Assembly (NCBI GenBank): GCA_949372605.1
Contig: CASIAE010000008.1
Coordinates: 62,001-126,000, forward strand
Direction: 5' to 3'
Source: an uncultured Flavobacteriaceae bacterium
GTDB lineage: Bacteria > Bacteroidota > Bacteroidia > Flavobacteriales > Flavobacteriaceae
DNA: 64,000 nucleotides
Each line of letters begins with the position of its first letter. The stretch's first letter is position 1. Below, in pieces: positions 1 through 64,000 of this stretch. A program made the position numbers and the translations under genes. The notes under the pieces are model-generated. The model saw only the letters and a list, made by a program, of their open reading frames with translations. It ran no database searches and had not been told where the DNA came from.

Positions 1-672
1 TGGCAAGTCAATGAATGGATAAAAAAAGCAGTAGTGCTTTATTTTCCTATTCAAAAGATGGAAACTTTCGAAGCTGGTCCTATGGAGTTTCATGACAAGA
101 TGCCTTTAAAAAGAGGTTATAAAGAAAAAGGAATTCGTGTAGTCCCACATGCGGTGGCAAGACATGGCGCTTACATCTCAAGGGGTGTAATTCTTATGCC
201 AAGTTATGTCAACATCGGTGCTTATGTCGATGAAGGATCTATGGTGGATACTTGGGCAACGGTGGGTAGTTGCGCTCAAATCGGAAAAAATGTTCACCTC
301 AGTGGTGGTGTTGGTATCGGAGGTGTGCTCGAACCCCTTCAAGCGGCACCAGTTATAATCGAAGACAATGCATTCGTAGGTTCTCGCTGTATTGTAGTAG
401 AAGGAGTTAGGGTAGGAAAAGAAGCTGTATTAGGCGCCAATGTTGTACTAACTGCTTCTACAAAAATCATTGATGTATCGGGTCCTAGCCCAATTGAATA
501 CAAAGGTGAAGTACCTGAGCGTTCTGTCGTTATTCCTGGAACTTATACCAAAACTTTCCCTGCAGGCAATTATCAAGTACCTTGTGCACTTATCATTGGT
601 AAAAGAAAAGAAAGTACTGATAAGAAAACATCTTTAAATAATGCGCTTCGAGAGCACAACGTTGCGGTTTAA
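1..672 (+). CDS. dapD: 2,3,4,5-tetrahydropyridine-2,6-dicarboxylate N-succinyltransferase (5' end outside window)
   Basis: Succinylates tetrahydrodipicolinate in the succinylase branch of lysine/meso-diaminopimelate synthesis, in the cytoplasm. The frame is open from base 1, and the first codons read WQVNEWIKKAV, matching the family's conserved segment just before the left-handed beta helix, so the true start lies left of the window. The GTG at 34 is internal and should not be used. Hexapeptide-type repeats follow (for example VNIGAYVDEGSMVDTWATVG and AFVGSRCIVVEGVRVG). About 223 residues are visible of a family length near 270. A later step of the same pathway, lysA, lies at 9.8 kb. Identification is by family recognition. 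Confidence 0.95.
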   Translation, partial: WQVNEWIKKAVVLYFPIQKMETFEAGPMEFHDKMPLKRGYKEKGIRVVPHAVARHGAYISRGVILMPSYVNIGAYVDEGSMVDTWATVGSCAQIGKNVHLSGGVGIGGVLEPLQAAPVIIEDNAFVGSRCIVVEGVRVGKEAVLGANVVLTASTKIIDVSGPSPIEYKGEVPERSVVIPGTYTKTFPAGNYQVPCALIIGKRKESTDKKTSLNNALREHNVAV

Positions 673-766
673 AAAAAGTTATATCATTCCTTTTTAGAGG
701 TGGATAATATATCAATTAAGGACCTGTTGATCTATCGATGAATGGGTTCAAAGAATCATAAATTTT

Positions 767-774
767 TACTTTTG
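767..774 (+). promoter_or_regulatory. Candidate Bacteroidota -7 box for the Sua5-type gene
   Basis: TACTTTTG fits the TAnnTTTG core of Bacteroidota housekeeping promoters. It ends only 8 bases before the ATG at 783, so a transcript starting about 7 bases downstream would have almost no leader. No convincing TTTG -33 box sits at the usual distance. Inference from motif only. Confidence 0.35.
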
Positions 775-782
775 TAAGATAT

Positions 783-1334
783 ATGGATACCGACCAAGCT
801 GTAAACTATTTAAAGGAGGGTAAATTAATTCTTTCAGCAACGGATACCATCTGGGGCATCATGTGTGACGCTACATCTGAAAAAGCAGTTGAAAAAGTTT
901 ATCAGTTAAAAAAAAGATCAGAGACTAAATCGATGGTTTGCATGGTGTCAGATTTAAACATGCTAGATCAGTTTCTTGAAAAAAAAACAGAGATTCCAGA
1001 GGAATTTATAAATGATAAAAGACCAACTACCATTATTTATCCAAATTCAAAAGGAATTGCAAAAAATGTAATTTCTTCAGACAATACTGTCGCAATTAGA
1101 ATCGTAAAACATTATTTTTGTAATTCATTAATTGTTGCATTTGGAAAGCCAGTAGTTTCTACATCTGCAAATATTAGTGGTCAGGCACATCCAAAAAAAT
1201 TCGATGAAATATGCGATGAGATAATTAACGGGGTTGATTTGATAATCGATTTAGATAAAAACCTAATCAGTAATATTCCATCGAGAATAATAAAAATTAC
1301 TCCCTCGGGAGTAATAACCACACTAAGGGAATAA
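783..1334 (+). CDS. Sua5/YciO/YrdC-family L-threonylcarbamoyladenylate synthase
   Basis: Predicted to make threonylcarbamoyl-AMP from threonine, bicarbonate and ATP for the t6A37 modification of ANN-decoding tRNAs. The 183-aa protein spans a single YrdC domain. Visible signatures are the N-terminal LSATDTIWGI strand/turn (residues 17-26), the KKRSETKSM basic loop (about 43-51) and STSANISGQ near residue 125-133. It is short and lacks the C-terminal Sua5 domain, so it resembles TsaC/YrdC more than full Sua5. It lies one base upstream of cca, suggesting a tRNA-maturation operon. YciO-type paralogues of unknown role cannot be excluded. Confidence 0.88.
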   Translation: MDTDQAVNYLKEGKLILSATDTIWGIMCDATSEKAVEKVYQLKKRSETKSMVCMVSDLNMLDQFLEKKTEIPEEFINDKRPTTIIYPNSKGIAKNVISSDNTVAIRIVKHYFCNSLIVAFGKPVVSTSANISGQAHPKKFDEICDEIINGVDLIIDLDKNLISNIPSRIIKITPSGVITTLRE

Positions 1335-1335
1335 C

Positions 1336-2766
1336 ATGCTAAATAAAGATTTTAGCCAAATATTAGAACTAGCGGTTTTTCAGGTACTCATTGCATGTAC
1401 CTCAGAAACAAAAATAGAAAGCTATGTTGTTGGTGGTTTTGTGAGAGACCATTTGTTGGGAAGAAAATCTGGACCGGACATCGACATCGTTTCTGTCGGA
1501 TCTGGTATTGATCTTGCCAAAGTCGTACAGAGAAAACTCCCTGGAGCACGACCTGTTCAAGTTTTTAAATCCTATGGTACAGCTATGGTACAGTGGAACG
1601 ACATTACGTTGGAGTTTGTAGGTGCACGAAAAGAATCTTACAGCGAGGAGAGTAGAAATCCAGAAGTGACTTCCGGTACTTTAGAAGACGATCAAAACCG
1701 AAGAGATTTTACGATTAACGCACTCGCGATAAGCTTAAACAAGAACAATACTGGAGAATTATTGGATCCTTTTAATGGTGCAGAAGATTTAAAAAACGGC
1801 ATCATTAAAACCCCGCTTGATCCTTCAATTACATATTCCGATGATCCACTTCGAATGCTTCGTGCCATTCGTTTTGCTTCTCAACTAAATTTTGAAATCG
1901 AAAGCAGATCCTTAAACGCGATTAAGGAAAATGCTGAGCGCATTGACATCATCACCAACGAGCGCATCGTTGAAGAATTAAATAAAATATTATTAACGTC
2001 TGAACCTTCGAGAGGATTTCTATTGTTAGAAGTAAATGGTTTATTGGAAAAAATCCTACCCGAATTGACCGAACTTAAAGGAATTGAGGAAATACAAGGT
2101 CAGCTACATAAAGATAACTTTTACCACACCCTTGAGGTTGTGGACAACATCTGTCCAAACACCGATAATCTTTGGCTAAGGTGGGGTGCATTGCTTCATG
2201 ACATTGGGAAAGCTCCAACAAAGAAATTCAGTCAAAAAGTAGGATGGACTTTTCATTCTCATGAATTTGTGGGCTCAAAAATGGTTTATCGGTTGTTCAA
2301 AAGACTTAAAATGCCACTGAATGAGAAAATGAAATACGTTCAAAGGTTAGTTTTTATGAGTTCGCGTCCTATTATTATTTCAGAGGATATCGTCACTGAT
2401 GCAGCCATTCGCAGGCTTATTTTTGATGCAGGAACGATTCTAGAAGACCTCATCACACTTTGCGAAGCAGACATTACGACTAAAAACCCCAAACGTTTTC
2501 AACGGTATCATGATAATTTTAAAGTCGTTAGAAAAAAGATTGTTGAAGTAGAGGAACGTGATCGAGTAAGGAATTTTCAACCGCCAATTACGGGTGAAAT
2601 TATCATGGAACATTTCAATTTAAGCCCCTGTAAAGAAATTGGAATTATAAAAGAATTCATCAAAGAAGCCATCTTGGAAGGTCAAATTCCCAACGAATAC
2701 GAAGCTGCATATAATTTAATGCTTGAAAAAGGAAACGAAATAGGACTCAAACCAAATGAAAAATAA
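1336..2766 (+). CDS. cca: CCA tRNA nucleotidyltransferase / poly(A) polymerase family with HD domain
   Basis: Adds or repairs the 3' CCA end of tRNAs. The 476-aa protein has the class II nucleotidyltransferase head with GGFVRD (33-38) and the metal-binding DID (48-50), the RRDFTINAL motif (122-130) and the DDPLRMLRAIRFA motif (about 169-181). A C-terminal HD phosphohydrolase-like region has HDIGKAP (288-294). ATG at 1336 follows the Sua5-type stop by one base, and the 3' end overlaps the haem A synthase gene by 11 bases, so the three are probably co-transcribed. From sequence alone a pure poly(A) polymerase cannot be ruled out, but this family is the usual CCA enzyme in flavobacteria. Confidence 0.92.
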   Translation: MLNKDFSQILELAVFQVLIACTSETKIESYVVGGFVRDHLLGRKSGPDIDIVSVGSGIDLAKVVQRKLPGARPVQVFKSYGTAMVQWNDITLEFVGARKESYSEESRNPEVTSGTLEDDQNRRDFTINALAISLNKNNTGELLDPFNGAEDLKNGIIKTPLDPSITYSDDPLRMLRAIRFASQLNFEIESRSLNAIKENAERIDIITNERIVEELNKILLTSEPSRGFLLLEVNGLLEKILPELTELKGIEEIQGQLHKDNFYHTLEVVDNICPNTDNLWLRWGALLHDIGKAPTKKFSQKVGWTFHSHEFVGSKMVYRLFKRLKMPLNEKMKYVQRLVFMSSRPIIISEDIVTDAAIRRLIFDAGTILEDLITLCEADITTKNPKRFQRYHDNFKVVRKKIVEVEERDRVRNFQPPITGEIIMEHFNLSPCKEIGIIKEFIKEAILEGQIPNEYEAAYNLMLEKGNEIGLKPNEK

Positions 2767-3769
2767 CCTTATAACATTTATTAAAATATCATTGATACTC
2801 GTCTACCTCGTCATTGCTGCGGGTGCGATTGTCAGAATGACTGGAAGCGGAATGGGCTGTCCAGATTGGCCGAAATGTTTTGGTTATTGGATTCCTCCAA
2901 CTGAAAGAGCCCAACTAGATTGGAAAGCAGATCATTTCTACGAAAAGGAAAAAGTTATTATCGTTGATGAAAGTTTAAGACTAGCCAAACAAGATTTCAC
3001 CTCATCAGGTCAATTCAACCCTAACCATTGGGAGCTATATACCCAACACAATTATGCACTTTTTAACCCCTACCAAACCTGGATTGAGTACATCAACAGA
3101 CTGTTTGGTGCACTTGCTGGTTTAGCCACTTTATTGCTAGCTGTTTCATCGTTGTGGAGTTGGAAAAAAAACAAAAGCATCACACTCATTTCTTTTGCAA
3201 TTGTTTTTGGAATGGGATTTCAGGCGTGGTTGGGCAAGGTTGTTGTAGATTCGAATTTGACACCCCACAAGATCACAGTTCACATGGGCATGGCTTTGCT
3301 TATTGTTCTGGGGTTAGTAATTCTACTATTCATAACTTCTCGAAAAAACAACACAATTAAAATAAGACCCTTTTTAAAATATGTTTCTTTAGGTGCCATA
3401 TTACTAACTTTATTCCAAATCGGATTGGGAACTCAGGTCAGGCAATATGTAGACTTAAAAATGCACGCATCGTCAAGCGGATGGCTTGATCAAGCTCCAA
3501 TTAAATTCTATGTTCACAGGAGTTTGTCTCTTTTGGTTGTTGGAATACACCTTTATCTTTTATTTAAATTAAGGCAATTAAAAATTAATCTTGGTGTTTT
3601 CAAAACCATCCTATTTCTAATTGGTCTTGAAATCTTAACCGGTATCTTGATGTATTATTTTGACTTTCCTTTTAGTTCTCAACCCCTTCACTTAATTATT
3701 GCTGCACTATTATTTGGAGCGCAATCATTTTTTAATTTACAACTAATTTCAAAAAAAACGACTCGATGA
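2756..3769 (+). CDS. ctaA: COX15/CtaA-family haem A synthase
   Basis: Membrane enzyme that oxidises haem O to haem A for aa3-type cytochrome oxidase. It is 337 aa with about eight hydrophobic segments. The N-terminal GAIVRMTGSGMGCPDWPKCF block is diagnostic of COX15/CtaA. Candidate haem-ligand histidines sit in TPHKITVHMG, KFYVHRSLSL and SQPLHLIIA. The loop with paired Cys-type residues (CPDWPKC) follows helix 1, and a long extracytoplasmic loop follows it. It overlaps cca by 11 bases and the next gene by 4 (ATGA), indicating translational coupling. No other haem or oxidase gene is in the window. Confidence 0.92.
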   Translation: MKNNLITFIKISLILVYLVIAAGAIVRMTGSGMGCPDWPKCFGYWIPPTERAQLDWKADHFYEKEKVIIVDESLRLAKQDFTSSGQFNPNHWELYTQHNYALFNPYQTWIEYINRLFGALAGLATLLLAVSSLWSWKKNKSITLISFAIVFGMGFQAWLGKVVVDSNLTPHKITVHMGMALLIVLGLVILLFITSRKNNTIKIRPFLKYVSLGAILLTLFQIGLGTQVRQYVDLKMHASSSGWLDQAPIKFYVHRSLSLLVVGIHLYLLFKLRQLKINLGVFKTILFLIGLEILTGILMYYFDFPFSSQPLHLIIAALLFGAQSFFNLQLISKKTTR

Positions 3770-4266
3770 TTTATAGAATGAGAATTATTCTGGATGTTGA
3801 AGATGATGTAATTCGAGACATTGAAATCAAGGAGAGAGCAACACTTGAACAGCTGCACGATACCATCTCTCAATCATTTGGATTCCTAGGCTGTGAAATG
3901 GCGTCCTTTTATCAATCCGATGCAAATTGGGAGCAAGGAGAAGAACTTCCTTTGATGGACATGGGCAATGGTGATCTTCCAATGAATAAAACTCTATTAT
4001 CCGAAATATTCATTGAAGGAACTCAACATTTAATTTATGTATATGATTTTTTAAATCTTTGGACATTTTTTGTTGAAGTGATTGAAAACTCTGAAAACGA
4101 TGCCAACAAAGACTATCCTGTTATGATTTTCTCACATGGCGAAGTCCCTGAAGCCTCACCAATAAAAGAATTTAAGTCAAAAGAAGCACTTGAAGATGGC
4201 TTTTTAGGAGAAGAAGATTTAGACGATGATTTGGAAGATGAGATTGATCCTGATAGTTTTTATTAA
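3766..4266 (+). CDS. pRiA4b Orf3-like (IS1096 TnpR-like) domain protein
   Basis: A 166-aa protein with the plasmid pRiA4b Orf3-like fold: N-terminal MRIILDVEDDVIRDIEI, then ATLEQLHDTISQSFGF and a conserved aromatic LIYVYDFLNLWTFFVEV (about residues 85-101). The C-terminus is strongly acidic (roughly the last 25 residues). Function is unknown. Despite the domain's name, nothing mobile surrounds it, and it looks like a resident gene. Its ATG overlaps the stop of the haem A synthase gene (ATGA), so it is probably the last gene of that operon. It converges on the next minus-strand gene with a 4-base overlap at the stops. Met5 (MRIILD) is an alternative start. Confidence 0.7.
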   Translation: MIYRMRIILDVEDDVIRDIEIKERATLEQLHDTISQSFGFLGCEMASFYQSDANWEQGEELPLMDMGNGDLPMNKTLLSEIFIEGTQHLIYVYDFLNLWTFFVEVIENSENDANKDYPVMIFSHGEVPEASPIKEFKSKEALEDGFLGEEDLDDDLEDEIDPDSFY

Positions 4267-5324
4267 AGTAGGTCACTCAAACTGACATTCTCATAATTTC
4301 TTCTAGTATAATCAAATGCGGCTTGCATTAAATCTCCCATAGATTTACTTTCTTTAAAGGCAGCATCCTTGGTGAAAATATAGATTTCATTTTTTAACCG
4401 CTCCAAATTCTCTTCCAAAGAAAGCACATCACCTTTCATAATTTCTATTAAATATTCAATACGATTTCCTGAATTAATCAACCTTCGGGAGACCGTAGAA
4501 CGCTCTTCAATTTTGTATTGACTTATGGAGTCATGGCTTAGTTTTTCTCTAATGACGGTCATCAAGGGGAAGTTCTCTTTAAAAAACTGGGGCCGATAGA
4601 CTGAAAATCTTCCTTCAAAACACTGTTGGTCAAAATCAATTGCTCGGATTTTGTAGATGACATGATCAAAATCATGAATAGGGATCACGACATAATTATA
4701 GGCACGCATATCGCCTAACAATCGAATCATACAGCGTTCAATAAACTTCACATATTCTTTGGCGATTTGAGCTTTTTCAGCGGGTGTACATTTAGGCAAA
4801 AATTCTTTGATAAACACATCTCCAGGAATTCCAGCAATATGCTCTTCAATCAAAGTGGTATTGTTAGTTAAGAAATTTATATTATGAGGTGAAAGCATGT
4901 GCTCAAATTCAAGACCATAGACCCGAGAAGCATCGGCTTTTTTTACATAGAAATAAGTGAAGTTATCATTAAGTATGTTACGAATCTTAATTCGAAAAGG
5001 TTTCGAATTTCCAAACGTACAGTAATCAATGGCATCTATACTCAAATCTGGAATAGAAGAAGAGTTTCCATCAGAGTGGAGCAAGGTGTATAAGGTTTTT
5101 AAAAATAGATCTATTTCATTCCTTTCAGAGTCAGAATAAAAAACACTTACCCACAAAGTATCTTTGTCATTTTTGTCAAAAACCGCCACAGAACCCTTAA
5201 AGCGAAGCAAGTCATCGTACCCTATGATTGACTCCATCCAACGGTCGTACTTTTTAAGAAAATGTTTGAGGTTATCGGAGATGGGATAAAATGGTTTCTT
5301 TTTAGAAATTAATTTTTCCTCCAT
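4263..5324 (-). CDS. Conserved hypothetical protein with kinase-like catalytic motifs
   Basis: 353 aa, cytoplasmic, no signal peptide or membrane segment. I do not recognise a named family. Two spaced motifs recall protein-kinase-like folds: LLGDMRAYNYVV (about residues 198-209), similar to a catalytic loop with D and N, and about 20 residues later IRAIDFDQQCF, similar to the DFD/DFG metal-binding strand. The upstream third (IDAIDYCTFGNSKPFRIKIR, TYFYVKKADASRVYGLE) could hold the nucleotide-binding strand and lysine (FYVKKAD). It is divergent from uvrB. The kinase-like reading is inference from motif spacing; no substrate is suggested. Confidence 0.6.
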   Translation of the reverse strand: MEEKLISKKKPFYPISDNLKHFLKKYDRWMESIIGYDDLLRFKGSVAVFDKNDKDTLWVSVFYSDSERNEIDLFLKTLYTLLHSDGNSSSIPDLSIDAIDYCTFGNSKPFRIKIRNILNDNFTYFYVKKADASRVYGLEFEHMLSPHNINFLTNNTTLIEEHIAGIPGDVFIKEFLPKCTPAEKAQIAKEYVKFIERCMIRLLGDMRAYNYVVIPIHDFDHVIYKIRAIDFDQQCFEGRFSVYRPQFFKENFPLMTVIREKLSHDSISQYKIEERSTVSRRLINSGNRIEYLIEIMKGDVLSLEENLERLKNEIYIFTKDAAFKESKSMGDLMQAAFDYTRRNYENVSLSDLL

Positions 5325-5422
5325 GGTGTTGCTTTTACCAAAAATACTATCTTTTTTAAAATAAATATTGTTTTTATAGCCAGAACCTAGTTAAATAAAA
5401 CAAACCAAAACATGCCTTTTAA

Positions 5423-5454
5423 ATTGCGTGTAGCAGATTTTAACTTTAATTTCG
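5423..5454 (+). promoter_or_regulatory. Candidate Bacteroidota promoter for uvrB
   Basis: ATTG (5423-5426), a 20-base spacer and TAATTTCG (5447-5454) fit the TTTG-N19-21-TAnnTTTG pattern with one mismatch in each box. The -7 box ends 4 bases before the uvrB ATG at 5459, so the predicted start site falls at or beside the start codon. The transcript would then be leaderless or nearly so. Inference only. Confidence 0.45.
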
Positions 5455-5458
5455 TGTA

Positions 5459-7447
5459 ATGGATTTCAATATACAATCCGATTTTATTCCGACAGGAGAT
5501 CAACCCAAAGCCATAAAGCAAATTACGGATGGTTTTGCTGCGGGTGACCCTTTTATTACACTTCAAGGGGTTACGGGATCTGGAAAAACTTTCACGGTGG
5601 CCAATGCAATTCAGGAATTGCAGCGCCCTACCTTGGTGTTGGCGCACAATAAAACTCTTGCAGCACAATTATATTCTGAGTTCAAGCAATTTTTTCCTGA
5701 GAATGCCGTGGAATATTTTGTTTCCTATTATGATTATTATCAACCTGAAGCTTACATCCCATCCAGTGGATTGTTCATCGAAAAGGATCTTTCCATCAAT
5801 GAAGAAATAGAAAAACTCAGATTGAGCACAACCTCCTCACTCCTCTCGGGAAGAAGAGATGTTTTAGTGATTGCTTCGGTTTCCTGTTTATATGGCATTG
5901 GGAACCCTGTAGAGTTTCAAAAAAATGTTATTGAGGTTGAAAAAAATCAAGTGATTTCAAGAACACAGTTGCTTCATAGTTTGGTGCAGAGTCTTTATTC
6001 CAGAACAACTGCTGAATTTGCACGCGGTAATTTCAGAGTAAACGGAGACGTTATTGATGTTTTTCCAGGTTATGCTGACATCGCTTACAAACTCCATTTC
6101 TTTGGTGATGAGATTGAAGAAATTGAATCCTTTGATCCCATCGAAAACAAAATTCTTGAAAAATTTGACAAGGTGAATTTCTTCCCGGCAAACATGTTTG
6201 TCACCTCTCCTGATATTCTTCAAAATGCCATTCATTCCATTCAAGAAGACATGGTCAAACAAGTTGATTATTTTCGGGAAATGGGGAGTTTTTTAGAAGC
6301 CAAAAGGTTACAGGAAAGAACTGAATTTGACTTGGAAATGATTCGTGAATTGGGTTATTGTTCAGGGATTGAAAACTATTCTCGTTACTTGGATGGACGC
6401 GCCCCGGGATCACGGCCTTTCTGTTTACTCGATTATTTTCCGAAAGACTTTTTAATGGTGGTTGACGAAAGTCACGTCACCCTATCCCAAGTTCACGCAA
6501 TGTATGGTGGAGACAGAAGTCGCAAAGAAAACCTAGTTAATTATGGTTTTAGACTTCCCGCAGCCATGGACAATCGTCCATTAAAATTTGAAGAATTTGA
6601 GGGAATCGTCAACCAAGTACTTTATGTCAGTGCAACTCCTTCTGATTATGAACTTAAAAAAACGGAAGGTGTTTTTGTAGAGCAAATTATTCGCCCAACG
6701 GGTTTACTTGACCCCATCATCGAAGTGCGTCCAAGTCTCAATCAAATTGATGATTTAATTGAAGAAATACAAATCCGTGTTGAAAAAGACGAACGTACTT
6801 TGGTCACCACATTGACCAAAAGAATGGCAGAAGAACTTACAAAATATTTAAGTCGAGTCAACATTCGTTGTCGTTACATTCACAGTGATGTGGATACTTT
6901 AGAGCGCGTTGAGATCATGCAAGATTTACGAAAGGGGGTTTTTGACGTATTGGTGGGTGTGAACCTATTGAGAGAAGGCTTGGATTTACCTGAAGTGTCT
7001 TTGGTTGCAATTTTAGACGCAGACAAAGAAGGATTTTTGAGAAGTCACCGATCACTGACACAAACTGTGGGTAGGGCTGCGAGAAACCTCAACGGTAGGG
7101 CCATTCTGTATGCTGATGTTATTACCAAAAGCATAAAAAAGACGATGGACGAAACCGACTACAGAAGAAAAAAGCAACATGCCTATAACGTTAAAAATAA
7201 CTTAAAGCCAGAAGCCCTAAATAAGTCCTTGAATAACGCTTTGTCAAAAAACTCTGTTGCAACCTATGCGCAGGAATTAATCGATAGAAAAGCTGCCAAT
7301 GCCAAGAACCGTTATTTGAGTAAAGAAGAAATTGAAAAGAAAATCAGACTGACAAGAAAAGCTATGGAAACTGCTGCGATAGAGCTCGATTTCCTTCAAG
7401 CAGCTCAATTAAGAGATGAAATAAAAATTCTACAGGAAAATCTATAA
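5459..7447 (+). CDS. uvrB: Excinuclease ABC subunit B
   Basis: DNA helicase-like damage-verification subunit of nucleotide excision repair, acting with UvrA and UvrC. 662 aa, the normal length. Visible features are the N-terminal PTGDQPKAI motif, Walker A GVTGSGKT (37-44), the damage-probing beta-hairpin FVSYYDYYQPEAYIPSS, the DEAD-like box VVDESH, the helicase motif VGVNLLREGLDLPEV with TVGRAAR, and a C-terminal UVR coiled-coil motif (EEIEKKIRLTRKAMETAAIE to the end) that contacts UvrC. The start MDFNIQSDFIPTGDQP matches the family start. It is followed 15 bases later by the disrupted GNAT gene. Confidence 0.98.
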   Translation: MDFNIQSDFIPTGDQPKAIKQITDGFAAGDPFITLQGVTGSGKTFTVANAIQELQRPTLVLAHNKTLAAQLYSEFKQFFPENAVEYFVSYYDYYQPEAYIPSSGLFIEKDLSINEEIEKLRLSTTSSLLSGRRDVLVIASVSCLYGIGNPVEFQKNVIEVEKNQVISRTQLLHSLVQSLYSRTTAEFARGNFRVNGDVIDVFPGYADIAYKLHFFGDEIEEIESFDPIENKILEKFDKVNFFPANMFVTSPDILQNAIHSIQEDMVKQVDYFREMGSFLEAKRLQERTEFDLEMIRELGYCSGIENYSRYLDGRAPGSRPFCLLDYFPKDFLMVVDESHVTLSQVHAMYGGDRSRKENLVNYGFRLPAAMDNRPLKFEEFEGIVNQVLYVSATPSDYELKKTEGVFVEQIIRPTGLLDPIIEVRPSLNQIDDLIEEIQIRVEKDERTLVTTLTKRMAEELTKYLSRVNIRCRYIHSDVDTLERVEIMQDLRKGVFDVLVGVNLLREGLDLPEVSLVAILDADKEGFLRSHRSLTQTVGRAARNLNGRAILYADVITKSIKKTMDETDYRRKKQHAYNVKNNLKPEALNKSLNNALSKNSVATYAQELIDRKAANAKNRYLSKEEIEKKIRLTRKAMETAAIELDFLQAAQLRDEIKILQENL

Positions 7448-7462
7448 TTAAAAGTCAGCGCA

Positions 7463-7898
7463 ATGGAAAACCAAGTCATCAGACTAGAAATAATTGGGAT
7501 TGAATTTGAGAACCAAATCATAAGGCTTAGCAAACAGCTTAATCCTAAGGTCGAAGAAAAGATCCTGATAAAAAGATTTCATCAAATGATTGAAATGGAA
7601 AACTATAACTGTTTTGGATTGTTTGAGAATTCAAGTTTAATTGGAATTTCTAATGGCTGGACAACCAACCGCTTCTATTGCGGAAAACAATTGGAAATTG
7701 ATAATTTGGTGATCGATGAAGAAAAAAGATCCAAAGGTTATGGCGATTTATTTATAAAATATCTTGAAAACTGGTGCAAACAAAGGGAATTATGAAACCA
7801 TTGAATTAAACAGTTACATTAGAAATTCAAAGTCACACAAGTTTTATTTCAACCATGATTTTAAAATAACTGAGTATCATTTTTTTAAGGAACTATAA
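7463..7898 (+). pseudogene. GNAT-family N-acetyltransferase disrupted by a frameshift near 7785-7792
   Basis: The first frame runs from ATG 7463 to a TGA at 7793-7795 (110 aa) and contains the GNAT acetyl-CoA binding region (LEIDNLVIDEEKRSKGYGDL, with KRSKGYG as the R/Q-x-x-G-x-G/A loop). It stops in helix alpha-4. The next frame, read from 7791, continues as YETIELNSYIRNSKSHKFYF plus about 16 residues to TAA at 7896-7898. This is the typical GNAT C-terminus, with its beta-5 strand and the HKFY segment. One extra base, or two missing, in CAAAGGGAATTATGAA would explain it. It is either a recent pseudogene or a sequencing/assembly error at the short G run. The intact product would be about 145 aa with an unknown small-molecule or protein substrate. 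Confidence 0.85.
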
Positions 7899-7926
7899 AA
7901 AGCGGCTTCCTGAGAAGCCGCTTTCT
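7899..7926. terminator. Bidirectional intrinsic terminator between the GNAT gene and hsp20
   Basis: Perfect 10-bp stem AAGCGGCTTC / GAAGCCGCTT (7900-7909 and 7914-7923) with loop CTGA. On the minus strand it is followed by TTTTTATAG, a good U-tract for hsp20. On the plus strand the tail is weaker (CTTTCTTAAA). Confidence 0.85.
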
Positions 7927-7938
7927 TAAATAAAACAA

Positions 7939-8367
7939 TTATTTAATCGCAATGAACTTTTTGGGCTCAGGCAAGGCCTCTTTTACTTTGGGCAATGTCA
8001 CTGTTAAAATCCCACTTTTATACTCCGCTTTAATTTTATCAATCGCAACAGTGTCCGGCAACTTAAATGCACGTTTAAAGTTGTTAAAAACAAACTCACG
8101 AAGGGTGTAATTTTCCTCTTTATTGTTTTCAGGAATTACATTTTCGGTGGCAATCGATAAAACTCCTTCATCCAGTTCGATTGAAAAATCCTCCTTGTTT
8201 TTGCCGGGTGCGGCGAGCTGAAGTCTATAATCGACATCCGATTCAATTACATTCACGGAAGGGGTATCGAAAGGATTGGCATGAAGTGTGTGTCGGCTCC
8301 TGTTATTTAATACTAAATCATCAAAGATTGATGAAAATACGGGTCTTTGTGTTTTTAATAAATGCAT
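7939..8367 (-). CDS. Hsp20/alpha-crystallin family small heat-shock protein
   Basis: ATP-independent holdase chaperone of the cytoplasm. 142 aa. The alpha-crystallin domain covers about residues 40-128, ending in the conserved SGILTVTLPK strand (119-128). DYRLQLAAPGKNKEDFSIEL marks its first strands and ALPEPKKFIAIK is the C-terminal extension. Monocistronic: a strong terminator lies downstream. The 112-base upstream region to sucC holds a perfect 14-bp palindrome and two TGACAA repeats (listed separately), which are candidate stress-control sites. Confidence 0.95.
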   Translation of the reverse strand: MHLLKTQRPVFSSIFDDLVLNNRSRHTLHANPFDTPSVNVIESDVDYRLQLAAPGKNKEDFSIELDEGVLSIATENVIPENNKEENYTLREFVFNNFKRAFKLPDTVAIDKIKAEYKSGILTVTLPKVKEALPEPKKFIAIK

Positions 8368-8420
8368 AATATAAATTTTAATTAAATTAAATTTTCAAAT
8401 AGTTCAATTCAAAATCAATA

Positions 8421-8434
8421 CCAAATGCATTTGG
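8421..8434. promoter_or_regulatory. Perfect palindrome upstream of hsp20 (candidate operator)
   Basis: CCAAATGCATTTGG is a perfect 14-bp palindrome 54 bases upstream of the hsp20 ATG. TGACAA occurs at 8436-8441 and again at 8468-8473, 32 bases apart (about three helical turns). The second copy is part of GACAAGTTGTC (8469-8479), a near-palindrome with a central G. The role as a stress-regulator binding site is inferred from position and symmetry only. Confidence 0.4.
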
Positions 8435-8479
8435 GTGACAATAAGTCGCTTTTTATTAAAAAAATACTGACAAGTTGTC

Positions 8480-9670
8480 TTAAATTACTTCTTGTACCAT
8501 TTTGGCCGCTTCTTCAAAAGTAGTTGCTGAAAGTACATTTAGCCCTGAATCGTCAATAAGTTTTTTGGCAATGTCCGCGTTGGTTCCTTGAAGTCTAACA
8601 ATAATAGGCACCTTGATAGCGTCTCCCATGTTCTTGTAAGCATCAACGATTCCTTGAGCAACTCGGTCACAACGAACGATTCCACCAAAAATATTAACCA
8701 GAATAGCTTCAACGGCTGGGTCTTTTAAAATCAAACGAAAAGCAGCTTCAACACGAGCGGCATTTGCTGTCCCTCCAACATCTAGAAAATTGGCAGGAGA
8801 ACCTCCCGATTGTTTGATCAGATCCATGGTGGCCATCGCCAAACCAGCTCCATTGACCATACAACCAACATTTCCATCCAAATCGACATAATTCAATCCC
8901 ACTTCTCGGGCTTCTACCTCCATCGGATTTTCTTCGTCCAAATCGCGCAATAATTCATAGTCTTTATGTCTAAACAATGCATTTTCGTCCAAAGTTACTT
9001 TGGCATCCACCGCAATGATCTTATCGTCAGATGTTTTCAAAACCGGGTTGATTTCAAAAAGAGAGGCATCGGCACCAACATAAGCTCTATATAATGAAGT
9101 GATAAATTTCGTCATTCCTTTAAACGCAGTGCCACTTAGCCCAAGGTTAAAAGCAACATTACAGGCTTGAAAAGGCAACAATCCAAAAGCAGGATCAATT
9201 TCTTCCGTAAAAATTAGATGGGGTGTATTTTCGGCAACTGTCTCTATATCCATTCCACCTTCGGTAGAATACATGATCATGTTTTTTCCGGTATTTCTAT
9301 TTAATAAAACCGATACATAGAATTCCTTCAATTCAGAATCTCCGGGATAATAAACATCCTCAGCGATCAACACTTTGTTGACCTTTTTCCCTTCAGGGGG
9401 GGTTTGAGGGGTGATCAACTGCATTCCGATAATTTGACCTACAACTGATTTTAACTCTTCAAGGCTCTTAGCCACCTTAACACCGCCTCCTTTTCCGCGT
9501 CCTCCAGCATGAATCTGCGCTTTGATGACGTGCCAGGAAGTTCCAGTATCTTCGGTTAAAGTCTTTGCTGCTGCTAATGCCTCATCGGCTGTATTCGCAA
9601 CTATTCCACGTTGAATGGCTACACCGAAGCTTGCCAGTATGTCTTTTCCTTGATATTCGTGTAAATTCAT
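8480..9670 (-). CDS. sucC: Succinate--CoA ligase (ADP-forming) subunit beta
   Basis: TCA-cycle enzyme subunit that binds nucleotide and, with SucD, converts succinyl-CoA to succinate with ATP formation. 396 aa, full length. It starts MNLHEYQGKDILASFGV (family start). The ATP-grasp domain includes IKAQIHAGGRGKGGGVK (about 50-66) and LFEINPVLKT. The C-terminal CoA-ligase domain has NGAGLAMATMD, FLDVGGTANAARV and ILVNIFGGIVRCD. sucD is not adjacent, which is common in Bacteroidota. It is divergent from lysA with a 176-base shared upstream region. Confidence 0.97.
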   Translation of the reverse strand: MNLHEYQGKDILASFGVAIQRGIVANTADEALAAAKTLTEDTGTSWHVIKAQIHAGGRGKGGGVKVAKSLEELKSVVGQIIGMQLITPQTPPEGKKVNKVLIAEDVYYPGDSELKEFYVSVLLNRNTGKNMIMYSTEGGMDIETVAENTPHLIFTEEIDPAFGLLPFQACNVAFNLGLSGTAFKGMTKFITSLYRAYVGADASLFEINPVLKTSDDKIIAVDAKVTLDENALFRHKDYELLRDLDEENPMEVEAREVGLNYVDLDGNVGCMVNGAGLAMATMDLIKQSGGSPANFLDVGGTANAARVEAAFRLILKDPAVEAILVNIFGGIVRCDRVAQGIVDAYKNMGDAIKVPIIVRLQGTNADIAKKLIDDSGLNVLSATTFEEAAKMVQEVI

Positions 9671-9815
9671 TTATGTCGAAATTTTAATTCTCAAAATTAA
9701 TAAAAGATGCTTGAAACTAAAGCACTAAATCAAAATGATAATGTTTTATTTATAACATTTTGTTTAATATTTATAATAAATCAGTTTTTTGGAGTAATTA
9801 TACTTCGAGAGCAGC

Positions 9816-9823
9816 TAAATTTG
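9816..9823 (+). promoter_or_regulatory. Candidate -7 promoter box for lysA
   Basis: TAAATTTG is an exact match to the Bacteroidota TAnnTTTG core, 23 bases before the GTG start of lysA. A TTTTTTGG run lies at 9785-9792, but the 23-base gap is longer than usual, so the -33 assignment is weak. Confidence 0.45.
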
Positions 9824-9846
9824 AATTAAATTAAAGAATTAATAAA

Positions 9847-11073
9847 GTGAACAATAGCAACTTAATCGATATCGCATCAGAATTTGGAAAGCCCGTGTAT
9901 GTTTATGACTCGGAAAAAATTGCGGAACAATACCACCGCTTGACTGCTGCTTTTTCAAAGATAAAGAATTTGAGAATCAATTATGCCACCAAGGCATTGT
10001 CAAACATTTCGATTCTGAAATTCATGAAGGAACTAGGTTCTGGATTGGATACGGTTTCCATACAAGAAGTTAAATTAGGATTGGCTGCTGGTTTCTCGCC
10101 TGAAGCGATCATTTATACGCCTAATGGTGTATCTTTAAACGAAATAGAAAACGTTACAAAAATGGGGGTTCAAATTAACATTGACAACCTTTCGTTGTTG
10201 GAACAGTTTGGAGCAAGACATCCGAAAATCCCTGTATGCATTCGGATCAATCCGCATGTGATGGCAGGAGGAAACAGCAACATTTCTGTAGGACACATCG
10301 ATTCGAAGTTTGGAATCTCCATTCATCAAATTCCGCACCTTTTACGTATTGTTGAAAATACATCAATGAACATTAACGGAATCCACATGCATACCGGGAG
10401 CGATATCTTAGACATAGGGGTTTTCCTCCACGCTGCTGAGATATTATTTGATACCGCAAAGAACTTTAAGGATTTGGAGTTTTTGGATTTTGGAAGTGGT
10501 TTTAAAGTCCCTTATCACGCGAATGACATTGACACAAATATCGAGGATTTGGGGGAACAACTGACAGAAAGATTTGCTGATTTCTGTACCGAATATGGTC
10601 GTGATTTGCAATTGATTTTTGAACCTGGAAAATTTTTAGTTAGCCTAGCGGGACATTTTGTGACGCAAGTAAATGTGGTTAAACAAACTACTTCAACGGT
10701 TTTTGCACAAGTAGATAGTGGTTTCAACCACCTCATTCGTCCGATGCTTTACGGTTCACACCACGACATCGAAAACCTTTCAAACACCAAAGGAAAGGAG
10801 CGTTTTTACTCAGTTGTTGGTTACATCTGTGAGACGGATACTTTTGGAAACAACCTAAAAATTGCAGAGCTTACTGAAGGGGATCTTTTAGTTTTTAGAA
10901 ATGCGGGCGCCTATTGTTTTTCCATGGCGAGCAATTATAATTCTCGTTATCGTCCTGCCGAAGTTTTGTGGCACAACAACAAAGCCCACTTGATTCGTAA
11001 AAGAGAAACTTTTGAAGACCTACTCATCAACCAAATTGAAGTGGATTTTAGCCCAGTTACTGCTTCGGAATAA
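9847..11073 (+). CDS. lysA: Diaminopimelate decarboxylase
   Basis: PLP enzyme that decarboxylates meso-diaminopimelate to L-lysine. 408 aa, fold type III. The PLP lysine is in NYATKALSN (K49). Further signatures are NPHVMAGGNSNISVGH, SKFGIS, GIHMHTGSDI, the FGSGFKVPY glycine loop, FEPGKFLV and ICETDTFGN with the active-site cysteine. It starts with GTG at 9847; no earlier in-frame ATG gives a better start. Carboxynorspermidine decarboxylase is a related family, but overall length and the EPGKFLV motif fit LysA. dapD of the same pathway lies at the left edge. Confidence 0.95.
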   Translation: MNNSNLIDIASEFGKPVYVYDSEKIAEQYHRLTAAFSKIKNLRINYATKALSNISILKFMKELGSGLDTVSIQEVKLGLAAGFSPEAIIYTPNGVSLNEIENVTKMGVQINIDNLSLLEQFGARHPKIPVCIRINPHVMAGGNSNISVGHIDSKFGISIHQIPHLLRIVENTSMNINGIHMHTGSDILDIGVFLHAAEILFDTAKNFKDLEFLDFGSGFKVPYHANDIDTNIEDLGEQLTERFADFCTEYGRDLQLIFEPGKFLVSLAGHFVTQVNVVKQTTSTVFAQVDSGFNHLIRPMLYGSHHDIENLSNTKGKERFYSVVGYICETDTFGNNLKIAELTEGDLLVFRNAGAYCFSMASNYNSRYRPAEVLWHNNKAHLIRKRETFEDLLINQIEVDFSPVTASE

Positions 11074-11470
11074 ACACCTTTTTTTGCTACTCCCCTGAGC
11101 CCCTCGACTTGGATTGATTCATTCTTTTAGTTTTAGTAGACTAAATCCTTATACTGCCACGAAAACCCATTCTTCAATATTTAAAAATATTGTTTTATAA
11201 GCAAGAATAATTTTGTTATTCCTAGTTTGTATTAATTATTCTTACAGCAAAAATAAAAAGAATGAAATCCATCAATATGAGATTATTATTAGTAATAGTC
11301 AAAAAGGAACATTGAACCACGAAAATAGTTATGGGAATCGTTTGCAACTATAGAGGAATTATTTTTTAAAGGCAATGCCTAAAAAAGCAAAAATAAATCA
11401 CGAACGATTTCAACTGGGGAATATTTAATGATGTTGTAAAGTCATCCTAAAAATAAACGGGGCGTTTATC
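11074..11470. other. 397-base gene-poor gap between lysA and mnmA
   Basis: No ORF above about 15 codons has coding character. It holds a small inverted repeat AATATTTAAAAATATT (about 11179-11194), a 15-codon ATG reading frame at about 11262 (MKSINMRLLLVIVKK), and the weak hairpin after mnmA at 11453-11469. It may be decayed sequence. No tRNA or known riboswitch was recognised. Confidence 0.5.
11453..11469 (-). terminator. Small hairpin after mnmA
   Basis: Perfect 7-bp stem ATAAACG / CGTTTAT with a 3-base loop, starting 1 base after the mnmA stop. On the minus strand it is followed by TTTTAGG, so it is a plausible but weak intrinsic terminator. Confidence 0.45.
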
Positions 11471-12652
11471 CTAAGAAATAACCCCCGAGCCGATCAACTC
11501 ATTTCCTAAATACCAAGCAACAAACTGTCCCGAAGTTATGGCAGATTGTTTGGTGTCAAAAACAACATAGAGAAATTTTTCGGTGGCGTGCAGACTTGCC
11601 TTTTCAAGGGATTGTCTATAACGAATTTGTGCCATAACCTCTAAGGCTTCACCTGCTTTTAATTTTAAATCGGGTCTCACCCAATGAGTGGCTGCCTCGG
11701 TTACTTTCAATGCTTTTCTAAACAACCCCGGATGTTCTTTTCCTTGCCCCACGAAGACAATGTTTTCATCTACATCGGTGTCAACAACAAACAGCGGGTC
11801 TGGTGTTCCACCAACTGCCAAGCCTTTGCGCTGTCCTATGGTGAAAAAATGTGCCCCTTGATGCTCTCCCCTTACTTTACCATGTTCCCGCTGGTAGCGA
11901 AGCTTAAAAGACAGCTCTTCAAGGCTTAATTCTCTATCAGGAGCTGGTGATTCGTAATGTGACCGTGGGATTTCAATGATTTGCCCTGTTTTTGGTTTTA
12001 ATTGCTGTTGTAAAAAATCGGGGAGTCTTACTTTACCAATAAAACAAAGTCCCTGTGAATCCTTCTTTTCGGCAGTAACCAAGTCTTGATAAATGGCTAT
12101 TTTCCTTACTTCTTTTTTCTGAAGATTCCCGATCGGGAAAAGGGTCTTTTCTAATTGTTCTTGCGTCAGCTGACACAAAAAATAAGATTGATCTTTATTT
12201 CCGTCTGCACCGCTCAGCAATCGATAAATAATTTTCCCATCAGAATCGGTCAGGGTTTCTTTTTGACAATAATGACCCGTTGCCACATAATCTGCCCCTA
12301 AAGAAAGTGCGATTTTTAAAAAAACATCAAATTTAATTTCTCGATTACACAACACGTCTGGATTGGGGGTTCTTCCAGAGGCGTACTCCGCGAACATATA
12401 ATCGACGATGCGCTCTTTGTATTCAGTACTTAAATCAACCGTTTGAAAAGGGATGCCCAGTTTTTCGGCCACCAACATGGCGTCATTGCTGTCTTCCAAC
12501 CAAGGACAATCATTAGAAAGCGTAACGGTTTCGTCATGCCAATTTTTCATAAACAGGCCGATGACTTCATAGCCTTGCTGATTTAATACATGTGCAGCAA
12601 CACTAGAGTCGACACCTCCAGAAAGCCCTACGACGACTCTTTTTCTTTTCAT
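11471..12652 (-). CDS. mnmA: tRNA-specific 2-thiouridylase
   Basis: Adds the 2-thio group to U34 of tRNA-Lys/Glu/Gln using sulfur relayed from a persulfide carrier. PP-loop ATPase motif [10 protein letters not shown] lies near the N-terminus. The catalytic cysteines are in [11 protein letters not shown] and in QGLCFIGKV. The C-terminal beta-barrel includes [14 protein letters not shown] and GQFVAWY. I use ATG at 12652 ([13 protein letters not shown]). The frame also extends 5 codons upstream to a TTG at 12667, which is less likely. Length from this ATG is 393 aa, normal for Bacteroidota. Confidence 0.97.
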
Positions 12653-12707
12653 TGGGTAAAGGTACAAGAAGAAATTAAATGAAACCCTACCTCAGCAAAA
12701 CAGTGTG

Positions 12708-16239
<3,532 letters not shown>

Positions 16240-17994
16240 CTATTTCTTAATTTCACGTATATCATATCCGCTGTGTTGGAGTATAAAATAACCGCCATTG
16301 ATATAATTATCAGGGGTTTTGTTGACATATAAAAATCGATTTTCTTCATATTGGGTTTCTCCAATATCATTTGTATTCTCCATGATTCCACAATAAGCTG
16401 TTCTCAGCAAAACATCCATGGTAAGGTCATATCCCTTGATGGCTTCTCGACCCGGTGGTTTTCCAAATCTGGTGATATACTTTTTTTGAAAAGCATTGTA
16501 TTCTCCTTGTTTAAGGGGCAGACTACCAGTGGTGTAAGTAAATTTCAACAAGCCGAGTTGTTTTCGAGAAATATTTTTATTTTGATACGCGTTGCTCCTA
16601 AAAGTAGTGAAGAGTTGGACTTCCCTATCCTTAGAAATCTGAGCGCTCAATTGAGAGCTTGCACTTGAGATAAGAGAGAAATTCTGACTCTCCAAAATGA
16701 CTTTATTCGGGAGAGAGTCAACCAATAGGGAATCTACCAACTCTGGCAACAAATAACCTGTTTTCTCTGGTCTTAAAACAATCGCATTGGGAAACATTTT
16801 CTTTAGGTTCCTTTCTGAATAACGGTTCATCGTATCTGCAACGATGACAATATTATCCTCCATATTTATCGTCTTATTAAGGTAGGCCATCATTTCCTTT
16901 TGCAAGATTTCTTTCGGTGTGACCGACTGATATACCCCGGCTCTAGGAGTGACAGGGTTGGTAGAAAGCGGTGCGATTTTAATAACGTTTTTAAGCTCTG
17001 ACTTTGTAGATAAATAATCAAAATTCGAGGAGATCAAAGGACCAATGATGGCCGCTGTTTCACTAAAATCGTTCTCCTTGACGATGCTATCAATCTTTTT
17101 AGTATTATTTTCAGTATCATAGACAGAAAGCTGAACTTCAATTCCATATTGGCTAAGTGTTTGCGCTGCCATAAGAATTCCGAAGTAAAAATCAGTAGAG
17201 AGCGTATGTAAATTCCTTCTTTTTAATAATTCTCTTGTGTTTTCAATGGAATCAAATTCAATTTCGTTGACTTTAAAAGGAAGCATTACACTAAGGCGAA
17301 TGGACTTAGATTCTTTAATCGAGTCTAACAATGAAATTCTTTCCACCAACAAATCATCTTCTACTTTATGGTTACCTCTAATTTCCACAGGAACTCTCAA
17401 AATCATTCCCGGCTGCAAACCAGTTTCAATTAAATTTGGATTTAGAGAATCTAGAACTTGCTTGTTGACCCCAATCTTTTTTTCTATTCTATAATAACCT
17501 TCTTTGGGTTTTACCGTATAATAATTATAAGTACTGTCCCAAGTTTCACTAACTGTGGCAGTAAACATGATTGGTACTCGAATTTCTTGATCAACCTTCA
17601 ATACTTCAGACAGTTCTGGGTTTAAAGAATCAAGGATTTTAACCGAAATCTGGTGGTTATAGGCGATACGCCATTTGGTTTCTTTTGCTTTTACTTTATA
17701 AGTTTGAAAATCTCCATCCTTAACATTCTCAATCACCTCTACTGCTAAAGGTTTAATTTTTTTGTAAATTGGAATACGAAGTATCATGCGTTTTCTGAGC
17801 CCGATTCTCTCCACCAAAAGATTGTATTCTTTCAATTGCTCAACAGAAATATCGTAGGTTTTCGAAATGCTGAACAAGGTTTGATTTCTCTTTACTTTGT
17901 GAGAACCAAAATCAGAAGGAACTCCTTGATCTTGACCGAAAACCAAGGTGCTGGAAAAAACAAATATGGTAAATAGAATTCTAAAAAATCTCAT
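16240..17994 (-). CDS. Exported LysM protein with periplasmic-binding-protein-like domain
   Basis: About 584 aa from ATG 17994 (MRFFRILFTIFVF..., signal peptide ending near VFGQ). Three LysM-like repeats are visible: HKVKRNQTLFSISKTYDISV, TYKVKAKETKWRIAYNHQIS and YYTVKPKEGYYRIEKKIGVN. Each is followed by a DSLNP-type or PGMILRVPV strand, implying peptidoglycan or other glycan binding. The C-terminal ~330 residues (from IRLSVMLPFKVNEI) resemble a type I periplasmic ligand-binding fold of amino-acid ABC receptors (YFGILMAAQTLSQYG, AAIIGPLISSNFDYL, FGKPPGREAIKGYDL). No transporter genes are adjacent, so a structural or sensory envelope role is more likely than transport. It sits between guaA and pyrG. 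Ligand unknown. Confidence 0.85.
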   Translation of the reverse strand: MRFFRILFTIFVFSSTLVFGQDQGVPSDFGSHKVKRNQTLFSISKTYDISVEQLKEYNLLVERIGLRKRMILRIPIYKKIKPLAVEVIENVKDGDFQTYKVKAKETKWRIAYNHQISVKILDSLNPELSEVLKVDQEIRVPIMFTATVSETWDSTYNYYTVKPKEGYYRIEKKIGVNKQVLDSLNPNLIETGLQPGMILRVPVEIRGNHKVEDDLLVERISLLDSIKESKSIRLSVMLPFKVNEIEFDSIENTRELLKRRNLHTLSTDFYFGILMAAQTLSQYGIEVQLSVYDTENNTKKIDSIVKENDFSETAAIIGPLISSNFDYLSTKSELKNVIKIAPLSTNPVTPRAGVYQSVTPKEILQKEMMAYLNKTINMEDNIVIVADTMNRYSERNLKKMFPNAIVLRPEKTGYLLPELVDSLLVDSLPNKVILESQNFSLISSASSQLSAQISKDREVQLFTTFRSNAYQNKNISRKQLGLLKFTYTTGSLPLKQGEYNAFQKKYITRFGKPPGREAIKGYDLTMDVLLRTAYCGIMENTNDIGETQYEENRFLYVNKTPDNYINGGYFILQHSGYDIREIKK

Positions 17995-18015
17995 CTTAAA
18001 AATTAATATCAAAAA

Positions 18016-19545
18016 TCATTCCCATTCAATAGTTGCAGGGGGCTTTGAGCTGATGTCATACACAACCCTATTAATTCCTTTTACTTTATTGATTATTTCA
18101 TTAGACATCTTCTGAAGAAAAGCATAGGGTAAATCAACCCAATCAGCAGTCATTCCATCAGTAGATTGCACTGCTCTAAGGGCAACACATTTTTCATAGG
18201 TTCTTTCATCCCCCATAACGCCCACGCTATTGACCGGAAGTAATATTGCTCCAGCTTGCCAAACCTCATCGTATAAATCCCAAGACCTAAGTCCATCGAT
18301 AAAAATGGCATCTACTTCTTGTAATGTACTAACTTTTTCTGGGGTGATGTCGCCCAAAATACGAATGGCCAATCCAGGGCCTGGAAAAGGATGTCGACCC
18401 AAAAGTTCAGACGCGATTCCAATACTTGTTCCTACCCTTCTCACTTCATCTTTAAATAACATTCTTAAGGGCTCTACCAGATTTAACTTCATAAAATCAG
18501 GCAATCCCCCGACATTGTGATGCGACTTGATCGTTGCCGAGGGTCCGTTAACCGAAATCGATTCTATTACATCTGGATAGATCGTGCCTTGTCCGAGCCA
18601 TTTAACCTTGGGTAATGTTCTTGACTCATGATCAAAAACATCGACAAAGGTATTTCCTATTATTTTTCGTTTTATTTCAGGATCAGATTCTCCTTTTAAA
18701 GCAGTTAGAAACTGATTTGAGGCATCAACGCCTTTAACATTCAACCCCATGCCTTCGTATTGCTTGAGAACACTTTCAAATTCATTCTTTCGAAGCAGAC
18801 CATTGTTTACAAAAACACATTTCAGTTGATCGCCAATCGCTTTGTGCAACAAAACAGCCGCCACTGTGGAGTCAACTCCTCCCGAAAGTCCAAGAATCAC
18901 TTCATCTTTTCCAACTTTATCTTTAAGTTTTTTTATTGTCATTTCGACAAACGAGTCAGGCGTCCAAGTTTGTTTTACGTTTGCAATTTTAACAAGGAAA
19001 TTTTCCAACAACTGCTTCCCATCTAAAGAGTGATAAACTTCTGGATGAAACTGAATACCGAAGGTGAGTTCATTCTTCAATCTATAGGCAGCATTTTTAA
19101 CATCCGTTGTACTCGCAAGCAAGATGCCATGAGTCGGTAAAGAATCAATGGTGTCACTGTGACTCATCCATACCTGACTATCACTAGGGATATTTTCAAA
19201 AAAAGTTTCTTCTGGCTTTACGTACGAGAGATGTGCCCTTCCGTACTCACGAGTATCCGAAGGCTTTACTTCCCCTCCTGAAAAATGGGCCAAAAACTGT
19301 GCTCCGTAGCAAACGGCCAATAAAGGCTTCTTCCCTCTAATTTCAGAAAGATCGGGATGAGGCGCCGATTCTGATCGAACAGAATAAGGAGATCCCGAAA
19401 GTATTACTGCACTAAAATCAGCCAAACTTTTTGGCGGATTATTGTAAGGATGTATTTCACAATAAATAAATAGTTCTCTTACTCTTCTAGCTATCAGTTG
19501 GGTATACTGTGACCCAAAATCAAGAATTAATACTTTATCTTGCAT
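18016..19545 (-). CDS. guaA: GMP synthase (glutamine-hydrolysing)
   Basis: Converts XMP to GMP with glutamine and ATP. 509 aa with all three parts: class I amidotransferase with nucleophile Cys79 (LLAVCYGAQ) and FHPEV (166-170); ATP-pyrophosphatase domain with LSGGVDST (220-227); and the C-terminal dimerisation domain ending PPATIEWE, the conserved terminus. It lies 21 bases upstream of the LysM gene. The downstream neighbour pyrG is also a nucleotide amidotransferase, so the block supplies purine and pyrimidine nucleotides. Confidence 0.98.
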
Positions 19546-19620
19546 GGGGTTAAAAATACAATTTATTCAATTGGAATAATTACGTCTAACGAGGAATTTA
19601 TTAAAAAATATTAGTAAATC

Positions 19621-21225
19621 TTAAAAAGTAATCAAAGTGAATTTATATGTCAACGGATTGAATGATTTGTAAAGAATATCTATTAAATTTTCGCCATTTT
19701 CCAAATAAAAAGAAACAAAATTATTAACACGTTCTTGAAGACTTTCGTTTGGAAATAAATTCTCATGAAGCAAAATCAAACGCTCCACATGATCTTTCAG
19801 CTTTATCTTTTGCGCTTTTAGAAGCCTGCCCTCTATACTGTCAACTCCCCTAAACTGCTTTATTTTCTGTGCTTTAACTGCTCCCGAAAAAGAAGCGTCA
19901 GTAGCTGCTACCAAACTCTCCAAATGATCAAACTGTTTCTCGAGTGCGTCTTTTAAAAAAGACAAATCCAAATCTATGTTACTGATTTGTCTTACTTTTT
20001 TATTAATAAGCACATTCCTTTTTAAAAACAAATCTGAGACGCTTAAGTCGAGTTGCTTTGCCTTTTTGGCACTCTTTTCACTCAATAAAAGTGCAGAGTT
20101 TCTCAAACACAATAATGGGAAAAGGACTTTTTGTTGATTAAAAAACGATTTAAGTTCCAACCAATAGGCTAATTCTCCGCCGCCGCCAATGTAGGCTATG
20201 TTCGGCAACACCACTTCTTGATAAAGTGGACGCATTAAAACATTCGGAGAAAATCGCTCGGGATGATTAGCCAATTCATTTTCAATTTCTTCCGATGTAA
20301 AGCTCGTTTCGGAACCTTCTAGATGAAATGTACTTCCCTGCATCGTAATGCGGGAACGAGCCCCAGGAGTGAGATAAAACAAGTTGACTTCCCGCGGATT
20401 GACTTGTGGTTTGTAGGTTGCGTTGTATTCCTCTTTTATCTTTTCAATCTGATTTAAAACTTCAGAATGACAATTGTTTCTGTTGAGTTCTTCGCGAGCA
20501 TAGGGAGCAAAGTCTTGCTTTAAAATGGAATCATTTCCATCAATAATAACCAATCCGAATTTACCGAATAAATGATTGACTAAAACTCTTGTTGCTGCAG
20601 TCAAATCTTTTTTATCCCGATAACTGGTCGCAATTAACTTTTTCAGAGAAGATGCATTCAAACCATTTCCTAATTCCTTTTCAAATAGACTTAACAAGCT
20701 TTCTAAGCTAGCTGTATCAATTTTTCCAACTGCCCCTTCTTGTTGCTGGTTCCATTTAAATTTTTTCCCTTGAAAAACAAAAGCACTTATTTCTTCAAAA
20801 TCATGATCCTCGGTTGCCATCCAATAAACAGGCACATAATTTAAATCGGGATGTTTTTCTTGAAGCTCCCTTGAGATCTTAATGGTCGTAATTATTTTAT
20901 AAATAAAATAAAGGGGTCCTGTCATCAGACTCAATTGATGTCCCGTTGTTATTGTAAGAGTATTTTTTTCTTTTAATAAACCAAGATTTTTTTTGACTTC
21001 AAGACTGACTTCAAACCCTTCGTATTGACTTTTCAAAGCCTTCGCCAAGTGATCTCGATTGTGATCAGAATAATCATCGTTTTTTAAAAGTGCTTGACGA
21101 TAAAGATTTTCAGCAGAAGGAAAACCACTATGAAATGATTGCAAAGACTTTTTATCTTCTAAATAATCACAGATTAAATCAGAAAAATAAGCCGTTTCTC
21201 GATAAGAAACATACTCCGCATTCAT
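19621..21225 (-). CDS. bshC: Putative cysteine ligase BshC (bacillithiol biosynthesis)
   Basis: Proposed last step of bacillithiol synthesis, adding cysteine to glucosaminyl-malate. About 534 aa from ATG 21225; a TTG two codons upstream is less likely. Family landmarks are TITTGHQLSLMTGPLYFIYK (about 94-113), YVPVYWMATEDHDFEEI (catalytic-site region with the HD pair), VNPREVNLFYL, FSPNVLMRPLYQEVVLPNIA and IGGGGELAYWLELK. The C-terminus has heptad-like helices. Other bacillithiol genes (bshA, bshB) are not in the window. Its presence implies a low-molecular-weight thiol system of the bacillithiol type. Confidence 0.93.
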   Translation of the reverse strand: MNAEYVSYRETAYFSDLICDYLEDKKSLQSFHSGFPSAENLYRQALLKNDDYSDHNRDHLAKALKSQYEGFEVSLEVKKNLGLLKEKNTLTITTGHQLSLMTGPLYFIYKIITTIKISRELQEKHPDLNYVPVYWMATEDHDFEEISAFVFQGKKFKWNQQQEGAVGKIDTASLESLLSLFEKELGNGLNASSLKKLIATSYRDKKDLTAATRVLVNHLFGKFGLVIIDGNDSILKQDFAPYAREELNRNNCHSEVLNQIEKIKEEYNATYKPQVNPREVNLFYLTPGARSRITMQGSTFHLEGSETSFTSEEIENELANHPERFSPNVLMRPLYQEVVLPNIAYIGGGGELAYWLELKSFFNQQKVLFPLLCLRNSALLLSEKSAKKAKQLDLSVSDLFLKRNVLINKKVRQISNIDLDLSFLKDALEKQFDHLESLVAATDASFSGAVKAQKIKQFRGVDSIEGRLLKAQKIKLKDHVERLILLHENLFPNESLQERVNNFVSFYLENGENLIDILYKSFNPLTYKFTLITF

Positions 21226-21274
21226 AGCCAATTTTTATGTAAATATAGTCGTGTTTTTCTCAAACAACAAGTTT

Positions 21275-22582
21275 TCATTTTTTTACAGGAACGCCATACA
21301 GGTCGAAGTCAGTTGCTTCGATAATTTTTATCATAGCAAAATCTCCTGTTTTTAAGTAAAATTTCTCAGCGTCAATAAGCACTTCATTGTCAACATCAGG
21401 AGAGTCAATTTCTGTTCTACCCACAAGGTGATTGCCCTGTTTTCTATCAATAACACATTTGAAGATTTTCCCAACTTTAGTCTGGTTCAGCTCCCATGAA
21501 ATCTGTGATTGAATCTTCATGATTTCATTGGCGCGCTCTTGCTTAACTTCCTGAGGGACATTGTCCTCCAATTCATAAGCATGAGTATTCTCCTCATGAC
21601 TGTAAGTAAAACATCCCAATCGCTCGAAACGCATTTCAGTAACCCACTTTTTTAAAATCTCAAAATCCTCTTCGGTCTCTCCTGGATAACCAACTATCAA
21701 AGTTGTTCGGATCGCAATTTCAGGCAAAATTACACGAATATTTTTGATCAGTTCAGTCGTTTTCTTTTGGGTCGTTCCCCTGCGCATTGATTTTAAAATA
21801 GAATCAGAAATATGCTGTAGTGGAATGTCCAAATAGTTACAAACCTTATGCTCATGTTTCATTACATCAATCACCTCCAATGGAAAACCAGAGGGAAATG
21901 CATAATGCATTCTGATCCATTGAATTCCATCGACTTTCACTAAAGCCCTCAACAAATCGGCTAAACGTCTTTCCTTGTAAAGGTCGAGTCCATAATAAGT
22001 TAAATCTTGAGCAATCAAGATCAACTCTTTTACACCGCTTGCGGCTAAGGTGGATGCCCTTTTAACCAATTCCTCAATCGGTGTAGACAGGTGTTTTCCT
22101 CTCATCAGTGGAATTGCGCAAAAAGAACAAGGACGATCACAACCCTCTGAAACTTTAAAATAGGCAAAGTTTTTTGGTGTTGTCGTTACCCGCTCTCCAA
22201 GCAATTCGTGTTTATAATCCGCACCCAATGCTTTAAGCAACTGAGGCAATTCAGTAGTGCCAAAATAAGCGTCTACTTGAGGCATCTCTTTCTTCAAATC
22301 CGGCTTATAACGCTCACTTAAACAACCCGTTACGAAAACCTGATCGACCTCCCCTGCTTCCTTTTTCTTGATTTGCTCTAGAATAGTATTTACTGATTCT
22401 TCTTTGGCATTATCAATAAATCCACAGGTATTAATTACTACTATATTTCCTTCCTTTTCATGAACTACTTCTTTCTGACTGGCTTTAAGTTGACCCATCA
22501 AAACTTCTGAATCATAAACGTTTTTTGAACATCCGAGGGTGATTACGTTAATGGTGTTTTTATTTAAAGTTTTTGTTCTCAA
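21275..22582 (-). CDS. rimO: Ribosomal protein uS12 methylthiotransferase
   Basis: Radical-SAM enzyme that methylthiolates the conserved aspartate of ribosomal protein S12. 435 aa. The N-terminal UPF0004 domain binds the auxiliary Fe-S cluster through Cys18, Cys53 and Cys87. The radical-SAM cluster motif is CDRPCSFC (Cys148/152/155), with a C-terminal TRAM domain. IPLMRGKHLSTPIEELVKRA and DIPLQHISD distinguish RimO from MiaB. Its start overlaps the upstream hydrolase stop by 4 bases (ATGA), giving an operon ftsY-hydrolase-rimO. Confidence 0.95.
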   Translation of the reverse strand: MRTKTLNKNTINVITLGCSKNVYDSEVLMGQLKASQKEVVHEKEGNIVVINTCGFIDNAKEESVNTILEQIKKKEAGEVDQVFVTGCLSERYKPDLKKEMPQVDAYFGTTELPQLLKALGADYKHELLGERVTTTPKNFAYFKVSEGCDRPCSFCAIPLMRGKHLSTPIEELVKRASTLAASGVKELILIAQDLTYYGLDLYKERRLADLLRALVKVDGIQWIRMHYAFPSGFPLEVIDVMKHEHKVCNYLDIPLQHISDSILKSMRRGTTQKKTTELIKNIRVILPEIAIRTTLIVGYPGETEEDFEILKKWVTEMRFERLGCFTYSHEENTHAYELEDNVPQEVKQERANEIMKIQSQISWELNQTKVGKIFKCVIDRKQGNHLVGRTEIDSPDVDNEVLIDAEKFYLKTGDFAMIKIIEATDFDLYGVPVKK

Positions 22583-23574
22583 TCTGTTGTATTTAAATTT
22601 AAATGCTGCTTTAAAAATTCAAGTGTTGCTTTTTCTACCTGATGATGGTTTGGGGTCGTTAAATAAGAGGAAATAACATGATCTCCAGCGTCAGGAAAGG
22701 CCACCTTGATTTTCTGATTCGCTGGGGTTCCGAGCTGTTCAAACATTTCTAGCATTTTTTCGACTGAAAGCACATCATCTTGTTCTTCTTCATTTTTATA
22801 ATAATATCCCAAAAAAACAGGGGCCATAATTTTACTGAAAGTTGTAGGATTCATCGAAACCTCAATTAACTTTTGAATGTGAAGCAAGGGCTCGATTCTG
22901 TATCGCGTTGTCCAATATCCTTTTTTAGCTTCGGTTATTTTACCCATGTTGTAATAGTTATCTCCCAAAACAAGTCGGGCTATTTCTAATCCCCAGGGGA
23001 GTGTTAGTAGTTTTGAGGAAGGATCAATAATTCCTACATTGGGAGAATATAATACAAGGGCTGCGACTTGCGGATCGTCACCAAGCAACAATCCCAAAGT
23101 CCCTCCGTTAGAATTTGCAATAACGATCACTTGCTCTCCCATCAATTTTGCGACAGCAAGGGCCTCTCTGGCATTGTCTAAATATTTGTCAGCCGTAAAG
23201 TCTATCATAGGTTCCTCTTCAATAAGTCCGTGTCCGAAAAGTCGAGGTAAATAGATGTTGGCACCTAGGGCATTTGCTAGATTTACATGAACTGGGTTAC
23301 CTTCTTCGATACTTGCCGAAAATCCATGAAAATACAGAATAGAATAGGGTGTTTTTTTAGGGATTAAATCATAAAAAATAACTTTTGATTCATTGTTTGG
23401 TTTAATATTTTCAAATGCTAATTCTCTACTTTCAATCCAAGAGGAAAGAGCGGGTAAGTCATAATTAAGTTGTGGAATCGATTTGCTTAAATCGGGAGAA
23501 TCTACTTTAGGCCCAATAAGATAAAGGCCAATCAGAAGTGCTAAAACAATTACAAGCTTTTTTAATATTTTCAT
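22579..23574 (-). CDS. Alpha/beta hydrolase, membrane-anchored or exported
   Basis: About 331 aa from ATG 23574 (MKILKKLVIVLALLIGLYLIGP); the frame is open further upstream but would run into ftsY. A single N-terminal hydrophobic segment suggests a signal anchor. Lipase-like features are YFHGFSASIEEGNPV (oxyanion region), the nucleophile elbow VIANSNGGTLGLLLG (S in NSNGG, in place of the usual GxSxG), a plausible acid in FPDAGDHV, and the His of the same segment (AGDHVISSYL). The substrate is unknown, perhaps a lipid or ester. It is translationally coupled to rimO and lies 10 bases after ftsY. Confidence 0.8.
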   Translation of the reverse strand: MKILKKLVIVLALLIGLYLIGPKVDSPDLSKSIPQLNYDLPALSSWIESRELAFENIKPNNESKVIFYDLIPKKTPYSILYFHGFSASIEEGNPVHVNLANALGANIYLPRLFGHGLIEEEPMIDFTADKYLDNAREALAVAKLMGEQVIVIANSNGGTLGLLLGDDPQVAALVLYSPNVGIIDPSSKLLTLPWGLEIARLVLGDNYYNMGKITEAKKGYWTTRYRIEPLLHIQKLIEVSMNPTTFSKIMAPVFLGYYYKNEEEQDDVLSVEKMLEMFEQLGTPANQKIKVAFPDAGDHVISSYLTTPNHHQVEKATLEFLKQHLNLNTTD

Positions 23575-23584
23575 GTGAGCTCGA

Positions 23585-24538
23585 TTAACTGAAAAAAGTT
23601 TCAACAAAACTTTCAGCATGAAAAAGCTGTAAATCCTCCATCGATTCTCCCATACCAATATATTTTACGGGAATTTGAAATTGATCAGATATGCCCATGA
23701 CAACTCCACCTTTAGCGGTTCCATCTAGTTTAGTAATTGCAAGTGAAGTGACATCCGTAGCGGCAGTGAATTGTTTAGCTTGTTCATAAGCATTTTGACC
23801 TGTTGAACCATCTAAAATCAATAAGACTTCATGAGGAGCATCTGGAATTACCTTTTCCATTACTCTTTTTACTTTTGTCAATTCGTTCATCAAGTTTACT
23901 TTATTGTGCAAACGTCCTGCAGTGTCAATGATAACCAGATCGCTTTTTTGAGTTACGGCAGATTGAAGGGTGTCGAAAGCTACAGAGGCAGGATCACTTC
24001 CCATTTTTTGTTTAACCAGAGGAACTCCAACGCGGTCAGCCCATATTTGTAATTGATCGATGGCTCCTGCTCGAAAAGTATCTGCGGCTCCTAATATTAC
24101 TTTTTTACCGCCCTGTTTGAAATGATGAGACAATTTACCAATAGTAGTTGTTTTACCCACCCCATTTACGCCAACCACCATAATTACGTGAGGACTGTTA
24201 GGTAGAGGGGCTTCAAAATTAGTAAGCTCTTTGGTTTCTTGTTGAAGTAAGATCGAAGTGATTTCGTCTCTAAGAATCTGGTTTAATTCTTCTGTCCCAA
24301 TATATTTGTCTTTTGAAACTCTCAGCTCCAGCGCTTCGATGATTTTAATTGTAGTGGCAACTCCGACATCAGAACGAATCAAGACTTCTTCAAGCTCGTC
24401 TAATAAGTCAACATCAATTTTAGATTTTCCTACAACAGCAGTTTTCATCTTAGAAAAGAAAGACTTCTTAGATTTGGCCAAGCCCTCATCCAAGCGTTTC
24501 TTTTTCTCTGACGTGAAAATTGATTTTAATAAACCCAT
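23585..24538 (-). CDS. ftsY: Signal recognition particle receptor FtsY
   Basis: SRP-receptor GTPase that docks ribosome-nascent chain complexes at SecYEG. 317 aa, the short Bacteroidota form with almost no acidic A domain. N domain helices cover about 1-105. In the G domain, G1 is GVNGVGKTT (123-131), followed by AADTFRAGAIDQLQ, DPASVAFD, DTAGRL (G3) and TKLDGTAKGG (G4), with the C-terminal KYIGMGESMEDLQLF motif. A terminator separates it from the ribosomal-protein genes upstream. Confidence 0.97.
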   Translation of the reverse strand: MGLLKSIFTSEKKKRLDEGLAKSKKSFFSKMKTAVVGKSKIDVDLLDELEEVLIRSDVGVATTIKIIEALELRVSKDKYIGTEELNQILRDEITSILLQQETKELTNFEAPLPNSPHVIMVVGVNGVGKTTTIGKLSHHFKQGGKKVILGAADTFRAGAIDQLQIWADRVGVPLVKQKMGSDPASVAFDTLQSAVTQKSDLVIIDTAGRLHNKVNLMNELTKVKRVMEKVIPDAPHEVLLILDGSTGQNAYEQAKQFTAATDVTSLAITKLDGTAKGGVVMGISDQFQIPVKYIGMGESMEDLQLFHAESFVETFFS

Positions 24539-24551
24539 GATTGTATTAAAT

Positions 24552-24578
24552 AAAAAAAGCTACTATAAAAGTAGCTTT
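24552..24578 (-). terminator. Intrinsic terminator after the rpmB-rpmG-DUF4295 operon
   Basis: Stem AAAGCTACT / AGTAGCTTT (24570-24578 and 24556-24564) with a 5-base loop, read on the minus strand and followed by a T run (TTTTTAT). It ends 14 bases before the ftsY ATG, so ftsY needs readthrough or its own promoter. Confidence 0.85.
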
Positions 24579-24601
24579 AATTTTTGACTAAATCAGTCAA
24601 A

Positions 24602-24754
24602 TTATTTTTTACTCAACCATGCTTTAGCAAGGTCGGGGCTAATAATAGTCTCTGAAAAAGAGTAAGAAGCCGAACCTTCTTTTTTCACCATCTTGATTGC
24701 TTTTGTTAATCTCTTTGATCCAGTCTGTAACGTTGCAACTGATTTCTTTGCCAT
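24602..24754 (-). CDS. DUF4295 small basic protein
   Basis: 50 aa starting MAKKSVATLQTGSKRLTKAI and ending DLAKAWLSKK. Lys/Ser-rich and cytoplasmic. It matches the DUF4295 family, which in Bacteroidota sits directly after rpmG; the function is unknown, and a ribosome-associated role is inferred from context only. It starts 2 bases after the L33 stop and precedes a strong terminator, so it is the last gene of the rpmB-rpmG operon. Confidence 0.9.
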   Translation of the reverse strand: MAKKSVATLQTGSKRLTKAIKMVKKEGSASYSFSETIISPDLAKAWLSKK

Positions 24755-24756
24755 GT

Positions 24757-24939
24757 CTACTTAATTTCTTTGTGAAGTGTCATACGCTTAAGGATGGGAT
24801 TAAATTTCTTAATCTCCATTCTTTCTGGCGTATTTTTTTTGTTTTTAGTTGTTATGTAGCGAGAAGCACCCGGTTTACCAGATTCTTTGTGCTCAGTGCA
24901 CTCTAAAATTACTTGAACTCGATTTCCTCTTTTAGCCAT
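24757..24939 (-). CDS. rpmG: 50S ribosomal protein L33
   Basis: 60 aa, [20 protein letters not shown]..., with the L33 core [20 protein letters not shown]. Only one cysteine remains at the zinc-ribbon positions (ECTEH), so this is the Cys-poor (C-minus) form. It follows rpmB by 9 bases and precedes DUF4295 by 2. Confidence 0.97.
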
Positions 24940-24948
24940 TGGAAAATA

Positions 24949-25185
24949 TTATTTTAAGATGCCTTGAGCTTTCGCTTCTTTAATTACAGCACTGATTCCA
25001 TTCTTATTGATTGTTTTTAATACAGAAGCTTTAATTTTAAGTGTTATCCACTTATCCTCTTCAGGAATATAAAAACGCTTTTTGATTAAATTAATATCAA
25101 ATCTACGTTTTGTTTTATTCATCGCACGAGAAACGTTGTTCCCATACATTACTCTTTTACCAGTGATTTCACATACTCTAGACAT
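24949..25185 (-). CDS. rpmB: 50S ribosomal protein L28
   Basis: 78 aa, starting MSRVCEITGKRVMYGNNVS, followed by KTKRRFDINL and the conserved WITLKIKASVLKTINKNG. Large-subunit protein and first gene of a three-gene operon with rpmG and DUF4295. A strong Bacteroidota promoter lies just upstream. Confidence 0.98.
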   Translation of the reverse strand: MSRVCEITGKRVMYGNNVSRAMNKTKRRFDINLIKKRFYIPEEDKWITLKIKASVLKTINKNGISAVIKEAKAQGILK

Positions 25186-25210
25186 GGTGATTATTCTTTT
25201 TAACAGGATG

Positions 25211-25240
25211 CAAATTTACATTTTTTTGTGGAGTTACAAA
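25211..25240 (-). promoter_or_regulatory. Bacteroidota housekeeping promoter for rpmB-rpmG-DUF4295
   Basis: On the minus strand TTTG (25240-25237), an 18-base spacer, then TAAATTTG (25218-25211). Both boxes are exact matches to TTTG / TAnnTTTG. The predicted start is near 25204, leaving a leader of about 20 bases before the rpmB ATG. This is the clearest promoter in the window. Confidence 0.8.
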
Positions 25241-25261
25241 AAAAATACAAAAATAAAAAAA

Positions 25262-26509
25262 CTACTTTTTAATTAGTTCTTGATAAAGTATTTCAAATGC
25301 CTGATTTACTGATTTTTGAATCACTCTTGTTCTGCTGTTTCCCATGGTGAATTTAAAGCTGAAAACCTCATTTGGGGTTGATAATCCGATAAATACAGTT
25401 CCGACTTCCTGATCGGGGTCCCCTTGAGTCGGTCCAGCGTTCCCTGTGGTTGCGATTGAGTAATCGGTCTTGTAGACTTCTTTTGCCCCTTTGGCCATCG
25501 CTTCGACTACTTCTGCACTAACGACTCCGTGAGTGGTAATTAAATCCGGTGATATATTTAAAATTTTTGTTTTAGAAAGTTCGGAATAAGTAACTGCACT
25601 TCCCTTAAAATAATTAGAAGCCCCGGCTTGTGAGGTTATTCTTGTTGCAATAACCCCTCCTGTGAAACTCTCCGCGCAACTCAAAGTCATTCCTTTTTCA
25701 GTGAGCTGATCTGCAATTAGTACTTCGATGGGTTTTTCTTCCTCTGCGCCATAATAAATATCTTTAATTAATGGCAATACCTTTTCAATTTGATCATTAA
25801 CGCTGTTTTTCAAAATACTTAAATCCGGTCCTTTGGTAGACAAGCGGAGTCTTACCCTACCCAAACTAGGAAGATAGGCCAATTTGATGTCTTCGGGTAA
25901 AGCATTTTCCCAATGTAAAATTCTTTCAGCGATTGCACTCTCCCCCAATCCATAAGTCAAAATGGTTTTGTGAAAAATTGAAGGCAATACAAATTGCTCT
26001 TGAATCCTTGGCAAAACTTCATTATCGATGATTGACTTCATTTCAAAAGGAACACCAGGCAGCGAAACAAAGACTGTACCTTTGTCAAAAAACCACATTC
26101 CTGCTGCGGTACCAAACTTATTTTCGAGAAGAGTTGCTTTTGAGGGTAAATTTGCCTGTTCTCTATTTTTTTCGCTTATCGGAGTAGAGACGTATTCCTT
26201 AAACAATTCTTCTATATGAGCCAATACAGAAGCATTTGAGACCAGATTATCATCAAAATACTCACACAAACAAAGTTTTGTGACATCATCGTTGGTCGGA
26301 CCCAACCCACCTGTTATTATAATAATATCAGCTCTTAAACGGGCCGCATCAAGGGTGGAAATTATTGCTTCTTTTTGGTCGGATATGGAAGTTATTTGTC
26401 CGATTTCAACGCCAATTTTATTCAAAGATTTAGCTAAAAAAACGGAGTTGGTATTTACGATTTGTCCAATTAATATTTCGTCACCGATGGTGACTAATTC
26501 TGCTATCAT
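25262..26509 (-). CDS. cinA: CinA family protein (competence/damage-inducible; NMN deamidase type)
   Basis: 415 aa with two domains. The N-terminal MoaB/MogA-like (MoCF) domain (about 1-170) has MIAELVTIGDEILIGQIVNT, IIITGGLGPTNDDVTK and VSLPGVPFEMK. The C-terminal CinA domain (about 255-413) has LSCAESFTGGVIATRITSQAG, STGN-like TTGNAGPTQGDPDQEVGTV and FTMGNSRTRVIQKSVNQA. The family is linked to NAD recycling (NMN deamidation) and ADP-ribose pyrophosphatase activity. It starts 2 bases after the FAH gene stop, in an operon with the exonuclease. Confidence 0.93.
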   Translation of the reverse strand: MIAELVTIGDEILIGQIVNTNSVFLAKSLNKIGVEIGQITSISDQKEAIISTLDAARLRADIIIITGGLGPTNDDVTKLCLCEYFDDNLVSNASVLAHIEELFKEYVSTPISEKNREQANLPSKATLLENKFGTAAGMWFFDKGTVFVSLPGVPFEMKSIIDNEVLPRIQEQFVLPSIFHKTILTYGLGESAIAERILHWENALPEDIKLAYLPSLGRVRLRLSTKGPDLSILKNSVNDQIEKVLPLIKDIYYGAEEEKPIEVLIADQLTEKGMTLSCAESFTGGVIATRITSQAGASNYFKGSAVTYSELSKTKILNISPDLITTHGVVSAEVVEAMAKGAKEVYKTDYSIATTGNAGPTQGDPDQEVGTVFIGLSTPNEVFSFKFTMGNSRTRVIQKSVNQAFEILYQELIKK

Positions 26510-26511
26510 AA

Positions 26512-27123
26512 TTATTTAATTCTTACTGAAAATGATTTTTTATTTTCCAGAAACCCTTCAAGCACATCGTTTTCATTTACTGATCCAACTCCCGACGGAG
26601 TTCCCGTGAAAATTATATCTCCAATTTTTAAGGTAAAAAATTGAGAGATATAAGCAATCAACTTATCGATTTTCCAAATCATTTGCTGGGTATTTCCTTC
26701 TTGTACTTTCTTACCGTTTTTTAGAAGAGCGAAATTCAATGCCTCTAGGTTTTCAAATTGATTCTTATTAATCCAATCACCAACAAAAGCTGAGCAATCA
26801 AAGGCTTTTGCTTTTTCCCAAGGTAGTCCTTTTTGTTTTAATTCCAATTGAAGGTCACGTGCAGTAAAGTCAATTCCCAAACCTATTTCATCGTAATATT
26901 TAGAGACAAATTTTTCTTGAATGTGCTTTCCCAATCGGTTGATTTTAACTAAAACCTCAACCTCGTGATGAATTTCATTTGAGAAATGCGGGATGAAAAA
27001 GGGTTGGTTTTTCTGAACTAGTGCAGTGTCAGGTTTTAAAAAAATCACTGGCTCTTTTGGCTTTTCATTTGCCAACTCCTTGATGTGTTCGGAATAGTTT
27101 CTTCCGATACAAATAATTTTCAC
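26512..27123 (-). CDS. Fumarylacetoacetate hydrolase family protein
   Basis: 203 aa, starting MKIICIGRNYSEHIKELANE. Motifs shared with FAHD1/YcgM-type enzymes are PVIFLKPDTALV, the metal-binding HHEVEVLVKI (glutamates), GLGIDFTARDLQ and IIFTGTPSGVG. Such proteins act as acylpyruvate hydrolases or oxaloacetate decarboxylases; the substrate cannot be set from sequence. It lies 5 bases downstream of the DnaQ-like exonuclease and 2 bases upstream of cinA. Confidence 0.88.
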   Translation of the reverse strand: MKIICIGRNYSEHIKELANEKPKEPVIFLKPDTALVQKNQPFFIPHFSNEIHHEVEVLVKINRLGKHIQEKFVSKYYDEIGLGIDFTARDLQLELKQKGLPWEKAKAFDCSAFVGDWINKNQFENLEALNFALLKNGKKVQEGNTQQMIWKIDKLIAYISQFFTLKIGDIIFTGTPSGVGSVNENDVLEGFLENKKSFSVRIK

Positions 27124-27128
27124 AGCGG

Positions 27129-27899
27129 TTATTGGGTGTTTAGGTTTCTTAAACGGATGGCAGTTAAGATCTTTTTGGTATACATTGGAAAGTCAGCATT
27201 AAGCAACCATCCAAAATACCCTGGTTCTTTTTCTAAAACCTCTTCTACTGTTTTGCCTTTGTGTTTTCCAAAACCAAAACATTCTATTCCTTTTTTATTA
27301 AAAGCAATAAATCCGGCAAAATCAGCAAACTTATTTCGGGTAGTGAACTCACTTAAAAAGTCAACATTCCCTTCTAACTCCTCGTATTTATCTAACTGAG
27401 ACATTAAAACATCATGAGTTGCCTTTGTGTCGGCCATTGCAGAATGGGCGTCTTTGAGGTCTTCTTTACAATAAAACTTTAAAGCTGCGGATAGCGTTCG
27501 TTGTTCCATTTTATGAAAAATGGTTTGGACGTCTACGGTTTTTAGGTTCTTAAAATCAAAATCAACCTCCGCCCTAAGCATTTCTTCTACCAAAAGTGGA
27601 ATGTCAAATCGATCTGAATTATATCCCGCCAAATCAGCATTTTCTATAAATGCATAAACTTCATTTGAAAGCACCCTGAACGTTGGCTCATTGGCAACAT
27701 CAGCATCATAGATTCCATGAACAGCCGAGGCCTCTACTGGAATGGGACACTCTGGATTGACACGCCACAGCCTTTCTTCTTTCGATCCATCGGAAAGAAG
27801 TTTGAGTATGGCAATTTCAACGATACGGTCCTTGGTGATGCTTATTCCAGTGGTTTCTAAGTCAAAAAAACACAAAGGTCGAGAAAGATTTAGTGACAT
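27129..27899 (-). CDS. DnaQ-like 3'-5' exonuclease with C-terminal DUF3820-type domain
   Basis: 256 aa. The DEDDh exonuclease fold covers about residues 1-180: ExoI FFDLETTGIS (D and E metal ligands, about 12-21), ExoII AGYNSDRFDIPLL, ExoIII HSAMADTKATHDVL (catalytic H and D). The tail has the small motif FGFGKHKGKTVEEVLEKEPG followed by YFGWLLNADFP, typical of DUF3820-like modules attached to exonucleases in Bacteroidota. It probably acts in proofreading-like or repair trimming; it is not the replicative epsilon subunit by context. It lies 10 bases after the E2 gene. Confidence 0.88.
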   Translation of the reverse strand: MSLNLSRPLCFFDLETTGISITKDRIVEIAILKLLSDGSKEERLWRVNPECPIPVEASAVHGIYDADVANEPTFRVLSNEVYAFIENADLAGYNSDRFDIPLLVEEMLRAEVDFDFKNLKTVDVQTIFHKMEQRTLSAALKFYCKEDLKDAHSAMADTKATHDVLMSQLDKYEELEGNVDFLSEFTTRNKFADFAGFIAFNKKGIECFGFGKHKGKTVEEVLEKEPGYFGWLLNADFPMYTKKILTAIRLRNLNTQ

Positions 27900-27909
27900 A
27901 AAAAATATT

Positions 27910-29250
27910 TTAAAGGGTTAGACTTTCATCCCAATTTTCGAGATAATCTGACATGTTTTTTACAAATTGACCCCCTATCGCGCCATTGATGATTCGATGA
28001 TCAAAACTGTGAGAAATAATTACTTTTTTTCTAATGCCAATAGAATCTCCTTTCGGAGTTTCCATAACTGCAGGCATTTTACGAATCACACCCATTGCGA
28101 TAATTCCAACTTGTGGCTGGTTGATAATTGGAGTTCCTGTCAGCGCTCCGAAATTCCCAATATTGGTAAACGTAAAGGTACCATCCTGAACCTCTTCAGG
28201 TCTTAAGGCTTGATTTCGCCCTCTTGTGGCAAGGTCATTTACTGCCTTCGCCAATCCGACAAGGTTGAGATGATCTGCATTTTTTATAACGGGAACAATT
28301 AAGTTTCCATCAGCCATAGAAGTTGCCAATCCGATATTGATGGCACGTTTCTGGAGGATTGTGTCTCCTTGAATAGAACTATTTAATAAGGGGAAGTCTT
28401 TAAGTGCCTTGATTAATGCTGTTATGAATAATGGCGTAAAAGTTAATTTCTCATTTTCTCTTTCAAAAAATCCATTTTTTACTTTTTCTCTCCAATTCCA
28501 AAGTGCTGTGACGTCTGTTTCAACAAACGACTGAACATGGGCAGAAGTTTGTTTACTGTTAATCATGTGTGCCGCTGTCAGCTTTGCCATACGAGACATT
28601 TCAATGACTTGATCTTGCCCTCCCATGTTGTTTATTTTAGGAGTCTCCTTGTGTTGAACAACGGGAATTATTTTTTGATCACGCGATTTTAAATAAGAAA
28701 TCATGTCATGCTTTGTCAGCCTTTCACCTTGACCAGTGCCCTTTATTTTTTCAAGTTCCTCAGGGCTTATGCCTTCTTGACTTGCTATGTTTTTTACTAA
28801 TGGAGAATGAAATTGGCTGGATTCATCTGTTATAATGTGAGCAATGGCTATTTTCGCGGCAACAATGCTTTCAGAAATCACCCCAGTCTCATGCAAAGGA
28901 ATATTTTTATTTTCATTCTCAATTTGCTCCTCAATTTTAGTAATTTTATCGACAATTTCAGTTGCTTCTTCTGGAGTTTCAAACGCTTCTTCTTCCGCAT
29001 CATCTTTTGATTCAGTCTGAATTACAGCAAAAACTTCTCCTACTTGAACAACATCATTTTCAGAAAATTTCTTTTCAATTAAGACGCCACTTAGTTCGCT
29101 GGGTACATCCGAGTCTACTTTGTCAGTTGCAATTTCAACGACTGATTCATCTATATCGATACTTTCACCAACCTCCTTTAACCACTTCGTTAAGGTAGCT
29201 TCGGCAACACTTTCTCCCATTTGAGGAAGTTTCAAATGATATTTTCCCAT
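27910..29250 (-). CDS. 2-oxo acid dehydrogenase dihydrolipoamide acyltransferase (E2)
   Basis: 446 aa. The N-terminal lipoyl domain (1-80) has the lipoylated Lys in EIATDKVDSDVP. A Glu/Asp-rich linker follows, then a peripheral subunit-binding domain (about 150-190, SPLVKNIASQEGISPEELEK). The catalytic domain ends with ISHSFDHRIINGAIGG (active-site H and D). The lipoyl and catalytic motifs resemble the branched-chain 2-oxoacid type more than pyruvate E2. E1 and E3 are not adjacent, so the substrate stays open. It is 82 bases downstream of recR. Confidence 0.93.
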   Translation of the reverse strand: MGKYHLKLPQMGESVAEATLTKWLKEVGESIDIDESVVEIATDKVDSDVPSELSGVLIEKKFSENDVVQVGEVFAVIQTESKDDAEEEAFETPEEATEIVDKITKIEEQIENENKNIPLHETGVISESIVAAKIAIAHIITDESSQFHSPLVKNIASQEGISPEELEKIKGTGQGERLTKHDMISYLKSRDQKIIPVVQHKETPKINNMGGQDQVIEMSRMAKLTAAHMINSKQTSAHVQSFVETDVTALWNWREKVKNGFFERENEKLTFTPLFITALIKALKDFPLLNSSIQGDTILQKRAINIGLATSMADGNLIVPVIKNADHLNLVGLAKAVNDLATRGRNQALRPEEVQDGTFTFTNIGNFGALTGTPIINQPQVGIIAMGVIRKMPAVMETPKGDSIGIRKKVIISHSFDHRIINGAIGGQFVKNMSDYLENWDESLTL

Positions 29251-29332
29251 ATTATTTTTAACAATACAAAAGTATCAAATTTATGTATGCGATTTTAATT
29301 TTGAATGGATAACCCATCAAGTGATTTAGAAA

Positions 29333-29953
29333 CTATTTATCAGAAATCGAATTTTCATAGGGAACTCTTTTAAGAATACTACGACCCAAGGTAATCTCAT
29401 CCGTATATTCAAGTTCATCCCCAACAGGAATACCTCTTGCTATTGCAGAGGTAGAAATGTTGTAAGGTGCTAAAATTTTATAAATATAAAAATTAGTAGT
29501 ATCCGCTTCCATGGTGGCACTGAGCGCAAATATTATTTCTTTAATTTCTCCCTTTTTGACTTTTTCTTCCAAAGTCTCTAGGTTTAAATCCTGAGGACCA
29601 ACCCCATCTATTGGAGAAATAATTCCGCCTAAAACATGATAATATCCTTTAAATTGGTCTGTACTTTCAATGGCAATTACATCCCGAATATCTTCTACAA
29701 CGCACAACAGACTTCCATCACGTTTAGGATTGGCACAAATCTCACAAAGTGGAACGTCGGATAAATTGTGACAAGAAGTACAGAAGTTGATTTGTTCTCT
29801 CAAATCATTGAGCGATTGTGTTAAATCTGTCGTGTTTTCTTTGGGAAGTTTCAGCAAATGCAAAGCCAACCTTAGCGCAGTTCGCTTTCCAATACCCGGT
29901 AATTGGGTTATTTCGCTAACTGCATTTTCAAGTAGTTTAGAGGAAAATTCCAT
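29333..29953 (-). CDS. recR: Recombination mediator protein RecR
   Basis: 206 aa, full length. N-terminal helix-hairpin-helix with [17 protein letters not shown]; zinc finger Cys58, Cys61, Cys70, Cys73; Toprim domain with [12 protein letters not shown] and [20 protein letters not shown]-terminal [20 protein letters not shown]. Acts with RecO and RecF to load RecA at gaps. It is divergent from the symporter gene with a 64-base intergenic region. Confidence 0.97.
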
Positions 29954-30017
29954 GGCATAAAATTAACAAATAATTTCATATTATTGAATTTGTATCTTTA
30001 TAAAAAATCATTATTTA

Positions 30018-31478
30018 ATGTTCACTCCTGGATTAATTTTATTGCTCGTTTTAGCTTACTTCATTTTGCTAGTATCGATTTCTTATTTCACCAGCCGAAA
30101 AGACGATAATCTTACCTTTTTTAAAGCCAACAATAGCTCCCCATGGTATTTGGTTGCTTTTGGAATGGTGGGGGCATCGCTGTCGGGAGTTACTTTTATT
30201 TCTGTTCCCGGCTGGGTTGGAGATTCTGGATTCACCTACTTCCAAGTGGTTCTGGGCTACTTTTTTGGATATTTTATAGTTGCTTTTGTTTTACTTCCCA
30301 TTTATTATAAACAAAATTTAACTTCAATCTATGAATATTTGGCAGAACGTTTTGGTCCTAAAAGTCATAAAATTGGTGCTATTTCATTTTTTATATCAAG
30401 GGTTTTAGGAGCCAGTTTCAGATTATTTTTAGTTGCCATTGTCATGCAGCAATTTATTTTCGATGCTTGGAATGTTCCATTTGAAATTACTGTTACAATT
30501 TCTATTTTCCTGATTTGGGTTTATACCCGCCAAGGAGGAATCAAAACAATTGTATGGACAGATACTATACAAACCCTATTGATGATTTTGGCCGTTGTAT
30601 TTTCACTTTTCTTTATCACACAATCCTTAGGCTATGAGGGGCTAGAATTTCTCAATTCTGATGAGATGAAAAAATACACCCATATTTTTGTGATGGATGA
30701 CTTCTTGGCTAGAAACCATTTTGTGAAATCTTTCTTGGGCGGAGTATTTATTACCATCTGCATGACAGGATTGGATCAAGACATGATGCAAAAAAACCTA
30801 ACTTGCCGATCGTTAAAGGATGCTCAAAAAAACATGGTGGTCTTCAGTTTTGTAATGGTTTTTGTCACCTTTTTATTTTTACTGTTAGGTGCTTTAATTT
30901 TTATTTATGCCGAGAAGAATCAAATCGCAATTCCTTTATTGGATGGCGCTCCAAAAACAGATCTCCTTTTCCCCAAAATTGCACTAAGTGGTTACTTAGG
31001 AATCACGGTTGGAGTTGTATTCATTTTAGGATTAATTGCTGCAGCATATAGCAGTGCAGACAGCGCCCTGACCTCCTTAACCACTTCCTTTTGTGTGGAC
31101 TTTGTCAAAATGGACAAACATTCAGAATTAGATCAAAAGAAAATAAGAAAGCGTACACACATTGGTATGAGTCTTGTTTTGATTCTTGTCGTAATCGCCT
31201 TTAAACACATTTTAGACCGCAACGTTATTGATGGTTTACTAACCGTAGCCTCTTATACTTATGGTCCACTTTTAGGACTCTTTGCTTTTGGGATTTTCAC
31301 TCCCTATAAGATTCAAGATGCTCAAGTGGTTTGGGTAGTGCTTGCTTCAATTGGGTTGATTTTCCTGATCGGAAACCTTCCTAAGGCACTGTTGGGAGGA
31401 TATGAAATTGGTTATGAATTACTTCCGTTAAACGGTTTAATAACCTTATTAGGTTTAATACTGATTCGTCGAAAGTAA
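30018..31478 (+). CDS. Sodium:solute symporter (SLC5/SSS family)
   Basis: 486 aa with about 13 transmembrane segments. An N-terminal helix ([19 protein letters not shown]) is followed by the family's [20 protein letters not shown] region, the core helix [31 protein letters not shown] and the helix with [18 protein letters not shown] that holds the second sodium-site serines/threonines. The substrate could be proline, a sugar or another small solute; the sequence does not decide. It converges with the CoA-binding protein gene, overlapping its 3' end by 24 bases. Confidence 0.92.
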
Positions 31479-31817
31479 AACCAAAGTGCAAGCATGCTCC
31501 CATTCAATTCCTGTCTTGGTTAAAAGTGCTGATAAATCTGCATTTTCGGAGCCAGGATTAAACAAAACTCTCTTGGGATTTAAAGACAAAATATAATCGA
31601 AATAATCTATTTGATTGCTTTTGTTCAGATAAAGTGTGACGGTATGAATGTCCTCAAAATGAGTCAAATCATTGTGAATTATTACATCTGAAACAGTTCC
31701 TGATTTTTTTCCAATGGCAACAACTGGATGCCCATGCTTGACTAATCTATGAAGTGCAGTGTAAACAAATCTTTTTGGGTTTAAAGAAGCGCCTATTATG
31801 AGGGTTTTGAAAGATAC
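31455..31817 (-). CDS. CoA-binding (YccU-like) Rossmann protein without a canonical start codon
   Basis: The frame directly follows the fabH-like stop (TAG 31818-31820) in the same phase. It reads [20 protein letters not shown], then [30 protein letters not shown] and [13 protein letters not shown]. This is a complete CoA-binding domain protein of about 118 aa, usually beginning MKKTLVIGAS. No ATG, GTG or TTG precedes the Rossmann motif; the codons from 31817 are GTA TCT TTC AAA ACC CTC ATA ATA GGC. The first canonical start, a TTG at 31667, would delete the nucleotide-binding half. Either a rare start (for example ATA), readthrough from the upstream gene, a lost start codon or a base error is involved. 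The 5' limit given is the stop-to-stop boundary, not a proven start. Confidence 0.7.
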
Positions 31818-32825
31818 CTACCAATTGATCATTACGCTACCCCAAGTAAAACCACTTCCAAAAGCAGCAAGGACAACCTTGCCCCCTTCTTTTACTTTTC
31901 CTGCTTCCCAAGCCTCTGTTAAAGCAATAGGAATTGACGCAGCGGTTGTGTTTCCGTATTTCTGAATGTTATTGTAAACTTGATCATCACTCAACCTAAA
32001 TTTTCTCTGAATGAATTGAGCAATTCTCAAATTTGCTTGATGCGGAATTAAAAGATCAATATCTTTTGACTCCCATCCATTTTTTTCCAAGCCCTCATTG
32101 ATGACTTCTGAGAAACGCGTTACGGCATTTTTAAAAACAAACTGCCCGTTCATGTAGGGATAGAAAGAAATATCATCGGGATTGTTGTCAGCAATAATCT
32201 CAGGAATCCATCGACTTGTGTTAGGGTCTATAATCGATAACTCCTTTGCGTGTTCTCCTTCCGAATGAAGATGAGAAGACATTATTCCTTTAGATAAATC
32301 TGTTTCTCTAGAGACTACAGCAGCACCAGCGCCATCGCCAAAAATCACAGAAACCCCTCTACCTCGAGTGGTCATGTCTAAACCTCCAGATTGATTTTCA
32401 GATCCAATCACAAGGACGTTTTTATACATTCCTGTTTTTACAAATTGATCCGCAGTCGACATGGCATAAACAAAGCCAGAACATTGTGTTCTTATGTCCA
32501 TGGCAGGACAAGTGGGTATGCCTAATTCTTCTTGAACAATCACGCCTGAACCTGGAAAGTAATAATCAGGGCTTAATGTTGCAAATAAGATCAATTCAAT
32601 ATCATTGGTCGCAATTCCTGCACGCTTAATGGCAATTTTGGCAGCCTTAACTCCCATTTTTGCAGTAGAGTTCCCATCTCCTTTTTTGATGTGTCTGCGT
32701 TGCTCAATACCAGTTCTTTCAATAATCCAATCACTGGAAGTGTTCATCATTTTTGACAAATCGTCATTGGTAACTATATTTTCAGGGACATACATCCCAA
32801 GCCCAGAGATTCTAGAATTATACAT
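31818..32825 (-). CDS. 3-oxoacyl-ACP synthase III (FabH) family protein
   Basis: 335 aa thiolase-fold condensing enzyme. The catalytic triad is intact: Cys115 (RTQCSGFVY), His261 (LIPHQANLRIAQF) and Asn291 (KYGNTTAAS). The C-terminus GSGFTWGSVMINW is typical. Because it is grouped with a UbiB-like kinase and a TetR regulator rather than with fatty-acid genes such as plsX/acpP/fabF, it may be a paralogue serving a specialised lipid or ketoacyl product rather than the housekeeping initiator. It is 77 bases downstream of the AarF-like gene and directly upstream of the CoA-binding frame. Confidence 0.88.
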   Translation of the reverse strand: MYNSRISGLGMYVPENIVTNDDLSKMMNTSSDWIIERTGIEQRRHIKKGDGNSTAKMGVKAAKIAIKRAGIATNDIELILFATLSPDYYFPGSGVIVQEELGIPTCPAMDIRTQCSGFVYAMSTADQFVKTGMYKNVLVIGSENQSGGLDMTTRGRGVSVIFGDGAGAAVVSRETDLSKGIMSSHLHSEGEHAKELSIIDPNTSRWIPEIIADNNPDDISFYPYMNGQFVFKNAVTRFSEVINEGLEKNGWESKDIDLLIPHQANLRIAQFIQRKFRLSDDQVYNNIQKYGNTTAASIPIALTEAWEAGKVKEGGKVVLAAFGSGFTWGSVMINW

Positions 32826-32902
32826 TAATAAATGTTTTTTTGCAATTTAACGAAATCATTAAATAAACCTTAGTTTTTTTATTAAAACCAACGTGGATAG
32901 AA

Positions 32903-34213
32903 TTAGATGTAATTTAAGTAATTCTCGGTTTTAACTTTAGCCTTAAGGTCGAAAAGTAAATTATACAAGCCGAAAAATGTTCGGTTAATATAGAGAAAAT
33001 GTTTAGAGCCTCTGTTCCCATTCATTTTACGAATGCGTTTGTCTGTTGACAATTCTTCGCTGAGAGAATTTATTAATTTCCAGAATGCACTGTCACCAAA
33101 GTCAAAGTCATCTTTAGTAAACGGAAGGGTCAACACCCTCATCATTCTCCCAAAAAGCTGTGTAAAATAGTCTATTTCCTCTGGAGTATCGTCTGCTTTT
33201 AAAATTTCTAAATCTCTCAAAATATCTTTAAACTTTTCTGGATCCTCCGAAAATTGATGTTTAGGCAACTCGAAATAAGGCTCATAAAATTCGTCAGGGA
33301 TTTCTTTTACGCAACCAAAATCTAAAGCAATTAACTTAAAGGCAGAATTGATTAGAAAATTTCCAGGGTGAGGGTCGGCATGTACTTTTTTCAAAACATG
33401 AATTTGGAACATATAAAAATCCCATAATGTTTGTCCTAGCAAATCGTTTTGTTCTTGTGAACTGCTTTCTTGAGCAGCATGTTCAGAGAGGTGCTTGCCT
33501 TGCATCCAATCCATGGTTAAAATCTTCCCTCCTGACAGTTCTGGATAATACTTTGGAAATAATAAGTCGGGAATCACTTTACACTTATCAGCAATCCATT
33601 CGCTCTGCTTTAACTCGAGTTCATAATCCGTCTCTTCCAAAAGTTTACCCTCAACTTCCTTAAAATATTTGTCCGTATCCGTTCCCTTAAGATTAAACAT
33701 CTTTAAAGCAACGGGTTTTATCATCGTCAAGTCAGAACTTATACTGCTGGCAACGCCAGGGTATTGAATTTTAACCGCTAGATCTTTTCCGTTTTTAGTT
33801 GCTTTGTGAACTTGTCCTATGCTTGCCGCATTAACAGATTCTGCAGTAAAAGTGTCAAATATACTTTCAGGATCAGCTCCAAAATACTTTCTGATTAGCT
33901 TTCGAACCAAAGGGGCTGATAAAGGAGGAACTGAAAACTGCGATAAACTAAATTGATCAACATAGGCTTTGGGGAGAAGGTTTTTTTCCATGCTCAACAT
34001 CTGAGCAACTTTGAGGGCACTTCCTTTTAAACGCTTTAAAGAATCATAGATGTCTTTTGCGTTGTCTTCGTCTAATTGATCGCGTGTTAGGTCTTTGTTG
34101 AATGCTTTTTCTCCATAATATTTTATGTAGTTGCCCCCTAATTTTATACCAGTTGAAACTAAACTTCCTGCTCTTGCAATTTTACGGGTGGGAATATTAT
34201 CCAGTGATTTCAA
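32903..34213 (-). CDS. AarF/UbiB (ABC1) atypical kinase family protein
   Basis: 436 aa. UbiB signatures are the K-rich KxGQ-like region KGSALKVAQMLSME (about 60-74), ALA-rich loop equivalent SVNAASIGQVHKA, VKIQYPGV (ATP-binding Lys), EETDYELE, HADPHPGNFLI (catalytic loop) and ALDFGCVKEIP (metal-binding DFG). Family members support quinone or lipid biosynthesis through ATPase/kinase-like activity. No clear C-terminal membrane helices were seen, unlike E. coli UbiB. Its start overlaps the TetR stop by 4 bases, giving a coupled TetR-AarF-FabH set. Confidence 0.9.
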   Translation of the reverse strand: MKSLDNIPTRKIARAGSLVSTGIKLGGNYIKYYGEKAFNKDLTRDQLDEDNAKDIYDSLKRLKGSALKVAQMLSMEKNLLPKAYVDQFSLSQFSVPPLSAPLVRKLIRKYFGADPESIFDTFTAESVNAASIGQVHKATKNGKDLAVKIQYPGVASSISSDLTMIKPVALKMFNLKGTDTDKYFKEVEGKLLEETDYELELKQSEWIADKCKVIPDLLFPKYYPELSGGKILTMDWMQGKHLSEHAAQESSSQEQNDLLGQTLWDFYMFQIHVLKKVHADPHPGNFLINSAFKLIALDFGCVKEIPDEFYEPYFELPKHQFSEDPEKFKDILRDLEILKADDTPEEIDYFTQLFGRMMRVLTLPFTKDDFDFGDSAFWKLINSLSEELSTDKRIRKMNGNRGSKHFLYINRTFFGLYNLLFDLKAKVKTENYLNYI

Positions 34214-34866
34214 TTAAATACAAATTTTTCTTTCCACAAAAACTTTCCAAAATCAACTAAGGTGCCAAGGGGCGTATTGTCAAACAAATCAAAAGCCGTT
34301 TGGACTGATTTCTCAATCGCTTGGTCTGTTTTCTCAAAATCAACCGAAGTATCATTAATCCAGAATTTTATCAAAAAAGCGAATTGTATCCAAGCGCCTT
34401 CTGAAAATATTTTCGGAGGATGCTGAAGGTAAGATTCATTTTTATTGGCGTTTCCTGTATCGATTAGGTCTTCAGCAAAGTCTTTAAATGAACTTCTCAT
34501 CTTACTAAGCTGTGACATTTTAACCATATTCGATTGATGAGAGGATAAAGAGAAGAGAACATAACTTCTATTGAGAAGCAATACTTCAAAAAAGGTGAAA
34601 TAAAATGAAAGTAATTTGTCTTTTGGCGAAGAGTTTTCAAAAGTTGCATCTTTTTCTAAAAGTCCCATCGCATTGTCATAGAAAAATTCCCAAATTTGAG
34701 CTTTGACGGCATCTAAAGAACCAAAATGCTTGTAAAAAGTTTTTTCTTCAATATTATTTTCCTTACAGAACTTAAATACAGACAATGGAAAAGCCTCTTT
34801 TTCAAGCGTCGTATCAATAAATACAGTCAGAACCGCTTCTTTTAGTTTCTCTTCTTTTTTACTCAT
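34210..34866 (-). CDS. TetR/AcrR-like transcriptional regulator
   Basis: 218 aa. The N-terminal helix-turn-helix covers about residues 1-60, with FKFCKENNIEEKTFYKHFGS as the turn and recognition helix (the TFYKHFGS motif is diagnostic). The ligand domain is all-helical and ends FGKFLWKEKFVFN. It heads the operon with the AarF-like and FabH-like genes, so it probably autoregulates it. The ligand may be an acyl-CoA or related lipid signal, by analogy with TetR regulators beside lipid genes (inference). Confidence 0.85.
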   Translation of the reverse strand: MSKKEEKLKEAVLTVFIDTTLEKEAFPLSVFKFCKENNIEEKTFYKHFGSLDAVKAQIWEFFYDNAMGLLEKDATFENSSPKDKLLSFYFTFFEVLLLNRSYVLFSLSSHQSNMVKMSQLSKMRSSFKDFAEDLIDTGNANKNESYLQHPPKIFSEGAWIQFAFLIKFWINDTSVDFEKTDQAIEKSVQTAFDLFDNTPLGTLVDFGKFLWKEKFVFN

Positions 34867-34887
34867 AGTTGAAATTAATTATATCTT

Positions 34888-34895
34888 CAAATTTA
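34888..34895 (-). promoter_or_regulatory. Candidate -7 box for the TetR-AarF-FabH operon
   Basis: TAAATTTG on the minus strand, an exact TAnnTTTG match, 21 bases before the TetR ATG. No clear TTTG -33 box at 18-21 bases. Motif inference. Confidence 0.45.
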
Positions 34896-35010
34896 CGAAT
34901 TGTTTATTCTTTTAATGATAAATTAAAACAAAAAAATATGTCAATGTGTCATTAATATTCAATTGGTACTTTATTTGCCATTTACTTTTAAACAATTAAA
35001 ATTTACAATA

Positions 35011-36885
35011 ATGACAAATGGTAAAATCAACGTTTCTGTTGAAAACATATTCCCTTTAATAAAAAAATTCCTTTACAGCGATCATGAGATCTTTTTAAGA
35101 GAATTAATTTCTAATGCCACGGATGCGACCAGCAAACTCTCACACATGAGTAGCCTTGGGGAAGTAACGGGAGAAATTGGTTCTCCACAAATTGAAGTTA
35201 AAATTGACAAGAAGAGTAAGAAAATTCATGTCATTGACCAAGGCGTTGGTATGACTGCCGATGAAGTCAGTAAATATATTAATGAAGTTGCTTTTTCTGG
35301 AGCTGAAGAATTTTTAGAAAAATACAAAGACAGCGCCAAGGATTCGGGAATTATAGGACATTTTGGCTTGGGCTTTTATTCTGCTTTTATGGTAGCAGAA
35401 AAAGTTGAGATCATCACTAAGTCTTTTAAAGACGAACCTGCAGTTCATTGGACGTGTGATGGATCACCAGAATTCACTTTAGAAGATTCAGACAAAAAAG
35501 AGAGAGGAACCGAAATCATCTTGCATGTTGCATCGGATTCAAAAGAGTTTTTGGAAGAAAGCAGAATCAAAGGATTACTTGAGAAGTACAACAAATTCAT
35601 GCCTTTTCCCATTAAATTTGGAACACGTGAAGAGTCACTATCCCTTCCGGAGGATGCTGAAAAAGATGCTGTCGCTGAAAAAATAACCGTTGATAATATT
35701 GTAAACATCACCAGCCCTGCTTGGACTAAAGCTCCGGCAGAACTAAAAGAAGATGACTACAAGTCGTTCTACAGAGAATTGTATCCAATGCAATTTGAAG
35801 AGCCACTTTTTAATATCCATTTAAATGTGGATTACCCTTTTAACCTGACAGGAATTTTATATTTCCCAAGAATCACAAATGATCTTAGCGTCCAAAAAGA
35901 TAAAATTCAATTGTACCAAAATCAAGTTTTTGTAACAGATAATGTAGATGGCATTGTCCCAGAATTCCTAACCCTTCTTCGAGGAGTGATTGACTCACCA
36001 GATATTCCATTGAATGTTTCGAGAAGTTATCTTCAGGCAGACGGTGCGGTTAAAAAAATAAGTAATTACATCACCCGAAAGGTGGCTGACAAACTTAACA
36101 GTCTCTTTAAGAAAGACAGAGCAGGCTACGAGGAAAAATGGAACGACATCAAAGTCGTGATTGAATATGGAATGTTGACAGAAGACAAGTTTTTCGAAAA
36201 AGGAGATAAATTCATGCTTTTCCCTACTACGGATGGTGATTATTTAAACTACGAGGAATTAGAAACTACAATTAAAGAAAGTCAGACCAACAAAGAGGGG
36301 AAGATGATTCTACTTTATGCTTCTGACAAAGAAGAGCAGCATAGTTATATTAAAATGGCAACTGACAAAGGTTATAAAGTGTTGTTGTTGGACTCTCCTA
36401 TCATTTCACATTTGATTCAGAAATTAGAAGGTAGTAAAGAAAATATTTCTTTTTCAAGAGTTGATGGAGATGCTATTGAAAACCTTATTAAAAAGGATGA
36501 GACCGCTATTTCTAAACTTTCTGATGAAGAAAAAGAAAAGCTTAAACCCATTTTGGAGAAAGTCATTCCATCGGAGAAATACACCATTCAATTGGAGGCA
36601 ATGGACAGTCAGGCTCTTCCCTTTGTTTTGACACAGCCCGAATTTATGAGACGAATGAAAGAAATGCAACAAGGTGGAGGAATGATGGGAGCATTTCCTG
36701 AAATGTATACCCTTTTGGTCAATACCAATCATAAGTTGACCAGTGAAATTCTAAATACTAAAACCGCGAAAAAGAGAGAAGGTCTAATCAAGCAAGCGTT
36801 AGATTTAGCGCGTCTTTCTCAAAATCTTTTAAAAGGTGAAGAATTGACGCAATTCATTCAACGCAGTGTTGGATTAATTAAATAG
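35011..36885 (+). CDS. htpG: Chaperone protein HtpG (Hsp90)
   Basis: ATP-dependent Hsp90 chaperone of the cytoplasm. 624 aa from ATG 35011 (MTNGKINVSVENIFPLIKKF); in-frame codons upstream to 34963 are not part of the family. The N-terminal GHKL ATPase has LYSDHEIFLRELISNATDA, DQGVGMTADE, and GIIGHFGLGFYSAFMVA. In the middle domain PLNVSRSYLQAD carries the catalytic Arg region. The C-terminal dimerisation domain is reduced but present. A strong terminator follows. It is divergent from the TetR operon. Confidence 0.98.
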   Translation: MTNGKINVSVENIFPLIKKFLYSDHEIFLRELISNATDATSKLSHMSSLGEVTGEIGSPQIEVKIDKKSKKIHVIDQGVGMTADEVSKYINEVAFSGAEEFLEKYKDSAKDSGIIGHFGLGFYSAFMVAEKVEIITKSFKDEPAVHWTCDGSPEFTLEDSDKKERGTEIILHVASDSKEFLEESRIKGLLEKYNKFMPFPIKFGTREESLSLPEDAEKDAVAEKITVDNIVNITSPAWTKAPAELKEDDYKSFYRELYPMQFEEPLFNIHLNVDYPFNLTGILYFPRITNDLSVQKDKIQLYQNQVFVTDNVDGIVPEFLTLLRGVIDSPDIPLNVSRSYLQADGAVKKISNYITRKVADKLNSLFKKDRAGYEEKWNDIKVVIEYGMLTEDKFFEKGDKFMLFPTTDGDYLNYEELETTIKESQTNKEGKMILLYASDKEEQHSYIKMATDKGYKVLLLDSPIISHLIQKLEGSKENISFSRVDGDAIENLIKKDETAISKLSDEEKEKLKPILEKVIPSEKYTIQLEAMDSQALPFVLTQPEFMRRMKEMQQGGGMMGAFPEMYTLLVNTNHKLTSEILNTKTAKKREGLIKQALDLARLSQNLLKGEELTQFIQRSVGLIK

Positions 36886-36894
36886 CTAATTACT

Positions 36895-36919
36895 AAACCG
36901 CCTTCTGGCGGTTTTTTTT
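36895..36919 (+). terminator. Intrinsic terminator after htpG
   Basis: Perfect 8-bp stem AAACCGCC / GGCGGTTT with loop TTCT, merging into a run of eight T (36912-36919). Classic Rho-independent terminator. Confidence 0.93.
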
Positions 36920-36946
36920 ACTTTTGTTTTTAATTATTAAACATTA

Positions 36947-37552
36947 ATGGCAAACTTGTTTTTAAATACTGCACCTTGGGCACCCGAATTACCCGACGCT
37001 AAAATGCGCTATTTTGAAAGTTTCATTCCTAAAGAAATTGCCGACGATTATTACAATACGCTACTGGAAAATATTCCTTGGCAACAAGATGACATCACTG
37101 TTTTCGGAAAAACACACCCACAACCCCGACTGACCTCACTTCACAGTTCCAGGCTTAAAAGCTACACTTATTCTGGCATTAAGATGCTTCCAAACCCGAT
37201 GACAGAGGAGTTGTCCGCAATCAAAAAAAAATTGGAAGGTGTATCAGAAATTAATTTCAACAGTGTACTAATCAATCTTTATCGAAGCGGAAAAGACAGC
37301 AATGGGTGGCATGCTGACAATGAAAAAGAATTAGGCAAACACCCTGTCATTGCTTCTTTGAGCTTTGGGGCGTCAAGATTTTTTCATTTAAAACACAGAA
37401 CCCAAAAGGAAGCAAAATTAAAATTTGAACTCGAGCACGGTAGCTTACTTCTAATGGAGGGGGGCATGCAAGAAAATTGGCTCCATCAAATTTCGAAAAC
37501 AGCCAGAGAAGTAAAACCAAGAATAAACTTGACGTTTAGAAAGATCATCTGA
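36947..37552 (+). CDS. AlkB-like 2-oxoglutarate/Fe(II) dioxygenase
   Basis: 201 aa, double-stranded beta-helix dioxygenase. Iron ligands His122 and Asp124 (GWHADNE) and His180 (NWLHQI), with the 2-oxoglutarate Arg in PRINLTFR (Arg192). FGKTHPQPRLTSLH and YSGIKMLPNPM form the nucleotide-recognition lid seen in DNA-repair AlkB homologues (ALKBH2/3-like), so oxidative demethylation of alkylated DNA or RNA is likely. It stands alone between the htpG terminator and the lipoprotein gene. Confidence 0.9.
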   Translation: MANLFLNTAPWAPELPDAKMRYFESFIPKEIADDYYNTLLENIPWQQDDITVFGKTHPQPRLTSLHSSRLKSYTYSGIKMLPNPMTEELSAIKKKLEGVSEINFNSVLINLYRSGKDSNGWHADNEKELGKHPVIASLSFGASRFFHLKHRTQKEAKLKFELEHGSLLLMEGGMQENWLHQISKTAREVKPRINLTFRKII

Positions 37553-37592
37553 AAGTGTGACTTTTGATCCGTTTACTAAAAATCATTTTGAT

Positions 37593-37600
37593 TACATTTG
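37593..37600 (+). promoter_or_regulatory. Candidate -7 box for the DUF4369 lipoprotein gene
   Basis: TACATTTG matches TAnnTTTG and lies 20 bases before the ATG at 37621. GTTT at 37571-37574 is a possible weak -33 box. Motif inference only. Confidence 0.4.
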
Positions 37601-37620
37601 TTAAACGTAAAAAACATAAA

Positions 37621-38352
37621 ATGTCAAAAAACAGTATCCTTTACACCCTTCTCGGATTCATTATCATATTAACCGCCTGTAATAACTCATCAACCTTGGG
37701 GAAAAACACCATGGTCGTCAAAGGTCAAATCGAAGGATTGAGGAAAGGAACCGTATACTTACAAAAAATAAAGGACTCTATTTTAATTAACATTGATTCC
37801 ATTACCATAGAGGGAATTCCAAACTTTGAGTTTAAACAAGAGATCAGCACCCCGGAAGTTTACTTCCTCTATCTAAACAAAGAAGACAACGACAGTCTTA
37901 ATGACCGGATTTTGTTTTTTGGAGAGAAAGGAGAAATTGTAATCAATACCCTTCTGAATACTTTTGAGAGTAGTGCTAAAGTAAGAGGGTCTGAAAATCA
38001 AGTATTGCTTCAAGAATACCGTTCAATTTCAAGGAAATTTGATGAACAAAACCTCAATTATGTCAAAGGGTATCTAAACGCAATCCAAACAAAATTGGAT
38101 GATGCTGTAATAGACTCTATACAAACTGGAATAGACAACTTACTCAAAAGAAGGTATCTCTACGCTCTTAACTTTGCTAGTAACAATGGTGACAATGTAA
38201 TCGCACCATACATTGCGCTAACAGAAGTTTATGATGCAAACATCAAGTTGTTAGATACTGTAGCGTCCAAACTTTCTGAAAAAGTCAAAGCTTCTAAATA
38301 TGGTAAAGAGTTATTAAAATTTATTTCGGAAAGAAAACAAGAGGGAGAGTAA
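37621..38352 (+). CDS. DUF4369 lipoprotein lacking the usual thioredoxin domain
   Basis: About 243 aa from ATG 37621 (MSKNSILYTLLGFIIILTAC); upstream in-frame codons would place a charged stretch before the signal. A lipoprotein signal peptide with lipobox ILTAC is followed by a DUF4369-type beta domain (VVKGQIEGLRKGTVYLQKIK, then a strand pattern to about residue 120) and a helical region. In Bacteroidota this architecture normally continues into a TlpA-like thioredoxin domain of about 140 residues. Here the protein stops after KYGKELLKFISERKQEGE, and no thioredoxin CxxC frame follows before the next gene. The shortened form may be natural. Probably outer-membrane or periplasmic; function unknown. 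Confidence 0.8.
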   Translation: MSKNSILYTLLGFIIILTACNNSSTLGKNTMVVKGQIEGLRKGTVYLQKIKDSILINIDSITIEGIPNFEFKQEISTPEVYFLYLNKEDNDSLNDRILFFGEKGEIVINTLLNTFESSAKVRGSENQVLLQEYRSISRKFDEQNLNYVKGYLNAIQTKLDDAVIDSIQTGIDNLLKRRYLYALNFASNNGDNVIAPYIALTEVYDANIKLLDTVASKLSEKVKASKYGKELLKFISERKQEGE

Positions 38353-38354
38353 GC

Positions 38355-38624
38355 TTAGGCTAATTTAGCTAGCTTATCGTTCATTGATCTAATCATTTTA
38401 GTCAATTCTTCACGGATGGCTTTGAATTGTTTTTTAAAACCTCCTCCTTTAACGTGATTGACTTTTTCGATTGTCTTATCAAAAGCAACTATGGCTTCGT
38501 CAATGAGCTTTTCACTCTTCTTCAAATCAGCTTCAGGATGAGACAACTCCCAGATATATACTTCTTCAATAAACCCACCTATATTATTATTGAGTTCTTT
38601 TTTGAAATCTTTAATGCTTGGCAT
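38355..38624 (-). CDS. Small conserved helical protein
   Basis: 89 aa, charged and predicted all-helical, starting MPSIKDFKKELNNNIGGFIEE and ending NDKLAKLA. No signal or membrane segment. The segment WELSHPEADLKKSEKLIDEA and the basic Gly patch KGGGFKKQFK are its most distinctive parts. I recognise it as a kind of small protein common in flavobacteria but know no function. It converges with the DUF4369 lipoprotein (2-base gap) and has a plausible own promoter. Confidence 0.75.
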   Translation of the reverse strand: MPSIKDFKKELNNNIGGFIEEVYIWELSHPEADLKKSEKLIDEAIVAFDKTIEKVNHVKGGGFKKQFKAIREELTKMIRSMNDKLAKLA

Positions 38625-38638
38625 AATTTTATTTTATG

Positions 38639-38671
38639 CAAAGGTACGTAGAATTTAGATTTTGACACAAT
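38639..38671 (-). promoter_or_regulatory. Candidate promoter for the 89-aa protein
   Basis: On the minus strand ATTG (38671-38668), 21-base spacer, TACCTTTG (38646-38639). The -7 box is an exact TAnnTTTG match and ends 15 bases before the ATG. Confidence 0.5.
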
Positions 38672-38699
38672 GTGCCTGTGGCTATTCGTTAAAGAAAAT

Positions 38700-39107
38700 T
38701 TAGCCGCTGTACTTAACAAAGTTCCTAGGTGTTTCATACAAAACCACCTCAATCGTCTTGTCTTTATCTAGATGCTTGACCAATTTATTATAGATTACAA
38801 CCGAAATATTTTCAGCAGTCGGATTTAAATCAAAAAAATCAGGCACTTGAAGATTAAGATTTTTATGATCAAAAGCATCTTCTACTTCTGATTTGATCAG
38901 ATCTTTCAAAACTTTCATGTCCATCACATAACCAGTTTCAGGATCGATTTCGCCTGTTACACTCACGATTAATTCATAATTATGACCATGATAATGAGGA
39001 TTTGCACATTTACCAAAAATGGACTCGTTTTTTGTGTCATCCCATGATTTCACAAATAGTCGGTGTGCAGCATTAAAGTGTGCTTTTCTACTAATTGTTA
39101 CTTTCAT
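38700..39107 (-). CDS. queD: 6-carboxytetrahydropterin synthase (QueD/PTPS family)
   Basis: 135 aa T-fold enzyme. Zinc-binding histidines are in HFNAAHRL (about 9-16) and HYHGHNYEL (about 38-46). The catalytic Cys is in FGKCANPHYHG, and later residues include TGYVMDMKVLK and DHKNLN. ETPRNFVKYSG is the conserved C-terminal region with a Glu. Role: queuosine (7-deazaguanine) pathway, or tetrahydropterin synthesis as the alternative. It overlaps idi by 4 bases. Confidence 0.92.
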   Translation of the reverse strand: MKVTISRKAHFNAAHRLFVKSWDDTKNESIFGKCANPHYHGHNYELIVSVTGEIDPETGYVMDMKVLKDLIKSEVEDAFDHKNLNLQVPDFFDLNPTAENISVVIYNKLVKHLDKDKTIEVVLYETPRNFVKYSG

Positions 39108-39634
39108 TTATTATTATTGTTTTGTGTGTATTCATAAAAACGTTCAAAAATGATTGCAAACCAAACGGTGTAATCTGCTGGATTATGCTTTAGATCCTTT
39201 GAAACCGTCTCCAAGCTAACCCACTTGAAATCGGCTACTTCTTCAAGATTAATAACAGGTTCATTGTTCGAATATCCGATCATAACGTGATCCAATTCAT
39301 GTTCTGTGAGTCCGTTGTCAAAAGGTGCTTTATATGTAAATGTAAAAAGTTCGGTTAAAGGAGCTTCCATTCCCATTTCCTCCATCAAACGTCGATTTCC
39401 TGCCGCCAATGAGGTTTCCCCCTCACGTTGGTGACTGCAACAAGTATTCGTCCAGAGTCCCGGCGAGTGGTATTTAGTCAAGGCACGTTTGTGTAGCAAC
39501 AATGCTCCCTCAGAGTTCAAAATAAAAATTGAAAATGCACGATGCAACAACGCCTTTGCGTGTGCCTCTATCTTCTCCATTGTCCCTATCTGGCGATCTT
39601 GTTGATCAACCAAAATAACTTTCTCTTCATTCAT
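39104..39634 (-). CDS. idi: Isopentenyl-diphosphate delta-isomerase (type I)
   Basis: Interconverts IPP and DMAPP for isoprenoids such as menaquinone and carotenoids. 176 aa Nudix-type fold. Active-site elements are LLLHKRALTKYHSPGLWTNT (Cys in NTCCSHQREGE), the Nudix helix AGNRRLMEEMGMEAP, and the Glu pair in LTEHELDHVMIG. It starts ATG 39634 (MNEEKVILVDQQDRQIG). Its stop overlaps the queD start, so they are co-transcribed although the pathways differ. Confidence 0.95.
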   Translation of the reverse strand: MNEEKVILVDQQDRQIGTMEKIEAHAKALLHRAFSIFILNSEGALLLHKRALTKYHSPGLWTNTCCSHQREGETSLAAGNRRLMEEMGMEAPLTELFTFTYKAPFDNGLTEHELDHVMIGYSNNEPVINLEEVADFKWVSLETVSKDLKHNPADYTVWFAIIFERFYEYTQNNNNK

Positions 39635-39731
39635 TATCCAATCAAATTTACCAAATAATTTACAATAAACCTATTGAATAATTTTTAGTGGAATGATTTT
39701 ATTTATGATATTTTTACTGAAATTAATTTTT

Positions 39732-41321
39732 ATGGAATTTCTTGAAGAGATTCAAAAAAGGCGAACTTTTGGGATCATCTCACACCCGGATGCAGGGAAA
39801 ACTACGCTGACTGAAAAACTACTTCTTTATGGAGGTGCTATCCAAGAAGCAGGTGCTGTAAAATCCAATAAAATAAAGAAAGGAGCCACAAGTGACTTTA
39901 TGGAAATCGAGCGTCAACGTGGTATTTCTGTTGCAACCTCCGTGTTAGCTTTTATGTATAAAAATAAAAAAATAAACATCCTTGATACTCCAGGACACAG
40001 AGACTTTGCGGAGGATACCTTTAGAACCCTTACTGCTGTGGACAGTGTGATTGTAGTGATTGATGTTGCAAAAGGGGTTGAGGAACAAACTGAAAAACTG
40101 GTAGAAGTCTGCCGGATGCGAAAAATCCCAATTATTGTCTTTATCAACAAGCTCGACAGAGAGGGTAAGGATGCCTTTGACTTGTTGGATGAAGTTGAAA
40201 TAAAGTTAGGGTTAAGAGTGACGCCATTGAGTTTTCCCATTGGAATGGGCTACGATTTTAAGGGTATATATAACCTTTGGGAAAAAAATATTCATATTTT
40301 TGAATCTGATCAAAAGCGAAAAATTGCTAAGAAAATTGAGTACCGCTCCCTAGACGATCCTGATTTGAATGAAGCAATAGGACAAAAATCAATTGATGAA
40401 TTGAATGAATCTTTAGAACTGGTTGAGGGAGTCTATCCTAAATTTGATCAGCAACAATATTTAGATGGAGAACTACAGCCTGTGTTTTTCGGTTCTGCTT
40501 TAAACAATTTTGGTGTTCAAGAATTGTTAGATTGCTTTATACAAATTGCGCCTCCCCCATTGGCTAAATCAACTGACAAACGATTAATCCAACCTGATGA
40601 AGAAAATTTTTCAGGATTTGTATTTAAGATTCATGCCAATATGGATCCCAATCACAGAGACCGTCTAGCATTTATCAAAATCGTTTCCGGGACTTTCAAA
40701 CGAAATACGCCTTATTATCATGTAAGACATAAAAAAAGACTTAAGTTCTCAACTCCCAATGCTTTTTTTGCAGAAAAAAAAGAAATTGTTGACATCTCTT
40801 TTCCTGGAGATATCGTTGGACTTCACGATACTGGAAACTTTAAAATTGGAGATACACTGACTGCAGGAGAAGTAGTAAATTATAAAGGAATTCCAAGTTT
40901 TTCTCCAGAACATTTTCGTTATATAAACAATTCGGATCCTCTTAAAGCAAAACAATTAAACAAAGGAATTGATCAATTGATGGATGAGGGCGTAGCTCAA
41001 CTATTTACTCTAAGCTTTAATGGTCGAAAAGTTGTGGGCACAGTCGGCGCACTTCAGTTTGAAGTAATTCAATACCGTTTATTGCATGAGTATGGTGCTA
41101 AAAGTAGTTTTGAAAATCTAAACGTTTTCAAGGCTTGTTGGATCAGTACGGAGGACGATAAGAATAAAAATTACAAGGACTTTTTGAGGGTCAAACAGAA
41201 ATTTTTAGCCAAAGACAAACAAAATCAATTAGTGTTTTTTGCTGATTCTTCCTTTTCACTTCAAATGACCCAGCAAAAATATCCAGAAATTACTTTTCAT
41301 TTCACCTCTGAGTTCGAATAA
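39732..41321 (+). CDS. prfC: Peptide chain release factor 3
   Basis: Translational GTPase that recycles RF1/RF2 after termination. 529 aa from ATG 39732 (MEFLEEIQKRRTFGIISHPD); in-frame codons upstream are hydrophobic and not part of the family. G1 SHPDAGKTT (17-25), G2/switch region GISVATS, G3 LDTPGHRDF, G4 INKLDRE. Domain II and the RF3 C-terminal domain (TLSFNGRKVVGTVGALQFEV) are present. Transcribed alone toward a shared terminator with the rpoBC operon. Confidence 0.97.
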   Translation: MEFLEEIQKRRTFGIISHPDAGKTTLTEKLLLYGGAIQEAGAVKSNKIKKGATSDFMEIERQRGISVATSVLAFMYKNKKINILDTPGHRDFAEDTFRTLTAVDSVIVVIDVAKGVEEQTEKLVEVCRMRKIPIIVFINKLDREGKDAFDLLDEVEIKLGLRVTPLSFPIGMGYDFKGIYNLWEKNIHIFESDQKRKIAKKIEYRSLDDPDLNEAIGQKSIDELNESLELVEGVYPKFDQQQYLDGELQPVFFGSALNNFGVQELLDCFIQIAPPPLAKSTDKRLIQPDEENFSGFVFKIHANMDPNHRDRLAFIKIVSGTFKRNTPYYHVRHKKRLKFSTPNAFFAEKKEIVDISFPGDIVGLHDTGNFKIGDTLTAGEVVNYKGIPSFSPEHFRYINNSDPLKAKQLNKGIDQLMDEGVAQLFTLSFNGRKVVGTVGALQFEVIQYRLLHEYGAKSSFENLNVFKACWISTEDDKNKNYKDFLRVKQKFLAKDKQNQLVFFADSSFSLQMTQQKYPEITFHFTSEFE

Positions 41322-41341
41322 AAAATTTAGAATAAAATTAA

Positions 41342-41367
41342 AAAACCGCCAGAAAACCAGCGGTTTT
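41342..41367. terminator. Bidirectional terminator between prfC and the rpoBC-DUF3467 operon
   Basis: Stem AAAACCGC / GCGGTTTT (41342-41349 and 41360-41367) with a 10-base loop. Read on minus it is followed by further T residues and TTAATTTTA, a good U-tract ending the rpo operon. Read on plus the tail is TTTTCCTTATT. Confidence 0.88.
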
Positions 41368-41372
41368 CCTTA

Positions 41373-41687
41373 TTAAGCTTCGCCTGTTGGGCCAAAGTTT
41401 ATGGGGATGGGTGGTTGTTCTTTAGAATCAATTTCACCATGTGCGTTTTCGAAGCGTTGAATGTTCTCCGACAAGGCCTTTTGAAACCTTTTGGCATGCT
41501 CAGGAGTAAGGATAATCCTAGACCTCACTTTTGCCTTGGGTGCTCCTGGCATAATCGTGATAAAGTCAAGAATGAATTCAGAGAGCGAATGATTAATAAT
41601 CGCCAAATTAGAATAAACACCTTGAGCAGTATTTTCATCTACTTCGATGTTTATCTTCTGCTCTTTTTTTCCTTCTTGATCACTCAT
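41373..41687 (-). CDS. DUF3467 family protein
   Basis: 104 aa. Family features are EVDENTAQGVYSNLAIINHS, EFILDFITIMPGAPKAKVRS, RIILTPEHAKRFQKALSENI and a short proline-rich tail. Function unknown. It begins with its start codon directly against the rpoC stop and ends before a terminator, so it is the last gene of the RNA polymerase operon. This tight link suggests a role related to transcription (inference). Confidence 0.92.
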   Translation of the reverse strand: MSDQEGKKEQKINIEVDENTAQGVYSNLAIINHSLSEFILDFITIMPGAPKAKVRSRIILTPEHAKRFQKALSENIQRFENAHGEIDSKEQPPIPINFGPTGEA

Positions 41688-44600
41688 TTAATCTAAATTA
41701 ACTTCTTCTTTGTCAATTAACAAGCTATTGTATTCTTCTTTCGAACCAACAATAACATTGTCATACTCTCTAAGACCTGTTCCTGCCGGTATTCTGTGAC
41801 CTACAATTACATTTTCTTTAAGTCCTTCAAGGAAATCTACTTTACCATTAACGGCAGCTTCGTTGAGCACCTTAGTGGTCTCTTGGAAGGAAGCTGCTGA
41901 GATAAACGATTTCGTTTGAAGAGAAGCTCTTGTGATCCCCTGGAGCTCTGGCGTCGCAGTTGCAGAAGCAGCATCACGAGCAACTACGGGTGCTTTGCCC
42001 TCTCTAATTAACAATGAATTCTCATCCCTTAACTGACGGGAAGTGATCATTTGTCCTTCTTTTAGATTTTCAGAAGCTCCAACTTCTTCAACAACTTTCT
42101 TACCGTAAAGGCTATCATTTTCAATAATAAAGTCGCTCTTGTAAATCAATTGACCTTCTAGAAAGATAGAATCTCCTGGATCTTGAATTTTAACTTTACG
42201 CATCATCTGACGAACAACAACTTCAAAGTGTTTGTCATTGATCTTTACCCCCTGAAGTCTGTAAACTTCTTGAACCTCATTTACCAAATATTGCTGAACC
42301 GCTGATGGGCCTTTAATTTTAAGTATGTCGGTCGGTGTAGTTGAACCATCTGACAGAGACATTCCTGCTTTAATAAAGTCATTTTCTTGAACCAAGATTT
42401 GATTTGATAGTTTAACCAAATATTTCTTGATATCACCATACTTTGATTCTACAATGATTTCTCTATTTCCTCTTTTAATTTTTCCGAATGAAACAACTCC
42501 ATCAATTTCAGAAACCACTGCAGGATTCGAAGGATTACGTGCTTCAAAAAGCTCTGTTACCCTTGGAAGACCTCCAGTAATATCTCCAGATTTAGCAGAT
42601 TTTCTTGGAATTTTAACCAATATCTTGCCTTCTATAATTGCCTCTCCGTCGTTAACAATCAAGTGAGCTCCCAATGGAAGGTTATAAGATCTTAAGGTGT
42701 TTCCTTTAGCGTCTTGTATGTGTAATGTCGGTATTAACTTCTTATTTCTTGACTCAGAAATTACTTTCTCTTGGAATCCAGTTTGTTCATCGATTTCAAC
42801 CTGATAAGTCAAACCTTGCTCAATATTTTCAAACTTGATTTTTCCAGAGAATTCTGAGACAATAACTCCGTTAAATGGATCCCACTGACACAAGATAGTA
42901 TCCTTCTTGATTTTCCCACCATTCCTAACGAAGATCGAAGATCCGTAAGGTATGTTGTGCGTGTTTAAAAGATTCTTAGTCTTTGAATCAAGCAATTTGA
43001 GTTCAGTCGTTCTTGATATTACGATGTTTACGTCATTCCCTTCAGTGTCCTGACCTTTAACCGTTTTAAGGTCTTCGATTTCAGCAATCCCATCAAACTT
43101 GGCAACTAATTTATTTTCTTCAGAAATATTCCCTGCAACCCCTCCAACGTGGAAAGTTCTCAGGGTCAACTGAGTACCAGGCTCTCCAATGGATTGAGCA
43201 GCAACAACACCTACAGCTTCTCCTTTCTGAACCATTTTACTGGTGGATAAGTTTCTTCCGTAACATTTTGCGCAAATACCTTGAAGTGCTTCACAAGTAA
43301 GTGGAGAGCGAACTTCAACGCTTTCTATTGGAGCTGCATTAATTTTCTTAACTATTTCTTCAGTGATCTGTAATCCTGCATTAACAAGAACTTTATCAGT
43401 TGACGGATTTTTCACATCGTTTAATGAAACCCTTCCTAGAATTCTATCTCCAAGTGACTCAACAATTTCTTCATTCTTTTTTAATGGTTTAACATTAACA
43501 CCACGAAGTGTTCCACAGTCATCAATATTAACAATAACGTCCTGAGAAACATCGACCAAACGTCTTGTTAAATATCCTGCATCAGCAGTTTTTAACGCCG
43601 TATCAGCCAATCCTTTTCGTGCCCCGTGAGTAGAGATAAAATACTCTAAAATAGAAAGCCCTTCTTTAAAGTTGGACAGAATTGGGTTTTCGATGATCTC
43701 ACCTCCTCCAACGTTAGATTTCTTGGGCTTTGCCATCAAACCACGCATTCCAGTCAGCTGACGTATTTGTTCTTTAGATCCCCGGGCTCCTGAATCTAAC
43801 ATCATATAAACCGAGTTAAACCCTTGTTGGTCTTCAGTAATACGTTTCATTGCAAGCTCAGTAAGGTTTGCATTGGTAGAAGTCCAAACATCAATAACTT
43901 GATTGTATCGCTCATTATTAGTGATCAGTCCCATATTATAATTACCGGTAATACCCTCAACTTGCTTATTGGCATCAGCGATCATGTCAACTTTTTCCTT
44001 GGGAATGATAATATCACCTAAACTAAATGAAAGTCCACCTTTAAAGGCAAAACCATATCCCATGTCTTTGATTTCATCCAAGAATGCAGCCGTTTCAGGT
44101 ACACTAGTTAACTTAAGGATTTGACCAATAATTTCTCTAAGGTTCTTTTTAGTCAATACTTCATTAAAGAAACCTGCTTTTTCGGGAACTACTTCGTTAA
44201 ACAGTACTCGACCAACAGTGGTGTCAATAATTTGAAAAATCAACTCGCCTTCTTCGTTAAATGTTTTGGTTCTAATTTTAATCATTGCATTAAGATCCAC
44301 TTGCTTTTCATTGTAAGCAATATGAACTTCTTCAACAGAATAGAAAACTAATCCTTCTCCTTTAATTGGAGTATCAGGAGATGATTTTCTGGCTTTGGTC
44401 ATATAATACAGACCCAACACCATATCCTGAGAGGGAACAGTTACCGGTGATCCATTTGCAGGATTAAGAATATTGTGAGAAGCCAACATTAGAACTTGAG
44501 ATTCCAAAATAGCCTCAGGTCCTAAAGGCAAGTGAACTGCCATTTGATCTCCATCAAAATCCGCATTAAATGCAGTACAAACCAATGGGTGCAATTGAAT

Positions 44601-45989
44601 CGCTTTTCCTTCAATTAATTTGGGTTGGAAAGCTTGAATTCCCAAACGGTGGAGCGTAGGAGCCCTGTTCAACAAAACAGGATGCCCTTTCAATACATTT
44701 TCCAAAATATCCCAAACAACAGGTTCTTTGCGATCTATAATTTTTTTTGCTGATTTAACTGTTTTAACAATTCCTCGCTCAATAAGTTTTCGAATGACAA
44801 AAGGTTTGTATAATTCAGCTGCCATTCCTTTAGGAAGACCACATTCAAAAAGTTTCAATTCAGGTCCTACAACGATAACTGAACGTGCGGAATAATCGAC
44901 ACGTTTTCCAAGTAAGTTCTGACGGAAACGCCCTTGTTTTCCTTTCAATGAATCAGAAAGAGATTTTAGAGGACGGTTAGAATCTGTTTTTACAGCAGAT
45001 GATTTCCTAGTATTGTCAAAAAGTGAATCTACAGATTCCTGAAGCATACGTTTTTCATTTCTTAAAATAACCTCAGGCGCTTTGATTTCAACCAGTCGCT
45101 TCAAACGGTTATTCCTTATAATTACTCTTCTGTAAAGATCATTTAAATCTGAAGTTGCAAAACGCCCTCCATCAAGCGGGACAAGGGGTCTCAATTCTGG
45201 AGGAATTACCGGAATCACTTTCATAATCATCCATTCTGGAAGGTTCTCTCTTCTTTCGTTAGCGTCTTTGAATGCTTCTACCACTTGTAGACGCTTTAAT
45301 GCTTCCGTTTTTCTTTGCTTAGAAGTTTCATTGTTTGCTTTGTGTCTTAATTGATAAGAAAGTGCTTCCAAATCAATTCTAGACAACAACTCGATCAAAC
45401 ATTCTGCCCCCATCTTAGCGATGAACTTTGAAGGATCAGTATCGTCAAGAAATTGATTTTCAGGTGGAAGTTGTTCTAGAATGTTTAAATATTCTTCTTC
45501 CGTAAGGAAATTCATTGCTTGAACATCTTCTCCTTCGGCATTTTTAGTCTCACCGGGTTGAATTACCACATAACGTTCGTAGTAAATGATCATGTCCAAT
45601 TTTTTGGATGGTAAACCAAGTAAGTAACCGATTTTATTCGGTAAAGAACGGAAATACCATATATGAGCAACAGGAACAACCAAGTTGATGTGTCCCACAC
45701 GGTCACGTCTTACCTTTTTCTCGGTAACTTCTACACCACAACGATCACAAACAATTCCTTTGTATCGGATCCGTTTGTATTTTCCACAGGCGCATTCGAA
45801 ATCCTTTACAGGTCCGAAAATACGCTCACAAAAAAGTCCGTCCCTTTCGGGTTTATGAGTACGGTAATTAATGGTTTCAGGTTTTAATACCTCACCTTTA
45901 GAGCTTCCTAATATAACCTCAGGAGAAGCCAAACCGATTGTTATTTTATTGAATTTTTTTTGGGTAATGATCTCGTTACTTCTAGCCAT
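41688..45989 (-). CDS. rpoC: DNA-directed RNA polymerase subunit beta'
   Basis: 1433 aa, full length. Zinc-ribbon [20 protein letters not shown] near residue 66-85, clamp helices, the catalytic [15 protein letters not shown] (three Asp for Mg), the bridge-helix/trigger-loop region [19 protein letters not shown]-like ([19 protein letters not shown]), and the second zinc site [13 protein letters not shown]. It starts [16 protein letters not shown]. It is 31 bases downstream of rpoB. Core of the transcription machinery. Confidence 0.99.
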
Positions 45990-46020
45990 AACTGAATACC
46001 AATTGTTTTTTGTTAAAAAA

Positions 46021-49000
46021 TTATTCTTCTAAGCGAATATCAAGTCCAAGACCTTTCAATTCATGCATCAAAACGTTAAATGATTCTGGTAAACCTGGTT
46101 CAGGAAGTGCTTCTCCCTTCACAATAGCTTCATACGTTTTTGCTCTACCGACAACATCATCAGATTTCACGGTCAAAATCTCTTGTAATGTGCTTGAAGC
46201 ACCATAGGCTTCCAATGCCCATACTTCCATTTCACCAAATCGCTGACCACCAAACTGAGCTTTTCCACCCAAAGGTTGTTGTGTGATGAGCGAATAGGGT
46301 CCGATTGATCTTGAGTGCATCTTGTCATCGACCATGTGTCCTAACTTAAGCATGTATATCACACCAACAGTTGCTGCTTGATCAAATCTTTCACCTGTCC
46401 CACCATCATAAAGGTGAGTGTGGCCATATAATGGAACATTTGCTTTTTCGGTGAGTTCATTAATCTGATCTATAGTAGCTCCATCAAAAATTGGAGTCGC
46501 ATATTTTTCACCTAAATTCTGACCAGCCCATCCAAGAACTGTCTCATAAATCTGTCCGATATTCATCCTTGAAGGGACCCCAAGTGGGTTCAACACAATG
46601 TCTACGGGAGTTCCGTCTTCCAAGAAAGGCATTTCTTCGTCACGAACAATTCTCGCAACAATACCTTTGTTTCCATGACGACCTGCCATTTTATCTCCAA
46701 CCTTAAGTTTTCGTTTTTTAGCTATGTAAACCTTAGCAAGTTTTTTGATTCCTGCTGGCAATTCATCTCCTACACTAATTGTAAACTTCTCTCTCCTTAA
46801 TGATCCTTGTAAATCGTTTTCTTTGATTTTATAATTGTGAATTAAATCTGCAATTAGTTGATTTGAATCGCTTGAAGTTGCCCATGTTCCTCTTGTAAGG
46901 TGTGTGTAATCTTCAACAGAGGTAAGCATCTTAAGTGTATATTTTTTACCTTTAGGTAAAATCTCCTCACCCAAGTCATTTTGAACCCCTTGACAAGTTT
47001 TACCAGTTACAATGGTGAAAAGCTTTTCAATAAGAATGCTTTTCAGCTCATCAAATTTAAGGTCAAAGTTGTCTTCGAGTATTTCCAGTTCTTGCTTGTC
47101 TTGATTTCTTTTTCTTTTATCCTTAACCGAACGAGTAAATAGTTTCTTATCAACAACAATACCGTGAAGTGATGGTGGTGCTTTTAAAGAAGCATCTTTG
47201 ACATCCCCAGCTTTGTCACCAAAAATGGCGCGAAGTAATTTTTCTTCAGGAGAAGGATCAGACTCTCCTTTGGGAGTAATCTTTCCAATCAAAATATCTC
47301 CAGGATTTACTTCAGCTCCGATACGAATCATTCCATTTTCATCGAGATCTTTAGTTGCCTCTTCACTGATGTTTGGAATATCATCTGTAAGTTCTTCAGT
47401 TCCTAGTTTTGTGTCTCTAACGTCGATTGAATACTCATCGATGTGTATTGAAGTGAAAATATCTTCTCTTACTACTTTTTCAGAGATAACGATTGCATCC
47501 TCAAAATTGTAACCTTTCCAGGGCATAAAAGCAACTTTCATGTTTCTCCCTAAAGCAAGCTCACCATTTTCGGTTGCATAACCTTGAGAAAGTACTTGTC
47601 CTTTAACAACCCGATCGCCTTTTTTAACAATAGGCTTAAGATTAATACAAGTTCCTTGGTTGGTTTTTCTAAACTTAATTAAGTTATAACTTCTAGTATC
47701 ATCTTCAAAGCGAACCAATCTTTCATTTTCAGAAAGATCATATCTAATGGTGATCTTATTTGCATCAACATATTTAACTACTCCATCGCCTTCTGCGTTA
47801 ATTAAAACTCTAGAGTCAGAAGCAACCTGGCGTTCTAATCCTGTTCCTACAATTGGAGATTCAGGGCGTAATAATGGAACTGCTTGACGCATCATGTTTG
47901 ATCCCATCAAAGCTCGGTTAGCATCATCATGTTCAAGGAAAGGAATTAAAGATGCTGATATAGAAGCTATTTGATTCGGAGCAACATCCGTATAATTTAC
48001 TTTATCTGGAGTGACTACAGGAAAATCCGCTTGATCTCTCGCAATTACTTTTTCAGAAGTGATTTTACCGTTTTTGTCATAAGGTATATTTGCTTGAGAA
48101 ATCAATTTATTTTCTTCCTCTTCAGCACTTAAATAAATAGTTTTAGATAAATCTATTTTACCATCAGTAACCTTACGATAAGGTGTTTCTATAAAACCAA
48201 GGTTGTTTACTTTCGCAAAAACTCCCAAAGAAGAAATCAAACCAATGTTTGGTCCTTCAGGTGTTTCAATTGGACAAAGTCTTCCGTAGTGAGTATAGTG
48301 AACATCCCTTACCTCAAAACCTGCACGCTCTCGCGAAAGGCCTCCAGGTCCAAGAGCGGAAAGTCTTCTTTTGTGAGTAATCTCTGCCAATGGATTTGTT
48401 TGATCCATAAACTGAGAAAGCTGGTTGGTTCCAAAAAATGTATTAATTACTGAGGATAATGTTTTTGCGTTGATCAAGTCGATCGGTGTAAAAACTTCAT
48501 TATCTCTAACATTCATTCTTTCACGAATAGTTCTTGCCATTCTTGCAAGTCCCACGCCAAACTGAGAAGAAAGTTGTTCTCCAACAGTTCTTACCCTTCT
48601 ATTTGATAGGTGATCAATATCGTCAATCTCTGCTTTTGAGTTAATCAACTCGATAAGATATTTAACAATTGTAATGATATCCAATTTGGTCAAAACAAGT
48701 TTATCCATTCCTACATCAAGATTCAACTTTTTATTCATTCTGTAACGACCTACCTCTCCAAGGTTATATCGTTGATCAGAAAAAAATAATTTATCAATGA
48801 TGCCACGCGCGGTATCTTCATCTGGCGGTTCAGCATTACGAAGCTGTCTATAGATGTGTTCTACAGCTTCTTTTTCGGAGTTTGTTGGATCTTTTTGAAG
48901 TGTATTGTGGATGATTGCATAATCTGCCATGTGGGCATCTTCTTTGTGCAAAAGAATGGTTTTAACATCGGCTTCTATGATAAGATTGGCATGTTCTTTT

Positions 49001-49830
49001 TCCAGAATCGTATCTCTATCAATAATAATCTCATTTCGCTCGATAGAAATCACCTCACCAGTGTCTTCATCAACAAAATCTTCATGCCAAGTTTTAAGGA
49101 CGCGAGCAGCAAGCTTTCGATCCATTACTTTTTTAAGTCCAGTTTTTGAGACTTTAATTTCTTCAGCAAGATCAAAAATCTCTAATATGTCTTTATCACT
49201 TTCAAAACCGATGGCTCTGAAAAGAGTAGTAACAGGTAGTTTTTTCTTACGATCAATGTAAGCATACATTACACTGTTGATATCAGTAGCAAATTCAATC
49301 CATGAACCCTTAAAAGGAATAACTCTTGCCGAGTAAAGTTTAGTTCCATTGGCATGAAAGGATTGACCAAAAAATACTCCAGGAGAACGATGCAATTGAG
49401 AAACAACAATTCTTTCAGCACCGTTGATAACAAAAGTACCACTAGGAGTCATGTAAGGAATTGTACCCAAGAAAACATCTTGAACAATGGTTTCAAAATC
49501 CTCATGTTCAGGATCCGTGCAATAGAGCTTGAGACGTGATTTTAATGGAACCGAATAAGTCAATCCTCTTTCGATACATTCTTGAATTGAGTACCTTGGT
49601 GGATCCACGAAATAGTCAATAAACTCTAATACAAACTGATTTCTAGTATCAGTAATTGGAAAATTTTCTTTAAAGGTGTTGAACAATCCTTCCTCGATAC
49701 GCTCAACAGATTTTGTTTCAAGCTGAAAAAAATCTTGGAAAGATTTAATTTGAATATCCAAGAAATCTGGATAGTTTGGTGAGTCTTTTGCACCGGCAAA
49801 ACTGACTCTATTCAATTGTGTATTCGGCAT
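46021..49830 (-). CDS. rpoB: DNA-directed RNA polymerase subunit beta
   Basis: 1269 aa, the usual Bacteroidota length. Visible features are the rifampicin-pocket region [20 protein letters not shown] then [12 protein letters not shown], the [14 protein letters not shown] motif, [16 protein letters not shown] (active-centre lysines) and [20 protein letters not shown] near the C-terminus. It starts [20 protein letters not shown]. The 122-base gap from rplL contains a long hairpin, probably a processing or attenuation site. The rif-pocket residues seen look like a sensitive-type sequence, though resistance cannot be judged here. Confidence 0.99.
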
Positions 49831-49895
49831 CTACGTTAATTTTTTGTTACTCAATAATGAGGGGTTATAGCTTGGGGTATCTGAAACACAAAATA

Positions 49896-49930
49896 GTTTA
49901 GGCCGTTGGAGAAACTCCAAAGGCCTAAAC
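49896..49930 (-). other. Long two-segment hairpin between rplL and rpoB
   Basis: On the minus strand GTTTAGGCC and GGCCTAAAC form a perfect 9-bp outer stem, with TTGGAG / CTCCAA inside it (6 bp, 3-base loop) separated by one base on each side. No long U run follows (TATTTTG), so it may be a partial terminator or an RNA-processing site rather than a full stop. In E. coli the same gap carries an attenuator and an RNase III site; the parallel here is by position. Confidence 0.75.
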
Positions 49931-49952
49931 CGAGATAAGGTAGAGGTTAGAA

Positions 49953-50330
49953 CTACTTAAGTTCAACCTCTGCTCCGGCTTCTTCAAGAGATGACTTAAG
50001 GCCCTCAGCCTCGTCTTTAGAAACCCCTTCTTTGATAGCACTAGGAACATTGTCTACTAGGTCTTTAGCTTCTTTAAGCCCAAGACCGGTAAGTTCTTTA
50101 ACTAATTTTACTACAGCAAGTTTAGAACCACCTGAAGCAGTAAGAATTACGTCAAATTCTGTTTTTTCCTCAACGGCTTCTCCACCACCTCCAGCACCAG
50201 CGCCAGCAACTGCAACTGCAGCAGCGGCAGGCTCGATACCATACTCATCTTTTAAAATATTAGCCAATTCAGAAACCTCTTTTACGGTTAAATTAACTAG
50301 TTGTTCTGCGAATTCTTTTAAATCTGCCAT
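49953..50330 (-). CDS. rplL: 50S ribosomal protein L7/L12
   Basis: 125 aa stalk protein. N-terminal dimerisation helix ([20 protein letters not shown]), Ala/Gly-rich hinge ([16 protein letters not shown]), C-terminal factor-binding domain with [20 protein letters not shown]. It starts [10 protein letters not shown]. It is 65 bases downstream of rplJ. Confidence 0.98.
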
Positions 50331-50395
50331 TTTTTACGATTTTGAAAATTTAATTTTGATTATATTATTTTAGAGTGCGTACTTTTTATTAAACA

Positions 50396-50911
50396 CTATC
50401 GCTCTGATAATGTTTGTAATATTCCCGAAAGATTTCCACCAGCCGACTTGAGCGCTGAAACAACGTTCTTAGCAGGAGATTGTAGAAGCGTAACTATGTC
50501 TGCAATTAATTCTTCGCGAGACTTTATTGACACCAAGGCGTCAATTTGGTCATCACCAATATAAATTGCTTCTTCAATAAACGCTCCTTTCAATAGTGGT
50601 TTATCCGATTTCTTTCGAAAGTCTTTAATTAATTTTGCTGGCGTATTTCCAGCTTCCGAAAACATCAATGAAGTATTGCCTTTCAAAATAGACTGCAATT
50701 CTCCATAGTCCTTATCTGATGCCTCCATGGCTTTCGCTAAGAGGGTGTTTTTCACAACGGAAAGGGTGATGTTTGATTTAAAACACGCTCTTCGTAATGC
50801 CGAAGTTTGTTTGGCATTAAGTCCTGCGATGTCTGTCAAATAGAGATTTTTTGCCCCTGCTAATGCAGCGGTTAAATCTTCAATTACTACTACTTTTTCT
50901 TGTTTTGTCAT
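50396..50911 (-). CDS. rplJ: 50S ribosomal protein L10
   Basis: 171 aa. N-terminal rRNA-binding domain with LTDIAGLNAKQTSALRRAC and NITLSVVKNTLLAKAM; C-terminal helix (KNVVSALKSAGGNLSGILQT) that carries the L7/L12 dimers. It starts 16 bases after the rplA stop. In many bacteria L10-L12 represses this message by binding its leader; no clear leader structure fits in the short gap here. Confidence 0.98.
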   Translation of the reverse strand: MTKQEKVVVIEDLTAALAGAKNLYLTDIAGLNAKQTSALRRACFKSNITLSVVKNTLLAKAMEASDKDYGELQSILKGNTSLMFSEAGNTPAKLIKDFRKKSDKPLLKGAFIEEAIYIGDDQIDALVSIKSREELIADIVTLLQSPAKNVVSALKSAGGNLSGILQTLSER

Positions 50912-50927
50912 TCCATGAGATTTAAGA

Positions 50928-51617
50928 CTAAGCTATTTTATTTTCAATACCGATACTTGGACTCATAGTACTGGACATAAAAATACTTTTTACATAGGTT
51001 CCTTTGATTGTTGTTGGTCTTAGCTTTTGAATTGTGTTTAATAATTCATCAGCATTTTCCTCAATCTTTTTTGCTTCGAAAGACACTTTTCCGATAGACG
51101 CATGTATAATACCTGTTTTATCTACCTTAAAGTCAATCTTACCACCTTTTACATCAGTAACTGCTTTCTTAATGTCCATTGTTACGGTTCCAGTCTTAGG
51201 GTTAGGCATTAAACCCCTTGGGCCTAATACTTTACCTAATGGCCCTAGTTTCCCCATAACACTTGGCATGGTAACAATAACATCTACGTCAGTCCACCCT
51301 TCTTTGATTTTCTTAAGGTATTCATCCAGTCCAACGAAATCAGCACCAGCTTCTGTCGCTTCTGCTTCCTTATCAGGAGTTACCAATGCTAGGACACGAA
51401 GTACTTTACCTGTCCCATGAGGAAGGGTAACAACGCCTCTAACCATCTGATTTGCTTTTCTTGGATCAACACCCAATCGAATCGCTAAATCAACAGAGCC
51501 ATCAAATTTTGATGTCGAAATTTCTTTAACTAGAGCGGATGCATCTTTGAGATTATAAAGTGAATTACTGTCAACTTTCGATCTCGCTTCTTTTTGTTTT
51601 TTTGAAAATTTTGCCAT
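50928..51617 (-). CDS. rplA: 50S ribosomal protein L1
   Basis: 229 aa from ATG 51617 ([15 protein letters not shown]); a TTG two codons upstream (51623) is less likely. It contains [39 protein letters not shown] and the C-terminal rRNA contact region. Starts 9 bases after the rplK stop. Confidence 0.98.
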
Positions 51618-51626
51618 ACCCAAATA

Positions 51627-52070
51627 TTAAGAATTAGAAGGAAAATCTCCCTTTACAGTGAATCCCATAGATCGTGCAGTGCCTGCAACCATTTTCATGG
51701 CTGACTCGATAGTAAATGCATTTAGATCTTGCATTTTATCTTCTGCAATTAATTTAACTTGATCCCAAGTAACCGAAGCTACTTTGAGTCTGTTGGGTTC
51801 GCCAGATCCTTTTTTAGCTTTAGCTGCTTCCATCAATTGAACGGCTGCCGGAGGTGTCTTAATTACAAAGTCAAATGACTTGTCATTGTAAACGGTAATC
51901 GCGACCGGAATAATTTTTCCAGGCTTATCTTGGGTTCGAGCATTAAATTGCTTGCAAAACTCCATGATATTAACTCCTGCGGCACCTAGCGCGGGTCCAA
52001 CCGGTGGCGACGGATTCGCAGCACCTCCCCGAACTTGTAGTTTCAGAACTTTGTGTATTTCTTTTGCCAT
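51627..52070 (-). CDS. rplK: 50S ribosomal protein L11
   Basis: 147 aa. [20 protein letters not shown] is the conserved N-terminal domain, with its proline-rich factor-binding surface. [20 protein letters not shown] and the C-terminal 23S-binding domain ([20 protein letters not shown]) follow. 64 bases downstream of nusG. Confidence 0.98.
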
Positions 52071-52134
52071 TGTTTAAATTAAATTTGTAGAAGTTTTAGA
52101 TTGGAAGCTAAAAACTTCTTAGCTATTGTAACAT

Positions 52135-52686
52135 TTATAATTTCTCTACTTGCATATAACTTAGCTCTAGTGGTGTTTTTCGACCAAATATCTTAACCAT
52201 CACTTCAAGTTTTCTTTTTTCTTCATTTATTCTTTCAATCGTTCCGTTAAAGCCATTAAATGGACCGTCGATTACTTTTACATTCTCTCCAGAATTGAAA
52301 GGAATTGCAATATGATCTGTTGATAAGGTCAATTCATCAACCTTACCTAACATTCTATTAACTTCAGAGGTTCTTAATGGAACTGGTTCACCGCCTTTTG
52401 TTTCGCCTAAGAATCCGATAACATTAGTTACAGACTTGATTATGTGAGGAATCTCACCAATCAAGTTTGCTTTGATCATAATGTAACCTGGAAAATAAAC
52501 ACGTTCTTTATTGATCTTTTTCCCTTTTCGGATTTGTATTACTTTTTCAGTTGGAACTAAAATATCTTCTACCTGCTCTGAATATCCCAAACGAGTTATT
52601 TCCGTCATGATATAGTCTTTTATTTTTGCTTCCTGACCACTTACTGCTCGGATAACATACCAATTTTTTGAAGCTATTTCTGCCAT
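52135..52686 (-). CDS. nusG: Transcription termination/antitermination protein NusG
   Basis: 183 aa. NGN domain (KNWYVIRAVSGQEAKIKDYI, PGYIMIKANLIGEIPHIIKS, VTNVIGFLGETKGGEPVPL) that rides on RNA polymerase, and C-terminal KOW domain (GENVKVIDGPFNGFNGTIER) that contacts S10 or Rho. It starts 1 base after the secE stop. Confidence 0.98.
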   Translation of the reverse strand: MAEIASKNWYVIRAVSGQEAKIKDYIMTEITRLGYSEQVEDILVPTEKVIQIRKGKKINKERVYFPGYIMIKANLIGEIPHIIKSVTNVIGFLGETKGGEPVPLRTSEVNRMLGKVDELTLSTDHIAIPFNSGENVKVIDGPFNGFNGTIERINEEKRKLEVMVKIFGRKTPLELSYMQVEKL

Positions 52687-52687
52687 C

Positions 52688-52885
52688 TTAACCGTTAATC
52701 AGTTTAAAATAAAATCCTACTACTTTAGAAAGAACCGTGTCGGCCCCCCAAATTAAAATCGAAAAAAGAACGGAAAACACCAACACTACGACAACCAGTC
52801 TTTGTAATTCTTGACGAGGAGTCCATGAAACGTTATTGCTTAGTTCCTCAAATGAATCCTTAATGTATGTTATTATTGTTGACAT
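52688..52885 (-). CDS. secE: Preprotein translocase subunit SecE
   Basis: 65 aa single-span subunit of SecYEG. An amphipathic helix (IKDSFEELSNNVSWTPRQEL) is followed by the transmembrane helix (LVVVVLVFSVLFSILIWGAD) and a short tail. I start it at ATG 52885. The frame extends 35 codons further upstream to 52990, but that part is the tRNA-Trp gene and not coding. It lies 17 bases downstream of the tRNA. Confidence 0.96.
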   Translation of the reverse strand: MSTIITYIKDSFEELSNNVSWTPRQELQRLVVVVLVFSVLFSILIWGADTVLSKVVGFYFKLING

Positions 52886-52902
52886 TTTTGTTTCAATTTT
52901 TG

Positions 52903-52975
52903 CACGGGTTGAGAGGCTCGAACTCCCGACACCTGGTTTTGGAGACCAGTGCTCTACCAACTGAGCTAAACCCGT
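52903..52975 (-). tRNA. tRNA-Trp (anticodon CCA)
   Basis: 73-nt cloverleaf on the minus strand. The acceptor stem is ACGGGTT / AACCCGT. The D arm includes TAGCTCAGTTGGTAGAGCA. The anticodon stem-loop CTGGT-CTCCAAA-ACCAG carries anticodon CCA. The T arm has GGGAGTTCGAGCCTCTC. Discriminator base G is followed by CA, not a full encoded CCA, consistent with the cca gene at 1.3 kb. It sits between tuf and secE, a position often seen in Bacteroidota. Confidence 0.97.
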
Positions 52976-52990
52976 TTTTATTTGACACAA

Positions 52991-53019
52991 AAGGCATCAC
53001 GCTTTTCGCGTGACACCTT
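52991..53019 (-). terminator. Hairpin between tuf and tRNA-Trp
   Basis: Stem AAGG-x2-TCACGC with loop and matching GCGTGA-x2-CCTT, interrupted by a 2x2 internal loop. On minus it ends CCTTTTGTG, a short U-tract. Could partly terminate the tuf transcript or serve as a processing signal releasing the tRNA. Confidence 0.6.
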
Positions 53020-53044
53020 AGGCATCAATTTAAAAACTTTGTTA

Positions 53045-54232
53045 TTAGTCTATAATCTCAGTAACCTGTCCTGCTCCTACGGTTCTTCCTCCTTCGCGAA
53101 TCGCAAAACGAAGTCCAACACTCAATGCAATTGGCTGAATCAAATCTACTGTTATCGTAAGATTATCTCCTGGCATTACCATTTCAACTCCGCTTGGCAA
53201 TTTAATATTACCAGTTACATCAGTTGTTCTTACGTAGAACTGTGGACGATAGTTATCGTGAAATGGTGTGTGACGACCTCCTTCTTCTTTTTTCAAAACA
53301 TATACTTCCGCCTTAAACTTGGCATGTGGTGTTACAGAACCTGGCTTACAAATAACCATACCTCTTTTGATATCATCTTTTTCGATACCTCTAAGTAGAA
53401 TACCTACATTATCTCCAGCTTCACCTCGGTCAAGGATTTTACGAAACATCTCAACTCCAGTTACGGTTGATTTTAATTTTTCAGCACCCATTCCGATAAT
53501 ATCAACTTCGTCACCAGTATTGGCAACTCCTGTTTCAATTCTTCCTGTGGCAACTGTTCCACGTCCTGTTATAGAGAATACGTCCTCTACTGGGATCAAG
53601 AAATCTTTCTCAATATCACGTTTTGGAAGTTCAATCCAAACGTCTACTTCTGCCATTAAATTCATTACTGTATCTACCCATTTTTGTTCTCCGTTAAGAG
53701 CACCAAGAGCAGAACCCAAAATCACTGGAGTATTATCTCCATCATAATCATAAAAAGAAAGCAATTCTCTAACTTCCATTTCAACTAGTTCAAGTAATTC
53801 TTCGTCATCAACCATATCCGCTTTGTTCAGGAATACAACAATTCTTGGTACACCAACCTGGCGTCCTAGAAGGATGTGTTCACGTGTTTGTGGCATTGGC
53901 CCATCTGTTGCAGCTACAACAAGTATAGCACCATCCATCTGAGCAGCACCGGTAACCATGTTTTTAACATAATCGGCGTGACCTGGACAATCTACGTGTG
54001 CGTAGTGACGGTTTGCTGTTTGATATTCAACGTGAGATGTATTAATAGTAATCCCACGTTCTTTTTCCTCAGGAGCGTTGTCGATTTGATCAAAGCTTCT
54101 CGCTTCTGAAAAACCTGCATCTGCCAATACTTTAGTGATTGCTGCAGTTAGCGTAGTTTTACCGTGATCTACGTGGCCAATCGTTCCAATATTTAAGTGG
54201 GGTTTCGACCGATCAAAAGTTTCTTTAGCCAT
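53045..54232 (-). CDS. tuf: Elongation factor Tu
   Basis: 395 aa GTPase carrying aminoacyl-tRNA to the ribosome. G1 [10 protein letters not shown]2 RGITINT, G3 DCPGHADY, G4 NKADMVD; domains II and III complete ([28 protein letters not shown]). It starts [21 protein letters not shown] strong -7 box lies upstream, and the tRNA-Trp and secE-nusG-rpl genes follow. Confidence 0.99.
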
Positions 54233-54264
54233 AATTTTAAGTGTCTTTATTGTTTAAGAGGGTG

Positions 54265-54272
54265 CAAATTTA
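54265..54272 (-). promoter_or_regulatory. -7 promoter box for tuf
   Basis: TAAATTTG on the minus strand followed by CACC, an exact TAnnTTTG match, 32 bases upstream of the tuf ATG. The -33 box is unclear. Predicted leader about 25 bases. Confidence 0.6.
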
Positions 54273-54608
54273 GAAAATTTTTATTATTAACGTATTTATT
54301 TTCAAATATTTTTGTGTTTTTTTAGATAATTTTCGAGTCTTTTGCGTATACAAAACTTTTTAAAACCATTTATTGCCAGCAACCAATATTTATTTAATAA
54401 AATGGAACATCATTGTATGTGGACTCCTGATTATAAAAACCTGATACTTTCTTAACTTTTATATTGTCAAGGAATCAATAGATTTTTTTTTTGAATTAAT
54501 TTCATTCAAGTGTTTTTTACTTAAATTGTTGAGCAAAAATCCAAATTATTTGGCATCTTACTAAACATAAGAATAAAAGCCTAGAATAATTGAAAGAAAA
54601 TTTGTGCA

Positions 54609-54624
54609 TATTTTTGTATTTTCG
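54609..54624 (+). promoter_or_regulatory. Tandem candidate -7 boxes for the aconitase gene
   Basis: TATTTTTG (54609-54616) matches TAnnTTTG, and TATTTTCG (54617-54624) follows directly with one mismatch. Either could serve; leaders would be about 15-25 bases. No good TTTG -33 box at the right spacing. Confidence 0.35.
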
Positions 54625-54647
54625 CTCTTATTTAAATAAAATAAAAA

Positions 54648-56915
54648 ATGGCATTTGACATTGAAATGATCAAAAAAATTTACAAGCAACTAGAAACGCG
54701 TGTAAATTCGGCAAGGAAGCTTTTAGGAAAACCACTAACATCTAGTGAGAAAATTCTTTATGCCCACCTATGGAATAAGGATGTTAAACAACCTTTTTCT
54801 AGAGGAAAAGATTATGTAGATTTTGCCCCAGACAGAATTGCATGTCAAGATGCAACAGCACAAATGGCCTTACTTCAATTCATGCAAGCAGGAAAGTCCA
54901 AAGTTGCGGTTCCTACTACTGTTCATTGTGATCACTTAATTCAAGCTAAAGACGGGGCTACTACCGACTTAAAATCTGCAAATAATTCGAGTGCCGAGGT
55001 ATTTGATTTTTTAGAATCTGTCTCTAATAAATATGGTATTGGCTTTTGGAAACCTGGTGCTGGAATCATTCATCAAGTTGTTCTTGAAAATTATGCATTC
55101 CCTGGTGGAATGATGATCGGAACTGACTCTCACACTGTTAACGCAGGTGGACTCGGAATGGTTGCTATTGGTGTTGGAGGTGCAGACGCTGTTGATGTAA
55201 TGGCTGGTATGGCATGGGAATTGAAATTTCCAAAAATGATTGGAGTTAAACTTACCGGAAAACTTAACGGTTGGACAGCACCTAAAGATGTAATTCTCAA
55301 AGTTGCAGGAATTTTGACTGTTAAAGGAGGTACTGGTGCAATTATTGAATATTTCGGTCCAGGTGCTGAATCAATGTCGTGTACTGGAAAAGGAACCATT
55401 TGTAATATGGGAGCTGAAGTTGGTGCTACGACTTCCACCTTTGGTTATGACAAATCTATGGAACGTTATCTTCGTTCTACGGGACGTGATGACATTGCAG
55501 ATGCTGCCAATGCAGTTAAGGAACATCTTACTGGAGATCCTGAAGTGTATGCAGAACCAGAAAAATATTTTGACGAGGTAATAGAAATTAATTTAGATAC
55601 CCTTACCCCTCATATTAACGGACCTTTCACGCCAGACTTGGCAACGCCAATTTCTGAAATGGCAGCAAAAGCTAAAAAGGAAAATTGGCCGCTTACCGTC
55701 GAATGGGGATTGATTGGATCTTGTACCAATTCTTCTTATGAGGATTTGTCTAGAGCAGCAAGTATTGCGCAACAAGCCGTCGATAAGAAACTTAAAACAA
55801 AAGCTGAATTTGGTATTAATCCCGGTTCTGAACAAGTTAGATATACCGCAGACCGAGATGGATTACTTGAAATTTTCGAAAATCTTAATGCCAAAATATT
55901 TACTAATGCTTGTGGTCCTTGTATAGGGCAATGGGCTCGCGAAGGTGCGGACAAACAAGAAAAAAACTCTATCATTCATTCCTTTAACAGGAACTTTGCT
56001 AAGAGAGCGGATGGCAATCCAAACACCCATGCTTTTGTAGCCTCTCCTGAAATGGTAGCTGCTGTAGCAATTTCTGGAAGGTTAGATTTCAATCCTATTA
56101 CAGATACTCTCTTAAACGAAAAGGGTGAGGAAATTAAATTAGACCCACCAACTGGCGTAGAATTACCTCCATTGGGTTTTGATGTGAAAGAAAACGGTTA
56201 TGTTTCTCCTGTGTCGGATGGAACTGGAGTTGAAGTTTCTGTCAGTGTATCTTCAGAAAGGCTTCAATTACTCGCTCCTTTTAGTCCATGGGACAACCAA
56301 AATATCTCAGGGGCTAGATTGCTGATTAAGGCATTAGGTAAATGTACAACGGATCACATTTCTATGGCTGGACCATGGTTGCGTTTTAGAGGCCACTTGG
56401 ACAACATTTCTAACAATTGTCTTATTGGAGCAGTTAACGCTTTTAATGAAAAAACCAATTTCATCAAGAATCAACTTACCGGAGAATATGGTGGTGTTCC
56501 TGATGTTCAACGCCAATACAAAGCTGCAGGCATTGACACCATTGTCGTTGGAGACCACAACTACGGCGAAGGTTCTTCTAGAGAACATGCTGCTATGGAA
56601 CCCAGACACCTTGGCGTAATTGCTGTTTTGGTTAAATCTTTTGCAAGAATTCATGAAACCAACTTGAAGAAACAAGGAATGCTCGGAATCACTTTTAACA
56701 ATGAAAGTGATTATGACCTTATTCGGGAAGACGATACTTTTAACTTTATTGATCTAAAGGATTTTGCGCCCGGAAAATCATTAAAGCTAGAAGCTATTCA
56801 TGCTGATGAGTCCAAAGATGTTATAACAACCAATCACACTTATAACGAACAACAAATTGAATGGTTTAAAGAAGGATCTGCTTTGAATTTGATTAAGAAA
56901 GAGAATGTAGCTTAA
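54648..56915 (+). CDS. Aconitate hydratase
   Basis: Isomerises citrate and isocitrate in the TCA cycle; [4Fe-4S] enzyme. 755 aa, mitochondrial-type length and order. Cluster cysteines lie in [12 protein letters not shown] and [11 protein letters not shown]. Substrate residues appear in [29 protein letters not shown] and the swivel domain [20 protein letters not shown]. It starts [19 protein letters not shown]. Monocistronic, divergent from tuf. With sucC at 9 kb it is the second TCA-cycle gene in the window. Confidence 0.97.
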
Positions 56916-56999
56916 AAATTTAATGTTTCGTTTAGTAGGATTTTTAAAAATAATTGTTGTTAGATGAGAATCAACATCTATTTGAGACTATGGGGTAAA

Positions 57000-57185
57000 A
57001 GAGGATTAATCTCTAAACTCACTGAAGGTAACGTGCATGTTGTTGAATCGTAATAGTTCCGACCATAAACTCTTAAGCGAACACTTATAATAATAGATTC
57101 TGATAAATGCAAAGGCTGCTCGAAACATATTGGTTATATTAGTAACTGCTGCAGTATTCCAAGAGCCTATATCATGTTTTGGGTT
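57000..57185 (-). pseudogene. Remnant of a BspA/DUF285 repeat surface protein
   Basis: Minus-strand reading gives DIGSWNTAAVTNITNMF (57173 to 57123), a near-perfect DUF285 / BspA-type leucine-rich repeat (consensus like DIGSWDTSNVTNMSxMF). About 36 further, more degraded codons follow before a stop. No start codon or upstream repeats remain: the fragment begins right where the glycoside hydrolase gene ends (57190). It is the relic of a large cell-surface protein, presumably lost when the neighbouring genes were inserted or rearranged. Confidence 0.75.
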
Positions 57186-57189
57186 TCTA

Positions 57190-58890
57190 TTAATTTTTCA
57201 TGAGAGAAGTTGGCATCAGTTCCCAATTTTTATATGCTTTGAGTTTTGCCTTGATTAGAGTGTCGTATTTTTCTTTATCTCCATAAAAAAGTGAGATAGA
57301 TGGAATTGTGTATTTTGGATCTGCATTATTGATCGTTTCGGAATCATTAGACCAGCCAATCTCATGAACACCTGCACTTCCATTTTCGGCAGGGTAGGCC
57401 AAATAGTAGAATTGCCGGGTGTAGCGTAGTAAATAATTTTCAATTCCAAGTGGTCCACCTGAGGTATGAAAGAGATCAAAAAGCCCGTAAATGGCATCGT
57501 AGCCATCCTCTCCCATTAATAATTTTTCAGGATAACGTTTTCTGATTTCTTTGGTATATTTAACCAGACCATCGTAGGCGGAATAATCGGGACTATTTTG
57601 CCATCGCAGGGTGCCGTCTAAAAAAACACCGTCAATAGCATAGGTGTCAAAAAGCTCTGCTGTTTTAGAAATCATATAATTTAGATATTTAGGATGACCG
57701 AAGTTCATTATCAATCCCATGGTCTCTATCTGTAAGTCTGTATTCCAGTCCAGCCAATCTTGAAGTTCTGCCTGACCAGAGGGTGTTTTTAGCCCTGCCT
57801 CCATCATTTTATTTTTTTTCAAAAACTCAAAAGTAGATAGATTTGGCCCTCCAAACATAAGCACAACTTTGACCCCCAATCTGTGTGCTTTTTCAACCAG
57901 TCGTTTAAGCCCTTCGCTTCCACCCATACGATTATCTGGTTCGTGTTCAGGGAAATTTACGTAGTAACGACCGTCCCAAGCAGGTAAAAAAGCTAATATC
58001 TGTTTTCCATTAAGCATTTCGGTAATCCATTCCAATTGTTCACCCATCTGATCATAAGTATTGAAAACATGACCCGTCCAGTGCACACCATGTAAAAAAG
58101 AAACTACTTTCAAATTATCGATCCATTTTGTATGTACTTTTTGTTTATCTATATATGGGATTAGATCAAAATATTGTTCCAGATCAAGGCATCGTTCTTT
58201 GACAACCTCGACTCTTGGCCGGTCTTTACCTAAAATCCATTCAGGAGCTTTGATCTTGGATGATATTTTTCGCATATCGGCATCATGGCTTAGAAGCACT
58301 ACTGGCTCGTTACTCAGATGATCGTATAAGCAGGCAAAGCCTTTTCTCCTAATTTCCCGATCTTTTGAAAGCACGAACCACTCTTTATCGTGAGTTGTTA
58401 GAAACACCAAAGGCATCGTGGCGGCACGAGAGGGATAGCTGACTCGAATTCCCTTCTTATTTTTAAACTCTTTGACTCCATTGGCTTGGGGTTGCTCAGA
58501 GATCATAGATCTTACGTCAACACCCTTGACAAGCACCAAGATACTTTTGGCTAATTCTGAAGGATGGCTCGCTTGAGCTGAAATAGATATTCGGTGATTG
58601 ATTCCCTTTGAAAGCTTTAGCTCAATGATCCCCTCCGAAATCAATTGTCCACCAGCAGCGGAAAGCGAATTGCTGCTCAAAATAATTTCGTTGTCGGAAA
58701 CTTTCTCAATAGTCAATTGTTTGGGATTGGGACAATAAATGTTATTTTTTGTAGATAGTCGTACCGCAAATTTCAGTCCACAGAAATCGACATAGGGATC
58801 TTTAAAATCATAGCCAATTGTACCGAACTGGGCATAAAGTCCAAAAGATAAAAATAAAAGGAAAAAGGATAGTTGTAAGTTCTTAATCAT
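57190..58890 (-). CDS. Secreted TIM-barrel glycoside hydrolase-like protein
   Basis: 566 aa. Signal peptide MIKNLQLSFFLLFLSFGLYA then QFG. The N-terminal ~230 residues are a beta-sandwich-like domain. The C-terminal half looks like a (beta/alpha)8 barrel: WTGHVFNTYDQM, LAFLPAWDGRYYV, RLGVKVVLMFGGPN, YAIDGVFLDGTLRW and KLLMGEDGYDAIYGLFD. The Asp in VFLDGT and the Glu/Asp in LMGEDGYD are candidates for nucleophile and acid/base. I cannot assign a GH family. The start overlaps the sulfatase stop by 8 bases, so the two are translationally coupled. A polysaccharide substrate is inferred. Confidence 0.7.
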   Translation of the reverse strand: MIKNLQLSFFLLFLSFGLYAQFGTIGYDFKDPYVDFCGLKFAVRLSTKNNIYCPNPKQLTIEKVSDNEIILSSNSLSAAGGQLISEGIIELKLSKGINHRISISAQASHPSELAKSILVLVKGVDVRSMISEQPQANGVKEFKNKKGIRVSYPSRAATMPLVFLTTHDKEWFVLSKDREIRRKGFACLYDHLSNEPVVLLSHDADMRKISSKIKAPEWILGKDRPRVEVVKERCLDLEQYFDLIPYIDKQKVHTKWIDNLKVVSFLHGVHWTGHVFNTYDQMGEQLEWITEMLNGKQILAFLPAWDGRYYVNFPEHEPDNRMGGSEGLKRLVEKAHRLGVKVVLMFGGPNLSTFEFLKKNKMMEAGLKTPSGQAELQDWLDWNTDLQIETMGLIMNFGHPKYLNYMISKTAELFDTYAIDGVFLDGTLRWQNSPDYSAYDGLVKYTKEIRKRYPEKLLMGEDGYDAIYGLFDLFHTSGGPLGIENYLLRYTRQFYYLAYPAENGSAGVHEIGWSNDSETINNADPKYTIPSISLFYGDKEKYDTLIKAKLKAYKNWELMPTSLMKN

Positions 58891-60415
58891 CTCTCAAAGT
58901 GTGATAGGGTCTAACTCCATTTGGGTTTTCATAGTAATAGGGATAATCGTCCCATGGTGACTCTCCCGTCACTACTCTCGGGTCTTTGGTCTTTAACAGA
59001 TATGCATTCAAAACTTCAGATAATCTAATTTTATCAAAGGCAAAACTTTCATCATTAATAAGGTTATATTGACAGGCTGGATCATTAACAATATCAAAGA
59101 GTTCTTCGGGAGGTCGCTTAGCCGTTGCAAAAGCAAATAGGTTTTCGGCTTCGTTTTTGTTTTCCTTCAAATAGGTCAACGAAGGAGATAGATCAATATC
59201 TCCATATTCCCATCCGTGAGAAGACTTCATTGTAGGGGAACCAGCAGGCCATCGGTCTGGCTCAATATTTTTAATATAGAGAAAACGGCGATCTCGCACT
59301 GCCCTTTGTGGATAGGCTAAATCCCCTTCTCGGCATACAGTATGTCTTTCCTTTCCAAAGAAGGCATATGGCCTATCTTTTGTTTCCAAGCCGATAAATA
59401 TGTCCTTCAAACTTTTACCGGTCATGGCATTGGGGATTCTTAGTTTGGCTACTTCCAAGATCGTCGGCGCCAAATCTGTGAGACTGACCATAAGGTTTGA
59501 TGATCTTCCGGGAGATTGTATACCCTTACCCCACCGAATCGCAAGAGGAATATGAACGCCGTATTCATATAGAGTGGCCTTTGCTCCAGGAAATGCCATG
59601 CCATTATCACTTGTTACAATGATCATAGTGTCATCAAGTTCACCACGCCTCTCAAGAAGAGCTATCATTTTTTCAAGATTTTGGTCGGTCCATTTTATCT
59701 CTAATAAATAGTCAGAAATATCGCTTCTAATCACTGGCACATCCGGAAGAAATCCAGGAACACTTACTTTACGAGAATCAATACCATTGGCCCTACCAGA
59801 GCCTTCTTCAAAGGCGCGGTGGGGTTCAGAAGTGCCACACCAAAAGAAAAAGGGCTTATCATCTTCTTTGGAATCCAAAAAAACCTTAAAATTCCCCAAA
59901 TAATCATTTTTTACAATACTTTCAGTTAGCGGTTCAATTTTGTGTTTAATATATGATTGACCCAAAGGATATTTTTCCCATTTGTAGATATGAAAGTCAT
60001 TAGGAGCCCATCCCTTTTGAGTATAACCAATATGATAGCCATTATCCTGGAGTAGAAGTGGAAAGCAAAGTTGAGACAATTCTCTCGGAACCGCACTAAA
60101 AAGTTGAGCTGCTTCGCCAAGTCTCCAAATTTCTTGTCCGGTTATGATCGCGGCCCGAGAAGGAGAACAAGATGGCGCAGCACAAAAAGCATTTTCAAAA
60201 TAAATTCCTTCACTGGCGATTTTGTCGAAACCTGGAGTTGAAATAGCCATTTCTCCGGCATAGGAAGTATGCATCCAGCTTTGGTCATCAGTGATAAAAA
60301 AAAGGATATTTGGGGGATTTTCTGAAGCAGACTGTCCCCAGACAAGGCCCGAAAATACTAAAAAAGAGAAACAAAAAGTAAAAATGTTCTTAAAAGCAAA
60401 TAACCATGGAAGCAT
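58883..60415 (-). CDS. Secreted sulfatase (formylglycine-dependent, S1 family)
   Basis: 510 aa. N-terminal signal peptide (FTFCFSFLVFSGLVWGQ). Alkaline-phosphatase superfamily features are NILFFITDDQS (Asp43/44 metal ligands), the formylglycine motif CSPSR (Cys83-Arg87) with its following AAIITGQ, GYTQKGWAP, TSEPHRAFEEG, and the distal metal motif MIIVTSDNGMAFPGAK. It removes sulfate esters from carbohydrates and requires the maturase anSME or FGE, not seen in the window. The downstream hydrolase overlaps it. Typical of marine polysaccharide-degrading loci. Confidence 0.93.
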   Translation of the reverse strand: MLPWLFAFKNIFTFCFSFLVFSGLVWGQSASENPPNILFFITDDQSWMHTSYAGEMAISTPGFDKIASEGIYFENAFCAAPSCSPSRAAIITGQEIWRLGEAAQLFSAVPRELSQLCFPLLLQDNGYHIGYTQKGWAPNDFHIYKWEKYPLGQSYIKHKIEPLTESIVKNDYLGNFKVFLDSKEDDKPFFFWCGTSEPHRAFEEGSGRANGIDSRKVSVPGFLPDVPVIRSDISDYLLEIKWTDQNLEKMIALLERRGELDDTMIIVTSDNGMAFPGAKATLYEYGVHIPLAIRWGKGIQSPGRSSNLMVSLTDLAPTILEVAKLRIPNAMTGKSLKDIFIGLETKDRPYAFFGKERHTVCREGDLAYPQRAVRDRRFLYIKNIEPDRWPAGSPTMKSSHGWEYGDIDLSPSLTYLKENKNEAENLFAFATAKRPPEELFDIVNDPACQYNLINDESFAFDKIRLSEVLNAYLLKTKDPRVVTGESPWDDYPYYYENPNGVRPYHTLRDD

Positions 60416-60708
60416 TTTTTTTCATTGATTTATAATTCAAATTAAATGTATTGTAATTACTCATATTTTCCTATTAATTTGATCAGGTTATCCAATGTTT
60501 TATATAAAAATGATTTTATATGTAATTATTAAAACAACGAAATTATTTAATCACTTAATAATATTTACTGAAAGTTGAGACTCAAGTTTTCCCCTGATTA
60601 AAATTGATAACCTTTTTATTATATTTAGGCTTCTGATTGCTGAAAATCCAATGTCTTTCTTTAAATTGGAATAGATATCCGATGTCGATAATTTACCATT
60701 ATTTTTGT

Positions 60709-62334
60709 TTAATGTTTTATAAAGATTTTAAGGATGGCTCCTGCTGAAAGTTTTAAAGTAAGTCCATTTAATAATTTTTCACCACTATAAATTCCCGAAA
60801 GATTTTTATCAGAGGATATAATTCTATATTTTAAATTAGGGTCTAATGTAAACCATTCTGGAAATTGATTTATTCTTGGGTAATCTACAGGTAAATTCAA
60901 AATAGTTTTGTGTCTCATTTGGTCAAATATCAATTTTCCCTCCCATGCCTCTTTAGTTTTGAGTACAAAATAAATCTCATCACCATTAGGTTCGGCTCCC
61001 AAGTACAAGTTCTCTCTCCATGGTGATAATCGCGCCCCTTGAGTTTTCCATAGTCCGTACATTAAAGCAGTTCGAGCAAAATTACCATCACCATGCCATC
61101 CCTCAATAATTCCGTCAGGTTTTTGCATACCAAACATGACGTTAATTTCACTGTCAATCCAACTTTGTAAATATGAATTATTTAACCGATTGAATAGGTT
61201 TATGCCGCTTTCAATACTATCAGCATAGCCATCATGACTTCCCAATAAATTGAGTTTAGCTTTTGGTTCCCAATTATAATTTCTGTACTTAAAGTCAAGA
61301 GCTTTAAAAGGTTTTGACACAGCCTTTTTATATTCATCTTTTTGATCCACTATCCATACTGTATAATAGGCATTGAGAATATAACCCCATGTATCCGCTA
61401 TTCTAGAATCAATGATCTCTCCTGTTTTGAGATTAACTGCATTATAAAAAAGACCGTCAGGATTTCGTCCATAAGCTAATATTCGGTCCAAAAACCTGTA
61501 AAGAGATGGTTGATAGTTTAACTTTTTAGGGTGAGAAATATAATGCAGAGTTAAATAAATTTCACTCAGCCCCCCTATAATCTCACATCCATGATCTCTG
61601 AGCTTGAGGTAATCAATTTGTGACAAATCCATATCAATAAGATACTTGTCAGCAATTTTAATTGCCCAATTCAAATATTTTTCTTCTCCAGTCATCCAGT
61701 ATACCCTAGATAAAGTTTGTAACATCTCCCCGTTGATTTCCTCTACCTTTGAAGCCTTTTTGAAGTAATTTGCCATATTATCAAAATCTTCCATATAAAG
61801 ATGAAGTTCATCTATCATCTCCATCATTCGCTCTTGCCAAGGAGATTGACCAATCATCTCATTTAAGGGGATCAATCCATCTTTAATGTATTCTGAGGCT
61901 CCAAAAATAATGTGACCAATATCAGGTGGATATTCATCAAAGTCTCTTTTGGAAAAAGAGTAAACATCAGGAAGAACATTCAGTCTTGAAGTTAGTTTTT
62001 TTTCTTGATGAAGAATATCTAATAACGGTCCATCAAAAAGCTTCTGATCCAAAAGATAGGCAGTTAAAACCATAAAAGGATAGTTGTCTGCTGCAGCATT
62101 AGCAGGGTCCCATAAGTCTATTTTTGAATTAATAAGGTTCGAAGGGATCAATCCAGTCTGAGAATCAGTTTTCCGAAGCCATGCGCGGGTAAAGTCTAAG
62201 CTTCTTTTAAAGCTTTCATGAGCTAGATCTCCATTTTCGATGGCTTTATTTACCACTTTATCATCAAAAATACTAGTGGTTTCACAAGCTAAAAAAAGAA
62301 AAAGAAATACAAGTTTTGAAAAATTATTTTTCAT
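60709..62334 (-). CDS. Lipoprotein with probable (alpha/alpha)6-barrel, polysaccharide-processing
   Basis: 541 aa. Lipobox FLFLAC near residue 20. Most of the chain is helical, with repeated aromatic-rich helix pairs (SLDFTRAWLRKTDSQTG, AAADNYPFMVLTAYLL, LQTLSRVYWMTGEEKYLNWA, IADTWGYILNAYYTVW, ARTALMYGLWKTQGARLSPW) suggesting an (alpha/alpha)6 toroid like those of GH88/GH105, lyases and epimerases. A small beta domain ends the protein. I cannot assign a family. It lies 293 bases upstream of the sulfatase, same strand; a shared role in degrading a sulfated glycan is inferred. Confidence 0.65.
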   Translation of the reverse strand: MKNNFSKLVFLFLFLACETTSIFDDKVVNKAIENGDLAHESFKRSLDFTRAWLRKTDSQTGLIPSNLINSKIDLWDPANAAADNYPFMVLTAYLLDQKLFDGPLLDILHQEKKLTSRLNVLPDVYSFSKRDFDEYPPDIGHIIFGASEYIKDGLIPLNEMIGQSPWQERMMEMIDELHLYMEDFDNMANYFKKASKVEEINGEMLQTLSRVYWMTGEEKYLNWAIKIADKYLIDMDLSQIDYLKLRDHGCEIIGGLSEIYLTLHYISHPKKLNYQPSLYRFLDRILAYGRNPDGLFYNAVNLKTGEIIDSRIADTWGYILNAYYTVWIVDQKDEYKKAVSKPFKALDFKYRNYNWEPKAKLNLLGSHDGYADSIESGINLFNRLNNSYLQSWIDSEINVMFGMQKPDGIIEGWHGDGNFARTALMYGLWKTQGARLSPWRENLYLGAEPNGDEIYFVLKTKEAWEGKLIFDQMRHKTILNLPVDYPRINQFPEWFTLDPNLKYRIISSDKNLSGIYSGEKLLNGLTLKLSAGAILKIFIKH

Positions 62335-62341
62335 TTTTTGT

Positions 62342-62404
62342 TTAGGTCAATTGGGCAAAAGAAATCAATGGAACTATCAATAAAATAATTAGTGGATTTT
62401 TCAT
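62342..62404 (-). pseudogene. Orphan signal-peptide ORF (20 codons)
   Basis: Minus-strand ATG at 62404 encodes MKNPLIILLIVPLISFAQLT and then a stop. This is a textbook signal peptide (KN, hydrophobic core, SFAQ cleavage site) with no mature protein behind it. It ends 7 bases before the ATG of the following lipoprotein gene. It is either the stump of a deleted secreted-protein gene or a short leader ORF translated ahead of the lipoprotein. Confidence 0.6.
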
Positions 62405-62562
62405 AGTATCGATTATTAGATGTTTAAATATATAAATCTAATTAAAATAAATTAAGCATAAAAACTCCCAAAGCTGGATTAGAAGGATTAGTTATATAAT
62501 AAACGTTTACATGTATTTATTATGTTGCATAGTTTTTAAAAGTAATTTGGTATAATAGTAAT

Positions 62563-62667
62563 ATGATTCCCGTTTCCTTTTTTGTAAAAATTCTGTATAC
62601 TTTTGTTGTAATTATAATCCTAATTGTTGTGATGGACTTTAGAATGGATAGAAGAGGAAAGAAATAA
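62563..62667 (+). CDS. Possible 34-aa single-span membrane protein
   Basis: ATG 62563 to TAA 62667: N-terminal MIPVSFFVKILYTFVVIIIL, then IVVMDF and a charged tail RMDRRGKK. One transmembrane helix with a positive C-terminus is plausible. It precedes the plus-strand lipoprotein ORF by 27 bases. No homology is known to me, and AT-rich DNA can give such hydrophobic ORFs by chance. Confidence 0.35.
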   Translation: MIPVSFFVKILYTFVVIIILIVVMDFRMDRRGKK

Positions 62668-62694
62668 GATAAGAAAAAGAAGTAAATTACTATT

Positions 62695-63081
62695 ATGATA
62701 AAGCTACTACAAGGTATAATCATTCTCCTAGTCTTTACTAATTGTAATTCAGAAGCAAAGAAACGGAGCTTTACCATTGACTACCTTAAGTCAAACAAAT
62801 GGTGCGCAACGAAAAATGGCGATCAAATGTGTTGTGAGTTTAGTGGTAATGAAATGAAGTCCACCAAGAATGGTAAAACCGAAGCCTTTATTAATTTTGT
62901 ATTCGAACAAAAAAGTGATAGTCTGATAGCCATTAAGTACGCTGAAATAAAAGATTTTGCTTACTTCAGAATGAAGTCACTAGACATCTTGAGCTTTTAT
63001 CACAATGAGTCTGGAGGCGATGAAACCGAAGAAGTTTTTGAGCTTGTTAGAGTAAAACAGACTCCACCAAAGAAGAAGTAA
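62695..63081 (+). CDS. Small hypothetical lipoprotein
   Basis: 128 aa. Signal peptide with lipobox (MIKLLQGIIILLVFTNC), then a small beta-rich region with Cys pair (DQMCCEFSG), many charged residues and a Lys-rich end (TPPKKK). It looks like a lipocalin-like or calycin-type small lipoprotein, but I do not recognise a family. ATG at 62695. A reading frame on the opposite strand across its 5' end is a shadow. Function unknown. Confidence 0.65.
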   Translation: MIKLLQGIIILLVFTNCNSEAKKRSFTIDYLKSNKWCATKNGDQMCCEFSGNEMKSTKNGKTEAFINFVFEQKSDSLIAIKYAEIKDFAYFRMKSLDILSFYHNESGGDETEEVFELVRVKQTPPKKK

Positions 63082-63172
63082 AAACCACCTGTTTATCACT
63101 GTATTATGGCTCTATTTATTTCAGAACTATATTAGATTAAGTTATTTTAGCTGTAATGGAAACAAGTTTATG

Positions 63173-63352
63173 TCACACTTTGTTGAAGTAATTTTTGAAT
63201 TTAAAATAAAGGGCTATAAGGCATAAAAATGTTCCAGCTGGCATCAATAAAAGCACAACTAACAGTGCGATAAATTTACCCTTGCTAGCTTGTTCTACTT
63301 TTGTAGGAATATCAGCTAAATTCTTTTTAAAATCTTCGAAGAACTTTTTCAT
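63173..63352 (-). CDS. 59-aa single-span membrane protein
   Basis: Starts ATG 63352, ends TGA at 63173. It begins MKKFFEDFKKNLADIPTKVE, an amphipathic charged N-terminus, then one hydrophobic helix (FIALLVVLLLMPAGTFLCLI) and a basic tail (KFKNYFNKV). Its start codon overlaps the stop of the upstream 61-aa membrane gene (ATGA). Product unknown. Confidence 0.6.
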   Translation of the reverse strand: MKKFFEDFKKNLADIPTKVEQASKGKFIALLVVLLLMPAGTFLCLIALYFKFKNYFNKV

Positions 63353-63534
63353 TTAATTAAGTTAGATAAAATATAGAAGTAAATAACAAGATTAATAAGG
63401 TGTAAAACCCAATGAATCAATGTACCCCAATTTTTACTTCTTTTACTAATGAAATAATTTGTTCTTCCTATAGCATAAACCCCTAGAGTTAAATAAAGAA
63501 CAATTAGCAATTCATTTAAACCATAATCTTCCAT
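63349..63534 (-). CDS. 61-aa membrane protein with two hydrophobic segments
   Basis: MEDYGLNELLIVLYLTLGVY then AIGRTNYFISKRSKNWG and a second helix WVLHLINLVIYFYILSNLI. Two transmembrane helices with a short basic loop form a hairpin topology. The ATG is 2 bases after the stop of the HUH-like gene, and the stop overlaps the next gene's start, so the three genes are likely translated together. No known family. Confidence 0.6.
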   Translation of the reverse strand: MEDYGLNELLIVLYLTLGVYAIGRTNYFISKRSKNWGTLIHWVLHLINLVIYFYILSNLIK

Positions 63535-63536
63535 AA

Positions 63537-63851
63537 CTATTCTTTTTCCAAAATTCTTTTATTTTTTCCATGCCATAAAGTTATAGATAAATCGATATCA
63601 TTTCGTTGATGGTGAAAGAAAATATTAATATTACGATCGTTTTTTCGAATGTGTTTGCTAATGTATCTGAGGGTTTCTTCTTTTCCACGTATGGGCTCAA
63701 TATTGCCGATGTGTTTTTTCTTGAGGTTGATCGCTTTTGTAATTTTATCCGATAACTGATCTGGTTCTATTGGCTTGGAAGTAGCTATTGCAAGATGCAA
63801 ATGATTTGTTGGTGGCTGGGCTTTGTTAAAAAGAGTTCCTGGAATTGGCAA
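63537..63851 (-). CDS. Short protein with HUH-endonuclease-like motifs
   Basis: 104 aa from a TTG at 63851; an in-frame stop lies four codons upstream and no ATG is available. It contains NHLHLAI (His17-x-His19, an HUH-type metal motif) and LRYISKHIRKN (Tyr63, the Y-x-x-K/H arrangement of rolling-circle Rep proteins and related nucleases). Only 16 residues precede the HUH, far fewer than usual, so the gene is probably N-terminally truncated or starts differently. It heads a three-gene coupled cluster with two tiny membrane proteins. Confidence 0.5.
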   Translation of the reverse strand: MPIPGTLFNKAQPPTNHLHLAIATSKPIEPDQLSDKITKAINLKKKHIGNIEPIRGKEETLRYISKHIRKNDRNINIFFHHQRNDIDLSITLWHGKNKRILEKE

Positions 63852-64000
63852 TGCTTCCGACTACAATTTTAATTATTTTTGGGTGCACTCATTCGACAAT
63901 ATCGACCAAATGGTTGATAGAAAGCTTTTTTGGCAAAATTTTAAATCGAAGTTTGGCATTGAAATAAGCTCATTAGGTCCCGTGAATTGGAAAGGTAATG

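Follow-up and report, generated by a model that had tools for sequence, protein, structure and literature searches.

In an uncultured member of the Flavobacteriaceae (genome G000; GenBank assembly GCA_949372605.1), an intact gene of the CoA_binding_2 family carries GTA at the position where two congeners carry ATG and TTG as start codons. The reading preferred here, to which a probability of about 0.45 is assigned, is a real start-codon substitution to GTA that has produced a hypomorph of an otherwise ordinary fabH-linked gene. The substitution itself is well defined and probably real, an ordinary evolutionary event whose likely outcome is either weak production of the protein or a gene on its way to loss, making this a small curiosity and not a new mechanism. 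The window, meaning the whole 64,000-nucleotide stretch that was analysed (G000:C8:62001-126000, from contig CASIAE010000008.1), comes from an assembly of 1.39 Mb in 27 contigs with an estimated completeness of 69.7%.

The gene follows a fabH-type beta-ketoacyl-ACP synthase III gene (31818-32825, reverse strand, 335 aa; PF08541 and PF08545; TIGR00747, E = 9.4e-109) that has an ATG start and a TAG stop at 31820-31818. The CoA-binding frame (31455-31817, reverse strand), established from reading of the codons, a profile match, and a survey of homologues, consists of 120 sense codons and a TAA (31457-31455). It directly abuts the fabH TAG, keeping the phase of fabH, and its codons run GTA TCT TTC AAA ACC CTC ATA ATA GGC GCT TCT TTA AAC onwards, with GTA (31815-31817) at the aligned start position and a Rossmann motif spanning codons 7-16. 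The first-pass annotation had described a complete frame with no ATG, GTG, or TTG start, in phase with the fabH stop, and the codon reading confirms this; the frame is present within the interval it gave (31455-31820), of which 31455-31817 is the coding part and 31818-31820 is the fabH stop. Its further point, that the only canonical start is a TTG whose use would delete the half carrying the Rossmann motif, also holds: no ATG, GTG, or TTG occurs in the frame ahead of this TTG (codon 51, 31665-31667), from which a product of only 70 aa, lacking the N-terminal portion of the fold, would result. On the opposite strand, a convergent gene for a sodium/solute symporter (SSS; 30018-31478, forward strand; TIGR00813, E = 1.3e-44, below the cut-off of the model) overlaps the 3′ end of the CoA-binding gene by 24 bp.

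The frame matched the PF13380 profile at 70.3 bits (curated cut-off, 22.8; E = 2.4e-19), with residues 5-114 aligned to profile positions 3-114 of 116, and the closest solved relative was 3ff4 chain A ('uncharacterized protein'; E = 6.5e-31; residues 4-118 aligned). Judged from its sequence, the frame is a real gene with a complete CoA_binding_2 domain, CoA binding being a putative activity named from the family label.

The order of fabH, CoA-binding gene, and convergent symporter is common to G000 and its two nearest relatives, the congeners G004 and G018, and the block from fabH to the CoA-binding gene measures 1371 bases in each. The codon directly 3′ of the fabH stop is GTA in G000 (after TAG), TTG in G018 (after TAG), and ATG in G004 (after TAA), and the frame downstream is collinear in all three. 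The equal block length leaves no indel that could mask a start, and with GTA aligned to the ATG and TTG of the congeners this points to a substitution of the start codon itself, as in the loss of a start codon that the first-pass annotation had listed among its possibilities. A separate candidate, a start at the TTG of 31824-31822 hidden by a frameshift, was rejected: this TTG is out of phase, the block is of equal length, and the codons are collinear in the three genomes. Of the two congener starts, the ATG of G004 is the stronger evidence: the G018 region, with its TTG, is full of split frames, for which reason G018 was set aside as a yardstick. These split frames (L070, L073, and L074) occur in collinear genes and suggest indel errors, making the bases of that genome less trustworthy.

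Of 39 homologous loci examined, G000 alone had no canonical start; in the other 38 one occurred no later than codon 11, and 36 of these had an ATG within codons -3 to 4. This count omits L031 and L032, whose contigs are already represented by L002 and L003, as well as L042, which is partial and has 40% identity, and covers the genome matches with a locus, two of the 32 matches having none. GTA at the start position was seen in one genome only and is not conserved among orthologues. It lies two bases from ATG, two from TTG, and one from GTG, so that passage through GTG would be the shortest canonical route.

Starts were compared more widely over 184 kb of G000 (C8:42001-126000, C4:1-80000, and C7:1-20000), about 126 kb of which aligned to stretches of G004 and yielded 130 frame pairs. 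A coarse survey, flagging only conserved stretches of at least 20 codons before the first shared canonical start, returned four of the 130 pairs: the CoA-binding gene, in which codon index 50 holds the first shared start; a frameshift at C7:12129; and two pairs in which a conserved upstream stretch precedes a common ATG at codon index 22 or 24. In a finer survey, ten pairs showed, ahead of their first shared start, an ATG in one of the genomes facing a non-canonical codon in its partner. These comprised three with a shared ATG within two codons, one with a poorly conserved lead (7/17 identical), five with broken frames (one broken in G004), and the CoA-binding gene. In our judgement of these alignments, the CoA-binding gene appears to be the sole conserved start lost by substitution among the 130 pairs, the surveys being tests of shared starts and not of use.

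Under the preferred reading of a weakened start, the start codon would have stepped through GTG to GTA, at which initiation by fMet-tRNA would proceed as at a near-cognate codon with weak output. Reinitiation by ribosomes fresh from termination at the adjoining fabH TAG might help, and the outcome would be a hypomorph of a gene that is lacking from most of the genus. In two E. coli reporters, GTA is reported within groups of codons initiating at 0.01-6.5% and 0.5-15.7% of ATG (PMC6925171). Non-canonical initiation is probably not foreign to this lineage, given that infC of G018, G004, and G025 (L116-L118) lacks an ATG, GTG, or TTG before its conserved N-terminus. From these sequences the infC start in the relatives is probably ATA (ATA GCA ATA/ATT CG..), common to both genera; the start was read in these relatives only, no infC having turned up in the assembled sequence of G000. 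Elsewhere the infC start codon is reported as ATT in E. coli and ATC in Streptomyces (PMC5472188). An A at position -3 is reported to be favourable in Flavobacterium johnsoniae (PMC6847099). Position -3 of the GTA is the T of the fabH stop and not A, a weak argument against efficient use of the GTA because both congeners share that T. Also counting against efficient use, the codon is not conserved and the junction had no distinctive or conserved RNA structure, with start-region folding z-scores of 0.50, 0.31, and 1.02 in the three genomes.

The gene appears weakly constrained in the clade of G000, G004, and G018, as estimated from substitution patterns. Pairwise omega was 0.45 (G000/G018), 0.25 (G000/G004), and 0.37 (G018/G004), and for fabH 0.07, 0.06, and 0.05 in the same pairs. 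Lineage-unique synonymous and non-synonymous changes in the CoA-binding gene numbered 4 and 5 in G000, 2 and 6 in G018, and 7 and 6 in G004 (fabH: 13 and 4, 2 and 0, and 20 and 4, respectively). Pooled, 13 of the 30 unique changes in the CoA-binding gene were synonymous against a simulated neutral share of 0.27 (P = 0.04), and those unique to G000 or to G018 were, taken alone, compatible with no constraint (P = 0.20 for G000, P = 0.68 for G018). No stop interrupts the frame of 120 codons, and all three genomes encode an identical C-terminus.

Within the genus, a match to the gene at E ≤ 0.001 was obtained in three of 22 genomes (G000, G004, and G018), and ten others had only weak partial matches (E = 0.007-0.4). 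Sixteen other fabH loci of the genus (L053-L068) were compared, and in every one the gene is lacking from the junction of fabH and the convergent symporter. In these loci the symporter frame overlaps the end of fabH by 11 nt (11 loci), 14 nt (2 loci), or 54 nt (3 loci), leaving no room for the gene, and such an overlap is what a clean deletion joining the convergent gene ends would leave. No match to fabH was obtained at the threshold used in G008, G014, and G020. Of 30 loci, 24 have a convergent symporter next to the CoA-binding gene (three of these 24 belong to this genus), and 10 have fabH on the strand of the CoA-binding gene within the sequence retrieved; the recurrence of these neighbours suggests that the neighbourhood is old. 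Missing from the 16 further loci and weakly constrained, the gene looks dispensable in the genus. ATG, TTG, and GTA at one start codon form a neat three-species series, with the gene missing from the same place in 16 congeners, and may show a dispensable gene fading, its start codon weakening before loss. For annotation, a gene caller accepting canonical starts only would truncate this gene to 70 aa or drop an intact frame.

The alternative that survives best, a close second but less likely than not, is that the start codon was lost recently and no useful protein is made, the gene being a very young pseudogene. A null allele would parallel the absence of the gene from the rest of the genus, and it agrees with the low constraint across the clade, with G000-unique changes that fit neutrality, and with the fact that two of the three bases of GTA differ from the start of each congener. 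Against it stands the intact frame, a weak argument because the chance of no stop arising in nine random changes is 0.66, together with the activity of GTA as a start in the E. coli reporters, which was reported as low and not zero (PMC6925171).

Less likely again, though still a serious rival, is an error of base calling or consensus, or a minority strain allele, behind which the true codon would be GTG or another canonical start. GTG is a single base away, the assembly is fragmented and incomplete, and G000 frames are broken relative to G004 at C4:39-44 kb and C7:12.1-12.7 kb, so that the consensus may contain errors. However, where the window can be paired with G004 (approximately 1-56.9 kb, the last 7 kb not pairing), no broken gene was judged real, and the flaws elsewhere in G000 are mostly indels. 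Moreover, even if one base were wrong, a canonical codon would need one further true difference from both congeners. The window frames flagged for a stop or break were judged to resemble antisense or upstream non-gene frames; a check of frames of at least 250 aa gave one case in the window, with its stop at residue 47, ahead of the shared ATG.

Outside the window, clustered small indels break frames at G000:C4:39283-43712 and C7:12157-12700 (L113, L114, and L105), representing either consensus errors or a pseudogene patch. At C7:12575 the N-terminal half is unlike that of G004, probably through a frameshift, and three more G004 frames of at least 250 aa, which are possible genes, have inner stops on C4 of G000 (16.8-17.6 and 28.9-30.6 kb). 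The stretch directly after the window (L095; G000:C8:126001-146000) is not collinear with G004, its short matches being scattered over many G004 contigs in the manner of dispersed repeats or mobile DNA.

A more elaborate proposal, and a doubtful one, is that GTA is a working and deliberately poor start fed by ribosomes terminating at fabH, which would hold the CoA-binding protein to a small, IF3-sensitive fraction of FabH and constitute a near-cognate start in the Bacteroidota akin to that of sigR. The native GTC start of Streptomyces sigR is reported as proven and as repressed by IF3 (PMC5472188). No natural GTA start was found in the literature searched on GTA/GUA start codons (papers with a single term lying outside the search), start-codon loss, and YccU.

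Readthrough of the fabH TAG into a FabH-CoA-binding fusion protein, which the first-pass annotation had considered on the strength of the shared phase and which the lack of any base between the frames also favours, is very improbable. TAG terminates 10 of the 47 window frames taken as genes (two of 49 frames, 38579-38767 and 52688-52996, were left out as doubtful). It also ends fabH in 17 of the 19 loci from the genus, and in 15 of these 17 no CoA-binding frame follows. The genes of G004 and G018 carry their own ATG or TTG, the fabH and CoA-binding genes of G025 overlap in another phase, and no suppressor anticodon occurs among the 17 tRNA matches of this partial (69.7% complete) assembly. The least credible of the alternatives, initiation at the ATA of 31799 or 31796 on the pattern of the probable ATA start of infC in G004, G018, and G025, is unlikely because these codons belong to the conserved KTLxxGAS stretch with which the fold begins, and the KTL residues would be dropped. 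Homologues start a few residues earlier, each of the 38 other loci having a canonical start at codons -3 to 3, and G004 and G018 also contain the ATA ATA pair although both have canonical starts.

Set beside known systems, the weakened-start allele favoured here resembles each in part. The G000 protein is like other members of the CoA_binding_2 family (PF13380; 3ff4 chain A) in having the complete domain over residues 5-114, but the homologues at the 38 other loci have a canonical start and the G000 gene does not. Like sigR of Streptomyces, the gene is intact and shows a GTN codon that is not GTG in its start position; mutation proved the sigR start, however, and regulation depends critically on it, whereas the GTA of G000 is a candidate start and both congeners are canonical at this position. 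The infC genes of G004, G018, and G025 share with it an intact, conserved frame lacking ATG, GTG, or TTG before the conserved N-terminus, though the probable ATA of infC is common to two genera and the GTA was seen in one genome. To our knowledge, few non-canonical starts outside infC have been proven, and the GTA would be added to these if shown to work. Start-loss alleles and young pseudogenes are a known kind in bacteria, and the G000 gene is similar to them in that a canonical start has been lost from a gene under weak constraint which most congeners lack, and unlike them in a frame that bears no other damage.
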